A stretch of 64,000 nt of DNA from the NCBI GenBank assembly GCA_019677205.1, contig JAAMXY010000639.1, positions 33,240-97,239 of the forward strand, written 5' to 3'. Below the pieces are notes generated by a model that was not told the origin of the DNA, searched no databases, and saw nothing but the letters and a program-made list of their open reading frames with translations. Within the stretch, counting starts at the first letter, position 1. Every line of letters starts with the position of its first letter. Both the position numbers and the translations under genes were made by a program. Source of the stretch: Pinguiococcus pyrenoidosus. Taxonomy: Eukaryota > Sar > Pinguiophyceae > Pinguiochrysidales > Pinguiochrysidaceae. This document shows, piece after piece, positions 1 to 64,000 of the stretch.

Positions 1-1
1 C

Positions 2-169
2 GAGCTTGTCAAGCCTGACCGCGAGGTTCAGCTCCGTGCTTCCAAGGTGCTGGAGGACCGCGTTGCAGAACGTGAGCAGGAAGCTGAGAACACGGGAGAC
101 AAGGGCAACACCGACAGCTCGAGGAGGCGGGTGAAGCTCAAGAGCTCGCTCTGGGCCGAGCTTCTGTGA
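2..169 (+). CDS. 3' end of an unidentified protein-coding gene (partial)
   Basis: An open frame enters from the left edge and ends at a TGA at 167-169, giving 55 residues. They are charged and hydrophilic (REVQLRASKVLEDRVAE, then an acidic stretch, then SRRRVKLKSSLWAELL) and look like the C-terminal tail of a larger protein. Codon usage is GC-rich at third positions, like the other genes here. No domain can be recognised, and the start and any upstream exons lie outside the window. It converges with the minus-strand gene that ends at 304. I am fairly confident it is coding but cannot name it. Confidence 0.5.
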   Translation, partial: ELVKPDREVQLRASKVLEDRVAEREQEAENTGDKGNTDSSRRRVKLKSSLWAELL

Positions 170-303
170 GCGACATGCGTGTGATATGGCTTGGAAATCC
201 AAAAGCATCAAAGCGAGGCCGAGCGAACCAAGGCGAAGGTCGAGCTGCCAGGGCTTGTCGTGATACGCCACGCAGAACTGCTGTGTAGACCATTTAGAAC
301 AGC

Positions 304-957
304 TTAGGTCGCTCTTCTGCGGCGGATTCTCGCTTCCTGTCTCAGGCACGCGGCTCTCTTTTGGGACACCACGAGGAGAGCCTGCAGCGACGCGATGTCC
401 TCGGTGGTCTCCTTCACCTCTTCGGACAGCTTCTCATTCTGAACGATCGTCGCCGCGAGAGATGCAAGCTTTGCTTTCACTTCGGATTCTTTGCCCTGCG
501 TGCAGTCCATCGCCTCCTCGAGCCTCTTGATCTCGGACCTCGCTCGCACCTCGACGCTCTCCTCCTCAGCTTTGGCGTCTTCCAGGAGCAGGATCTCCTC
601 CAAGAGCGTTTCCTTACTCACGCGCACGTCCTCCGTTGCCTGGCAAAGCTTGTCCGCCACCTCCCTGAGATGCTCCGTGAGGATGTGATCGTCTATGGTT
701 TTCGGCGGCGCCGGGTGGTCTTCGAGCTGCTCGTCTCTGTCTGGATCTGCGTCACCCAAGGACTGCGCTGTCTCTCTGCGAAGGCGCTCCAGCTCACCGC
801 GAAGATACGCGGAGCTCTGGGCTTCCTCTCCATGCTGGGTGCGCAGCTCTTGGAGCTCTTGCTGCTTCGCCTCGATTCGGCTTTGGGCCTTCTCGCTTTC
901 CTGCGCTAGTCGAGCGCTCTCGCTGCGGAGCTCTTCGATGACCGACAGAAGATCCAT
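304..957 (-). CDS. Small coiled-coil protein of unknown function
   Basis: A single-exon frame of 217 residues starts at an ATG (955-957 on the reverse strand) and stops at 304. Almost the whole protein is predicted coiled coil: heptad-like runs rich in E, K, Q, L and A cover about residues 1-70 and 95-205. A short acidic, proline-containing break (SLGDADPDRDEQ to HPAPPK) lies near residues 65-85. The tail is basic (RIRRRRAT). There is no signal peptide or membrane segment. Its opposite-strand frame is also open but has a shadow-like composition. The function is unknown; a structural or centrosomal/flagellar role is possible for such proteins but nothing specific supports it. Confidence 0.65.
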   Translation of the reverse strand: MDLLSVIEELRSESARLAQESEKAQSRIEAKQQELQELRTQHGEEAQSSAYLRGELERLRRETAQSLGDADPDRDEQLEDHPAPPKTIDDHILTEHLREVADKLCQATEDVRVSKETLLEEILLLEDAKAEEESVEVRARSEIKRLEEAMDCTQGKESEVKAKLASLAATIVQNEKLSEEVKETTEDIASLQALLVVSQKRAACLRQEARIRRRRAT

Positions 958-1079
958 TCCGCTATGCTCTCGTCAGCAAGGCGAGCGCATCTTCAGAATC
1001 GTAGGCGAGGCCACAGCGCGTCCGTCAGCTCGACGAAAAGATCTCCTCTTGGCGGGTGTGCCGCAGGTGTGAGTGGCCT

Positions 1080-1112
1080 CTTCTCTCTCTCTCTCTCCCT
1101 CTGTCTCTGTCT
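1080..1112 (+). repeat. CT-rich microsatellite
   Basis: An imperfect (CT)n run with interspersed TC and TG, upstream of the coiled-coil gene. It may be promoter or 5' UTR sequence of that gene, where it reads as GA on the sense strand. Confidence 0.7.
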
Positions 1113-2084
1113 GGTTTGGATTCTCCGGAGAGACCGGTGGGTCTGGATCTCAGATCTTGGTGTCCTTCGCGGGCTGGAGAAGGCAGCGGAAGAGAGGAGA
1201 AGTTCGAAGACGAGAGGGAGAAGAAGAAAGAACCACGAACCGAAGAAGACGGCGAACCCTCCAAGAACCAGAAACCAATACCAACAGCGAAACAGCGAAC
1301 CCAACAAGCAACGGAATTTGGAGGGAAGAAAAGGCGGGAAACTCGAACCCTCGAATAGCGGCTTTCGCGCTCTGCCATGCTATGGGAAGATAGCGGTGTG
1401 TGACGAGGAATATCCTGCAGCTTCAAGTGTTCCGATTGGAGAGATTGAAGAATACTACAGAGCACTCCAATGACGACGATCTTGAAGCGCGCTTGCTGTT
1501 GCGATGCACACGGGGTCCAGGATCTTGACGTGATTGGGGACGCATCGACCTCCCGGAATGGTCCAATGGGCTCGCGTTCTTCTGCCCGGGTCTTGTGGAC
1601 TCGATGGTATAGCCGCCCGCATCCTCATTTTTGGATGGGCCAATGGAGAATTGTCAACGTCACTGCTGGGGGCTATTCTCGCCATAGTTGGGATTTGCGC
1701 ACTTCAAGTTACCGAGAGCGTGTATAGCACACCGCGCTCGGTGTTGCGCGTTGCAGTTTTATCCGGATCTCCTCGGCCATAGCACCCGCCGATAGCGCCG
1801 CGCTGGCCAGCCAATCCCAGGATCCAGCGGGGAAGTTGCGAAACTCGCGCGAGTTCCGGTTTCGCACCGACCTTGTCCATCTGTCCCGGGTCGCGATCTC
1901 GTCGGAATTCAGGCGAAGTACAGAGGAACAGCTGGAAGAGGAGGCCAAGCGAGCTTCTGCATGTGAATTTGCCCGCCCAAGAACGCGTTCCAGCGAGCAA
2001 CAGAAGCGGGTTTCGCGGCCGGACTTGCGCACAGCTCCGCGTCTTCTCGTCGCTGACTCCCTGAACCAGAACGCCAGCCTCTGG

Positions 2085-2330
2085 CAGAGCAGGGGCGCAT
2101 CACACGGACCACCTGGCCCTGCCTCCGCCGCGGTTCTGTGCCTTGCTGATTCCGGACAACCGAGTTCGCGTTGCGCAGCGCTTCAACGCGATTGCCCACC
2201 GCGCCGAGCCGACCATCTCGTGACCGGCGCGCCCGAGACTCACGGTGGACGTCGTGCTCTTATTGGCAAAGCGGGAGCCTCACCTTGCCTTTGTCGCCAC
2301 GGCCGGCCACGGCGTCGCAAGCAGTTAAAG
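2085..2330 (+). other. Coding-like stretch with in-frame stops, possible decayed exon
   Basis: One forward frame reads as protein-like sequence (PRFCALLIPDNRVRVAQRF, then FNAIAHRAEPTIS) with strong GC bias at third positions. It hits a TGA at about 2219, then continues in the same frame with VDVVLLLAKREPHLAFVAT until a TAA. There is no ATG upstream in frame. A GTAAGT sits right after it at 2331. I do not recognise a family. It could be an exon remnant, an exon of an unrecognised gene or chance. Confidence 0.2.
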
Positions 2331-2864
2331 GTAAGTTGCGACCGCGCCGCTCCGGACTCCCATGCCGCGCTCTTGCCCCCCTCCGAAGCATTCAGAGATT
2401 GGTGCCCTGGTCATGAAGCGTCTGCACAGCAACTGAGCTGCAGAAGCAGTGGGGAAATCGTCGCCGAAGGGACATGAAGCGTGGTAGACACCCCGCTGAC
2501 CGTTTTCCATTCCATTGCCGCAGGTCAACGCGAAGAGACTTGGAGCGACGGAGCGCACCACGTCGTGCTCACAACACGTGAGGGATTGAGAAGGTGCGGA
2601 TCCTTGCAGTCGGGGAGGTCTGATAAACGTGGACACAGCTCGTGAGAGGGGCGGCAGGGAAAGCCTGACGAGGTCCCAAAGCGTTCGGCAGATCGGCTGG
2701 ATCGCATGTTGAAGACTTCCATCAAGCGTGTGTCGCTAGTGCTGGGGAGACGCGTCTCCCCGTGCCCAGCCCCAAGGAGTGCCGAGGAAGGGACGAGGTC
2801 CGCCTAACGGAAGTTGCTTCAATCGCAGATACGGCTGCATCGACGTCAGCAGGATTGCCGCAGA

Positions 2865-3752
2865 ATGGCCGCCCCCAAGTCCTCCAAGGCGGACTCCTGC
2901 CGCCGCAGAGATGCCGATCTTGTCAAGCTCATGATGTCCAACTACGAAGTTTGTATCCCGGACGAATCCAATCGCTACAACTTCTTCGTCAAGTTTCACG
3001 GGCCCAGCGAAAGTAAGGCAACCTGCACGGAATATTATGGCTCGCCGGCTCCCCTGGCCTAACCCGGTGGTACCTGCGGCAGCTCCGTATGTGGGTGGCG
3101 TCTGGAAGGTGCACGTGACCCTCCCGGTCGACTATCCCTGTAAGTCCACGGCCTGTCCTGGCCTTCAGGGCCATTTCCTGTTGAAGCTAACAATTGCGGC
3201 GTCCACGTGTAGTCAAGTCGCCGTCCATCGGCTTCTCCAACAGGATGTACCATCCAAACGTTGATGAGATGTACGTCTTGGGTCCTGTCTGGCCGTAGCC
3301 CGGCGCCCTTGCTGATGTGTCAACGTTCTACGAATAGATCTGGCTCGGTCTGCCTGGACGTGATCAACCAGACGTGGTCGCCGATGTTCGACCTCGTGAA
3401 CATTTTCGACGTCTTCTTGCCACAGCTGCTGCGGTACCCCAACCCCTCCGACCCGCTGAATGGTCAGGCTGCTGCGGTTATGATGCGAGACGTGGATGCA
3501 TACACCATCAAGATCAAGGAGTACATTAGGCGCTACGCATCTCATGATTTTTCGTTGGATGCCGACGAGGATAGCGAGCCGCCGGCCGTGGAACGCCGTG
3601 CCCGGTCGGCGACGATTTCGTCAGCGATGTCGACATCGTCTTCAGCATCGAGCACGGATTGCGACGACTACAAGCTTCCCCCTAGCGCCGTTAGCCCGTC
3701 CACGGTTGACGACGGCAACGAGTCCGACGTCAGCGAGCTCTCGGACCTCTGA
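2865..3752 (+). CDS. UBE2H: Ubiquitin-conjugating enzyme E2, UBE2H/UBC8 type
   Basis: Four exons (2865-3012, 3083-3139, 3213-3270, 3338-3752) with GT-AG introns encode 225 residues. The E2 fold fills about residues 15-150. It opens with the UBE2H-style [13 protein letters not shown] and FFVKFHGP, then the HPN motif at 82-84 and the catalytic cysteine at 93 in [10 protein letters not shown]. After the UBC fold there is a long acidic, serine-rich tail ending in [10 protein letters not shown], typical of UBE2H/UBC8, which in yeast takes part in regulated turnover of gluconeogenic enzymes and in animals works with the CTLH E3. The enzyme takes ubiquitin from E1 as a thioester and passes it to substrates with an E3. 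Splice phases agree across all junctions and restore VDYPFKSPSIGF and NVDEISGSVC. The family assignment is firm; the physiological substrate here is not known. Confidence 0.95.
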
Positions 3753-4035
3753 GCCTCTCTTTTTCTTTCTCTTTTGTGTTGGAGTGGACGTGGAACCTGA
3801 GGAGAGATATCGCATCCCTCGGCGTCAGTTTTGAGGAGTTAGGTTTGCATGTATGAACACTCGGGAGTGGCCTGCGCAGTATTGTGAAAGTTCGACTCCA
3901 TCGAAGACCAAAGTCGATGACTCGATGTGTACCTAAACCGTGGTAGAAACCCTTTTCAAGAGCGATGCGCCATGGAAGCTGTAAGTAACTGCTCGTGCCA
4001 TTTCATTCATGCGAGGGCCTCCCATGCGGATGCCG

Positions 4036-6577
4036 CTAGACACCGACGACTTTGCTCCCTCCCCCCATGCTCGCCAAGTATTGCTCATACCCAACACTTT
4101 CCAGCTTCTCCGCCTTTCTCAAGACCTGAAATGCAGAACGCAGAGAGCACGGACGCAGGAATTGCCTTCTCAGAACACTGCGTGGTAGAAAAGCATCTTC
4201 AAGACCAAAGCCCAAGAGGGAGCGCACCTCGGATTCTGACTCGCTTTGGAACGTCTCCATCCGGGCCACCAGCTCGGCTGCCTGCGCTGGTGGGAGACCG
4301 CCGCAACCCCCCAGCATCCTCGCCGCCAGAAGGCCGGCATTCTTCGCATTTCCTACAGCGGCCACCGGGTTGGGGAGGTACTCAGAACAAGCGGCATGGT
4401 CGGTGGCAACGTACCGATCGCAACAGTTGCCACAGGCACCCCTCTTGGCATCTGCACAATCGAGTACAAGCTATCCACTCCGCTCAGCGTGCTGGTCTTC
4501 ACTGGCACGCCAATGACGGGCAACGGTGTCAAGGCGCTGACCATCCCTGAGGGGAGTCCGAGGAAGGTGAGAGAAAAGCTCCCACCCGGCAAGTCGCTTT
4601 CGGCCGTGCATACCTGGCAGATGGGCTGCTCCACCTGCGCCCGCGATGATCACTTTGAGACCCCTGGAAGCCGCGCTCTAACGGGAGCCGAGACACCAAT
4701 CAGCAGGCAGAAGCCAAAAGACAAGGTTCCCGCGCTCATCCGATTCCCACCTGGGAGTAGTCAAAGAGACGCCTCGGGGTCCTGTGGGCGGACACTATCG
4801 TAATCTACGACAGATATGCGACCATCGTCAGTTTGTTTGAAGATTGGTTTGAAGGTTGGTGTTGCCCAGCCTTGAGAAAAGCCCACCTCGAAAGGTATCT
4901 CAAACTCCTTGAGCACCTCCGCCGCAGCCTGCATCGTTCCCAAGTCCGAGTCACTGCCCATTATGATGCCGACAAGGGGGCTCGCGTGAGACGGTTCTGA
5001 CTTCGGCATCGCCGGGGCGCCGATGCCCAGAACTGCTTTCGTCGGCTCGGCAAGATTCTGTAGCACTGTCGGAGACGTGGCGAGCCTGTGGGCGTGCCAA
5101 TGATGCGTCAGCACGACGTTGGCACGGGGAGAGCAGACAAAGGCAGGTGTGACCTTTCCGCCAGGTGCGCGTATCCCCGCTGGGCGCTCACTGTGAAATG
5201 CGCCATCTTGCGGCCCTTCCTATTCTCCGCTTTGCCGTACCAGTGGAGCGCGGCACCGGGCATTTCCAGCGCAGCCTACACAGGCAGCAGTAGATCGCTG
5301 AGGTGCGGACGAGTTCAGACGGCTTACAGCTCTCGGCATTGCCTAATCACCTGACAGATGTTCTTCGTTTCCCGCATGCTGTCCTCGCCCAACACATTGA
5401 GCATGAGTGCTGCTCCCGTTCTCATCTCAACTGCTCCGAGCGGGAGACCAAGAATGGCCCGCAAGTGGTTCTCGAACTGGCACGTGTCACACGCTTCGAT
5501 GGTGTAGTGCCCGCTGTTGTGTGGACGAGGTGCCATCTCGTTGTACAGCACTTCTCCTGTTGTGGGCAGGTGAGACCAGGTGGGCGGCAACGGAAACGCA
5601 CAGCGTCCGACGTGTCGCTTCTCCAACGTTGAAGCGACTCTTAGGTACCTTCTGCCGTGGCGAACATCTCGACGCCGAAGATTCCTCTGCTCTGCAGACT
5701 GGCCACTGCCGTGATGGCGATCCGCTGCGCCTCCTCCAGGACACGCGGAGGCAGCTTCGCCGGCGCCAGGACTGTGTGGCAGATGTTGTCCTTCTGGACC
5801 GTCTGGACTACCGGATACGCCCTCCTGCGAGCGCCAGGACAATAAGCGGTCGCGTGACTCCGCTTCTCCGCATGCAAGCTCCATGTTCTCACATGTCTTC
5901 CTCGCCAGCTCGATCCACTCCTCGCACGACCATGACGGCGATCTCCTGCTCGAAGGGGCACCACTTCTCCGCGTACACCCCGCCGCAGCCTTGAGCCGCA
6001 GACAGGCTGGAGAAGGCAATGGGCACCTCGTCGGCCGTCCGCGCCACATAGTTGCTCTTGCCGTCGTAGCCGCCCCGGCGGGCCTTGAGCATGAGCGGAA
6101 AGCCGAACTGCTCTCCCGCGACCTGCGCCGCCTCCAGGGTGGGACAGTCCACAAACCTGGTGGTCACGTCAGCCTCTGCTCTTCACTCCGGACGGCACAC
6201 CAGGAAAAAAGGACGCACTTGGGACCTGGCAGACCCAGGCTCTCCACGAACTTCTTCTGCTCCAGCTTGTCCTGGATGAGGCGGACGGCGGCGGGAGTGG
6301 GCTGGATGTTCACGCCGCGGTCCTCCAGCTTGCCCAGCGCCTCGCAGTCCACGTGCTCGATCTCCACCGTGAGAATGTCGCAGAGCTCCGCGAGCTCGGC
6401 GATCTTCGCCTCGTCCTTAAACGAGCCCTCCAGCGCGAATTCGGCGACCGTGCCCGCCGGACTGCTCTTGCCCAGCGGATCCAGCACGCACACGCGCAGG
6501 CCGAGCCGGTGCGCCGCCTCGGCCATCATGCGGCCCAGCTGGCCGCCTCCCAGAACTCCAATCGTGCTCGGATCCAT
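4036..6577 (-). CDS. ADE2: Phosphoribosylaminoimidazole carboxylase, PurK-PurE fusion
   Basis: Eleven exons on the reverse strand: 6219-6577, 5893-6156, 5649-5824, 5351-5556, 5154-5275, 4887-5085, 4751-4804, 4614-4677, 4415-4546, 4228-4352 and 4036-4125, encoding about 596 residues (yeast Ade2 is 571). The N-terminal half is an ATP-grasp Pur[14 protein letters not shown]-like start ([15 protein letters not shown]), [17 protein letters not shown]-type [12 protein letters not shown], and [17 protein letters not shown]. The C-terminal half from about residue 412 is Pur[19 protein letters not shown] at about 447-452, [14 protein letters not shown], and [15 protein letters not shown]. Together they convert AIR to CAIR via N5-carboxy-AIR in de novo purine synthesis. 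The fungal and plant order (PurK then PurE) is kept. The fifth intron starts with a weak GTCACA donor; the last intron is 102 nt with no stop, so retention would keep the frame. No transit peptide is obvious. Confidence 0.93.
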
Positions 6578-7423
6578 GTCGATGCGCGGCGCAAAAGCGA
6601 GACTTTCGGCCGTTCCCGCGGCGTCTTGAACATTTGTAGAAACTTCAATAGTGAATATCCTCTAACATTGATTCGTGTCAAGACAATTCATTTTATTCCT
6701 AAACGATTAATGCCCGCTTTTGCGATCTTTTTCGAAGGGTTTTGACGGCCGCCGATCACTGCGCCTCTCGTGCTCTTGGGGGTCTCCGAGGCTGCGCACC
6801 TACCGAGAGTTGCCGGCTGTGGAATGGAGGAGTCCCGAACGGGGCCAGAATGATACGAGAAAGAGCAGCACTGGCTGCAGAGCGAGAAGCGGCGCCCTCC
6901 AGCGACTGCCTGCCTCGCTGCGAGTCGAAACGACGTCTCGGACTTTCGTTCTTGCCCTATCGCCTCGCCATCATGCGAAGATTGCGTCAAGCACTGTAGC
7001 AGACAGTGGGGATTTTGCTCCACCTGATGTTGGCGGCAACTGGTCCAGCCACAGCACGCAGAGTCGCACGAACAACTTGCTTGTAATGCAGCAACAAACG
7101 AAGTCGTGGGGAGTCTGGACAGACTGTGCAACCTCTGAGGGCTCCAAACGGAAGGGTCAAAGCGGGGACGGACGCACCTCGGCAGGTGGCTAAGGCCGCA
7201 GACGAAGCGAAGAGGAACCCACTTGTGTGTGAGTTCGAATCTTAGCGAAACCAGGAAAAGAAACTGCTTGATTCATCTGGCAAAACCTCGTCTACAGGAG
7301 CGGTCCCGAAGCCCGGCAACTCGAGGCTGAATATCCTGAGCATGTACTGCGTCTCCTTCTCCCCGTCTTCTCGGACTTTCTCAAACGTACGTACTTTTCT
7401 GATCACATCCCCCCCCCTTCGTC
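6578..7423. other. Intergenic region with an unexplained short frame
   Basis: No convincing gene is present. The part near 6640-6720 is AT-rich and probably promoter sequence of the AIR carboxylase gene. At 7242-7430 the reverse strand carries a protein-like 62-residue frame (FEKVREDGEKETQYMLRIF, then SLELPGFGTAPVDE) whose ATG overlaps the stop codon of the next gene. It could be a further 3' exon of that gene in another frame, but no donor/acceptor pair I tried joins it without a stop. Confidence 0.4.
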
Positions 7424-9801
7424 CTACCATGCTGCGGAGATCGATACAGGCTCGTCAAGAAAGCCAACATTTAAAAAGACATATGCAGAGAAGTGCGCCA
7501 CCGGATGAATGATGATGCCCGCTAGGAGAACATCCACATATACGTCATCATAGCCGATGACCGTTTGGCATTCCGCGCGAAAGCCATCCAACTCGACCTG
7601 CACTTGATTTACGGTCCAGTAGATGACAGAAGCTGCCGGAATCGTAATGAAAAGGTTTATCCAGATGCTTGTGAGCCAATGCATTGCACAAGCCAAGCCG
7701 AGCCTTCCGCGCTTTAGATGGACCCTTGCTGTCGGGGTTCTGTCCTCCGAGGAGTTCACGTTGCAAAACCAATAGATGATGTCGCCAATGAGGACAAATG
7801 TAACTAGGAGATGTAGCCCAAGGAGCACCCAGTTCAATACGATCGAGACCTCGATCAAGTCCAAAACATAATCACCGTCTGGATCTTCGAAGATTGTGAT
7901 GAGCTCGTCTTCTTGAATGGCACTCGGGACGCTTTCGAGCTCTTGCACTGGGATAAGCGACTGCAAAGGTGGCAGCAAGGCAATATTCTGTACCAAATTG
8001 CTGAGATGACCAGTGACGGCGATCACCGTGGCGTTGTTGTAGCAATCGAGAGAACCCATGTCAGCCAGAAACTCCTCTAGGTCTTTCTGCACACTTGTCA
8101 AGTTGACCTCTATGCTCTCGAGTATGTTTGTTATGGCCACCGTCCCCGCATTCACCGCCTGAGTAATTTGCGCATCATAAGTTCTGATTGTATGGTTCAG
8201 CTGGTCAGGTAGGTCATCGCCAGCACCCCAGCACGTCCTATATATTTCTGTACCATTTGGTTCAGTAAAGTTGGACACAATCCATATTCTCCCCTCGTTC
8301 AAAACTTCCTCGGAGTTTTGGAGGATCTCGTTCATGAGATAGTAGAAAAGGATGACTTGGCTAACGGTAACGAACAGCCACAGCAGAAGGTACGCCGTCC
8401 TCCGGCGGTTCTCGAGAAACTCTGTCTCAATTTTCGTGGCCAGCCTGATTTCCCATTCGAGCTCTGCGTAGATGAACGGGGCTGAAGCATCAGAAACACC
8501 TTTGTCTTCATAGTCTGTGATAATCTCGCGAATGACGGATGCGAGCATCATAGCTCGTCCTTGCAGAATACTTGGGTCTTCGCAGGAACTATCGCCATCG
8601 TGAGGGGACGGCTGACGCCCTTCCAGACACAAACAGCAGTTTCGTCTGTGTTGTTCGTCTTCGAGAGGCGATGCGGGTTCTCGGTGCAGAACTTTCCGGA
8701 GCCTTTTCAACTCACTTGATCCCTCTCCTTGTTGACCGCAAGTGCAGCAAGCGAGAAGCTTGCCACATGTTGACATGAGCTTGTTCCAGACAATGCTCGT
8801 TGGCTCATGTCTTTTCGAAAGATACTCGCGAAACAGCTTGCCAAGGGGGCACTTGGCGACGTAGTTGTTGACAGCTTCGGCTTCGTACGGCGCGGCTTTG
8901 CTCTCGAATTCGAGACATCCTTCCTGTTTCACTGACGAAAGCATCACGTCCAGAACTATAGCGTTTCCGTAGACACGTTTGGAGAATTCTTCGCGAGCCT
9001 GTTTTTGTTCCGTTGTTTCCGACTGAGGGGAGGTGGCCTCCATGTCGGCGCCGTCTGGAACTTTGCGCCCTAGCGTCGGGGATCCTTCCGAGTTAGAGGA
9101 GGGTGATCCTGTCATGTCGGCATTTTCTGGATCTGGGCGCTTGAGCATCGGGGATCCTTCCGACTTGGAGAAGCGAGCTGCGAGGTTGCCGCCTTCTGCA
9201 CCTTTCTCTTCGAGGACAGTCTCATCGACAGGTGCTTCTTGTGCCATCCGCGAGCCATCAGTCTCATCCAGGATCTCCTCGTCCCCACGCTTAGTTGAAA
9301 CTTCAGCCTCAGGTGATGGTTCCTCTCTTGTCGAATCGCTTCGAGGCCTCGACCCATCCAGCGTTTGCTCGTCGCTTTGAGGTTCGGTAGGCTTTGCCTA
9401 GTGTGTGTAAGGGCGTGGGGGGAAACGTGCGGAGGGTCAGAGATTTGCTCTAGACGGCCATCGCAGACTTCGAAACATGCTCGCACCGTCTTGGTTTCCT
9501 GTGCTCTTCCGTCCGCTTCGACCCCTCCTATCCGGATCCTCCTCAGAAAGCTTGTTGACAACCAGTTCGACGACTCCTCAGTGTTCTCCGACTCATCATG
9601 GTGTTTAAGTTGCTGAGCCGGTTCCTTTTCAGTGAGAAGCGTTTTAAGCGGTCAGAAAGCAAGACGTTGATAGGATCTAGACACGGAGCCAACCGTGGGT
9701 TGTTGTGCCGGAGTTGCTGCAGGGGAACCATCGTGGAACGAACTAGAGTTCGATGCGGTCCGCCGAAGCTGGTGCCGTAGGCTGCTATTCTTTGGGGGCA
9801 T
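7424..9801 (-). CDS. Multi-pass membrane protein of unknown function
   Basis: Three exons (9685-9801, 9487-9612, 7424-9397) encode 738 residues from an ATG at 9799-9801. The upstream exons are inferred: exon phase is 0 at both junctions, and the frame stays open and acidic/serine-rich upstream of the internal Met at 9247. Residues 1-410 are hydrophilic and include a duplicated SEGSP(M/T)L(K/G)R motif with GADM/NADM, and a Cys cluster (LLACCTCGQQ, later RRNCCLCLEGR). Four membrane segments follow, near residues 416-440, 598-625, 658-677 and 704-727. A loop of about 155 residues with potential N-glycosylation sites (NFTEPNGT, NHT, NLT, NNAT) lies between the first two, so it is probably extracytosolic. 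I do not recognise the family. Exons 1-2 are less certain than the large exon. Confidence 0.75.
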
Positions 9802-10222
9802 GTGGTTTTGACTCTGGGCACAACCGTGCTCTTGAAGCTATTTGCGCTTCGGCCGACGCTGTGTGGTGAGACGCATTAAGGCGAAGAAGCTGGAGGACAG
9901 TCGAAAAGGCTCTTCGCGTCGCCATTGCTGCAACAAATGGGTGGGGTTTAGTGGCATCCCCGATCGGAGATGATTGGCTGCACTTGCCGAGACTCTCTTG
10001 CAGACTGACACGCACTTGACGAACAAAGCGTGGCTCAAGAATTCTGATCTCCCACGGTTCTTCGCCGACCACAATGGCGTTTCTCTCTATTAAGGATGTT
10101 GTCGTTCTGGATCCTGGGCTTCAGAATCATTTCGCTCAGTTCCGATCGCATATTCCTCCCCAAGTAGATCACCAATGGGCCTGCTCTTCAGCCTTTGGTT
10201 CTCGCCCATTGGTTCTTTTAAG
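9802..10222. other. Intergenic region upstream of the membrane protein and ZIP genes
   Basis: About 420 bases between divergent genes. A CCAAT motif in reverse orientation lies at 9973-9977, upstream of the membrane-protein ATG. I searched the forward frames here for the missing N-terminal half of the ZIP transporter and saw no hydrophobic, coding-like exon. Confidence 0.5.
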
Positions 10223-11025
10223 TGAGAGTACATGTATCGTGTCACCACATCTTCGTTGATGGTATTGTGATTGCGGCCGCCTTCGACCCGTGCAGCAGTA
10301 CGCTCGGATGGGAGATCGCCGCCATCACGATTGCGCACGAGGCTCCTCAGGAGATCGGGGACTTCAGCACGCTTGTCACCAAGGGCGGCTGCCCGTACTT
10401 GCAGGCCCTGACGTTGACCGGCCTGAAAACGTTGAGCGCGCTTCTAGGAGCCGCGGTGTTTCTCGCTTCCGATCCAACTGACGTGGACACGGGAATGGCG
10501 CTCACCTTTGGAGGCGCCGTCTACATCTTCATTGCGGCCGTGGAGCTTCCAGGTGCGCCCTTGAAGGATGTGACCTCGGCGACGAAGCTTGCCGCGCGCA
10601 TCGCAGCCTTTGGCATCGGTTGCGTCATCATCGAGCTGATCCTCCTGGATCACGAACACTGCCACGCCCACGGTGAGACCTTCGTGACCATCGGCGCTGC
10701 ACGTACCGAGAGAAACCTTTCGAAGCCGCGATCCCTGCTGCAGCTCGCCGGCGAGATCGTTGGTGTCTGGGGTCTCCTCAACTATTTGCGAAGCTTCGGT
10801 GTGACTCTCGCCCTTGCGCTGCAGAGTGCCTTCGTTTTGCTCCGGTACCGAAATGCGATGTCGAGGCAAGGGGATAATGCTTTGTCCCCTTGGCCGAGGA
10901 GGAAGGCCCACGGGGCACGAGGATCTCCAGCTGATGCAGAGGAGGTGCTAGGGGTGGTAGTGCTAGCAGCATACACAACAATCAATTCAACGCGTTGGTC
11001 CTCATGCTCGTTGTCCTCGGGATGA
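10223..11025 (+). CDS. ZIP (SLC39) family metal transporter, N-terminus missing
   Basis: The frame opens after a plausible acceptor (TTTTAAG at 10216-10222) and carries the signature C-terminal half of ZIP transporters: HHIFVDGIVIAAAF (TM4, metal-binding HxxxD), then ITIAHEAPQEIGDFSTLV (TM5, HExPQEIGDF), then ALTFGGAVYIFIAAVEL, and a His-rich end (LLDHEHCHAHGE). ZIPs import Zn, Fe or Mn into the cytosol across the plasma or organelle membrane. Family members have eight TM segments; TM1-3 are absent and there is no ATG start. Upstream space is only 420 bases, so this is either a truncated copy or a gene whose 5' exons I cannot see. A GTGAGA donor follows HCHAH near 10671, so the true 3' end may not be the stop at 11025; the sequence beyond it looks non-coding. 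Confidence 0.6.
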
Positions 11026-11835
11026 CGTGATCTTGCACCGGGCTGTCTTGTGCGAAAACTCCAGCCCAAGGTCGGGAGTTTGGGTTCAACCTTTGCTTCC
11101 GCTTCCGCTTCCGAGGCCAACATGGAGACTTCCGCTTCTGCTTCCGCTTCCGCTTCCGAGGCCAGCATGGAGAGGAGTGGGGCATGGAGCGTGGCGAAAG
11201 AAGCGTCTGCCAAAACGAAGGCACTCTTCGCGACTCGCGACGCCCAGCGCAGGATCCCGTGGCCAAACGCACTATGTTTAAGCTCCATGCAAGCGACAGC
11301 AAACACATCCTCGAGTTGGCCATGCCTTTGAGGATGCTCCGAGGTCTTTAACGCAATCGCGCGGTCCACATCAATCAATTCTAGAGAAGAGTATCGCCTC
11401 CACGCTACTCTCAAGTGCCGCTACGACGATCTCGCGCTCACGTTGTCGCTCGTGACTTGCCCACTGCTGGCTCAAAGGACAACGACAAGCAGCTCTGCAG
11501 GCCAGCACAAAGAGCGCAGCACTCGGCCTGGGATTCTTGGTACTGCGCATCCAACGGAAGCGGTGCGGCCTGCTGCGGATGCGCACATGCATGATGTTGA
11601 CGAAGGACTTGTATGCGTTCTCTCCTTTGAGCCAAAGTGCTCCCGTTGCAGGTTTGCCGGGATTGGTTTCCAGGTATATACAGCATGTACTTCATATGTC
11701 GACACCGGTACTTCACTATGAAAGAGGTATGTACCTCGCGGAATGGCCCTTCTACTGTAGTACGTATCGCATACTACGTCGTCGCTGAACGCGGTAGCGT
11801 CACGTCTCTGCGCCACAGCGGCGATACCGACCTGC
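11026..11835. other. Intergenic region, ambiguous low-complexity coding potential
   Basis: Both strands are open for some distance across a short tandem repeat at 11094-11172 (Ser/Ala-rich on the forward strand, Glu/Ala-rich on the reverse). Neither frame starts with ATG and neither resembles a known family. The last 100 bases before 11836 are probably the methyltransferase promoter. Confidence 0.4.
11094..11172 (+). repeat. Short tandem repeat, TTCCGC hexamer type
   Basis: Repeated GCTTCC/TTCCGC hexamers form two blocks, each ending in a near-identical segment (CCGAGGCCAACATGGAGA versus CCGAGGCCAGCATGGAGA). This looks like a duplicated minisatellite. Confidence 0.75.
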
Positions 11836-12759
11836 ATGGCTGCTCCCGCTTATGGCGACGCCGCCTATTGGGCAGAGCGGCACAAGGCGGACGAGAACTT
11901 CTTCGATTGGTACTGCCTGTCGTTCGCGAGGCTGTCCGCGATCATCCGAGAACACTTTCCCGACCCTTCAGAGGCCGTTTTAGAGGCCGGCTGCGGGACT
12001 TCGCCGCTCAGTCGCGATCTGGCTCGGCATGGCTACTCCCGTGTCACGGCCATTGACGTGGCAGCCTCTGCCATTGAGAAGCAAGAGCAGGCGCGGCAAA
12101 AGGACGACGAGCTGTGGCCCCGATTCCTGACCGCCGACGCGCGGCAGATGCCCTTCGACGACGGAGAGTTTGACGGAATCGTAGACAAGGCCACTCTCGA
12201 TGCGCTGGACTGCGGGGAAGACTCTGACGCGAGCTTGGCCGCGGCCGAGTACTGCCGCGTGCTCAAGGAAGGAGGTTTGCTGCTGGTCGTCACGTGCCGA
12301 GCGGTCGAGCGACGCTGTGAAGTGTTTGGAGAGGACGGTCCCCTCAAGCTTGTGGAAGTCTGCGAGCTCCTCAAGGCTCCTGGAGACTCCGCGCCGGATC
12401 GGCAGCATGTGCTGGTCTTCAGGAAGATGAGGGGGGAGAAGGAAGCGCCAGTTTTGTACACGAGCTTGGATGTGCGCGGACAGTACCACAGCGGCGATAG
12501 TCCGAAGGAGAAAGCAAGGAAAGAAGCGACGCAGGTGAAAGATTGCGGTGGAAAGGAAGAGGAGCAGGAAGAACCTGCTAGCCGGGCGGCGCTGGACGAG
12601 GAAGAGGTCGGGCTTTCAGAGGGTGCTCTCCTGGCTTTGCAAAGCGTGCTCGATCAAGGTCACGGGCGAGCGTACGACCCCCACGAGCTCGCCATGCTGG
12701 TCGGAAGAGGCGTCCGAGTGGTCGGTGATGACAGTGACGACTCGAGCGACGAAGATTAA
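11836..12759 (+). CDS. Class I SAM-dependent methyltransferase, METTL13/EEF1A-KMT4 like
   Basis: A single-exon gene of 307 residues begins MAAPAYGDAAYWAERH. The N-terminal YGxxxYWxxRxxxxxxxFDWY pattern, followed by motif I (VLEAGCGTSPLSRDL, about residues 48-62), the post-I acidic residue in VTAIDVAASAIE, and FDGIVDKATLDALDCG, is characteristic of the METTL13/EEF1AKMT4 group of protein lysine methyltransferases, whose best-known members methylate elongation factor 1A. The last strand HVLVFRKM is also present. After the catalytic domain (to about residue 205) comes a charged, Glu/Lys-rich extension ending in DDSDDSSDED, probably disordered. The protein is likely cytosolic. The substrate is inferred from family resemblance only. 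Confidence 0.85.
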   Translation: MAAPAYGDAAYWAERHKADENFFDWYCLSFARLSAIIREHFPDPSEAVLEAGCGTSPLSRDLARHGYSRVTAIDVAASAIEKQEQARQKDDELWPRFLTADARQMPFDDGEFDGIVDKATLDALDCGEDSDASLAAAEYCRVLKEGGLLLVVTCRAVERRCEVFGEDGPLKLVEVCELLKAPGDSAPDRQHVLVFRKMRGEKEAPVLYTSLDVRGQYHSGDSPKEKARKEATQVKDCGGKEEEQEEPASRAALDEEEVGLSEGALLALQSVLDQGHGRAYDPHELAMLVGRGVRVVGDDSDDSSDED

Positions 12760-12836
12760 GGAGGAGCAGAGAAGATAGCCGTCGAAACCCCACGCGGCTG
12801 GCCACGATTTGTGTCGCTGCGGAATAGAACGGAAGA

Positions 12837-12905
12837 CCCAGGGAGAAAAGCAAGCAACCCAGGGAGAGAAGCAAGCAACCCAGGGAGCAAGCAAGCAAGC
12901 AAGCA
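12837..12905 (+). repeat. Tandem repeat of about 21 bp
   Basis: Three near-identical units starting CCCAGGGAG and ending in GCAAGCAA, the last expanding into an AAGC tetranucleotide run. It lies just 3' of the methyltransferase gene. Confidence 0.8.
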
Positions 12906-12982
12906 AGCCAACAACCCAGCCATCCACTGAGAAGGACAGGCTCTGTCGCTCGCTGTTTTTCGTGCGCCGTGGCCGTGGAGCG

Positions 12983-13048
12983 AAGAGGTCACGAAGAGAA
13001 TTCGAAGAGAATTCGAAGAGCATTCGAAGAGGATGCGAAGAGGATTTG
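12983..13048 (+). repeat. Tandem repeat of about 12 bp abutting the assembly gap
   Basis: About five imperfect copies of a GAAGAGAATTC-like unit run into the N gap. The array is probably longer than shown and collapsed in assembly. Confidence 0.75.
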
Positions 13049-13113
13049 NNNNNNNNNNNNNNNNNNNNNNNNNNNNNNNNNNNNNNNNNNNNNNNNNNNN
13101 NNNNNNNNNNNNN
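13049..13113. other. Assembly gap (65 N)
   Basis: Undetermined bases flanked on both sides by tandem repeats of different units. Any reading frame drawn across it is meaningless. Confidence 0.99.
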
Positions 13114-13191
13114 CCGCCGCAAGCAACGCTGTCTCCGCCGCAAGCAACGCTGCCTCCGCCGCAAGCAACGCTGTCTCCGCCGCGAGCAATG
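13114..13191 (+). repeat. Tandem repeat of 21 bp on the right of the gap
   Basis: Almost four units of a 21-bp repeat beginning CCGCCGCAAGCAACGCTG, differing at one or two positions. One frame would read Ala-Ala-Ser-Asn-Ala-Val-Ser, but I see no gene containing it. Confidence 0.85.
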
Positions 13192-13200
13192 CACATGAAC

Positions 13201-13433
13201 AATTCACGGGGAGAGACGTTCATGAGCCAATCAGGAGGCGTTGATTCCATGCTGACGCCCATTTTTCTGGGTAATAGCGATTTTTGAAACTCTTCCACCA
13301 ATGTCTTCGCTCGGTCTCAGCCAATGGCATCGCTTGAGTGAAGTGGACGACTAGTTTTCGCGACAGCGCATAACGGCCCCTCTCGCGTGTTGAAGAGCTC
13401 GCTTCTTCGGCGCTCCGCCTTCACGACGCCAAG
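13201..13433 (+). promoter_or_regulatory. Probable myosin promoter with two CCAAT boxes
   Basis: CCAAT motifs occur at 13227-13231 and 13321-13325, 203 and 109 bases before the myosin ATG, both in gene orientation. No TATA box is evident. Similar motifs precede several other genes in the window. Confidence 0.4.
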
Positions 13434-16400
13434 ATGGAGGCTCCAGGCATGGGTGGAGGCGCCAAGGCGTCGAGGCGCCAGTCATGCATGATTCCCTTGC
13501 AGCTGCTGCTGCCGAGCCGCCCCAAGAAGCCGGTCAATCGGCGGCTGAGCACGGTGGAACTGGCGGCAGCGCACCGGACCCTCGTCCACGAGGCCGTGCG
13601 GGATGATGACGACACGCACGACCTCTCGAGGATGCCGGTGCTGAGCGAGGACACCATCACCAACATCCTGGACACCAGGTACCACCAGCAGCTGATCTAC
13701 ACGCGCCTGGGAGCCAAGCTGCTGCTGGCGATCAATCCGTTTCAGCCGCTGCCGCAGCTGTACTCCAGCGACCAGATCCAGCGCTATGCCGAGAAGGCCA
13801 GAGGGGGCATCCCACACATCTTCGAGACGGCCGCGCAGGCCTACAAGGAGATGGCGGTGGCCATCCGAGGCACGGCGGTGGCGTTCGCGACCCAGGAAGC
13901 GCATATCAAGCAGCTGCGCTGGAACACGCGGGCGGACGGCGCGGACCACACCATACTTGTCAGCGGCGAGAGCGGCGCGGGGAAGACCGAGAACGCCAAG
14001 AAGGTGATACAGTTCCTCACTCAGACGTCGTGCACCGAGCACGAGAACGACCACTTTGCCGACAAGATCCTTGGATGCAATCCGCTGCTGGAGGCGTTTG
14101 GGAACGCCCAGACCGCGAAGAACAAGAACTCGTCCAGGTTTGGCAAGTACATTGAGCTGCTCTTCTCCGACTGCGCCAAGCTGATCGGAGTCTCCATCAA
14201 GACATGTACGCCGCTGCTTTTGCTTTCCAAGCTGCTCCTGCTTTCCAAGCTGCTTTTGCTTTCCAAGCTGCTCCTGCTTTCCAAGCTGCTCCTGCTTTCC
14301 AAGCTGCTCTTGCTCTCCAAGCTGCTCTGTTCCTCACGCGCAGCACTAACGTCGCTGGGCTTCGTCGTGACTTTGCAGACTTGCTGGAGAAGAGCCGAGT
14401 GGTCGCGCAGCTGAAGAGCGAAACAAACTTTCACATCTTGGAGTGGCTCCGCACGCCGGCCCTGCCAGACGTCCTCAAGCGTGCGGGCATCAACAAGGAC
14501 CTTCGCTTGTCTGCGCGCCAGGTCGAGAGCACGGCCTACCTCTTGCCCGACCAGTCAGCCGGGAGGGGGAAGAGCTGCACCGACGACCTGGAGCGGATTC
14601 TGCAGTCGATGGTGAAGCTCGAGCTGTCGAACGACGAGATTGCCAACGTGCTGTCCTGCGTCGCCGCCATTCTTCACCTCGGCTGCGTCGATTTTGTTGC
14701 CGAGCAGGGCGGCGAGTACGCCGCAGTTTTGGAGGGCGCGTCCTCGGAGATGGCGCCGTTGGACGCATTTTGTGAGCTGATGGAGGCCGATGAGGCGGAC
14801 CTGAAGACGATTTTGACCTGCAAGACCATCAAGGTGGCGGGAGAGGCCATCACCGCCAAGCTGACGACGCAGCAGGCGTACTCCGCGCGAGACGCCTTCG
14901 CACGAAGCATCCATGGCGTGCTGTTCGAGTGGATTCTCAGCAAGGTCAACGCTGCCGTCGGCGCATGCCAGGCCCCGTTAGCCTACGGCCGCATCGGCAT
15001 CCTTGACATCTTCGGCTTCGAAGACGTGGAGACCAACAGCCTGGAGCAGATTCTCATCAACTACGCCAACGAAGCTCTTCAGAGCTACTTCAACGAAACC
15101 ATGTTCCAGGAGGAGAAGGCCCTGTACGTCGAAGAGGGCTTGGACATCGAGATCGAGTACGTCAGCAACCTCGACTGCCTGGCGCTCATCGAGGGCCCCG
15201 GCGGCATCTTCACGACGCTGCACGACCAGTGCAAACTCGGCAACAGAGGAAGCGACTCGAACTTCTTCTCACGGCTGACAGAGAGTCGGCGCAGCCTCGA
15301 TGCCGATAGTGAGAATGCGCCCTTCTCGCTGGGCCGCTTCAGCGAGGCGAGGCAGACCTTCAAGGTGGTGCACTACGCCGGTACCGTGGAGTACGACACG
15401 GCAGGCTTTGTTGTCAAGAACAGGGACGAAGTGCCCGACGAGCTTGCGGACTTCTTCTGCACCAAGACAACCACGTTCCTCTCCGACGCGTACAGGATAC
15501 ACGAAGAGACAGTCGGTGCCGGCGACGCGTCAACAGGTGGAAAGCTCAACGAAATTAAGGAGCCGGCAAATGCATCGGGCGGCGGAAAACCGCGACGACG
15601 GCGCTCTTCGGCGGTTCGTCGGGATCGGTTCAAGGGCGCTCCGGGCGGCGGCTCGAAGACGAAGTCAACAACCCTCTGCATCCAGTTCCGCAACAACCTC
15701 CGGGAGCTCGTCTCTCGACTGAGGCAGACGATCCCACACTTTGTCAGGTGAGTACACTTGCTGTGGGAAGAGTTACACGTGGAGCGCCTGATGGATTTTG
15801 CCCACCTCTGTAGATGCGTGAAGCCGAACGATGCCAACGTTGCAGGCATGTACGAGGCATCTCGTGTCTCGTTCCAGTTGCGATGCGCCGGGGTCTTCCA
15901 CGCCATCGAGACGGCACGAGTGAACTTCCCGATCCGGCTCACCTACCCCGCCTTCCTGCGGCGCTTCCGCCTCATCCTAAGAGAAGCGTCAGCTGCGCAT
16001 GGCAACGTCGATGAAGAGTCGGTGACGCAGGAGGTGCTGGAAAGAGCGATTCACAGCATCGCGAAGCCGGAGCACGAAGAGCAGATCAAAATCGGGAAGA
16101 CGCTGGTGTTCATGAAGTCCGAGGCATACGAGTATTTCGAACGCGAACTGGAGCATCTGCTCGACATGAATGCCCGACGAATTCAGAACTGGTATCGCTC
16201 CCACTGCCTACGCCGCCATATGGAGCGACTGAAACGCTTCTCAATCGCCCTGCAGCGCATTGCCAGGGGATTCCTCGCAAGGCGAAGGCTGAAAAAAGTT
16301 CGGTCGGTCGCCATTCTGTGTCAAAAGCTCGTTCGAGGCTACTTCGCGCGGAAGAGTACGGCGCAGCTTCGCACGGAGCGTGCTGCCGCCGTCGCGATTC

Positions 16401-17404
16401 AGAGGCTTGCCCGCGGCCGCCTCGGCCGAAAGGCTGCCGCCCTGCTTGAGCTGTCCAGGGCGAACGACGCTCAGCACGTCCCCAAGACCTCGGGAGGTGC
16501 CGAGACCGTTGGAAGGGCAAAGACACCGCCGGCCAAAGAAGCTCAAGCGACCCGGACGGCGCGCGAAACCAAGTCCTCAGCCAGGGCACCAGAGAACACG
16601 CCCGGCGATGTGAGCACCAGGCGCGGGGTAGCGTCGCGCGACGCCGACTCCGAGGAAGTAGAAAGGCCACGGCTGACTCCGCCGCGTCCGGATACTCAAG
16701 GCGTCTCGAGGCACGACGGCACGGCGTCCAAGCTCTTTGGCAAGATCAGTCGGAACGGCTCGACCAGCAACCATGTTCCCTTCCGGTCGAGGAGGTCGCT
16801 TCCCGAGCTTTGTGAGCCGCACGCAACCAAGGTCCAGCTGTCGCTGTGTCACCCCGACATTGGCATCCGGATGACCACCGCAGCCGGTCGAACGTCCGCC
16901 AAGGTCCTCTCCGCGCCGGGCTACTCGCGCACCTGCTTTCGGAATGGCGACATCGTCGTCTCCGTCAACGATGAGAATTTCGCGCACACAGCTGACGTCC
17001 TCGCGTGCAAGAAGTTCATCAAGAAGCACTTTGAGATCAAGTTCACCATGCTGCGCTTGAACATCTCGGAGGAAGCCAGGCCGGAGGTCGGGCCCTTCTG
17101 GACGGACTCGGTTGACGCTCTGTGCGATGGTGAAGACTGCAACGAGGAGGAAGAAGACGGCTTGTCCTTGCGAATGACCCATCGGATGCCATACCTGGGC
17201 TGCCGTCTGGGGGTCGTGAGCGGCCGGCTCGCAGTCTTCGCGGTCGCGCCGGGTAGCTACGCCTACAAGGCTGGGCTCCGCGAAGACGACATCTTCATGA
17301 GAATCAACAACAAGGACGTATCGTCTTTGACAGCGAAGGAGACCAAGCAGATTCTCAAGCAAGCCCTGTCCGTGAGCGTCGAGATCAAGAGAACGCGGTG
17401 GTAG
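13434..17404 (+). CDS. Unconventional myosin with IQ motifs and two C-terminal PDZ-like domains
   Basis: Three exons (13434-14205, 14379-15747, 15814-17404) encode 1243 residues. The motor shows the P-loop GESGAGKTENAKK (178 onward), switch I NSSRFGKYIEL (about 232), the junction-spanning IKTYLLEKSRVV, and switch II LDIFGFEDVETNSLEQ (466 onward). An inserted basic loop (KPRRRRSSAVRRDR) sits in the actin-binding region before CVKPND. After the converter come about four IQ motifs (about 825-925, for example IQNWYRSHCLRR and LQRIARGFLARRR). A low-complexity linker follows, then two PDZ-like units at about 1053-1130 and 1173-1240, the second with GCRLGVVSGRL and APGSYAYKAGLREDD. No coiled coil is apparent, so it is probably monomeric and recruited by PDZ ligands. 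The class cannot be fixed by eye. Confidence 0.9.
14213..14328 (+). repeat. 18-bp minisatellite inside myosin intron 1
   Basis: About six copies of an 18-bp unit (CTGCTCCTGCTTTCCAAG and variants) fill most of the 173-nt first intron. The repeat unit is a multiple of three and has no stop in two frames, so reading continues through the intron as LLLLSK or AFAFQAAP repeats. Confidence 0.9.
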
Positions 17405-18029
17405 CTGGCGTTGGCGGATCAAGCCCACCCTCGGGCTCTTCGACTCATACTGGGAACCCGAGAGAGCCTGTGACTGAACTTGAAAGAAGGACAGCGCGTT
17501 GCGTGCAATTGGAGTGGCAACGGTGGGCGCAAAAAAGCATGCGTAACAAAGAGACATGACATACAATTCAACGGCATTTCTTCAGCGGCATTTCTTCATC
17601 AGCATTTCTTCATCATCACTTCTTCATCATCACTTTTTCAGTAGCACTTCTTCATCATCACTTCTTCAGTAGCACTTCTATCATCATCACTTCTTCAGTA
17701 GCACTTCTTCCGCAACCATTCTCTCTACAACCTTTCCTCAACACTTCCTTGGTGAATCTTGTCCATATTCTACGAAACTAGCACGGCTTTGTGGATGCGC
17801 CTTGCACACCTCCTCCGACGTGCTGGTGTCAGTGTGTCTATTTGCTCCACTGCTGACGAGCCGGGACCGGAGTCAGCAAAGTAGCCCTGCCGTTTGTGCA
17901 TACGGCTGAAGCCGTAGACAGAGCGAGGGCGCGGGATCCTGAGAGTTCTCGACTGCAGACGGAAACGCGCTCTGGGAACCCACGCCATCCAGATTCTGTG
18001 GTGCGCGGTGCTCCTCCTCTCTGCCACTC
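17405..18029. other. Intergenic region between convergent genes, with a satellite
   Basis: The myosin 3' flank and the 3' flank of the CS-domain gene. Apart from the CTTCATCA array listed separately I see nothing coding here. Confidence 0.5.
17572..17715 (+). repeat. CTTCATCA/CTTCAGTAGCA imperfect tandem repeat
   Basis: About ten imperfect copies of CACTTCTTCATCAT-like units, some replaced by CACTTCTTCAGTAG. It lies about 170 bases after the myosin stop codon, possibly in its 3' UTR. Confidence 0.85.
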
Positions 18030-18758
18030 TCACTTCGGCTTCTTCAAGCCGACGGCGTCATCGCCAAACTCTCGGCGAATCTTGTCCAGCAGGAGCTTCT
18101 CGTTGGGACTGAGCCGCCGCTCGCCGCCGGCAGTTTGGCCGCCATCTTCTGCATCGATTTCCTCGAAGATCTCCTCGTTATCGGGCAAGTCCTCCCCTTC
18201 ATCCTTGACCAGTCCCTGGCTCTTCATCGTCTCGAGAATCTGCTCCGTCACGTTGCCGAAGGCGTTGCGGTCGACCAGCGACTCGTTGTACCCGCCGAGG
18301 CTCTCAACATACTCGTCCAGGTCGAATTCCTTGTCCGCTTGGTACGCTCTCACGATCTCCGGATCGTCCTCGTCCTCCTTGAAGACATAGCCCCATTGGA
18401 AGTCGTGCTCGAACACCGGCGGGCGCTTCTGCAGCTGCAGCACCAAGATGTTGCCGTCCAGGGTCCAGAAGCTCTCGCCAATGGCGATCTTCTCGCGGAA
18501 AGTGCCGCGAAGCAGCTCCTGTCCTGCGGGAGCCTCGACTTCTAGCGCCGAACTATTGAGGCGCACTTGGAGCTGCGCGGCGGACAGGCCCTCTGGAATG
18601 GGAACGAGCACCTCCAGGTCGTCCTCGGCCTCGGTCCAGGAGTACTTCGGCCCTTTCCCTCTGCCGAACGCCATCATCGTCGGGGCGCAGCGCCGCGAAG
18701 TCCGGAAGGCCACCACTGCGAGCGCCAGAGAGGCTATGAGCATGAAAGTGACACGCAT
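18030..18758 (-). CDS. Plastid-targeted CS-domain (p23/NudC-like) protein
   Basis: A single-exon gene of 242 residues from the ATG at 18756-18758. This start is chosen because it puts a signal peptide first (MRVTFMLIASLALAVVA), followed by FRTSRRCAPTM, a typical bipartite presequence of red-lineage complex plastids with Phe at +1. An in-frame ATG 18 codons upstream (18812) would bury the signal. Residues about 38-125 form a CS domain: KYSWTEAEDDLEVLVPIPEG, then LQVRLNSSALEVEAP, then FWTLDGNILVLQLQK. CS domains act as Hsp90 co-chaperone modules or bind other partners. The C-terminal half is acidic and helical with no recognised domain. Role inferred: stromal chaperone cofactor. The targeting inference depends on the second ATG being used. 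Confidence 0.75.
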   Translation of the reverse strand: MRVTFMLIASLALAVVAFRTSRRCAPTMMAFGRGKGPKYSWTEAEDDLEVLVPIPEGLSAAQLQVRLNSSALEVEAPAGQELLRGTFREKIAIGESFWTLDGNILVLQLQKRPPVFEHDFQWGYVFKEDEDDPEIVRAYQADKEFDLDEYVESLGGYNESLVDRNAFGNVTEQILETMKSQGLVKDEGEDLPDNEEIFEEIDAEDGGQTAGGERRLSPNEKLLLDKIRREFGDDAVGLKKPK

Positions 18759-19265
18759 CTTGCAATGCAAAGTGGTTCGCGAAGATTTTAGCGACGCCTC
18801 CTGAAAGTCCATCTGTCACGCGGAGTTGCTGCGGAGTCGCTCTCTCGTTTCTCCTCCCATAGGTTTCGGACGAGGCTGCTCTGGATTCTGCATGGCATGC
18901 TTCAAGCAAGATATGATGATGAATGATGCTCTTGATCTCGATGATGATGTTCTTGATCTCGATGATGATCTGTGGGGACGGGTGTGGGGCTTTGTGAACC
19001 GAGGCGAGGCTGACATGACATGAAACTATGGTGTTGATAGTTGAATCGCATGCAGCATGGCGGCCGACCGAAGTTACTTGAGGAGCCTGAAGATCGTGCT
19101 GATACGATGTCTACGCTTCACGATCCGCTCTCTGCTCAGACCGCGGAACTGCGCCCTCTCTCCCGTGCGTCTTCGACTTCGCTCCAGCAAGGGTGGCTCG
19201 TCGGACCGCTGCCATTCTGGTCGCCGTACTGCGGTACTTACAACGGGCGGAGACTCGCGCACATC
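18759..19265. other. Intergenic region
   Basis: Upstream of the CS-domain gene and downstream of the glycolate-oxidase-type gene. It contains a short GATGAT repeat (18912-18968) and no convincing gene. Confidence 0.5.
18912..18968 (+). repeat. GATGAT-type duplication
   Basis: Two copies of an about 21-bp unit (CTTGATCTCGATGATGAT plus flanks) next to a short GATGATGAATGATG run. Confidence 0.7.
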
Positions 19266-20844
19266 TTAGAGGCGAGAAAAGTACTTGGTGTTGTGCGTCA
19301 CCATTTCACGCTTGATGTCCTTCACCGTGACCGCGCCACAGAGCATCATGGCCATCTCTAGTTCCGCCTTCAGCAGGTCCAGGACGTGCTCCACGCCGTC
19401 GGATCCCGAGTGCGCGAGGCCCCACAGCACGGGGCGCCCGATGAAGACTGCCCGGCAGCCAAGCGCCACGGCCTTGAGAGCGTCCGCGCCGCGCGTGATG
19501 CCGCCATCCACGTAGACCTCGCAGCGTCCACCCACGGCTGCGATGATCTCCGGAATCATCTCGCACGTCGCCGGCGTGGTGTCCAGCTGCCGTGCTCCGT
19601 GATTCGAGATCCAGATGGCGTCCACGCCCTCGCGCACCGCGACAGAGGCATCCTCCGCCGTCGAAACGCCCTTCACCACGATCTTCAGCGACGTGTTTGC
19701 CCGCAGCCAGCGCAAGTCCTCCCAGGTGAGCGTGCGGTCGATGAGCGAGGCGCAGTACGACGCGAGCCCCGAGCCCTCCGCGCCGGACGACTTCGTGCCG
19801 CTGCTGTGCGCGCCCCCGACGCCTGCAAAATTGCCCATGGTGAGGTGGGACGGCAGCGAGAAGCGGTTGCGCACGTCCGCCTCGCGGCGGCCCAGGACCG
19901 GTGTGTCCACGGTGACAGCGAGGGCCTTGTATCCGTTGCGCTCGGCGCGGCGCACGAGGTCCAGGGTGACGTCGCGGTCCTTGTAGACGTAGAGCTGGAA
20001 CCACCGGAAGGAGTCCGGCGCCTCCTCGGCCACCTCTTCCAAGGACAGCGTGCTCCAGCTGCTGAGCGTCATCAGGGCGCCTTTCTTCCGGGCTGCCCGT
20101 GCCGTGGCGCGCTCTCCGTCGGGGTGCGCCATCTGCTGCATGGCCGTGGGCGCAATGCAGATGGGCATGGACACCTTCTGGCCCAGGACCGTCGTTGCGG
20201 TGTCGATGGAGGACACGTCCCGCAGGATGCGCGGGCGGAAGCGCAGGCGGCCCCACGCGGCGCGGTTCTCGCGGAGCGTGATCATGTCCAGGGCTCCGCT
20301 TGCGTAGTAGTCCCATGCATTGCGCGGCATGTTGTTCTTTGCAAAGGCCTCGTACTCCTTCAGGTTCACCGGCGTCGGTCCTGTGGCGTAGTGGCGGTGA
20401 GATACCCTGCTCGCGGATGCATTCGGCGGTGCTTCGGTGGTGCTCCAATGCAATGCTGCAGCCACTCGTTCCTCAATCGCCCCCACATTCATCCTTACAA
20501 GCACAGTACCAGCATAGTATCAACTTGGCTTCGCAGGAGATGCGCCAACTCGCGCTGTGCAAAATGCCTCCACGGTACGTCAAGAGCCGACGCAGAAGTT
20601 CCACTGCAATCTCAGGAGCCCCTCCTCAGGGCCACGGCTGGCGGCATCCGACTTGCGTGCCTCATCCACTTGCAACTCCATTGCCTCTCGAATGCCAGCA
20701 GGCCCTAGTCCTTGCCCGCAAAAGCCAAGTTCGGCCTCTCCGGGCAGTGGCGGCCCGATTGCAGTTGGCAGCATTACCTGCACCAGTGGGGGTGTAGCGC
20801 GGTTCCTGGGCGGGCCCCATGGGGCCTGACTCCTGATCCGCCAT
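19266..20844 (-). CDS. FMN-dependent (S)-2-hydroxy-acid oxidase (glycolate oxidase type), peroxisomal
   Basis: The enzyme shows DYYASGALDMITLREN, ICIAPTAMQQMAHPDGE, FQLYVYKDRDV, AVTVDTPVLGRREADVRNRF, the FMN/substrate Lys in KIVVKGVSTAEDA, the catalytic His and Arg in ISNHGARQLDTTPAT, and VYVDGGITRGADALKA. It ends in SRL, a PTS1 peroxisome signal. Glycolate oxidases turn photorespiratory glycolate into glyoxylate with H2O2. My preferred model has two exons (20778-20844 and 19266-20380, 393 residues): a first exon starting MADQESGPM joins with matching phase to GPTPVNLKEYEAF. The alternative is a single exon from an ATG at 20492 (408 residues), but its first 37 codons lack the high third-position GC seen in the rest. 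Lactate oxidase activity cannot be excluded by eye. Confidence 0.88.
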
Positions 20845-21321
20845 GATAAAGCTTCAGAGGCTCCGGGGCAAAGACTGCGGAAGGACTGCCAGCACGAGAG
20901 GACGCGGTGCGTCGGAGAGAGGCGCAGTGCTGCGGCGGGTGATGTCAGCTCCGGCCTCGAACATCACTGCAACTTTCAGAATTGAGAGAATCTCAAAAGT
21001 CGAGCATCCGCTCTCCCATGGCCATATAGCCGCGCTTCACGTTATCTACTATTTATTTTATCACTTGTTGAATCAGTATATGTGATATTCTGCAGCTCTT
21101 AAAATCACGCCAACACCACGCATGCATTGGCGGCTTGATCTTCAAGATCGCTGCGATTGGTGCTCCTTCTTAAAACCAGCGCTGAAAGAACCATCGCAAC
21201 GTGGCCGTTTCTTTCGCGACACCGCGACACCGAGCGACTTCAAGATTGGTGGTAGAGCGCTCGCGCGCCCCGCGGACTTCCGCCGCGGTTTTTGCTCGTT
21301 GACGGTGCTCTCTGCGCCAAG
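20845..21321. other. Divergent promoter region (hydroxy-acid oxidase / SEC61)
   Basis: CCAAT motifs in reverse orientation lie at 21126-21130, 21156-21160 and 21245-21249, within 200 bases of the SEC61 ATG. A short AT-rich patch lies at about 21035-21105. No gene seen. Confidence 0.45.
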
Positions 21322-22953
21322 ATGGGCGTCATCCCGGCCGCTTTCCAAATGAAGTCTCGCGTGGTGGACGCGATTCGCCCGGTCATGGGCGTGCTGCCCG
21401 TGGTTGTGCCTCCGGAGAGACAGGTGCGGCGAACCGCAACTTCGCGGAAGTCTTTCGCGCGGCGCTAAGTGGCGCCGCTTTGCTCTCTCTCCCCCTCCGC
21501 TCTATGCGCGGGATGTAGCTGCCGTTTCGGGACCGCGTCCTGTGGTCCGTCATCGTGCTGTTCATCTTCCTGGTGTGGTGAGTGCGCACTTCGCCCGACC
21601 CTTGCAGCTCCGCGCCATAGCTCAACTTTGCCGCGCCGCTCCAGCTCCAACTTGCCGCTGTACGGCGTTCCCCAGAACATCACCAGCGACCCGTTCTATG
21701 GCCTCCGGGTCATCCTGGCCACCAGTCGCGGCACGCTGATGGAGCTGGGAATCATGCCGCTGGTGACCTCCAACATGCTGGTGCAGTACCTGAGCGGCAC
21801 GCGCATCATCAGCGTGGACAAGAACTCCGCCGAGGATCGCCGCCGGCTGGAGGGCCTGCAGAAGCTCGTGAGCATCGGGCTCACCTTGCTTGCTGCCGTG
21901 GCGTACACGGCGTGCGGCATGTACGGTGACGTCGGCAAGCTGGGCACCGGCAACGGCGTGCTGATCGTGCTCCAGCTGTTCATCGCGGGCGTCGTGGTGC
22001 TGTTCCTGGACGAAATGCTCCAGAAGGGATACGGCGTCGGCTCGGGCACGCAGCTCTTCATGACGGTCAACGTTTGCGAGACGATCATCTGGAAGGCCTT
22101 CAGTCCGAAGTCCTGGGAGACGCCTCGCGGGAACGAGTTCGAGGGCTGCGTCCTGGCGTTCTTCCACCTGCTCATCAGCCGATCGAACAAGATCATGGCC
22201 GTCTGGGACGCCTTCAATCGGCCGTACCTGCCCAACCTGACGCAGCTCATCGCGACCGCCCTCATCTTTGCGGCGATCATCTACTTCCTCTGCTGGCGCA
22301 CGGCGCTCCCGATCAAGTACCAGCGCTACCGCGCGACGGAGAACACCTACCCGATCAAGCTGTTCTACACCGGGAACATGCCCATCATTCTGCAGACGTG
22401 TGTGCTGTCGAATGTGTATCTGGTCTCCCAGATGGTCTATCGATTGTATCCGGAGAATGCCCTGATTAAGTTGCTGGGCACGTGGTCGACCGACTCCGAG
22501 AGCGCGGCGATGGAGAGTGGCTCCGTCCGCGCCACGGGGGGGTTGATCTACTACCTCTCGCCGCCGCAGTCGCTCATGGAAGCCGTCTTTGACCCCTTCC
22601 GCGCGGTCTTCTACGTCACGTTCGTGGTGACCTTGTGCGCAATATTCGCCAAGACCTGGATCCACGTCGCGGGCACCAGTTCGACGCATGTCGCGAACTA
22701 CTTGCGGGACAACAACATGATGGTGAAGGGGTTCCGGGAGTCCACCATGAAGGACAAGTTGAGTCGCTACATCCCGACTCACGCAGTCCTCGGAGGCATG
22801 ATCATCGGCGTGTTGACAGTGCTAGCAGACTTCTTAGGTGCGCTGGGGTCCGGCACGGGCATCCTCATGGCCGTCACGCTGTTGTATCAGTACTATGAGA
22901 TGACGGTGAAGGAGAACCAGTCTTCCAACCAGTACGCAACGATCTTGTCATGA
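21322..22953 (+). CDS. SEC61A: Protein translocation channel SEC61 subunit alpha
   Basis: Three exons (21322-21423, 21519-21577, 21645-22953) encode 489 residues, close to the usual 475-480. The first exon ends in LPVVVPPERQ, the second gives LPFRDRVLWSVIVLFIFLV (TM1) and the third resumes CSNLPLYGV, so the junctions restore the family sequence. Recognisable parts: DPFYGLRVILATSRGTLMELGI (plug and lateral-gate region), GYGVGSGTQLFMTVNVCETI, ALPIKYQRYRATENTYPIKL (cytosolic loop 8 side), YTGNMPIILQTCVLSN, AKTWIHVAGTSSTHVANYL, and GFRESTMKDKLSRYIPT before TM10. Ten TM segments are expected. The protein forms the ER translocon for secretory and membrane proteins. In an alga with a complex plastid it also handles plastid preproteins entering via the ER. 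Confidence 0.97.
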
Positions 22954-23185
22954 GCGAAGTGACTCGGCTACGCTTGGCACTCGGTGGGTGGACGCGGGAG
23001 AGGCTCTGCCTCAAACATGGGGCAAAGCAAGGACTAGTTCATGTTCATCTTCATGTTCATCTTCATGTTCATGTTCATCTTCATGTTCATCTTCATCTTC
23101 ATCTTCATTGCGTTCGTGCTCCATTCTCTGTCCCTTTGCCGTCTTCCATGTGTTTTCCACTTCCGGTGGCTTCGATGCGACTTCT
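22954..23185. repeat. TTCATG/TTCATC hexamer array between convergent genes
   Basis: About twelve hexamers of GTTCAT and CTTCAT lie at 23038-23118, in the 232-base gap between the SEC61 and EML stop codons. They may lie in either 3' UTR. Nothing else is seen. Confidence 0.85.
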
Positions 23186-26100
23186 CTAGCTCTGGAGCTT
23201 CCACTGCATGAACGTGCGGTCATTCCCACCGATCGTGAAGATGCCTCTGCCATCTCTGGAGAAGCGAACATTCGTCACGTGGCTACTGTGCCCCCCGTAC
23301 TCATGGTAGCGCGCGCCCTTGACGGCGGCAGGATACCGGAAAAGCTTCAGCTTGCCGCTGTCATCCGCCGTCGCGAGCAGCTCCGTGTTGTGGCGGTCGA
23401 CCGAGTTGATGTCGGTGCCGTCCACCCCATCCGGCCAGATGAACTGCACGGGCCATCCCAGGGTCACCGTCCAAGTTGCCCAGGTCGTATCTCGCAGGTC
23501 CGACGCCGACTTGATCTGCTTTGCGTCGTCTGCACTCCAGAAGAGAAGCTCGTACGCGCCGCAGGTGCTCTGGAGTATCTTCGAGTCCGCCGACCAGTCA
23601 AGGTTCGTGATGTACGACGAGTGCCCCCGGCAGACGGCTCGGCGAGAATACGAGTTCGTCTCGAGCAGGTAGATGGCTTGGTCGTGGGCGCCGACGGCCA
23701 GCGTCTCGCCGTTGGGGCTGTATTTCATGACCTGAATCCACTTGTCACTGAGCTTGGTGGAGGCGACCTGCTCGCCGAGGTCTTCGCTGTACACGTTCAC
23801 GACGCCGGTGTACAGCGCCGCGGCAAGATGGATGTTCGTGCCCGCCGGAGAGTACGCAAGGGCGCGGACCTTGGCGTCCACTTCGATGCAAATGAATTGC
23901 CGCTTCCCCACGGTGTCCCAGACCCGGATGGTGCCGTCGTCGCCGGCTGTGGCCACATTGGCCATCGAGGGGTGCACCGCCATGCCCCAAAGCTCTCCCT
24001 TGTAGTGGCCTTCCCCAAGGCGGGCGACCTCAAAGTTGTGCTCGTCCTCGCCAACGGCAATCGTGAGCTCGTAGATCTCCGCGGCCAGCGTGCCCACCAG
24101 CACCTTCCCCTGCATCGCGGACACGCTGCGCACATCGGGCACGAGCGATCGAATCTCCGGGGGCAGCTCGGTGAGGTTGGCGATCCAGATGGGCATCAGC
24201 TGGTCACTCCACAGCACCACGAGGCCGTCCTTAGCGCCACTCACCAACACGCCGGGTACGCCTGCCCCGGACGCCACGGCGTCCAGCGAGTTGATGGCTT
24301 TGGAATGCACGCCGCTACGCACCAGCTTGCAGTTCCGGTCTTTCCACAGGTACAAGCTTCCGTCGGCCTGGCCGGTGACGGCGTCGTCGCCAACGAAGGC
24401 CGCTGCCACCACGACGTTGCTAGTCGCCTTGCGGCCGAAGATCCCTTTCTTCGACGCCAACTCACCGGCGCCGGACTTGATGGTCCAGAACTTCACGTGG
24501 CGCTTGCCCACGGTGATCATGGTCTTCTCTCCGTTGAAGGCGACGTCCAGGATCTTCGCCCGGTCGCCCTTACCCGACGCGATGAGCGCGGCGTCCTCAA
24601 GGCTGTAGATGGCGATGCTGTGGTCATCGTCGAGGCCGATGCTGGCAAGAAGGCTGCCACTGCGACTGAACGCCAGGCCGGAGATGCCCCGGCGATGAAA
24701 GCCTTTCATGACTTGCAGTGTTGCGCCGCTGTGGATGTCCCAGACGACGATCTTTGGCGTCTTCCCGCGCTCTCCCGTGGCCACCGTGTGGCCCTCCGGA
24801 TGCACGGCGAGGCTGAGGATGTCGTCGGTATGCTCCCTGTTGTACCACTGCCGATGCGTGTCGATCTCCAGCACGATTCCCAGGCTGGCGGCGAAGTACA
24901 CAATCCGGCTGCAGTCCCCCGCGTACGCCAGCTGCGAGCGGCAGTCTGCGGCGCGGAAGCCGTGGACGAAGTCGACGGCAGCCGTCGCTCGAGGAGCCTC
25001 GTCCATGCCCGGCGCTTCCTGCCACCCGCTGGGCTCTCGGATGGTTCCAAGCCATGGCTTCACCGCCATGAATTCTGTCAAGGATTTCAAGCGGCGGGCA
25101 AGGCGTTCACGATCAGTCCAGCATTCCATGTGTGCAACCAACTCGAGCAAGGCAGATGCTGGGATTCACGTACCGTCTCCTCCCGAGCGCTCTGCCTGGA
25201 AGGACATCTCCTCGACCTGCAGTCTCGACTCCTCGTCGGTGTCTTCCCCGTCCGTGGCCGGCAAGTCAAGCGTCACCGCCTCATCGGTACCGGTGGCGTA
25301 GGCCGCGTCGAGCTCTCGGGCCTCCTCAAGACAGTCCGTGTGCCACACGAAGACGCAGCCATCCTGGCCTCCGGTCGTCAGCAGATACTCGTCGTTGGCG
25401 CTGAAGCGCACGTTGGTGACGTGGCTGCTGTGCCCGCGATAGGTCTTGTCGCTGGCGCCTGCGTGCGGACACGGGTAGTTGAAGAGCTTCACCTTCCCAA
25501 AGTCGTCCGCCGTAGCCACCGCGGGGATCTTCTTGTACAGATGGTTCCGGCAGACGGCGTTGACGTCGGTGCCATCAGCGCACGGCGGCCAGATTCCCTG
25601 GACGGGCCACCCCAGAGAGCACGTCCACGACACCCACAACGCATCTCTCACGCTGGACGGCCGTGTCTCTCTGGTGCCGTCTCGCGGACCTCTGCGCCCT
25701 TCCTTGAACTTCGCGTTCGGCGTGCACCTCCAGAACAGCAGCTCGTAGGCGCCGCAGTTGGACTGGAGGAGAACCTCCCGATCCTCCACGAAGCGGCGGC
25801 GAAAGGTCGCCGCTCGGGTGGAGCCATCGGCCTTGCGCACGCGTCCGTCGAAGAACGTTTCTCCGGCCTCCAGTATCGCCTCCTTCAGCATGCCGTCGGC
25901 CTCGAGGCTCTGGCCTCTCCTGGTGTCCAGATTCAGCCCAAAGTCCATGTGCGTGATGTAGCTGCTGTGGCCTCGCAGGACACAAAGGTACTCGTACTCC
26001 CGCGGCGGCGCCGCCTCCGGTGCCAGTGCGTCAACGTCCGCATCGGACGCCGGCATTGCGTCGCGTGTGCAGCGCCAAAGATAGATGTTGTTGTCGTGGC

Positions 26101-29100
26101 TCCCGACGGCCAGCAGTCTGCCGTCGAAGCTGTATCTGACATCCTGGACCCATTGCAGCGCTCTCCGGATGTTCTCGTCCGGTCGATTGCTGAGCTGCTG
26201 AAGGATTCCTGCGTCGTCGCGGTCTCCGCGCCCGACTTCGCTGCTGAGCAAGATGAAGACGTGGCCGGTGGTGGCGGCGCAGGCGAGGTGCTTGCCGTTC
26301 GGACTGAAGTCCACCGCCCGAAGCTTGTAGCCCAACAGCCGGACCCGCGCCTCTCGGCGTGGTTGATTCGAAGCCAGATTCCAGATGCGCACGGTGGAAT
26401 CGTCGCCGCAGGTGGCAAACTTGGCCTCTCGCGGGTGGACGGCGAGGCCCCAGACCTCTCCGGTGCAGTGACCCTCGACATGCAGCGAGCAAGGAAGAGG
26501 ACTCAAGCCGGTGAGAGCTTCCGCCGCTGCTGTCTTGGCGCTAGAACCTCGTCGATTGCGATCCGACGGCGCCTTGCGGTACAGCTGGAGGATGTCCGCT
26601 GGGACATTATAATCTCCCCGGTCGTCCTCTTTGGCGTCCTGCATCTTCCTGTCTCCCCCTGGCGTCGGTCGTGGAATCTTCGAGAGGAACACTTCAAAGA
26701 CTTGGGCTCCCTGTGTCCCGAGCAGCAACGTCTGGTCCTGCATGCACACGCTCCGTACCGCCGGGAAGATGGGCGTCGGGCGAAGCATCAGGCTTGACAA
26801 GGTGTACACGAGCTCGAAGGGGGTCAGCCTGGCGCCCTCGAAAAATGGGTCGTACTCCCACACGGTGATGATTCCATCGCGGTCGCCGCACAGGATCCTC
26901 TCTGGCGTCGTCTCGGTTGCTGCCTACGAAGAGCGGCGCCGTCACTTCGATGAGACAGGGCAACATCCTCCGTCTTGTGGTTCTCGCACGCGACACGTAC
27001 CACGGTGTGCATTGCATAGATGCTGGAGGCATGGGGATAGAGCGGAAAAGGCCCTTCAGGATCGGGGGACAGCACCAGCTGCAGCCGGTGGCCACTCCAG
27101 AGATAAAGACTGCCGTTGATCGCCGCCGTGACGCACGTGAGAGGTCCGTCTCGCAGCGCCTCGACGCACATCATCGTGGTTTTCTTCCCGGCAGTGCCCC
27201 AGACCGCCTTCTGGCACTTCAGGTTGCGCCCCGTCAGCGTCCAGAACTTGACGTGGTCCTTGCCGCAGGTGACGATCACGTCCAGCATGCTCGCCTCGTC
27301 CGGGGCGGGATGCTTGACGAAGCAGAGACCCAAGACCTTCCCCTTGTCCGTCGGTCCCCAACCCAACATGCGGTTCTGCCGCCAGTTGTACACGGCGAGG
27401 CTGTGGTTGTCGTCCAGGCCGACGCTGGCAAGAAGGTCGCCTTGGCGGTTGAAGCTCAAGAGGCTGACGCCCCGGGCGTGGAAACCACTCAGCGTCGAAT
27501 GGACGTCCATCGACTCGACGTCCCACACGACGATCTTGGGCGCCCTCCCCACTTCCCCGGTGGCGCACGTGCGGCCGCCCGGGTGCATCGCCAGGGAGAT
27601 TACGTCATCGGTGTGGACGCCCTGGACGAAGCGCTGCGTGTCCGCTCCTTTGCTGTAGACAACCCCCAGCGCCGCAGCGATGAACACCAAGTCGCCCGCG
27701 GCCGTGTATCGGAGGTTGTTGCGGCAGTCGCGAGAGCGGTACCCATGGACCCAGCAGAGGTCCAGGTCGACGTCGGTCGCGCCGCTGGGGATCCGACCCG
27801 CCATGCCCGTGGGCTCCATGATGGCGCCAAGCCAGGGCTTCACCGCCATGAACTCGTCGCCGGCGCCTCGCGCGTCTTCCTCCACCTTGACCTCCACCAG
27901 CTCGTCTTCGGTCTTGTTCTGCTTCGCCGCTTCGTAGAGCGCGGATCGCGACACCTGGAGCAGCAAAGGAGCTCACGAGATCAGCACCAGACAGCCCTGA
28001 AAAGCCTGCACACCGCAAAAACGAGAAGGACTGTGAGGGAGGAAATAGGCACCTTGTCTGGCGTGACCTCATTGTCCAGGACGCTGTCCATCAGTTCCTC
28101 CGGCACTTCTTCGCCATCTTCCTCCTCGGAAGCGTAGTCCTCGAGGGTGTGGCGCCACTGGAAGACGCTGAGGTCCGCACCGCCTGTGGTAAGCAAGAAG
28201 CGAGAGTCCTTCGTGAAGCGCACATTGGTTACATCTGCCGAATGCCCGGTGTATCCCTGATACAGCGAGTTGGACGCGCAACACGGATACGTGAAGAGCT
28301 TCACTCGGCTGAAGTCGTCGCCAGTCGCGAGGATTCCCGTTCTCCGACAGAGATCCACGGCGTTCACGTCGTCGCCAGAGCTGTTCTCCGGCCAGATGCC
28401 CTGCACCTCCCAGCCCAGCGGGCAACGCGTGCTCCTCCACATCACGTCCCTTAGCAGCGTCGAGCTCGTTTCTTCGTTGCCCCAGTTGTCCCAAAACTTG
28501 AGCTCCATGCCTTCGCAAGTGCTCCGAAGTACGTTGCTGTCCTTGCTCCAGTCCAAATGCGTGACGGGCGCCGGGTGGCCGAAGCAGACCCCGCGACGAT
28601 CTAGGTCCATTCTTGCCGACGCCGGAGAGCCGCGCACGCTGTAGAGGTAGATGTTGCTATCTCGAGAGGCGACGGCCAGGAGCTTCCCCGTGGCGTCGAA
28701 GCGGATGTCGGTGACAGGCGCCTTGGTGTGGAAGATGGACGCGAGAATCTCCATGTTCCCCTCTCCCGTGCAGATGCTGACGCCGCCCGTCTTCTGCTCG
28801 AAGGCGACGGCGTGAATCAAGGCAACAGCGCCGTTTCGCATGCCGACCGCCAGGATCTCGCCACAAGGACTGTAGTGGATCGCCCGCGCGCCACAAGGCA
28901 GATGGCGGCTCCGCAGCTCCACTCGACGCCGCAGCGACCAGATACGCACTGTGTTGTCGTCCCCACAGGTGGCGAACTCGCTGAGTCGCGGATGCGTCGT
29001 GAGGCCCCACAGCTCGCCTTCGAATATCCGCAAAGAGGGGTCAGCTGGTGCCACAACGCAGCCTCCAGAAGGCGCAAGAGCGAGTGTTCATGAAGCGGCG

Positions 29101-31070
29101 CTCGAATGCCACTCACCTCTGTAGTGACCACTGAGCAGCAGCGTGAGGCCTTCCATGTCTGCCTCGCCATTCCCGATCTGGCTGCCTTTGGCGATGAGCT
29201 GATACACTTGCGACGCCCTCGAGCCCACGAGGAGCCTCCCTTCCATGAGGCGACCCTCCGGGAAGACGTGGACGGAGCAGACGGCGCTCGGGCGGTAGGA
29301 GAGGGGACTGGGGGTACTGTTGCTCGTTCTGTGCCTCTCCGAGTTTGCCGTCAAGTCCAGAGGATCGCCGACTCTCTCTAGCTGACTGTCCCAGCAGATG
29401 CAGAGGCCGTCCTTGCCGCCGGTCACGACGCCTCCCGTGGCTTCGGACTGGCACATCGCATAGACAGCTTCGTTGATGCCATGAGCCTGCACGACCTGCA
29501 CGAGGTCCCGAGCCGGACTGAAGCGATACAGCTCCCCGGAGGCGCATCCCACGATGGTGTCCATGTTCACAAACCCGAGAGACAGGAACGTCTGCATCTT
29601 CCCCAAGCGGCCCAGTACCCCACGCCTGCATTGCAGGGCTCGACCGGTGAGCTCGAAGAACTTCACGCACCGCTGGCCGGCGGCGACGACGTGTCGGTTG
29701 TCGGGATGGAAGGCGACGGCGAACAGCTTCGCTTGGTGCCCCTTCCCAGAGGCCAAGAGCCTGGCTTTGCTCCACTCGTGAATTGCGATCGAGTGGTCCT
29801 CGTCGAGTCCCACGCTGACGGTCTTTGTGCCGTCTCCGTTGAACGCAATCAGGCCCACGCCGTTGGTGTGGAAGCCCGTGATGTTGGCTTTGCACTCCAG
29901 CGTGTACGCGTCCCAAACCTGGATGCTCGGTCTCTTGCCGAGCTGCCCACTCGCCACCAGGCTCGTCTTCGGGTGGACGCAGATGCACAGGACGTCGTCC
30001 GTGTGACCCGGATAGAAGTGCTGCGTGTGGCGCTTGGGGTTGTACACGACCGCCAGCGCCGCCGCGGGGAACACCACCAGAGGCTCGATCTCCTGGCCCA
30101 AGCTGCGAGCGGCTTGGACCTGCGCCTGCGGCGGAGTGACGTACCGCACGTTGTTCCGGCAGTCGTGGGAGCGGAAACCATGCACCCACTCGAGCTCAAG
30201 GTTCGAATCCGGCGACCGTGCGGTGTTTGGGCTCGCGACGAAGTTGGTGGGCTCCAGATAGCCGAAGCGCTTGGCCACCGCGTCGGCCGCCTGAAAGGCT
30301 CCATCTGCTTTCGAGGAGGCGTCGGAGCCATCATGCTGGCCACCTCTCCTGAGCCCCGGCTCCCGCGACCTGACGCGGATATCGCACTCTAGTTGCAAGT
30401 CTTCGTCGTGCTCCAGCTCCAGCTCGTCGGCAGAATCGGACTCGTCCCCCGTGGGCGCGAAGGTCATCTCCTGGGCAAGGCGGTTCAGCCGCTCTAGACA
30501 GGACATGACCTCCCGATTCGATCTCGCCCACGCGACAAACTCTTCGTAGGTGATCTGGTTGCTCTTGTCCGTGTCGGCCATCTCGAAGGCCTCGTGCGCG
30601 AGGTACTCAAGGATCCCCAGGCTCGGTTCAATTGCTCGGCTGCTTCCCGTGAGCCGCACCATCCCACAGATGGCGCTCTGCATCATGATCACCATCTCCT
30701 GCCGGCCAAGGGCAGCGTTCAAGTTGAAGTCATACAGCTCGAAGCAGAAGCGCGCCTTCTCTTCGAAGGTCGCTCTGCAGCACAGGGCGAGGCCCCCGAT
30801 GAGCTCCAAGCCATCGACGCGACCGTCGCTGTCATGGTCAAGCACTTGAAAAAGCTGCTCGAGGCTCGGGGCGTCCACTGGCCGATCCTTGAAGGCCATG
30901 ATGCAATCGAATTGCGCCTGGACCAGAGAGAAGCCGTAAACCTGCTTCAAAAAGCGCTGGTGCAGCTCCCGCACGTCCTCAATGCGCCACTTGCTGAACT
31001 GCTGTGTCTCCCGTTGCAAGGGCCTCATCTGCTCCAGCGACACACCATTCCGCGAGCTCGCTCCGCCCAT
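23186..31070 (-). CDS. EF-hand / EML-family WD40 protein with three HELP-TAPE modules
   Basis: Five exons (29117-31070, 28053-29017, 27001-27954, 25174-26923, 23186-25074) encode about 2503 residues. The start MGGASSRNG fits an N-myristoylation signal. Three canonical EF-hands follow: DHDSDGRVDGLE (78-89), DFNLNAALGRQE (114-125) and DTDKSNQITYEE (166-177), arranged as in calcineurin-B/NCS-like proteins. Three EMAP-like (TAPE) modules follow, each opening with a HELP motif: WVHGFRSHDCRNN (about 295), WVHGYRSRDCRNN (about 1042) and FVHGFRAADCRSQ (about 1911). Each carries about a dozen WD40 blades (GELWGLTTHPRLSEFATCGDD and similar) with the linker FMAVKPWLG repeated before modules 2 and 3. EMLs bind tubulin; three-module EML5/6 of animals lack these EF-hands. 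Inferred role: calcium-tuned microtubule or axoneme protein. Blade number is estimated. Confidence 0.9.
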
Positions 31071-31551
31071 GTTGGCGAGGTCTAGGGGCCTGTCACGCGG
31101 CAATGACGCCGGACTTTGCTTGATTCCCTTGGACTCAGATCTTTGATTCGCCGTCTGCTTTGCACCTCGGACGCTTCAATCACACCCTGGGCACTGAAGG
31201 GCAAGGAAGAGCAGACATAGGAAGAATTGCCAAAGAAAGGGGGAGAAAAGCGGCGGACGCCCGATTTGAATCCGCAAATGTTCTTGCTTTCCATCCGTCA
31301 CAGCCTACGCCCTCGCGACACCCACGCGACACCCACGCGACACCAAGCTTCTCAGATTTCACTTGGGAATTTCAACATATTTCAAAACAACACTATTGCG
31401 CTATATAAATATAAAATACGGTATTTTGGTAGAATCTAAAGTGTTCAAAGCTTTTGGCGTTTGGCGCAACCTCAGCTCGTCATCCGCGGTTACTGAACGC
31501 CGCCGTGTACGCCTCCGTTGGCTCCCGAGCACACTTTTGCAGCATAGCATC
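31071..31551. other. Divergent promoter region (EML / hinge protein)
   Basis: It contains three copies of an 11-bp ACCCACGCGAC-like unit at about 31313-31343 and an AT-rich patch at 31370-31440. The bases before 31552 should be the 5' UTR of the hinge-protein gene. No further gene seen. Confidence 0.45.
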
Positions 31552-32178
31552 ATGGTAAGCTCAAGGATTGCTTGTGCTGGGACTCACTTGGCGTCCGGCC
31601 CCAAACTTGAGAGTTGCGCAGCACGTTGGTCATGATGCCGTAAATTTGGCATGCGCTGAGCCTTCCGGAGGGCGCCTGCCTGGCGAGTTGTGATGGACGG
31701 GAGCTTCTTCGAAGCGTTGCTTTGGCTGGAGAGGCTGTGGAGAATGCGTCTGTGAAGAGCCCTCCGCAGGCTCACGCACTGTGCCAGTTGTCGAGTGGTC
31801 GTGTGTTGTGTTGTGTTGTGCTTCTCCTGGTTCTTTTTCTTTGTGAGCCTCACCAAGCATCTGAACGACAGGCAGACGACGAGCCTCAAGACGTCATGCC
31901 CCAGCTGCGGGAAGAAGCGCACGGGATGTGCCTGGGGCCATACGCGGCATACGAAGCATGTGTGGAGCGTATCAAGGTATGACCTCGAGGGCAATCCGAT
32001 CGGTCGTGTCCCCAGATCGACGCACTCACGTCATGCGCTCTCTCTCCTCCTCCCTCCTCTTCCCGAATGTCTTCGCCGACAGGCAAAGGGGCATGGTGAG
32101 TGCGAGCCGTACTACTTCGACTACTTAAAGTGCACGGACAAGCACGTTATCAAGAACGTGTTCAAGCACCTGAAGTAG
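31552..32178 (+). CDS. UQCRH: Cytochrome bc1 complex hinge protein (UQCRH/QCR6)
   Basis: Three coding exons: 31552-31554, 31872-31976 and 32083-32178, encoding 67 residues. The first coding exon is only the ATG, followed directly by a GTAAGC donor; after splicing the protein starts MADDEPQDVMPQLREE. The mature part has twin CX9C motifs, CLGPYAAYEAC and CEPYYFDYLKC, which form the disulphide-linked helical hairpin of the hinge protein, and ends NVFKHLK, matching the family's conserved end. The subunit sits on the intermembrane side of mitochondrial complex III and helps cytochrome c1 meet cytochrome c. Exon phases are all 0. Length is a little shorter than yeast or human homologues because the acidic N-terminal part is brief. 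Start assignment is an inference from splice logic. Confidence 0.85.
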
Positions 32179-32498
32179 AAGGTAAGCGTTTCACGGGCCC
32201 TGCTTTTGACCGGGTGGTGTGAGTGATTGGCAAAGTATCTGATTATTGCTGCTCTGCGCCTGCAGTCTCGTGGATGGTCGCGTAGCAGCGTCTGATTCGG
32301 AATGCTGGTTGATCTGCGGTGGGCTTTGCACACGGTTCAATGCGCCCCGAACATCCAAGGCATAATAGTGTTCTGCTTCGAAGCTCCGCTGCTGCATGGC
32401 TTGGAGCACTCATTACCCATGCGAACGAGGAGGCGTCGCCCGGCATCCCGACACAGACAAGACAATCGGGCTTATGGTCCCAGCATTGCGCGGCCTTG
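32179..32498. other. Intergenic region between convergent genes
   Basis: 3' flanks of the hinge-protein gene and the DsbA-like gene. I see no gene, repeat or clear signal. Confidence 0.5.
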
Positions 32499-33641
32499 CT
32501 ACTTGAATTCGTCGAGGAACGAGCGCCAATCCTCTGCAGTCCACCCGCTTGACACTTGCGGCGCTTCGATGCCGTTGACTAAGACCGTCGGCGTGACATG
32601 AATGCCCCGCGCACGATGGAACTTGGTCGCCCATTTGACCTGCTGCGTCACCTTGTTGCCACTGTTCCCCTCGCCCTTGAAGGCAACTTCAGCGAGGAAA
32701 GCATCCTTCGGCACGCCGACACTTGCCGCCACATCTCCCAGCTTGTCGTAGACCTTCGAGCAGAGCGAAAAGGGCCGTGAGAAAGGATACGAGCGGTCAT
32801 GGTCTCCCCACCAAGTCAGCAAGGGTCAGTGACCACACCAACGACAGAGAGGGACGGTCGAAGCTCCAAGGCTGTGCCCTCGCAGGCGATCATTGGAGCG
32901 GGTCCAGAGCTAGACCTTCGCGTCACTGCGGGGAAGGGACCTTCGCCCCCCAAAAGAGAAGAAAAAAATGGGAACGGAACGGAGCGAAAACCCACCTGAG
33001 TGCGACTAAGCTCATAGGTGTTGTCGTCAAAGAACTCCGTCTAAACAAGAAAAGAGGTGACCACGAAAGCATGCGGGGAACGTCATCAACCATGCGCTTG
33101 GTCGATCAGTTTTGAAACAGGAGTCCAGGGCTCACCTGCTGTTCGAAGAGCGTCAAGAGGAATGCAGGTAGCTTCTCCGCGTCCACGTTCTGCACCGCGA
33201 AGGAAGCCTCGTGCATGTAGGAGCTCTGGGGATGCCACGGTTGCACCACACTATGCATCACAAATTGGACGCCTTCCGGCACCGTGTCGATGATGGAACC
33301 TACGCCCCAATGGCATCCACGATCAGTCGCCGATTCGCAGATTCGCAATTTCGCAGCTTCGCAAATTCGCAGTTTCCTCCATCCAAAGCCAGCGCTCGTC
33401 GCAGAGCTATGGACTATGTCAGAAAGTCAGGAAGGGCACCTTGGGACGCCACGGTGCGGTACATTTTGCAGCTGAAAGGACAGCAGAGATCTGCGGCAAG
33501 CCAGCAGAGGTCAGAGATCCCCAAAGCTGCGCGCGTTGCTTCTCTGCATTGCTCACCTAAGAACATGGAGACTTGCACGAGAGGCATTGCCACGGGGTTG
33601 AGAGCGAATCCACACGGTCGGGGCGGCAAGGGAGGCGGCAT
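32499..33641 (-). CDS. DsbA-like thioredoxin-fold protein
   Basis: Five exons (33557-33641, 33440-33490, 33136-33299, 32996-33040, 32499-32753) encode 199 residues; all splice phases agree. After MPPPLPPRPCGFALNP the chain enters a beta strand (PLVQVSMFLDLCCPFSC), which resembles the DsbA-family strand leading to a C-P-x-S/C active site. It then runs through VQFVMHSVVQPWHPQSSY, an inserted helical part, and the cis-Pro region GIHVTPTVLVNG typical of DsbA/2-hydroxychromene isomerase-type folds. The active-site region reads C-C-P-F-S-C, so a standard CxxC pair is replaced by CPFS preceded and followed by Cys. Such proteins act in thiol exchange or glutathione-linked isomerisation. No targeting peptide is clear. 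The fold assignment is good; the activity is unknown. Confidence 0.8.
33327..33378. repeat. TTCGCA-type decamer repeats in an intron of the DsbA-like gene
   Basis: About five imperfect copies of a unit like ATTCGCAG / CTTCGCAA in the intron between exons 2 and 3 (33300-33439). Confidence 0.8.
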
Positions 33642-34018
33642 CTTGTCTTCAAGCGTCCCGGAGAAAGGTTTGTAAAGCGGCGGAAGATCCAGGAACGTCA
33701 GAACTGCTGCGGCGTAAACGCGCCTCAGTCACGTGCATGCGCTCTCACCTTTCTTAAAAAAAACACTGGCAAAGGCAGTCGACTTCTCCGTGAATGCAGA
33801 GAAGCAAACAAATGGCGCAATCTGACGTCGAAAACGAGGATTAAATGGCGGAAAAACGGCGCCATTACCAGAAGACAGGAAAACCGGTTATCAAATCCGG
33901 TATTCGGCGCCGATCTTTTTCTGTTGTATCTCTTTCACCGGCATCTTCAGCGCCTCAAAGGCACCTGTAGTTCTGCTTGACAAGCTCGAAAGGTTTTTCT
34001 TTCATCAATTGTGTAGCG
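33642..34018. promoter_or_regulatory. Divergent promoter region (DsbA-like / rhodanese)
   Basis: A 377-base head-to-head interval between two start codons. It includes an A-run near 33756 and repeated GGCGCCGAT/GGCGCCATTA elements (33859-33868 and 33905-33913). No gene is seen and no specific factor site is assigned. Confidence 0.35.
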
Positions 34019-34620
34019 ATGGCTCTGAGGCGATTCGGCGTCGCTGCGAGAGCGATGATCCTGGCGGGTATCGCGCCGGTGGCTCACTCTTTCCATGTGA
34101 GTGTTGAAGTGCCGATGTTTTGCAGCAGTGGACGCGACTTCTGAGCGTTGCGCAGGTGCCCAGGGCGGCGGTGTCGTGGGGCCTCCGCACCCAAGCGGTC
34201 TCGGCGCCGATCACGAAGAGGTTCATGGGTGGCGGTGGCTCAGAGATCCCGCAGGTGACGGTGGGCGAGGCGCAGAGCATCCTTGAAGGCGGCGACGACA
34301 GCGCGAAGACGGTGGTGTACCTTGACGTGCGCACGGAGCCCGAGTTTCAGCAGATTCGCGTGCCTGGGAGCGTGCTCGTCACCGCCTTTGAGGCGGGACC
34401 CGCCGGGATGACCCCGGTTCCCGACTTCATGGAGAAGGTGGCCGAGATGTATCCGGACAAGAGTGCCGTGAAGCTCCTGGTGGGCTGCAAGTCCGGCATG
34501 CGCTCCGCTGCCGCCACCTCTGCCTTGGCTGGCGCGGGGTACGACGCCACAAACATTGCGGGTGGCATCACGGAGTGGGCGGCGAGTGAGCTACCGACCG
34601 AGACTGGAAGTCAAGCGTAA
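34019..34620 (+). CDS. Single-domain rhodanese (sulfurtransferase), probably organelle-targeted
   Basis: Two exons (34019-34096, 34156-34620) encode 180 residues. The first 26 residues (MALRRFGVAARAMILAG, then IAPVAHSFH) and the following basic stretch up to RFMGGGG are a likely presequence, mitochondrial or ER/plastid. The rhodanese domain spans about 60-175: VYLDVRTEPEFQQIRVPGS, then LLVGCKSGMRSAAATSAL with the active-site Cys at 137 in the CxSGxRS loop, and AGGITEWAA at the end. Rhodanese domains carry a persulphide on that Cys and donate sulphane sulphur; small plant homologues include senescence- and stress-related proteins. The domain call is firm; the physiological acceptor is not known. 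It stops only 31 bases from the convergent SAICAR synthase gene. Confidence 0.9.
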
Positions 34621-34651
34621 GGCAGGGTGCCGAGACGACGGAACCGCCGGA

Positions 34652-35737
34652 TTATCTGGCAAGCTTTCTACGCTCTTCTAGGAAGGCCACGACCTTCTCA
34701 TTCAAGTCCGCCATCACCGCGTCCTTTCCGATGGGCTGGTCGGCCGAGACGCCGTCGGGAAAGACGAACTCGTTGCCCGTGATCATCTCGTAGAGCATGA
34801 TGTACCGCCGCGAAAGCTCCGCGACCAGCTCCGCAGGAGCCTCGGGCAGGACCTCGTCCTTGTACGGGTCGCAGTGCTCGCGGAACCAGAGGCGCAGAAA
34901 CTCCTTGTCAATGTTCTCCGGAGCCTTGCCCGCTGCCATCCGCTCTTCGTAGGTGTCGGCAATCCAGTACCTGCTCGAATCCGGCGTGTGGATCTCATCG
35001 ATGAGGCGGATGGTCCCGGCTTCGTCCAGGCCGAACTCGTACTTCGTGTCCACAAGGATCAAGCCGCGCGCGGCCGCAACCTCCTGGCCGAACTCGAACA
35101 GCCTGTGCGCCGCCTGGGCGCAGTAGTCCCACTGCGCCTGGGTCATTCGTCCGCTGCTCACCACCTCCTCGGCAGATATCAGCTCGTCGTGCACGTCGTC
35201 CTTGGTGGTCGGGGTCAGAAGATTGGCGGCGAGCTTCTGATTCTTGACCAGCCCATCCGGCAGCGCATGGCCACAGTAGTTGCGGACACCCTTGTTGTAG
35301 TGCGTCCACATGGACGTGTTGGTCGAGCCGGTGATGTAGCCGCGCATGACAAACTCGACTGGAAAGACCGTGCACTTCATGCCAACCTTGGCGTTGGGGT
35401 GCGGAAAGCCCACGCAGTCATTGGGCACGATGTCCGTGGTCTGCTCGAACCACCACTGCGAGGTGCCCGTGAGGACTTGACCTTTGAACGGCACTCGCGT
35501 CAATTGCCGATCGAACGCGGACTGCCGATCCGTGGAGACCATGACCACGACGTCCTCGCATCGGTAGACATCGCGCACTTTCCCGACGTACTTGCCGTCG
35601 CACTTCAGCGCGGCCTCGGGCAAGTCGGTGCCTGCAACTTGCAGTTCCGCCTCGATCGCCTTCTGCGCGAGGGGCACGTACGCCCGGGACCGATCCACAG
35701 CAGCTTGCACCACCGCAGAGGCCGACTGCAGCTCCAT
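34652..35737 (-). CDS. ADE1: SAICAR synthase (phosphoribosylaminoimidazole-succinocarboxamide synthase)
   Basis: A single-exon gene of 361 residues, a little longer than yeast Ade1 (306). Motifs: KYVGKVRDVYRCEDVVVMVS (ATP-binding loop), STDRQSAFDRQLTRVPFKG, GYITGSTNTSMWTHY, GLVKNQKL, RGLILVDTKYEFG, and IDEIHTPDSSRYW. The enzyme ligates aspartate to CAIR with ATP. That is the step right after the AIR carboxylase encoded at 4036-6577. Unlike animals, where PurC and PurE are fused (PAICS), here they are separate genes. The N-terminus shows no clear transit peptide, suggesting a cytosolic enzyme. It is intronless, unlike the 11-exon carboxylase gene. Confidence 0.96.
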   Translation of the reverse strand: MELQSASAVVQAAVDRSRAYVPLAQKAIEAELQVAGTDLPEAALKCDGKYVGKVRDVYRCEDVVVMVSTDRQSAFDRQLTRVPFKGQVLTGTSQWWFEQTTDIVPNDCVGFPHPNAKVGMKCTVFPVEFVMRGYITGSTNTSMWTHYNKGVRNYCGHALPDGLVKNQKLAANLLTPTTKDDVHDELISAEEVVSSGRMTQAQWDYCAQAAHRLFEFGQEVAAARGLILVDTKYEFGLDEAGTIRLIDEIHTPDSSRYWIADTYEERMAAGKAPENIDKEFLRLWFREHCDPYKDEVLPEAPAELVAELSRRYIMLYEMITGNEFVFPDGVSADQPIGKDAVMADLNEKVVAFLEERRKLAR

Positions 35738-36631
35738 ACTGAGGTCTGCCGCACGGGAGCTTCGGTGCTTGGTGGAGTGCGAGGAGGTGATGTTTGGAGG
35801 TGGGGAGGGGTTTGTGCCTTTTTTCTGCTTTGCTGCTTTGCCGCGAAGAAATCAAAACAAGGCCAAAAGCGAAAAGCCTGAAAAGCGGAAGATGAGAGAT
35901 TAGAGATTCAAAACAAACTTAATCATTCAAATCATTATTATTGTGAATCATCTTCTGTAACCGTTCTGGAGATGTCGCTTTGGGCTTTGGGGCATTTTCG
36001 TACGGAAATGGATTCGGACGAAGATCAGTATTTATTGAAGATCAGTTGTCGCTCTGAGAACGATATTATCGATAAACGATAAGGGACACAAAGCTACATT
36101 TCAAATTTAAAACTTACACAAGTCTTGTAGCGGTGATCCAGCATTTGATGACCGTGACGCGCTTTGCTATTGGCAAACAATCGGCCAATTGGCGCAGGTT
36201 GCAACGACAGAATGAGACCAATCACTGACTGAGCTTAGAGATTCTTCCCCAACCACGTTCGCACACCTCAGCGCGTCAGTTGATGCTCAGCATCGACTGG
36301 CCAGGCTTTCGATTCCCCTGGCAGTTGCCATATTTTCGCAATGTTCAAAACCTTTTTCCCGCGTCGTCATTGGCCTAAAAATCGTGGCCGTCTCGCCATC
36401 CGATTGGCCCCCCCGAGCGCGTCCATCCATTGAGGCGCCGCCATTCCCATTGTAAACAAAACATTACATATAAATTACCACACGCGCACGAGATCCCCCA
36501 CTTCAAAATTGTCGCGGGGTTTGTTGAAGCGGATCCTCCCGCGCGTGCTCGACATCCTCAGAAGGTATATTCACCGCCACTCTGCGCCTATCTCGCGTGT
36601 CGACGTTCCGCTCCCGTCCCCCGTCCTGAAA
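35738..36631. promoter_or_regulatory. AT-rich divergent promoter region (SAICAR synthase / cytochrome c6) with CCAAT cluster
   Basis: About 890 bases between head-to-head genes, clearly AT-rich at 35885-36125. Five CCAAT motifs lie at 36169-36173 (reverse), 36185-36189 (inside the palindrome CCAATTGG), 36218-36222, 36369-36373 (reverse) and 36403-36407 (reverse), all within 470 bases of the cytochrome c6 ATG. A short inverted element (TTATCGATAA) lies near 36068. Factor binding is inferred from motif identity only. Confidence 0.45.
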
Positions 36632-37611
36632 ATGAAGTTCACCCTCGCTGCTGTGCTCCTTGCCATCCCGGCCGTCTTCGGCTTCGCCCCGCGCGCCTCG
36701 GGTACGTGGAGCAGAACGCAGGGTCGAAACGGCGACGTATCTTGCGTGTTTCCTCGGCTTCCCGGCGGCATGTCGGCGCCACGCAGCACGCTGACCTGCC
36801 TCGCTCTTCGTAGTCAAGATGGCCATGGAGAGCCCCATGCAGAAGCAGCTTAAGTCCATGGTAAGCGCGCGCGGAGGCAACTGTTGAACTCGAAGTTGAG
36901 GTTGCGTTGCGGACTGAGGTGGAAGGCGCCTGGGCCCTCTCCAAGGCGCCGTTTGAGCGTGTATGCTCCACTTAAGGATTCCAAGGGGATATGGAGCGGG
37001 GTTGGAGTTGGGGGTGGGACGGATGGCGGAGATCTGCTCCGAAAGCGCCATCTCTGGACAAGTGACGTCTCTTCATCTGCGCCGAGTTTTTTGGCATGAC
37101 TGATGTCGGGCTACCTGGATACCTGGATGCTTTCGTGGATGCTGACGTGGATCCTGTGTTTCTTCAGGCCCTCGCCGGTGCCCTGGTGTTCGGATCTGCG
37201 GGTGCTGCTTTCGCTGGTGACATCGGCAATGGGGAGAACATCTTCAACGCCAACTGCGCTGCTTGCCACGCTGGCGGCCAGAACGTCATCCAAAACGAGA
37301 AGACCCTGTACAAGGATGCCCTCACCCAGTACCTTGATGGTGGCATGAAGGAGTCCTCCGTTGTGTACCAGGTGCGTTCGAGGAGGAAAGCTTTGGGTGA
37401 AAGGCGAAACGCGGAAGGCGAAACGCGGAAGGCGAAACGCGACGAAGGCCTCTTACGAGTCTGCTCTTCTTCCTCTGCGGTTTGTTCCATCTGTGAGCAG
37501 GTCACCAACGGCAAGAACGCCATGCCCGCTTTCGGTGGACGCCTCTCCGACGACGAGATCGCCGATGTGGCCTCGTACGTCATCGACCAGGCCACTGGAG
37601 AAAAGTGGTAA
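36632..37611 (+). CDS. petJ: Cytochrome c6, thylakoid lumen electron carrier
   Basis: Four exons (36632-36701, 36814-36860, 37168-37371, 37501-37611) encode 143 residues. The presequence is tripartite: ER signal MKFTLAAVLLAIPAVFG, then FAPRAS (Phe at +1) and a basic transit-like part, then a thylakoid-transfer segment ALAGALVFGSAGAAFA ending in an AxA-type site. The mature protein is 88 residues from GDIGNGENIF: haem-binding CAACH at 69-73, and NAMPAFGGRL with the axial Met at 115. It carries electrons from cytochrome b6f to photosystem I and, in many algae, replaces or substitutes for plastocyanin. The three-part targeting signal is strong evidence for a plastid with four membranes of red-algal origin. 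Introns sit near the joints of the presequence modules, as expected for exon-shuffled targeting signals. Confidence 0.95.
37401..37442 (+). repeat. 14-bp tandem repeat in cytochrome c6 intron 3
   Basis: Three near-perfect copies of AAGGCGAAACGCGG within the 129-nt last intron. Confidence 0.9.
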
Positions 37612-38042
37612 ACTCGCGCAACGGGCCTTGCATTTGTTGGTGTGGCAACCGCCCCCACGCGATGGACGTCTCTGCGAGTGTATGAACTGACGAGACCGCG
37701 ATACGGCTCGCCCTCGAATGTGGCTTTGCGAAATGCTGGCTAGTATGTAGCTTGCTAGGAACGCAGGGTGCAACGAGAGGAAGGAGACATCTTTGTGGAT
37801 AAACTTATCTTGGCTTGCCTTGGCTTGGCTTGGCTTGGCTTGGCTTGGCTTGAGAAAAGGAACATACTGACACGTGCGGACCCATGGCGGATCCATCGGT
37901 GGATGCTAGACAACATTAATTTCAGGACTCGCGCAAACACACATAACAAACCTGAACATACATAGCTGTGCGCTGCGGTGCAACCGGGTAGCTTCCTTCA
38001 CGGCTGCACGAAATCTAATCAGCGAAGGCACAGCACCGCCCC
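37612..38042. other. Intergenic region between convergent genes with CTTGG pentamer array
   Basis: The 3' flanks of cytochrome c6 and the giant cadherin/IPT gene. A run of about seven TTGGC/CTTGG pentamers lies at 37813-37855. No gene seen. Confidence 0.6.
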
Positions 38043-41000
38043 CTAAAGCTCTTCCTCAGCTTCAGAGGGAGCGCTGGCGTTCGTCGGGGAGGTGAACTCC
38101 CCTTGTAATGCCCTTGCCTGCTCCGACGCCTTCCGCTCCTCTTCAGTCCCCGCGCGGAACTTGCGGACCTTGCTCTTCTGCCGCACCGGAGCAGCTTGGA
38201 GCGTGTTTTGCATGGTAAGGTTCTTGATGATCTTCTTGTTCTCGAGATTCTCCCGCGTGAGATTCTTGACGGACTCCTTCAGGCGGACGTAGTCCTCGAT
38301 GGCCATCTTCAAGGTGCCCGGGTCGTCCTTCTCCTGCTGCTGAGGACGAGCCTCTCCCGCTCCCACCAGCTGCGGGTTGGCAGTCATCTCGAACTCCGAG
38401 TCGTCGATGATGCTCTCGTCCTCCTCCCCGTGCACCTCGGTGTTCAGGAACGGACATGCCAAGCGCGGGAAGATCACGGCCACGATCTCCGTCCAGACCA
38501 CCACTCCGTAGTAAATGACGGAGAGCATGATCACCACCAGGGCCGTGTACGTCAGCGCATCCAGATCGGCCGAGCCGTCCTCCAAGTACTGCGACTCGAA
38601 CATGATTCCGAAGAGGTTGATGAGAATCGCGCAAATCAGCAGGATGGCCTCGACGGTGTTCCAGTTCCAGAAGTAGCTTGCGCTCGCGTTCGCCAGCCCG
38701 GCAGCAGTCACGCGGCTTCGGGTCTTCTCGAGGTCGGAGTCGCGTCCCAGGTGGAGGTGCGCCACGCCCTTCCGCACCGCGACCGCGTTCGCGGCCGTCG
38801 CGTGCTTGTCTGCCGCGTCCCTGATGAAAGCGACGTCGTCGGCGTAGTACTCCAGCACCTCGTCGCGCTCCTTCATCGACATGTAGGGGATGTGACGGAC
38901 TTGCAGCGCGTAGGCGCTGAAGATGACCAGCAGGATCATGCACATCTGGAACGTCGGGTTGGTTCGGAAGATGAGGGCGAACGTGACGATGCCCAGCTTG
39001 CGACCCAGGATGAGCAGCTTCCAGAACCAGAACTGCGGCTTGAACTCGTAGTACAGGCGGCTGTACCGCTTCCGGAACTCGTAGCAGTTCGGGTTCGTGG
39101 CCCGCGACTCGCCCTTGCCCATCGCCCGCAGCAGCTGGTCTTCCTTGATCATCTGCGTGTTGTCGGGCTTGAAGAGGATGTAGCCGACGACCGCTGGGTA
39201 GCCAATGCCGTAGAGGATGAAGAAGAAGATGGCCGGGCCCGTGAGCTCCTGCTGCAGGCCGCCGTCAACGTAGCATTGCTCGCTGGGCTGCGCCGCCAGG
39301 TACTCGTTCCCGTCGCTCACTCCGTCCTCCGACTCGATCTCGATGCAGTTGAAGATCTCGAGCGTGTTCGCCACGATGAACAGGTACAGGTAGTACATCG
39401 AGATCAGACTGAGCCCGATCATGGTGTGCAGGTGCGCATGCAGACGACGACCGTGCACCCGCTTGATGAAGAACTTGTGCATCAGCTTGAGCACGTGAAG
39501 CACGGCGAAGATACTCAGGATGAAGAGCGGCGTCAGCTCGATCAGGTACCACTTCGTCCGGTAGCTCACGACGAAGATGCACTCCGGAGCCGTGATGTTC
39601 AGGTTCACGTTGAACACGCTGAAGATGGTGAAGAGCTGATCGATGCTGGCGGGCCACTCGACGCGCGTCGAGCTGAAGATCGCGAGGATCTGGAAGTAGT
39701 CGATACCAATCGACAGGATACCCATGTTGACGCGGTTCTTGTGCAGATAGTAGGCGCCCATCGCGACGATGAGCACGCCGGACACAAAGAGGATCAAGAT
39801 CGCCAGCGGCTCGTCCGGGCACTTCTGGCATTCGCCGCCAAAGCGGTAGTACTCCAGCCGCGTGCTGCCCCGGAAGCACTCCTCGTTCCGAATGAGCTTG
39901 CCTAAGAAAGAGGAGGGGAAACGCCACGTCAGCTCAGGGAGCAGTCTTCCCGGCAGGGAGCCTCGGCAATGCTGCGTACCGGTGATGGGGTCATTCACGT
40001 TTCGGTGGGCTTGGTCGCAGCATTCAGCGCACCGTTCTCCGGTGTAGCCTCGCTTGCACATGTTCTCTCCAACACAGGCCTCCGCGGGCTCGCACGGCTG
40101 AACCTCGTAGCACTCCGTTCGATGGACGCGGTCTTCGCCGCACCGGTCCAGGCTGAGACCCGGCACGCTCGCCAGCCAGTATCCTTCGACGCTCAGCGGC
40201 TCCACCGGGTAGACACCGTTCGGCTCGGCACAAGTAGTTCCAATCTCACATTCCACGCAGAACTCGTCGATACGCGTCAGGACGCTGCAGTTGCGCGCGA
40301 CTCCACCGGCCAGGGGCGGCGACTCCGTCAGCCTGCACGGGGTCACCGCGATGCAGCTCTCGTCCGTGTATGTATTCGTCTCTTCGTCGTAGTAAGCCAT
40401 GCAATCCAGCGACTCCTGCGTGCAGCGTTCGCAGTCTCCAAACATGTCGATGTCCTCCGTCCAAGATTCCTGCCCGTAGTAGCCCGCCGTACAGCGCGGC
40501 TGAAGGAGCTGGGCCTCTTCCGGATAGAAGACGTTCTGCTGCGCCACCGTCACATTCAAAGACTGGTATCCGACGCGGATGCGCGGCAAGCTGCACCAGA
40601 GGTAGATCTGGCCATTCGCCTCCGTGAAGATGGGGACCGTGGACTCGCCCAAAGTGACCTGTCCGCATGGGACGTCGCCGACGAAGATGCTGACGTTTCC
40701 GGCGGAGGCCTCGCTGAATCCGAAGTTCTTGCCCTCGATCTCGATCGTAGTGCCAGCGGCGTTGGGCTTGTTCGGGGACACACCGGCGACAAACGGCGGG
40801 TCGTAGTCGAAGAGGAGCGTGTCGGACACGAAGTCCTCCTTCGTGATGTACACCGACACGTTCGTTCCAACGCCCGGCGGGACACGGACGGAGATGACGC
40901 TGTGCGAAATCAGGCGCACCTCGCTCTGAGCCAGCTGCACGCCATTCCATACCACCGACGGCTTCGTGATACCGAAGTTCTCCCCAGCGATGCCGATCCT

Positions 41001-44000
41001 GTACCCTCCCTCCGTGCCGAGGCCGCAGCCTTCCTCGCTGAAGCGCTCGCAATTGGCGTACAGATCCTCCTCAAAGACGCCGTCTTGATTCTTCACGAGG
41101 CGATCCACGCGTGGCGGATCATACGTGAATGTCACGTTGTTGTTGGAATCCTGTCCGGCAACCTGCAGGGTGACGTTCTGTGGGGAGAAGCCTTCTCCGG
41201 CGGGTAGGTCAAACGTGATTCGCGTGTGCGTATAGTTTGTGATGGCATCCGGGTCGACCTCCACACCATCCACAGCCAGCACAAAATCCGAGCCGACGCC
41301 GAAGTTCGTTCCGACGAGCTCGACGGGGTAGCCGCCGTCGGTGGCTCCCGAGTTCGGGCTGATGCTCTCGATGTACGGAGCCTCGTACCGCAACGGAATG
41401 GTCGAGAGGTCTCCCGAGACGTTGAACTGCAGGAAGGCAGCGCCCTGGCCTGGCCCAATCGCGATGTGCGCCGTGGTATGGTTCTGCGGAGGTTCCGGCA
41501 GAACGACGGCCGTGAAGGGCGGCAGCGTGAGCAGCCGCCGCCTCTCGATCGCCACGGTCACGTATTCCACCGTAAGCGTGCCGGTGGGACCAAAGTTGTC
41601 ACCGAAAAGGAAGAAGTCTCCACCCACGGTGTCCACCGGCGGGATCTCGCCCGTCGTGAGGATCGGCTGCTCGAACTCGAAGAGGCATTCGGACGTCGCG
41701 ACCAAGTCATCGACGCGGATCTTCACGGGGCGGCAGACTCCCGCACCTTCCGGACTGAGAACCTGCATCTGCGTCTGGTTCACACTTCCGGAGATGATGT
41801 CCAGATCGACGGACGTCGTTCCCGCGCCCCAGGTCACCGTGACGACGGCTTCGTCCGCGCCGAAGTTGCTGCCGAAGATCGTGATGATCTCTCCGCCCAT
41901 CGTGCCCACCAGCTGCGGCGTGGCCAGCGCGATCGTCGGACTGCGGTAGTCCACGTAAATGTTCTTCGACTCGTCGCCCGTGAAGGAGTTCAGACCTCCC
42001 CTGGTGACGATGACGATGTTGTCCTGCCCCGTTCCCACCGGGACAAAGAAGCGCACGCTTCGAATCGGGTCCGCGGTCACGAAGCCCGAGACCGATGGCA
42101 GCGTCACGATGCCGTAGTCGAGATCGAGCTCGGCGGGCACGCCCCCAACCGTGATGGAGATCTGCCCAATCTGCAGACCAAAGTTCTGGCCGGCGATGGT
42201 GATGTTCGCCGGTGCGTTGCCGAATTCCTGGATCGCTTCGTCGCTACCGTCGGTGTTGTATCCGTCGGGGTTCGGCAGGTACGTCGGGTCCGTGGTGATG
42301 AGAATCGGGCTGAACTGGTCGAAGCTCACGGAGTTGCTCGTCTTCGACCCGAGCACCACGGAAGCATTTCCCTCGCGCCCCACGAAATTGAGGAGGATGC
42401 GATCATGCTCCCAGGACGTGACGATGCAGGATCCCAGGTTGCCGTAGTCGCCTCCGAGGCCGGCGCACTCCACGCCGTTGATGTACGCTCGCCCGACCTC
42501 CTCGCGACCGAAGGAGGATCCCACGATCTCGATGTCAGACGTCTCGAGGAAGTTGCCGATGTCGGCTCCAACAGCGTTCTGAAGGCTGGAGATCACGGGA
42601 CCGGCGTACTCAAAGGTGCCCACCACGACCGTTCGCTCCGTCTGGCCTTCGAGACCGCGGATGTAGCTCCTCACGCTCAGCGTCCGGTTGTGAACGTCGT
42701 TAATCATCTCGGGAGCGTCGAAGGTGAGCGTCTCGACCTCCGTGCTGGGCTCGAAGTCCGTGTAGATCCCGATCTCGTCCGGGAAGATGGTGGTGATCAC
42801 GCCGCCGGGTCCGTCCACGGGAATCACGTCCCCGTCGAACAGAATCTGAATGCCCACGTCCGGCACCTGCACACCGAAGTTGAAGCCGTCGATGGACAGC
42901 GAGAACCCGCCCGCGGTGGACTGCAGCTGGGGGTACACCACGAGTCCCACGGGAGCCGCGTACGACAGGCCCGCCCCCGGATTGAAGTTCAGCTCATTCG
43001 CCTGGCCGGACACGGTCACACTCCAGTACCAATCGGTTCCCAGACCGGGTGGCGTGAGGCAGTCGATCTGCCGGTGATCGATGCGGACGCAGGTATCCAG
43101 CACGAACTCGATTCCAGACGGGCCAACGCGCACGCTCTCCAGATCCCCTTCCGGGCCGAAGTTCCGACCGAAGATGGAGACGGCCTCGCCGCCACTGGTC
43201 TTGGCCGCCACGGGTCCGACGACCGAGTCCACCACGGGCTCGCCATATTCGGTCGTCGGCACGGTCGACAGCTGGCCATCTACTGTCACGAGCCACGTGT
43301 GCCCGAAGCCTGAGCCCGGAATGGTGGTGCAGTTGATCTGCGTGTGGTCGGTGACGATGCTGCAGCCACAAGTTGTGTACAGGAAAGAAGGCGCACTGGA
43401 GGGCTCCACCGTCGCAGCCGCGAAGCCGCCCTCATCGGTGGGCGCCGCGGAAGGCAACATGGTGGGGACGTTGAGGATGGCCGGCTCCACGATGTCTCGC
43501 ACATCGCATACGACGTACTCCTCGCCCGTCGGGCCATACGTGATGAGCTCGAGCGTGTTCATGTCACGGCTGCCGAAGTTGTCTCCGTTGATGATGACCC
43601 ATTCGCCACCTTCCGTGTTGGCGCCATCCTGGAAGTTCAGGTCCCACTCGGTGGTGTAGAAGGCCACCACGGGCCTCGCGTAGCTCATGTTGCCGTAGGT
43701 GTTGCTGACCTGCCCGTCAATGTAGACCTTGACGACCAAGTCGGCTCCCGTGCCTGGGCTCGTGAGGCATCGAATCTGCGTGTACACCGTGGAGACGGAG
43801 CAGTCCTGCGCCGTGATCTCGTCTCCAGTCTTGCCGTAGGTCACGATCGGCGTGGCTCCGCCGTTGCCCAGGAGAGGGCCGAACTCGTCGCCATCGATGG
43901 TGAGAAGCTGGTTGCCGCTTGTCTGCGCGTTCGCGGCGCCCTGCCCACCCAGCGCAAAGCCTCCCGGAGAGAAGATGCTAGGAGGCGCATAGTCGAGCGT

Positions 44001-47000
44001 GGTTGCGAAGTAGGGAGATTCGACGCCTCCCGTTACGATGCGAACGCGGTACCCGGTGCCAACGCCCGGCACGGTGGTACACCGCACGTGCGTGTGGTCG
44101 CTGAGGACGGAGGTGGAAGGGCAGTCGGCGGTGTAGGTCCGAACTCCGTTCGTGTACTCCACCTATAAGAAGACAAAACCGGTTCACGACACATGTGCGT
44201 CAGGGGTCTGAGGGTCTCCGGTCCTCTCGGAAGAAAGGAAGAGCCAGTGCAAAGCCAAATCGCAATTCAAGATGCGGACTCACCTCCACGATGCCCAGCG
44301 AGTTTGTACCGAAGTTGATACCGAGGAGATCCAGCGCCTCTCCTCCGCGGGTGGTCAGCGTGTTGGCGCCTGCCATGACTCCATCGACCACAAGCGTGTC
44401 GATGCGCGGGCGAGCGTAGTCCCAGGTCTGCGATGGTTGAGATACCGAGAGGCCGTAGACTTCGACGGTGAACGTGAAGTCCACCCCCACGCCCGCGGAC
44501 GTCGTACAGACGATGGACTCCTGTCCGGCGGAGAAGACGGAGACGGGAGAGGAGCAGATGTACGTGTTGATGCTGTTCGAGTACGTCACGCTGATCTCCT
44601 GCGTCGACGAGGAGGGGCTCACGACGGCACTCGTAGCTCCCGTCGGTCCCAGGTTCTGGCCTTGGATCGTGATGGTCTGACCGCCCGTGGTGGCGAACTC
44701 CGCCTCGCTCGACAAGATGACGTCGATCGTCGGGGCGGTGTACTCCAGGTCGACGCCAAACGTGACGGTCTGCTCGAACGTCCCCGGAACACTGGTGGTG
44801 AGACTCAGTGTGAGGCCGTCGCCTCCGCCTGGCGGGCTGACGCACTGGATCTCGCTGTACGGGATGGAGTAGTAGCAACCCTCCGCGGTGAAGCTCGTTC
44901 CCAGGGTTGCGCTCTCGAGCACCACGGTGAGGTTGCTCAGGGAGCTCAGGACGGGATCCACGGGACCAAGGTTGCTGCCCGAGATGGTCAGCGTCTCGTT
45001 TCCAAGCGTCGACAGGCTCGAGGGCGTCACCGACGCGATCACCGCATCCTCCTCGTCCGTCACCGTTATCGTGACGATGGCATCTCCCGTCAGGCCAGCT
45101 TGGTCCGTCGCGCGCACATGGAGCACGTAGGACCTCGCGACTTCGAAGTCCAACGGCGCCGTCGCGAAAACGAGGCCGGACACCTCGTCAATGTCAAACA
45201 AGCTCGACCCGTTGATGATGGAATACCGCAGCGTCTCGGTCTGGCCGTTGTCGGGGTCCGACGCGAGGAGCGTGACGACGTCCGGGCCCCTGCTTCCCTG
45301 CACTTCATTCTCCTCGACCACGGCGTTGTAGTCGGGCAGGATTGGCGCCTCCGGTCGGTCATTGATGGCGATGACGAGCCCGCCGATGGCCGACAGATTG
45401 AAAGAATCGGTGGCCTTCACATCGATGTTGACGATACCGTTGAAGAACTCGGCGTCCAGAGAGCGAATCAGCGTGACCGTGCCGTTCGGATTGATCTCGA
45501 CAAACTCCGCTCCTGCTGGGCTGCCCAAGGAGAACGTGACGTTATCATCAAAGTCTTCGTCGATGATGATGTCCGGATTGATGTCCCCCAAGACCACCGG
45601 GAAGGCGTTGTTCTCGTCGACGAAGAACGTGGTTGTCGACGCGAAGGACGGCGGCTCCGGCACGTCGCTGATGTCAATTGTGATCGTGGCCGTCGCCGTG
45701 AGGGTGCCCGTGAAGTTCCCGATGCCTCCGTCGGAGACCTCTACCGTCAGCACGACGCTCCTGGGGTTGCCCTGCCCACCCCAAAGCTCGTCTTCGAAGC
45801 TGTACAGGGTCGCTCCGGGTTGTGCCAGGCGAAGCGTCGCAATGAAAGGATCGGAGGGTTCCAACGCGTCCGGGGTGCGCGTGCCGTTGGACACCAGCTC
45901 GAACACGCCCAGGCAGGAGGCGAATGTCGCCGTTGTGCAATTCCCAATGGTGAAGGCCAGGGTCTGCTCTTCGTTCGAATCGAAGGCGAAGATATTCATC
46001 AGGTTCCCGGCCGAGTTCTCGGGGATCGTCTGCTCCACGTCCGCAATCGAAGGTCGGAGGTTCGCCTCCACCGCCGCAATCTGGTACTCCCGCGTGTCGG
46101 TCAGTCCCTCACCATCGCTGAGCTGCACAGTGACGTTTGCCGTCTCGCCCTCTCGGAACGTGGAGCCGGCTAGGATGAAGAGCAGCCCCGAGGAGCTGTC
46201 GACGTAGAAGGCCGAATCCGGGTTCACCAGCAGCGAATAGTTGAGCTGACCCCAGCTGTCGAAGTTGTGGATGGGCTGGTCCTCGTCCGACCCCGGAATG
46301 AAGCCGATGCTCTCGTCCTGGAGGTACGATTCGCTCTCTCCAACGAAGAAGCTTCGGGCGGCCAGGACGGGGGCGTCGTTCACGTCGATGACGTTGATCG
46401 TGATCTCCGCGTCGGGGACGGCGAACAGCTCTCCGCCGTCTTCGCAAACGACTTCACCGCGCAGCACGCTGGGCGAGGTCTCAAAGTTGAGCGCCACGCT
46501 GGTCGAGATGGCGCCCGTGTTCGCATCAACCACGATCACGCCGGCTTCCGCACTCAGGTTCGAGTACGTGTAGGTAACCACGCCCCAGGGGGAGGTGTCG
46601 GCGTCTTCGTCCACGCATGAAATGGGCGTGCCGCTGATGCCCGCACTGCCGACGCTGTTCTCCTCCAGATCGAAGGCGTAACCGGTCTCGGTGAAGGCGG
46701 GAGCGTCGTTGGCGTCCAGGATGTTGAAGGTGACTAGGGCGTCGTCCGTGCGCTCGTCGGTCGGATGGCCATCGAACACCCGAGCGGTGAACTGGTACAT
46801 CGTCGGTGGGGTCTCGAAGTCCAGATCGGCAAGCACGCTGATGACGTTCTCGGACGCCTCCTGGAAGTCGAACTCGCCCGTGCCATCCAGGAAGGAGTAG
46901 CGCTTCCCGAAGACCACAGCGTCCGTCTCGACCAGCGTCACGTTGCCGACGGCGCTGAACAGCGTCGCATCCTCAGGTACGTCGATGACGGTGTCAATGA

Positions 47001-50000
47001 GATCCGGCGCCTCGTTCGTGTCCGTGATCGAGATGGTGAGGTTCGCCAAGCCCGAGAGGCTGGCGAAGGTGGCGCCGGAAGGAATCTCCCCCGCGTCCGT
47101 CACTCGCACCTCGAGCTTGTAGGACGTCAGCGTCTCGAAGTCTAGCGAACCGCTGGTGCCGGTGAAAGTTACATCCGGTCGGCTCGTGTTGAGGATGTCG
47201 AAGATGAGCAATCCACCGGGCTGCTCCGGGAACATGCGGACGGCTTCCAGCGTGTACCCGTCGAACACCGTGTTCGGAGCCGTCAAGGCCGGGAAGTCTT
47301 CGTCGCTGATCAGGAACTGCGGCGTGAAGACGTCCCCGTTCTCGGCATCTTCGGGAACGCTCAACGCCTGAAGGAAGTCGAGGGCGGGGGCATCGTTCCT
47401 GTTCAGCACGTTGATCGTGACGGTTGTGACCGCCTCCGCGAACTCGCGATCCAGGATGCGAACGTCGATGCTGAAGCTGGGATCCTCCTCGAAGTCCACT
47501 TCGACGCCGTCGACCAGGAAGATCTCGCCCGTCGACTCGTCGATGTCAAAGATGTCCGTCGTGGTCCCGAACCCATCATTGCGGATGATCTTCCATTCAA
47601 ACGTCTCATTCTCGTCCAGATCCGACACGGGCAGCACCTCGCAGGGGACCGAGCCGCCGCAGGTCCACGTCCCGTTCAGCTGCGCCCCGGCGACGCCTTC
47701 GACGACTTCCATCACCGGGTCGCTGACCGTGAAGCTGGGGGGATCGTTCACGTCTGCCACGTTGATGACGATGTAGTCGACGTCGACCTTCGTGGGATCG
47801 CCCGAGTCGGCCACCTGGATGGTCAAGTTGAACGGGCCGTCGTCCACGAAGCTCAGGCAGCACCTTCGGACGAAGATGGTGCCGGTACAGAACCCGATGT
47901 CGAACCAGCCCTCGCTGTTTCCGTCGATGATGGAGAAGCTGAGCTCGTCGAAGGCGTCCGCGTCCGTCGCCGTGACGGGATCGCCCACGACGGTGTTCAC
48001 GACCGACCGCTCCTCGACCGACCGATTCTGCTCTCCGACGTCCAACACGGGGCGATCGTTCGTGTCCGTGATGGCGACGGTGACTTCGCAGGAGTCCCCC
48101 GCGAAGACGGACTCGCGCACGTTGACTGTGAAGGTCAGGTTCTCGTTCGCACTGCTTTCGAAGTCCAGAGCGGGACCATTCAGCTGGATGACACCGTCGC
48201 TCGACACGTTGAACAGCAGATACTCGCACACGCCGCTGAATCCGGTGCCGCCGTCGCAGTCCACGTTGGTCCAGTTGCCATCGGTGTTCAGAGTGCTTCC
48301 CTCGATCGCGACGCAGTTGATGATGTTCGGGGAGTCGCTGTTGGGCTGTCCCGTGGCCCAGCTGTCGTAGATGACGTCGATGTCGCTGTCGTAGATCTTG
48401 AACTCCCCGGCGACATCCTCGTCGGTGATGCCCAGGAAGACCAAGGGGCAGTCCGTCTCGCACCCCGGCGACAGGCTGTTCGCGAGGCTCAGGACGTTCA
48501 GGTCTTCCAGGTAGTTGTCGGGAATGATGAGGTTGCCCCCGTCGCTCTCGCAGTCTGATGCGGCCTGATCGAAGTTGATGTTTGACGAGGCGGTGAGGCG
48601 CAGGCACTGCCCGTTCCCGTTGACGTCGAAGAACGTGTATCCCGCCGGGCAGAGCAACTCGTTCACGTACAGATCGCTGATGTAGTAGGACAGGGGCAGA
48701 CTCAAGATGCTGGTCGAGGTGAGATTCGCCACCTCCACGAAGTCAGCCTGCTCGGGAACGCTGGCCGTCTTGGTGCGCGTGGCTGCGCAGCTCGCGTCGG
48801 TCCACGTGATGCGCGGCACGCGCAGGCCGTCACTTCCGCAGAAGTTCTCCGGGGGGCATGCCTCGAAGCCTGTTCGCTGGTTCGTCGGGTTGCTCTCCGG
48901 GGTACTGTACGAACCGGAGGGCACGGCGATGGGCACGCCATTCCCACCCGGGCAGTACCAGGCAGCGGGGAACGCTTGCCCCTCCCCGCAGGGCAGCTCC
49001 TGCCGGCTTGTACTCGCCCCGGGGCAGATGAAGCCCGGGTCGCAGTCGCCGCTGCAGGTGCTGTTGGTCAGGCCGGTGGTGGCTCCGTACGTGCCCGCCT
49101 CGCACTCGAACTGCTCGCCTCCAGTGCAGTAGTGCCCACGGGGGCAGATCAGGCTCGAGAACTGCGTGGTGCTGGTGGCCCCCACGCCGTAGAAGCCAGG
49201 CGCGATGGTGGTGGGCCCCGAGGACTCCTCGGGGCAGAAGACCGCCACGGATCCACACTCGAACTTCTCTCCGCCGTCGCAGTAGAAGCCGGCCTCGCAC
49301 ACCTGCTCGCTGGTCCGCGTGTTGCTGGTGCCACCAATGGTCTCGTATCCGACCGTGACGGGGGTCGGGCTGGTCTGCGAGGCGCCGCCGGGGCAGTAGA
49401 AGGCCTCGCCTCCACACTCCTTGGAGGTGAAGTCGCCGGGGCAGAAGTAGCCCGCGGGACAGGCCACCTGCGTGCACGAGTCGCACACGTAGCCGGCCGG
49501 GCAGGAACAGTAGAAGAACTTCGTCGCCTGGAAGATGGCGTTGCTCTCGGCGAACGTGAGCAGGCGGTCCTCGTACAGCGCGAACATGCCGATGGCACCC
49601 TCGAAGCCATAGTCGTCATACAGGTCCACCAGCTGGCCGGTGTTGACGACGTTGCTTCTGCTGACCCCTCCGATGATACCGAGGTCGGCGTCGGTCCAGT
49701 AGGATTCGGGATCCGTGTCGACGTTGGTCGTACTGCAGGTCAAGTCGATGCACACGCGGATGCCGCCGGCGCCGTCCGTTCCAGCGGAGATGAAGTGCCA
49801 CTCGTCGTCCGGCACGGACGGAAGGTTCGGAGTGGTGACGAAGTGGAAGGTGCTCACCTTCTCCGTGTCTCCCAGGCGAAAGTCACCCTCGAACTTCCAG
49901 CCCGGCGTCCAGTAGAAGCTGAAGCCGGTGAACTGATCCAAGCTGGCTTGGTAGCCCCAATTGACGATACTCTCGAGCTCTCGGATTCCGGCCGTGGCCG

Positions 50001-51398
50001 AGTATCTCGACGGCGGCACCTTGATCCACGTAGCAAAGGTGAACTCCTCCGCCGTGATGAAGGGGAAGTCTTCGGACGGGCTCACGAGCGACACGGTCGT
50101 GGGCAAGTAGTTGTCGCCCTGGAACTCAAAGAAGCGGCGCGTCACGCCGTCGGACGCCTTCACATCGGAGGTCACGTTGGGCGGGTTCGCCCACGCCTCG
50201 TTGATGAAGGCGGCCTGGTAGGCCTTCTTGTCCGAGGCCATGTTCACGAGGTTGGGCACGATCGCCTCCTCGCCCGAGGTCTTGGCCGCGTCGATGAGGA
50301 AGCTCAGGAAGCTGCTGGTCGACAGGCCGGTCAGCTTGTCGCTGGGACAGCCGCTGCCCGTGGTGTGCGGGTTCGACTCGGACTCGCAGTCGTAGCCGCC
50401 GGCGTCGAAGAAGGTGACTTCCTCCACCGCGATGGCGTAGGTGTCGAAGACCAGGTCCTCTCCGCCGTTCTCCTCGGCGCCCGGATCCTCGCAGTAGTCT
50501 TGCGAGTTCGATGCCGTGATGACCGTGCAGGAACCGTCGATGTTTGGATGGCAGCAGCTGGCCGAGGTGCAGGTGCTGAAGCAGCAGTCGCCTCCATCCC
50601 AGTCGCAGCCGGGCTTGGCGTTGTCCGTGCTCGAGCCTCCGAACTGGCCTCGGTTGCAGACGCCGTCGCCCACGAAGAGGAAGTTCGAGAAGGAGCCGCA
50701 GGAGAACGTGCTGCCGGACGCGCAGCGGATCGTGCCCTGCCACATGTCGTCGAAGTAGGCATTAAACTTCACCTTCACGGCGTTGGCCGGAATCGGGATG
50801 AGACCGGAGTCCCGCCACTCGTCTCCCAGGTTGCCATTGATGGTGTAGATGGTCTGCTCGTTGTCGGACGCATCGACGCTGAAGATGTTCAGGTACTGGT
50901 TTGTTGGGTTCCCGTTCATGTTCAGCTTGAAACTCAGGTGGGTGTAGGTTCCCTCGGCGAAGGTGGAGCTCTCCGCGGTGGCCACGGGCGTGGACGTGTC
51001 CGTCGCCGAGCAGATGTCGCCCGACACGGCCATGTAGCAGTTGGAAGGGGTGTTTGGCCCGCCCGGACCATAGTCGTAGTGGTCAACCGTCTCGTTGGTG
51101 AAGGCGTGAGTAAGGCTGGTGGGCGGGTTTGGTGACAACGCCACGGCTCCATAGCTGCATTTCCAAGGCCAGATTCGGAACCGGCAGAAGAAAGAACCAC
51201 AAACGCAAACAACCAAAGACAGCGCACGTCAGCGTGTTCGAACATCAGGTCACAAGACAACGCCGCATTGCAAGGAACGTACATGGTCCAACCCGACGTT
51301 GCTCCACCCAGGAAGGTAGCCGGAACGCAGAGGTCTACGACGGTGTCCGCGCGGACCGCGGCGACGCTCAGCAGCGCGAGCAGAGCAGTCCGCTGCAT
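38043..51398 (-). CDS. Giant membrane protein with LamG-like, C-type lectin, cadherin and IPT/TIG domains
   Basis: Four exons (51283-51398, 44284-51154, 39980-44162, 38043-39901) encode about 4342 residues. Order: signal peptide MQRTALLALLSVAAVRA; a hydrophilic N-part; a LamG/concanavalin-like region (about 395-530, FTFATWIKV); GCC2/ephrin-receptor-like Cys-rich repeats (about 586-815); a C-type lectin domain (about 873-1023, FLGITDEDVAGEFKI and GNWTNVDC); about ten cadherin repeats (about 1024-2075) marked by DTNDRP, DVNDPP, DANDAP and similar; about fourteen IPT/TIG domains (about 2078-3560) marked by GGxxxxIxGxNFG; a Cys-rich EGF-like stretch; and about ten TM segments (3750-4200). A cytosolic coiled coil (VKNLTRENLENKKI) ends it. 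The last intron (78 nt) has no stop and is a multiple of three; removal gives NDPITGKLIRNEECF. Likely a cell-surface adhesion or sensor protein; function unknown. Confidence 0.88.
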
Positions 51399-52452
51399 CG
51401 TTTGCCAAGGTCTCGCTCCGCCCGTCCGTCGCGGGGCCCAGCCGGACTCGAACTCCGGTGGAAGAAGCTGAAATCCCCCCTCGGCCGTCTCCGCAGAGTT
51501 GAGTGTCGCGCCTGTCTCACGGCCAGCTGGCAGCTGCGCTTGGCGCGTGTGACTTTCAAGCGCGCGGGCGGCTCGGCAGATGCGAGAGGGACGATCTGGA
51601 AGCAAACACGCACGGCTGGCGCCTCCGGACCAGCACCAACTCGGCACCGAAACAGATGGCTTCTCCGTCTCGATGCGACTCGTGAACGCCGGCCAACGCC
51701 GATCCAAATTTGATTCTGCCGGGAGCGCAAGTTTGGAATTTTCATAATCGGCCAATCGCGAGCGCGGAAGCGCATGGCAGCTATGCGATACTGGCCAGCT
51801 TAACGGCATCCGGCGAAACGGCTGCGTCGTCGCCATAGAACACCTCGACAACGGCTTCTCGCCACGGAATATGTCGCGAGCTGACGATTGGCCCCATAAA
51901 GCGAAACGCGAGGCCCGGCAGACCACGTGATTGGTTCTGAGGCTCTCAGGTCGCTTCCGACCGCCCACCAATTTGCTCTCGCCGTTAAGGCCTGCATCTG
52001 GTGCTGTGGTTTGGCGCCTGACCGGATTCGCTCGAAGCTTCTGGACCCAGAATTTGGAGAGCGATTGGACGTCGCTGCCAGATTCTGAAATGCAAGTGCG
52101 CCATTCGAGGATACGCCCGCTCGTTGTGGGCATGATTCTCTTGTCTCTTGTCTCCTGCGCATGAGATGCCAACAATCAAAACGCCAGACGGAGACGACCT
52201 TGCCGTGCCGCGGTTGAGCGCCCTGGGCAAGGCCCGCACTGCCCAAAAGAAACACAGGAGGGGATGGGGGACACGGGCGGCGCGAGCCGGGAGAAAGTAC
52301 CGCGAAGAAACGAATTCACTATCCGGACAGAAGTTCGTGAGGCAACACGGAGCACACCGTGACGAGAGAACGGAGCAAAGTGAGCAAAACACCACAAACC
52401 ATTACACACGCCACACACACACACACACACACCACACGCCCTACGTGCAACA
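51399..52452. other. Upstream region of the giant adhesion-like gene
   Basis: About 1.05 kb between the start of the giant gene and the 3' end of the MAD3-type gene. CCAAT motifs lie at 51752-51756, 51887-51891 (reverse) and 51930-51934 (reverse). A (CA)n microsatellite lies at 52412-52437. Frames here have shadow-like composition; I accept none. Confidence 0.5.
52412..52437 (+). repeat. (CA)n microsatellite
   Basis: About ten CA dinucleotides, 16 bases beyond the stop codon of the MAD3-type gene and probably in its 3' UTR. Confidence 0.9.
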
Positions 52453-54441
52453 CTAGTCCTCATGAATCTCAAAGTCAAGGGGTCCTGCAAACTGCGGTTG
52501 GCGCATCGGAAGGTGTTCCATCTCCTCGTCGGCATCCTCCGCAAGCCTGGCTTCACCTGCTGCATCCTAAGCAGATAAAGTTGCTGTCACGGACGTTTTC
52601 GGTAGCTTGCGAAGCGTTCGTTCCCCCAAGGAATGTAAGCCTTCCACTTACCTCTTCTTCTACGGGAAGGGCATCGCCTACCATAGCGCTCGTGATGTCC
52701 ACCAAGGCCGAGGCCTTCAACGCGGAGGCCTGCACTCCTCGTTGGTTCGAGAAGGTTCTGCCGGGGGAGCAGAAGACGTCCGCAAGCTCGTCGAGGGCGA
52801 ACTTGGTGTTGATGGTCATGTCGTCCGCTTCTTTCTTTGCCTCCTTCCCAGCGTTGAACTTGCAGGCGTCGGCGGATGGTCTCCTATCAGAAGGATCCTG
52901 ATTCTCCTTGTCTTCCTCCTGAGCATCTTTCAGTCGGTCGTCGCCCCCAGTAGCCGCTTCGCAGGGCTGGGCCGCATTGTCCTCGTACAAGGCGAATGTC
53001 GCCTCCTTCATCTCCACTGTCCTCAAGAAGTTCCGTGGAGTCTGCGGACGCAAAGAGTGTCCCTTCGCCCGCGCCTCTTCAAACTGCTGCTCGCTTCCCT
53101 CCTCGTCCATGAGAAGATCGACGTCGAAGCCCATGCGAAGAGCCGGCGCCTCCTCCTTCTGGGGATCGACCCCTACACTTGAGCTTTGGACCGTGGCGAC
53201 CACCGGAAGATCGGGTGCGACCACCGGCAGATCCGGTGCGACCACCGGCAGATCCTGTGGAACGCCGACGGGATCGCCCTTGCAGGCCTCGTCCTCAAAG
53301 ATCGCGATGCCGGCGCCATGAGCATCGCCAAAAGACGGCTGCGGTGCGGGTGCGGGTGCCGGTGCCGGTTCCCGGCGTCGTCGACCAGACCGATCGCGCT
53401 CACTCCTTGTCGGCAGGCCTCCGCGCGCATTCCACGCCTCGGGCTTCTCGCGATTCTCCTTGGTTCGGCTGTATTCCGTGCCGAAGTCGTGCCACGCCGC
53501 GAAGTCCACATCCGCGTGGCTCTCGTCCTCGGAGCCCACGCGTGCACCGAAATTCTCCGCTGTGCCCGCGGTAAACTCCTCCTCGACAAAGACCTTGAAG
53601 CCACGGTTTGAAGTATTCGATTCCGTGGCAGCGCTGGGCGCCCTCTGCGTCTGCCGGCTAGACCGGCTGCGCCTCGAAACGCCGAGCTCCTTCAGCGCGT
53701 CCCGGCCGACCGGCCGCAGCTCGCCGTCGTCGATGTCGGCAGCCTCGCCCGCTTCTGCCGCCGCCTTGTCAAGCCAGAGCCGGCTCATCCTGCGCTGGAA
53801 CTGCTTCTGCCGAGCCGCGATCTTGTCCCTTCCCGGCCCTTCCGGCACCTCGTGCATCGCTTTTTGGAAGATCTTGTCGGTGAGCGCATAGTTCTTGCTG
53901 TGCTCGCTGAAGAAGGCCCACCCGATCCAGAAGAGGTGGCACTCCCTCCCGATGCGGTTCTTGCTCAGGAACTTGAACAGCTCGTTGGGGTTGCTCAGGC
54001 AGTCGGCGTAGCGGAGCCAGACGGCAATGTACTGCGGGTCGTTCCGGTACGTCCCAATGTCCTTCAGAGCCTTCGAGCAGCGTTCGTAGATCAGGAAGGC
54101 CCGCTGCTTGTCCGACGGGAACTCTTCCTGCACGAAGCGAATGTACTCCAGCCATCCTTGCAGTGGATTCTGCCCAACGTACTCGCGGATCTGCCGCTCA
54201 AACGCCCTCAGCTTGGCCTCCACATCCCGCTCGTGGCTGGGAACGTCTCTTTCCGCAAGGGACCGCTCGAGCGCGTCGACCCTGCGGCCCCGCTTCAGGG
54301 GAACAACGTTCTCCTTGCTTCGCTCCCAGGCATCGTCCCCTCTGTGGAGAGAAGCTTAGGTTCAGAGCGCGGCGACATGGCAGCAGGATCGAAGAACGCG
54401 CTTTCTGGACAGCACCTGGCGCTTCCTTCGTTCGCATGCAT
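52453..54441 (-). CDS. Spindle-assembly checkpoint protein, MAD3/BUBR1 type without kinase
   Basis: Three exons (54416-54441, 52652-54341, 52453-52566) encode about 609 residues. The first exon (MHANEGSA) joins in phase to DDAWERSKENVVPLKRGR, the first KEN box (18-20) with its conserved setting. The Mad3/BUB1 N-terminal TPR follows at about 55-200: IREYVGQNPLQGWLEYIRF, then YRNDPQYIAVWLRYADC, and LSKNRIGRECHLFW. Further motifs are KEN at 303-305 (TKENREKPEAW), KEN at 487-489 (DKENQDPS), and ABBA-like motifs FKVFVE (257) and FALYED (458), plus IAIFED (354). No kinase domain is present, so it is the MAD3 form. It should bind Cdc20 and restrain APC/C as part of the mitotic checkpoint complex. 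The last exon, spliced at a GTAAGT donor, gives an acidic tail ending DFEIHED. Confidence 0.87.
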
Positions 54442-55215
54442 GCTTAGATGGATCTGGCCGCTCTTAAAAAAAAAGGCGGGCGCGTGGAATGCGCGGCGCT
54501 TCGGATCCCCAAGAAGAGGTCTGCGGACGAGCGGCGCACTTCCAGTTCCGAGTTGAAACCTTTTTTAAATATTTTTAGTATGGAAAAAGATATTGTAAAA
54601 ATAGTCATTTTTACTAGTACTTAGCCTCAATTTTGAAATACACATATTGGAGAAATTCGGAGCGCGCGCATAATCAAAATATTCAAAATAAATATTCGAT
54701 CAATCGAAGCGCACTATTTCAGATTCAAATATTCAATTTTTATTATTACTGACCAATAAATAAGTGATCATAGTTTCAGAAAATTGAGGCGCGAAAATCG
54801 GCAACGGTTCGGTGTGCGCTCCATCCAATCACATCGTTTCAATGTTCGTCCCGCTTCTACATTCCCATGCTTCAGGCAGCGCTTGACACGTGCAAACCGC
54901 AGGGCTCCATAATATTGATAAATAGAGACATCCTTCCATTCTCCGGCCAATCACAGCAGCGTCTCAGAGCCCTCGATGAGGTGTCGAAGAACATTTGCAG
55001 CTTCGACGCTTCTATCGCTGCAAAGGCCAGCTTTCGGCACGGGAGGCACCTTCGGTGTGGCTTCGAAGTTGAGAAACGGCACCGAGAAACGATGGGCCGC
55101 AACATGCCAGCGTGGCCTACTTGCGGCAGGGGCCGCAGAGAGAGCCCTCGCCCGCTCGCTTGCGCGAGACGTCTCAAGAACCTCTCCAAAACGCCTCCGT
55201 ATGTGACTCGAAGAG
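54442..55215. other. AT-rich divergent promoter region (MAD3 / LRR-WW protein)
   Basis: Strongly AT-rich at about 54555-54790, in contrast to the GC-rich exons on both sides. CCAAT motifs at 54825-54829 and 54947-54951 lie about 390 and 265 bases before the start codon of the LRR-WW gene. No gene seen. Confidence 0.5.
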
Positions 55216-58200
55216 ATGCGGTGCTACACAGCGGTCTTCCTGGGCCTGGGTCTGGGCCTGGTCCCCCTGGCGTCAGCGATCATGACAAACTACTACGAGC
55301 CCACGACCGTCCACGCAACGTACACGAATGGGGGCGTCACGTACATGAACATCAGCTGCCCGCATTCGACGGAGTACTGCTGGTTCATCCCCGGCAACCG
55401 CGAGACACCCAAGGGTGACTACGACGCCCTGAATCGAATAAGAACCCTTTGCAACTACGAGCAGTGGGCGCCTTTCGCCGTCCAAAACTGGTGTGTCGCG
55501 GGAGAACTGGGGTCAAACTCGGTGGTCCCTATCATTGATCCAACCGCGCCGAATGGGTTCAGACGTACGTAGCAGCACCTTATGCCCTTCCTTGCTAGAG
55601 GCATACAGTTCCTCTAATCGTTTGCCTTCCGCTCAGTGGAAAAGATCTGCTTCGACAGCGATACCATCACAGATCCCTGCACCGGCAAGCTCGTGGTGTT
55701 CTCCGACGACTACGCAAGGAGCGTCTCCTCCTCCGAAGGCCATGAGACTCTCATACCAAAGATTGCGCAGAACCTAGACGAGAGCGGCGCCTCCTATCAA
55801 CACTTCGATATGTGGTCTGCGATTGTGTGTCGCAGCACAGCCGCCGAAGCTGCAGGACAGGATCACGTGGCAGAGCTGCTGTTCGATACGCCCATCACGT
55901 TCCAGAACTTTTCCTGCAGCCTCTCGGACATGGACCTGAGCACGATGGAGTTCCTTGAGATAGTCAGGCTCACCGGCAAAACTTTGACAGGCGGTCTGCC
56001 TGCTTACTTCGGGAACTTCTCAAATCTTCAAATTCTTCGACTCGCGTCGACGAATCTTGGAGGGGAGCTGCCGCCAGAGGTCGGCAACCTGCAAGGTATT
56101 CTTCGCATTGACATTGGAGGCAATGATTTCGTTGGCGAAGTCCCGGAATCTTGGTTGAACAATCCAACTCTGCAAGACCTCATTCTGAGGCACAATCGCC
56201 TGACGGGGACGCTGACAGCCCGGCCTCCAGACGCCACGCAGCTTTTCCGCCTGGAAGTAGAGGAAAACCAGTTCTCTGGCACTCTGCCGGACTTGTCTGA
56301 TTTGACGCTGCTGACCTACCTGGACCTGGCGAACAACAACATCAGTGGAGAAATCCCCGAAGCTCTGGCGGACTCCCTGAAGCTGCAGGAGCTCATCCTG
56401 CGCAACAATGATCTCACCGGCACTCTTCCGGCGAGCATCAGCAGGATGACAAACCTGAGGGTCCTCGACCTTCGAAACAACCGGATGAGTGGGTACATTC
56501 CGAGGCTGCCGGACAGTCTGGACACAGGCGTGGTGGATTTCTCCGGGGACAACATGGACTGGTGGTGTCCGTTTGGCTACCATCCGGACAACGACAACCT
56601 CTCCGTTTCGTACGACAGCGAGAGCCACGCAGTCTGGAATCAGCTGGATTGCACCTGCCAGACAGGCCACTTTTGCCCCGCTGGACAGGACTGCCATTTC
56701 CACTGCACCATCTGCGACACCGGCACCTACTCCAACACCACCTTCGCAGACGCCTGCTCCGCGTGTGAAGTGGGACGGAGTCAGCCGCTTCAAGGACAGG
56801 CTTCCTGCAACAACTGCCAAGCCGGGGAGTATCAAAGTCTGGCTGGGCAGCCGACCTGCCTTAACTGCACTGCCGGCGAGTACTCGACCGAGGGCGCCGT
56901 TGCTTGCTCCTCCTGCGAGGCCGGACGGTACTCGCAGGAAAGCAGGAGTGGCTCCTGTGAAGCTTGCGCAAGGGGTCGATTCAGCAACGAGACGTCACGG
57001 AGCACGCCGTGTGACCCTTGCGCCGCCGGGTCGGCGACAAACTCCACGGGCCAGACGGCGTGCGACGTGTGCCAACCTGGCACGTATGCTGACGCCGCCG
57101 AATCGTTCGAATGCACGAGCTGTACACCGGGACGGGCGTCCAACCACACTGGCCGAGTTGACATCTGCCCGCTTTGTGGCCCCGGAGACTTCTCAAACAG
57201 CTCCGCGGCAACTAGCTGCACGCCCTGTGCACCGGGATCGGTCTCCGAGTCGCTGGCAGGCAGCACGTCCTGTGAACTGTGCCCCAAGGGTTTCTACAAC
57301 GGCTTGTATGGTCAGACGGAATGCCTGCCTTGCCCCGACAACTTCGTTGCCTCGGAAACGGGCACGTCCGAGTGCATCCAGTGTCAACCGGGTCGACACA
57401 CGATCGGCACTGTGAGATGCGACTTTTGCTTGCCGGGCGAGTATTCCGACGCTTTTGGAGCCGAGATCTGTAGCCCTTGCCCGTCGGGGGCCGTGTCTTA
57501 CGGCTTCGGGGCCACTGAGTGCACGATGTGTGCGCCAGGGTCGAGCTGGCAGTCCGATGGCCCGTACCAGGCGCCGCAGTACTGCCTCTTCCAGCGCGGC
57601 TGCTACCTCGCTGTCAATGGCGACTCGATCGATATCCTCGAGAACCCCGCGGAAGGCTGTCCCAGGAATGCGTCCGCAGCGTCGACGGATGTCTTCCATC
57701 CGAACCTCGACGCCTGCTACTCGACGGGTCAACTTGTCTACGGCGGATGGAACACCAGCTGCGTCGAGTGCGGCCTCGGCAGGTACAGCGCAGACGAGGG
57801 GTCGGTCGAGTGCACCGCCTGCAGTCCAGGCACGTTCGCCGCCACGACAAACTCCTCCGAGTGCGACGTGTGCCCGCTTGGCCGCTACACGAATCAGTCG
57901 GCGTCGAGCTCTTGCGACGCGTGTCCCGCCGGTACCTTTGCGAACGAGACCGGCCTTCCCCAATGCCACACCTGTCCTCCCGGCAAATTCTCGAATGTCA
58001 CTGGCGCCACGACGTGCATGGACTGCCCTTCCGGCAGCCAGGCGCCGGGCTACGGATCCGAAGAGTGCAGCGTGTGCTCGGCCGGAAGGTACGCTCCGAG
58101 CGAGGGGACGCCAGGGTGCCTCGCTTGCGAGCCCGGTCGAATCAGCACGGCGGACGGTGCGACCGCCTGCGACGAGTGCCCGATTGGCTACTTCTCCGAC

Positions 58201-61200
58201 GTGCCCGCCGGAACGTCCTGCAAGGAGTGCAGCGCGGGGCGATACGCCAACGAGACAGCCAGCGCGGTTTGTACGCTTTGTGAGACGGGCAGGGCTTCCA
58301 ATGCGACTGCCGCGGATTCCTGCACCCTGTGCTTGCCCGGGTATCACACGTCCTCTCGAGGCGCCGTGGAATGCTCCACGTGCTCAGCAGGCTACTACGC
58401 AGCCGAAGCGGGGCAGGCGACTTGCCTTCCGTGTCCCCTTGGCTCGGCATCGAATACGTCCGCGGCGACAGCCTGCACGGAGTGTGCTCCGGGCTCGTTC
58501 GCCGACACGGAAGCTTCAGAAGAATGCTCGCCGTGCGACCCCGGCTCCTTTGCGGAAGGAAGCGGGAGCTCCACCTGCACCTTGTGCGATCCTGGCAGCT
58601 CCGCGGCAACGCCAGGAGCCACAAACTGCTCGTTGTGCCTGCCAGGAAGCGCCGCCAGCGCTCCAGGGGCAACAGAATGCACCTCTTGCGAACCGGGATC
58701 CTTTGCCAGTGAGAATGGAAGCGTCGCCTGCACTCCCTGCCACGTTGGCGAGGCATCCAACATGACTGGAGCAACGCAATGCGAGCTCTGCGAAGAAGGA
58801 TTCTTCAGCGCGACGCTAGCAGCCAGAACATGTGACGCCTGTCCTGTTGGAAGGTTCATGCACATTAAAGGAGGTGTTGTGTGCACTCCTTGCGCTTTTG
58901 GGCAGTACGCCAACTCGACGGGATCTACTCAATGTGAGGATTGTCCCAGCGGAAAGTACACCGACGGAGTGGAACAAACATCCTGTAAAGAGTGCGAGCC
59001 AGGGTACTCCTCATTCTTCACAGCTTCGGGTGGATGCCTTGCTTGTTCACCTGGCAAATTTGCGAACTCTTCTGGAAGTACGCAGTGCTCCACGTGCCAG
59101 CCAGGCCGCGCTTCCTCGCTGTCCGCCGCTACGAATTGCTCAGCTTGTGCGGTCGGCTACGAAGCGCCACGCGCTGGGCAGGAGCAATGCAGTGCGTGCG
59201 AAGTCGGCTCCTTCGCCAGCGAAGTCGGTAGCCCCGAGTGCAGCCTGTGCGCCGCTGGCAGGTTTGGGAACGAGACCGGCGCCGCGGCGTGCTATCCTTG
59301 TCCGGCGGGATCCACCTCCGAAGCAGAAGGAAGCAGTTCTTGCACCAACTGCGGCGCCGGTCGCTTTGCGCCAACAATGGCATCCACGACCTGCGAGGCC
59401 TGTCCCGTTGGGAGCTTCTCAACCGGCGACGGAAGCGCGGCCTGTACGCTTTGCGCCCCTGGACAGAGCGCGGCCAGCGCCGGCTCCCGTGCTTGTAACG
59501 ACTGTGGCTTGGGCCGCTTTGCCAATGCTAGCGGCGCTGCGGAATGTGCTCCGTGCTCTCCGGGGTCATACGCCAACGCCACAGGAGCCGAGTCGTGCAC
59601 GACGTGTCCCGCTGGCTACTTCGCTGACGAGGCGGAGAGTGCGCAATGCGAACCGTGCGCACCAGGCTCACATGCGGCGGGCACCGGGAGCCAGTCCTGC
59701 GATCTCTGTGCCGCCGGATACTTTGCCGAGAGCACCGCAGCGGCCGAGTGCGAAAAGTGCCCGGTTGGCTACTACCAGGCCGATGCGGGAGGAGACAGCT
59801 GCAGCGCATGTCCGCCAGGCGAGTTCAGCGGCGTCGAAGCCGCCGTCAACTGCAGCTTTTGCGGCGTCGGAACGTTCACGGATGCTCCTGGCCAGAGCTC
59901 GTGCAGCGCATGCCCTGCTGGTTCCATTGCGGCGGAGACGGGGGCGGCAGAGTGCGACGAGTGTCCGGCGGGAAGGTTCGCCAACGAGTCTGGAGGCAGC
60001 GAGTGCACCAGCTGTCCGCTGGGCAGAGCGGCGCCGCTTCCAGGTAGCCTTGCCTGCACGGAGTGCGCCGCTGGCTCCATCGCGCCCTTCCACGGTCTCG
60101 CAGAGTGTGTTCCTTGCACGCCGGGTACCTATCTTGACGACACCGGCGCGACGCAATGCGTCTCGTGCTCTCCAGGACGCTTTAGCAGCGGCGTCGGCGC
60201 CACCGAGTGCCAAGACTGCGGTCCTGGACGCTTCTCGGACCAGTTCGGCGCCGCAGAATGCAGGGAGTGTCCTGCTGGCTTCTTTGGCTCTGCCAGCGGC
60301 GCGCAAAGCTGCGACCAAGCCTGCCCCGCTGGAACGTACTCGGACAGCAGCAGTCGCGCATGCGTGCCGTGCCCTCTGGGTACGCGAAGCGCCACGGAGG
60401 GCGCCGCCAGCTGCACGCCGTGCGAGGCCGGCTACTTCGCCGACGAGACGGGCTTGGTCTCGTGTCGAGAATGCCCTCAGGGTCGATTCGCCAACTTCAC
60501 TGGAGCGGTCACATGCGAACCGTGTCCCAGCGGATCGTTCTCGCCTACGCAAGGACTCGCGGCATGCTCGCCCTGCGCCGGCGGCTCCGTCGCGGAAGGC
60601 AGCGGGAACCAAGAGTGCACGGAATGTCCGCCAGGGTCTGCGGCGCCTGAAGGCTCCAGCGAATGCTCGCTTTGTCCTCCCGGGACCGAAGCGCCATACG
60701 CGAACATGAGCTCATGCCTCTCGTGCCAGGCTGGCACCTTCGCCGACGTCGCTGGTTCCACCAGCTGCCAAGCGTGCCCTCTCGGAAGACACAGCAGCGC
60801 CGACGGAGCAGCTTCCTGTGCTCTTTGCGAAGCGGGAACATCGGCGCCAGAACCGGGTCTTTCCTCGTGCACGCTCTGTGCCGCCGGACGCGCGACGGCT
60901 GAGCCAGGATCTGCCAACTGCGAAGCCTGCGACGTGGGCACGTATGCCGCGGATACTGGCATGGCCACCTGCTCTCTTTGCGAGCCTGGATCCTTCGCCG
61001 CCGTGATCGGATCGCCGGAATGCATGCCTTGCCAGCCCGGGAGCGTCTCGTCCAGCACCGGTAGCAGCGAGTGCTCTCCGTGCCAAGCCGGTACGTTTTC
61101 AAGCGCAGAGGGTTCCACGCAGTGCACCGAGTGCGAGGCCGGGCGCTTTGCGTCGCAGAACGGTAGCATGTCTTGCAGCCCCTGCCAGGCCGGCTTCTTT

Positions 61201-62100
61201 GCAGCGAATGCCGGGTCGACGGAGTGCGATCCCTGCCCCAAAGGTCAGTTCACGGACGTCTTGGGGGCCGTCCAGTGCTCGCTATGTCCCGATGGCCAAA
61301 GCACGGCCGGGACGGGCTTCACGAGCTGCGTCGTCTGCTCGACGGATGGAATCCCGTGCCAGGGGTGCCCCGCAGGCACCTTCTCCTCGTCAACGCCTGG
61401 GAACAGCACGGAATGCGAACGTTGTCCAGCGGACACCTTCAGCACCGGCGACGCGTCCAGGTGCACGCCGTGTCCAACGGGAAGGTCTACGCAAGGGACC
61501 GTCGGCGCCACAAGCAGCAGCGCTTGCGTCTCCGGCTCGCGAGGCGACGACAGAATGGGATCTACCGACGACGATTCCGTTGGCGGGGACGAGGACACGC
61601 TAGAGCTTGTAGACGTCTCGAATCCGCTCTTCGCCATCTCCGCCACGGGTCTGGGCATCATGCTGGCGGGCTGTACGTGCTTCGCTTTCCGCTCCGCGAA
61701 GTCGCGTTGGCGGAAGGCTCTGCAGTCCACGGCGCCGGACTATGAGGAGCCGGCGTCTCCAACCGGGGAGCGAAAAGACGACCAGTGGACGCAGCGGCCG
61801 TCGAGCTCCATGCGCGACGAAGAAGAGAACGGTACACGGATGCCACGGCAATACCCTGTGTACCCCGGGGTGGAGGGGCCGAACGTCGACATGGAGGCCA
61901 AGCCTAGCCCGAGGAATAGCGCGGGATCTCCAGTGCACGAGCAGCGGAGGCCGACGCCAACGCCGTCGCGAAGCGTCCTCGAGGCGCTCCAATGGGAAGA
62001 GGCCTACAACGACGACGGTAGGCCATACTATCTGAATACCGAGACGGGGGAGACCCAATGGCACCGGCCGACGGGCTTCATCCCCAGCGCGCCATTGTAG
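55216..62100 (+). CDS. LRR / Cys-rich repeat / transmembrane / WW-domain receptor-like protein
   Basis: Two exons (55216-55564, 55637-62100) encode about 2270 residues. A hydrophobic signal peptide (to about residue 21) precedes an N-terminal domain. Plant-type leucine-rich repeats follow at about 232-412 (LTYLDLANNNISGEIPEAL, then LRVLDLRNNRMSGYIP). From about 455 to 2085 runs a continuous array of Cys-rich units of about 17 residues (CEPGSFASENGSVACTP type), related to GCC2/GCC3 or ephrin-receptor-like modules; about 90 units are estimated from length. A TM segment lies near 2115-2136, followed by a basic stop-transfer (RSAKSRWRK). The cytosolic tail carries one WW domain near the end (WEEAYNDDGRPYYLNT, then GETQWHRP). 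WW domains bind Pro-rich ligands. Topology suggests a type I receptor linking an extended stalk to a cytosolic partner. No enzyme domain is seen. Confidence 0.9.
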
Positions 62101-62348
62101 CGGAGTGCGTGCCAATCTGTTTTTGACTTGTTTTGACGGCTCGAGGGTAGAGCTTGGGCGGAAAGGGGGAGACTTTCGAGGAACGAGGTTCATCCATTGC
62201 TGTCGACTCGTCTTTGTTGTATCGCGCCTTCGTGGTCGACTTGAGAAGGTAGCCCGTGCTAACCACAAGAGCCAAAGCATGGAGATCTTCAGTCCAGTCT
62301 GTCGTTCTGCACGCGCTCGAGACTCTTGACTTCCTTGTTCGCGGCGTT

Positions 62349-64000
62349 CTATTCCGCCGCACTGCCGCCCAGTGAAAGAGGCGGCAGTGGTGCTTTCACG
62401 CCAGCCTTTCTGTGATTCAGGTCCTCAGCCAGCGCTTCGAGCACAGGGATTCCCGTGGAACGGCGGTCTGTCCGCCTCCGTAGTTCTTCGAAGGTGCTTG
62501 CCGTGCTGGCACCACCCTTCACTGCCGCTGGATTCTGCAGACGGCTCAGCAGCTCCTCGCGTCGTTCCTTCTGTGCGCTCTCTTCCTGATAGAGCTTCAG
62601 GGCCGCTTCGCGCTTGGCCGAGTCGTACATCGTCTCGAAGTTCTTCGATAGCCCTCGGTAGTTCACGTCGGCAAGGATCTGGAGCGTTTTCACGATCTGG
62701 CGTCCCGTCTCGGACAAAATGGAGAGCTCCATCGCGTCTGGATCCCCAGGAATCCGCACCTCAACTTCAAAGTCGGCGCCGCCAGTCGACCGCGAATGCA
62801 CCCCGATGAAGTACACCCCCTCCGCATTTTCCCGCTGCTCCAGTCCAATGTGAACGACTTCTGTCTCTCCGATGCCACAGCTGCGCCACGTGTGCTCGTA
62901 GACGGTGGCCGGAGCGTCGCGCTTCACAAAGAGATCCGCATCTCCTTTCCTGGATGTCAAGGTCACGTGGAAGGCGCTCAAGGGCCTGCGATGTTGGTAC
63001 ATGAAGAAGCTGTATGCTCCGCAGTCAACGTGTCCCGCAAGTCGCTCGTTCAGCGAGATGCTTGCTACCTCGACAGCATCTTCCCACAAGTCGCTCCGCG
63101 CTGCTGCGAGCGCGGCGTGAGATCGAGGAATGCCGTCTGGGAGGGGCGCCGACGGACCAAGGGACGACACAGAGTCGGACCGTGCGAAAGACTCCTCAAG
63201 CTCTTGCTTCCTCCGCTGAAGATCCGCTTCAGCCAAGTCCACATCGGACGGCTCTGGCGTTGGCTCCGGAGAGGCCTTCCGCTCACTCGCTTTGAAGTAC
63301 GACGGCCAGTCGGACTCGCGGACCAACACCACTTTCGCCTCCGGCGCTTCGGATTCCGCGAGGTACAAGAGACTCGCGGCCGAAGACGCCGACGCCAGGC
63401 TGTGCTGCTCCAGCAGACTACTCCAGTCGTCGTCCTCGTCGTCGAAAGGCATCCACAAGTCCTCGGGATCGTCAAGGTGCCCAAAGGGAGACTCGCCGCG
63501 CCGAGCAAAAGAGCTCGAGCTCATCGAGTACCCAGAGGATGTGCCGATGCCGAACTCGCGACATTGGCGTCGCAGGCTCTCCAGATGCCACTGCAGCGGG
63601 CGGAACTCCAGCGGCTGCATGAAGCTCATGTCATGCTTCCACAGACCGGAGGTGTCTAGCGCGCTTTCGTAGCTCGGCCTCAACGTCTTCAGCGACTTCA
63701 GCGGCGGCTTTGGCGCATCGCCTTTTCCTCTCAAGACGACGCCATCTTCCCAGCTCTCCGCCTTGGGGGCGACGTCCAACTCCGCCCCTGGCGGCGGAAT
63801 CCCCGTCCCTTCCACCATCGGCGTCGTGTCCACTCGCAGCAGCAACTCCACCTCGAGGCTCAGGCTGTCTTCCTCCGCCATGAGCAAAGCTTCGTGAGCA
63901 GCTACTTCAGTGTCGAAGAGCCATGCAGCGCGACTACGCTCCTCCTCTGCAATCATTGTTTTGCGCTCGGTCCGTTGCAAGGCGTACTGGCGCTGCTTCT
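62349..64000 (-). CDS. Protein with PPC-like beta-sandwich, 5' end beyond the window
   Basis: The reverse frame is open from the right edge (last whole codon 63998-63996) to a stop at 62349, giving about 550 residues of the C-terminal part. The first 300 are low-complexity, acidic and serine-rich (HLDDPEDLWMPFDDEDDDW), probably disordered. A beta-rich domain follows at about residues 310-425 of this part, resembling the bacterial pre-peptidase C-terminal (PPC) domain: GHVDCGAYSFFMYQH, GDADLFVKRDAPATVYEHTW, and GVYFIGVHSRSTGGADFEVEV. A basic helical region with KREAALKLYQEESAQKERRE and the tail PLPPLSLGGSAAE close the protein. No start codon can be chosen. The domain call is by pattern only; the function is unknown. 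Confidence 0.65.
   Translation of the reverse strand, partial: KQRQYALQRTERKTMIAEEERSRAAWLFDTEVAAHEALLMAEEDSLSLEVELLLRVDTTPMVEGTGIPPPGAELDVAPKAESWEDGVVLRGKGDAPKPPLKSLKTLRPSYESALDTSGLWKHDMSFMQPLEFRPLQWHLESLRRQCREFGIGTSSGYSMSSSSFARRGESPFGHLDDPEDLWMPFDDEDDDWSSLLEQHSLASASSAASLLYLAESEAPEAKVVLVRESDWPSYFKASERKASPEPTPEPSDVDLAEADLQRRKQELEESFARSDSVSSLGPSAPLPDGIPRSHAALAAARSDLWEDAVEVASISLNERLAGHVDCGAYSFFMYQHRRPLSAFHVTLTSRKGDADLFVKRDAPATVYEHTWRSCGIGETEVVHIGLEQRENAEGVYFIGVHSRSTGGADFEVEVRIPGDPDAMELSILSETGRQIVKTLQILADVNYRGLSKNFETMYDSAKREAALKLYQEESAQKERREELLSRLQNPAAVKGGASTASTFEELRRRTDRRSTGIPVLEALAEDLNHRKAGVKAPLPPLSLGGSAAE

Follow-up and report, generated by a model that had tools for sequence, protein, structure and literature searches.

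A flagellated life stage is reportedly a trait of the organisms that host nonagonal cadherins, the stramenopile proteins with which the gene described here compares most closely. Their name reportedly refers to nine membrane passes, as Fletcher, van West and Gachon are said to have used it in 2016 (Gene 593:64). Cadherins of Pythium ultimum, with calcium-binding motifs, were reported in 2010, and that paper preferred a transfer from a choanoflagellate or an animal into the ancestor of oomycetes (PMC2926784). The stramenopile cadherin family was named in 2016, as cited in PMC7409359 and PMC8164589, and nonagonal cadherins have been termed tri-modular (PMC7409359). Publications on stramenopile cadherins date back to 2010 and 2016, and those covered here leave the function of these proteins open. 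Cadherin, lectin and laminin domains were found to be upregulated in the stationary phase of a marine heterotrophic flagellate, where the cadherin may or may not be of this family (PMC7852580). A second set of described proteins is of the fungal Pkd2/Flc type. Fungal TRP-like proteins have been found by means of the Pfam family PF06011, one of them being homologous to Trp1322 (PMC8618638), and Trp1322, Pkd2 and Flc1-3 have been placed in one family (PMC12028594). When Pkd2 of S. pombe was reconstituted in vesicles, Ca2+ passed upon membrane stretch (PMC12028594, PMC11277609). In Chlamydomonas, the PKD2-mastigoneme complex sets an extracellular fibre on a polycystin channel, on the cilium (PMC10846610).

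Here, we analyzed a gene in a window of 64,000 nucleotides (the whole stretch of DNA under study) from the alga Pinguiococcus pyrenoidosus. An earlier note on this stretch had called cadherin and C-type lectin modules usually animal or choanoflagellate adhesion parts, and their union with a many-pass membrane domain in an alga unusual. The view that cadherins are unusual outside animals and choanoflagellates is outdated by the Pythium report of 2010 (PMC2926784) and the naming of the family in 2016 (PMC7409359, PMC8164589). The stramenopile cadherins themselves are thus already known, and the new information is the relationship of their membrane domain to PF06011. Our literature search on cadherin, stramenopile and TRP returned no reported link to PF06011 or TRP, the text of Fletcher 2016 being outside its scope.

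A single gene with four exons

The gene lies on the minus strand, with its ATG at 51398 and its stop at 38043, and is organized as follows:

51283 to 51398, minus strand: exon 1, start codon and signal peptide (from the sequence; identical in P0038)
51155 to 51282, minus strand: intron 1, 128 nt, GT-AG (from the sequence)
44284 to 51154, minus strand: exon 2, N-terminal modules, lectin, 10 cadherin repeats and first TIG domains
44163 to 44283, minus strand: intron 2, 121 nt, GT-AG (from the sequence)
39980 to 44162, minus strand: exon 3, TIG domains and Cys-rich stalk
39902 to 39979, minus strand: intron 3, 78 nt, GT-AG, in frame and stop-free (from the sequence)
38043 to 39901, minus strand: exon 4, nine-pass membrane domain and cytoplasmic tail (AlphaFold models)

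Joined, the four exons amount to 13,029 nt with a lone stop at the end and encode 4,342 aa. The span, strand, three introns and approximately 4300 residues that the earlier note had proposed are right, and a database protein (P0038, JGI, 4,342 aa), which is a gene model for the window gene and not a transcript, is spliced identically and differs in 4 of 4,342 residues. Two long frames dominate the locus, 51216-44200 (2,338 aa, P0002) and 44162-38043 (2,039 aa, P0001). The latter, which served as the query in a number of searches, continues across intron 3 and therefore includes 26 intron-coded residues. We take the locus to be one gene because its paralogue C39 is encoded without interruption in a single frame (4,346 codons, signal peptide and tail included), and because P0058, a record of the transcriptome project MMETSP (PMC4068987) under taxid 91992 (Triparma pacifica), unites the membrane domain with Cadherin and TIG in a protein of 4,925 aa. 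The window gene is conserved, and its reading frame is intact.

An ectodomain built from adhesion modules

The ectodomain contains the following modules:

49531 to 50178, minus strand: candidate LamG-like (concanavalin A-like) domain (Laminin_G_3, E 3.2e-5, 24.6 bits, cut-off 27.6)
48781 to 49548, minus strand: Cys-rich repeats (from the sequence)
48211 to 48693, minus strand: C-type lectin domain (Lectin_C, E 8.6e-7, 30.1 bits, cut-off 22.6)
45040 to 48312, minus strand: 10 cadherin (EC) repeats, residues 987-2077 (Pfam Cadherin 1.3e-45; own-repeat profile)
40533 to 45060, minus strand: 14-15 IPT/TIG domains, residues 2071-3539, across intron 2 (Pfam TIG; own-repeat profile)

Several lines of sequence evidence indicate that the cadherin repeats are genuine. 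A phmmer search against PDB sequences returned cadherins (best CELSR1, 6.5e-14; a CELSR2 cadherin model was weakly matched), and two calcium-binding motifs were far more frequent in residues 1020-2085 than in 2,000 shuffles: DxN[D/E]xP occurred 5 times (mean of shuffles 0.05) and [LVI]D[FYR]E occurred 6 times (mean 0.2). Pfam TIG matched the two long frames with E 4.7e-40 and 2e-10, and the own-repeat profile found 15 TIG stretches, one of which (2575-2626) is a 52-residue fragment, leaving a count of 14 or 15. These repeat counts, which agree with the approximately 10 cadherin repeats and 14 IPT domains noted earlier, come from profiles built from the protein's own repeats with hand-set seed boundaries and depend on that choice. 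The C-type lectin fold, likewise noted earlier, is borne out by a Lectin_C match above the cut-off (E 6.3e-5 for the full frame and 8.6e-7 for the segment by itself), and in a frame-by-frame search of the 23.7-Mb genome at E<=0.001 this domain was the sole match. For the LamG-like domain, which the earlier note had also named, the Laminin_G_3 match points in the same direction yet remains under its cut-off, so that the assignment is suggestive; MAM matched weakly (E 0.006, Pfam). The Pfam scan of the Cys-rich repeats gave nothing better than E 0.26. A Notch/LNR-like stretch that we spotted by eye at residues 201-230 was rejected, no such Pfam match being listed.

A nine-pass membrane domain

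Exon 4 encodes the remaining two features:

38439 to 39836, minus strand: predicted nine-pass membrane domain, distant relative of PF06011 (AlphaFold; HMM, profile and fold searches)
38199 to 38321, minus strand: predicted C-terminal helix resembling a coiled coil, residues 527-567 of the model (AlphaFold)

Using an alignment of 40 rows, AlphaFold modelled exon 4 with a mean pLDDT of 80.9 (pTM 0.77) and the membrane domain alone with a mean pLDDT of 88.9 (pTM 0.88). We assigned nine membrane helices manually on these models (31-54, 59-76, 113-145, 156-181, 215-243, 293-310, 315-336, 413-434 and 444-476 of the exon-4 model), taking helix 84-97 to lie outside the membrane, and the count of about ten in the earlier note is thus corrected to nine. 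Its C-terminal coiled coil corresponds to the predicted helix. In the nine-helix topology, the long basic loops would face inwards and the invariant cysteines 107, 185 and 209 outwards, in keeping with an external ectodomain and an internal tail. Of 73 tails that are 60 residues or longer, 61 contain the motif NP[LMIVQ] and 12 lack it, compared to 3.0 expected to contain it when each tail is shuffled. The Pfam scans of P0001 and P0002 list no GPS/GAIN, 7TM, PLAT, REJ or PKD_channel family at E<=1, and no catenin-binding family. In the PDB fold search there was no match at E<=0.001, and its TRPC and TRPM rows were aligned over the coiled coil only.

Of the 31 family members that we scanned, 13 match PF06011 at E<=0.05, with a best E of 9e-7; exon 4 of the window gene is not one of these 13. 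In the detailed Pfam tables, four of seven relatives match, and these four matches and the weak one of the window protein all stop at model positions 341-343; at E<=0.01, neither of two further relatives matched. The database's own Pfam column gives PF06011 for P0006, P0063 and P0081. The window protein itself scores below the curated cut-off of 28.5 bits, with 10 bits and, in the genome search, 16.5 bits, where the window gene ranked fourth of five matches, C228 fifth, and C39 was absent. A separate Cys-rich family in the same genome (C386, C268 and C215) also matches PF06011, and C386 exceeds the cut-off once the frame is summed. Comparing the nine-pass cadherin profile with this family, hhalign gave 97.1% and E 6.8e-11 over 251 columns in a single-target run with a three-row template. 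In addition, Foldseek aligned the AlphaFold model with a Megaviridae environmental protein that is classed, by name only, as a transient receptor potential ion channel (probability 1.00, E 5.3e-4, TM 0.48/0.53, rmsd 7.5), and with two more proteins of the same viral source at E 0.046 and 0.63. Together, the repeated HMM matches, the profile comparison and the predicted-fold match to the viral TRP-named protein give good support to a distant relationship between the membrane domain and PF06011. The HMM searches and structure prediction that the earlier note had suggested for this region therefore point to a nine-pass domain with this relationship and with no PDB match.

A stramenopile family with a probably old duplication

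Three database searches returned 12, 60 and 17 proteins, or 86 distinct proteins, consisting of P0038 and 85 relatives that share the membrane domain. The earlier note had recommended looking for co-orthologues in other protists. All 12 relatives with an organism name or taxid are stramenopiles, and the others may include proteins from outside this group. These are the oomycetes Pythium insidiosum and Phytophthora sojae, infestans, oleae and nicotianae, together with Triparma strigata (two), Tetraparma gracilis, Triparma pacifica (MMETSP) and Cafeteria roenbergensis (three). The membrane domain also identifies two paralogues in the same genome, C39 (38%, 1.6e-101) and C228 (35%, 6.1e-65).

We built a tree of 75 rows, comprising P0038, the two own-genome paralogues and 72 of the 85 relatives (the other 13, which cover the domain insufficiently, were omitted); it is midpoint-rooted, and its longest branches (P0067, P0050 and C228) are unsure. 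Together with T. pacifica, T. strigata and Tetraparma, the window gene forms part of a clade of nine rows (support 100/99), and C39 pairs with a different T. strigata protein (99/89). Because the two genes group with different T. strigata proteins, the tree, read plainly, suggests that the duplication predates the split of this alga from those bolidophytes. The same genome encodes IFT57 (8.8e-41) and IFT46 (1.7e-34), as expected of a flagellated lineage; these are flagellar genes rather than an observed flagellum. We found cadherin repeats with calcium motifs, nine helices, a position in a stramenopile clade and flagellar genes, and Phytophthora and Pythium cadherin proteins share the membrane domain; the comparison with published nonagonal members is by description only. 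It is near certain that the window protein belongs to the stramenopile nine-pass ('nonagonal') cadherins.

In a single-segment phmmer search, which would overlook distant copies, neither the LamG nor the lectin segment matched any of the 85 database relatives or the C39 and C228a frames at E<=0.01. LamG families do occur in relatives: PF13385 is listed for P0021, P0023 and P0063, and each of two LamG models matches 1 of 31 scanned members. We therefore dropped LamG as a feature special to the lineage, and the lectin alone may be special to the lineage of the window gene, a weak indication.

Proposed function

We propose that the protein is an adhesive tether that pulls on a calcium-permeable, force-sensitive nine-pass domain. 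This is the best explanation of our findings, and our confidence in it is evenly balanced; it derives from the fact that PF06011 marks the fungal TRP-like/Pkd2/Flc family, of which S. pombe Pkd2 is stretch-activated. The ectodomain would form a long chain, with a LamG-like and C-type lectin tip that is probably glycan-binding, cadherin repeats stiffened by calcium, a rod of IPT/TIG domains and a Cys-rich stalk that joins the membrane domain. The tip would most likely bind another cell, prey, the extracellular matrix or the cell's own coat, and tension along the chain could then pass through the stalk to the membrane domain and open a calcium-permeable path. The coiled coil may assemble subunits, and the conserved NP motif of the tail may dock a putative cytoplasmic partner. 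Of the functions that the earlier note had offered (an adhesion or mechanosensory receptor, perhaps a channel or GPCR-like protein), adhesion combined with a channel-like domain is the best supported, and the GPCR-like option is unsupported. More tentatively, and with some doubt on our side, stramenopile nine-pass cadherins in general may be adhesion-gated, force-sensitive calcium channels that combine a Pkd2/Flc-type pore and a cadherin-TIG tether in one polypeptide. They would then parallel, independently and in one piece, both the animal tip link (cadherin and channel) and polycystin, and would be ancestral to the bicosoecids, the oomycetes and the ochrophyte algae.

The protein could instead be a static adhesin, in which the nine-pass domain merely anchors a long calcium-dependent fibre for attachment to cells, prey or a substrate. 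The ectodomain modules are all of the adhesion type, and an antibody against human FAT4 protocadherin, which may or may not recognise this family, labels the perimeter of aggregated Phytophthora parasitica zoospores, not specifically the cell contacts (PMC7409359). However, the 40-row alignment of the membrane domain contains 23 invariant columns, including several with charged or polar residues (D254, Q255, R276 and K301), which seems beyond the needs of an anchor, with the reservation that the rows were retrieved using the membrane domain as the query and are biased towards it; we consider a static adhesin rather unlikely. It is more improbable still that the PF06011-like domain serves transport or lipid handling, moving flavins or lipids where the ectodomain targets it: some fungal Pkd2 homologues have been proposed as FAD transporters of the FLC family (PMC8618638), but the TRP_N/ML-type domain of the fungal members (PMC8618638) is absent from the Pfam families listed here, and a 3,700-residue adhesive ectodomain has no clear reason to sit on a carrier. 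A GPCR-like adhesion receptor analogous to CELSR/Flamingo is barely credible, since the CELSR matches of the cadherin repeats and the GPCR chains in the fold lists stand against nine helices, the lack of a GPS/GAIN or 7TM family in the Pfam scans and Foldseek probabilities for the GPCR rows of at most 0.12, which is chance level (best 50 of 97).

The relationship of the membrane domain makes a candidate mechanosensor of what had been an orphan adhesion family. The relation to Pkd2/Flc offers a testable function, namely that calcium enters flagellated protists and water moulds at their surface through a tension-gated path. Should this hold, one protein would unite a cadherin tether with a mechanosensitive channel far from animals.

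Comparison with known systems

The nine helices set the window protein apart from CELSR and other adhesion GPCRs, whose 7TM and GPS families are not listed here, and from the classical cadherins, which have a single pass and a catenin-binding tail. Polycystin-1 has approximately 4,300 residues, with a C-type lectin, many Ig-like repeats, a polytopic TRP-related C-terminus and a coiled coil. Its resemblance to the window protein is one of working layout only, as the latter has no match at E<=1 to the GPS, PLAT, REJ and PKD_channel families of Pfam. With fungal Pkd2/Flc proteins, the window protein shares a distant relationship of the membrane domain, as indicated by HMM and profile comparisons, and the predicted fold matches the viral TRP-named protein, whereas its own score is under the Pfam cut-off; to our knowledge, fungal PF06011 members are without a giant adhesive ectodomain. 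The Chlamydomonas PKD2-mastigoneme complex, as described, is made of separate proteins, in contrast to the one polypeptide here, and the likeness considered is one of layout. The nonagonal cadherins agree with the window protein in their cadherin ectodomain, nine-pass membrane domain and stramenopile host, and differ in that the window protein adds a C-type lectin that is unmatched in any tested relative. Cadherin repeats with calcium-binding motifs are likewise shared with the stramenopile Pythium ultimum. In contrast to the transfer view of 2010, the fused architecture is common to bicosoecids, bolidophytes and oomycetes and is therefore older, or moved more than once; this distribution argues that it predates the oomycete ancestor, and against a transfer into oomycetes alone.

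Cytoplasmic tail motif and intron 3

We found that a short motif, NP[LMIVQ], is conserved in the cytoplasmic tails of the nine-pass cadherin family, being present in 61 of the 73 tails of at least 60 residues and reading NPL or NPM in most. The protein encoded in the window carries the variant NPQ. Further upstream in the same gene, the third intron keeps the reading frame and contains no stop; its retention would add 26 residues a little upstream of the first membrane helix.

39902-39979, minus strand: intron 3 (78 nt)
about 38370-38380, minus strand: tail motif, NPQ

Neighboring frames

The nine-pass cadherin gene is adjoined by a frame for another giant surface-type protein, 2,154 residues long. 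Besides LRRs, it has 35 Cys-rich stretches of the ephrin-receptor-like type, plus one NCD3G and one WW domain. Elsewhere in the window, a frame resembling cytochrome c6, a likeness judged by eye alone, would suit a photosynthetic host.

55636-62097, plus strand: 2,154-residue frame
about 37100-37650: cytochrome c6-like frame

Database relatives and other proteins of the same genome

Among the database proteins that share the membrane domain, P0077 (Phytophthora nicotianae) is listed as a UDP-glucose:glycoprotein glucosyltransferase, which looks like a misnaming. The N-terminus of P0018 (4,681 residues) carries an additional, incomplete membrane domain, which may come from a tandem gene merged into the same gene model. 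The database Pfam column gives PF28399 for many relatives, including P0006, and this entry is absent from the listings of our Pfam scans. Within the Pinguiococcus pyrenoidosus genome, contigs C70 and C424 hold uninterrupted open frames of 8,873 and 8,186 residues, respectively, each with many TIG domains, and neither matched the nine-pass domain when the genome was searched with the membrane domain. Three further loci (L031, L032, and L033, on contigs C386, C268, and C215) form a second family in this genome, whose Cys-rich members carry a membrane domain of the PF06011 type; two of the three proteins have long tails C-terminal to that domain.
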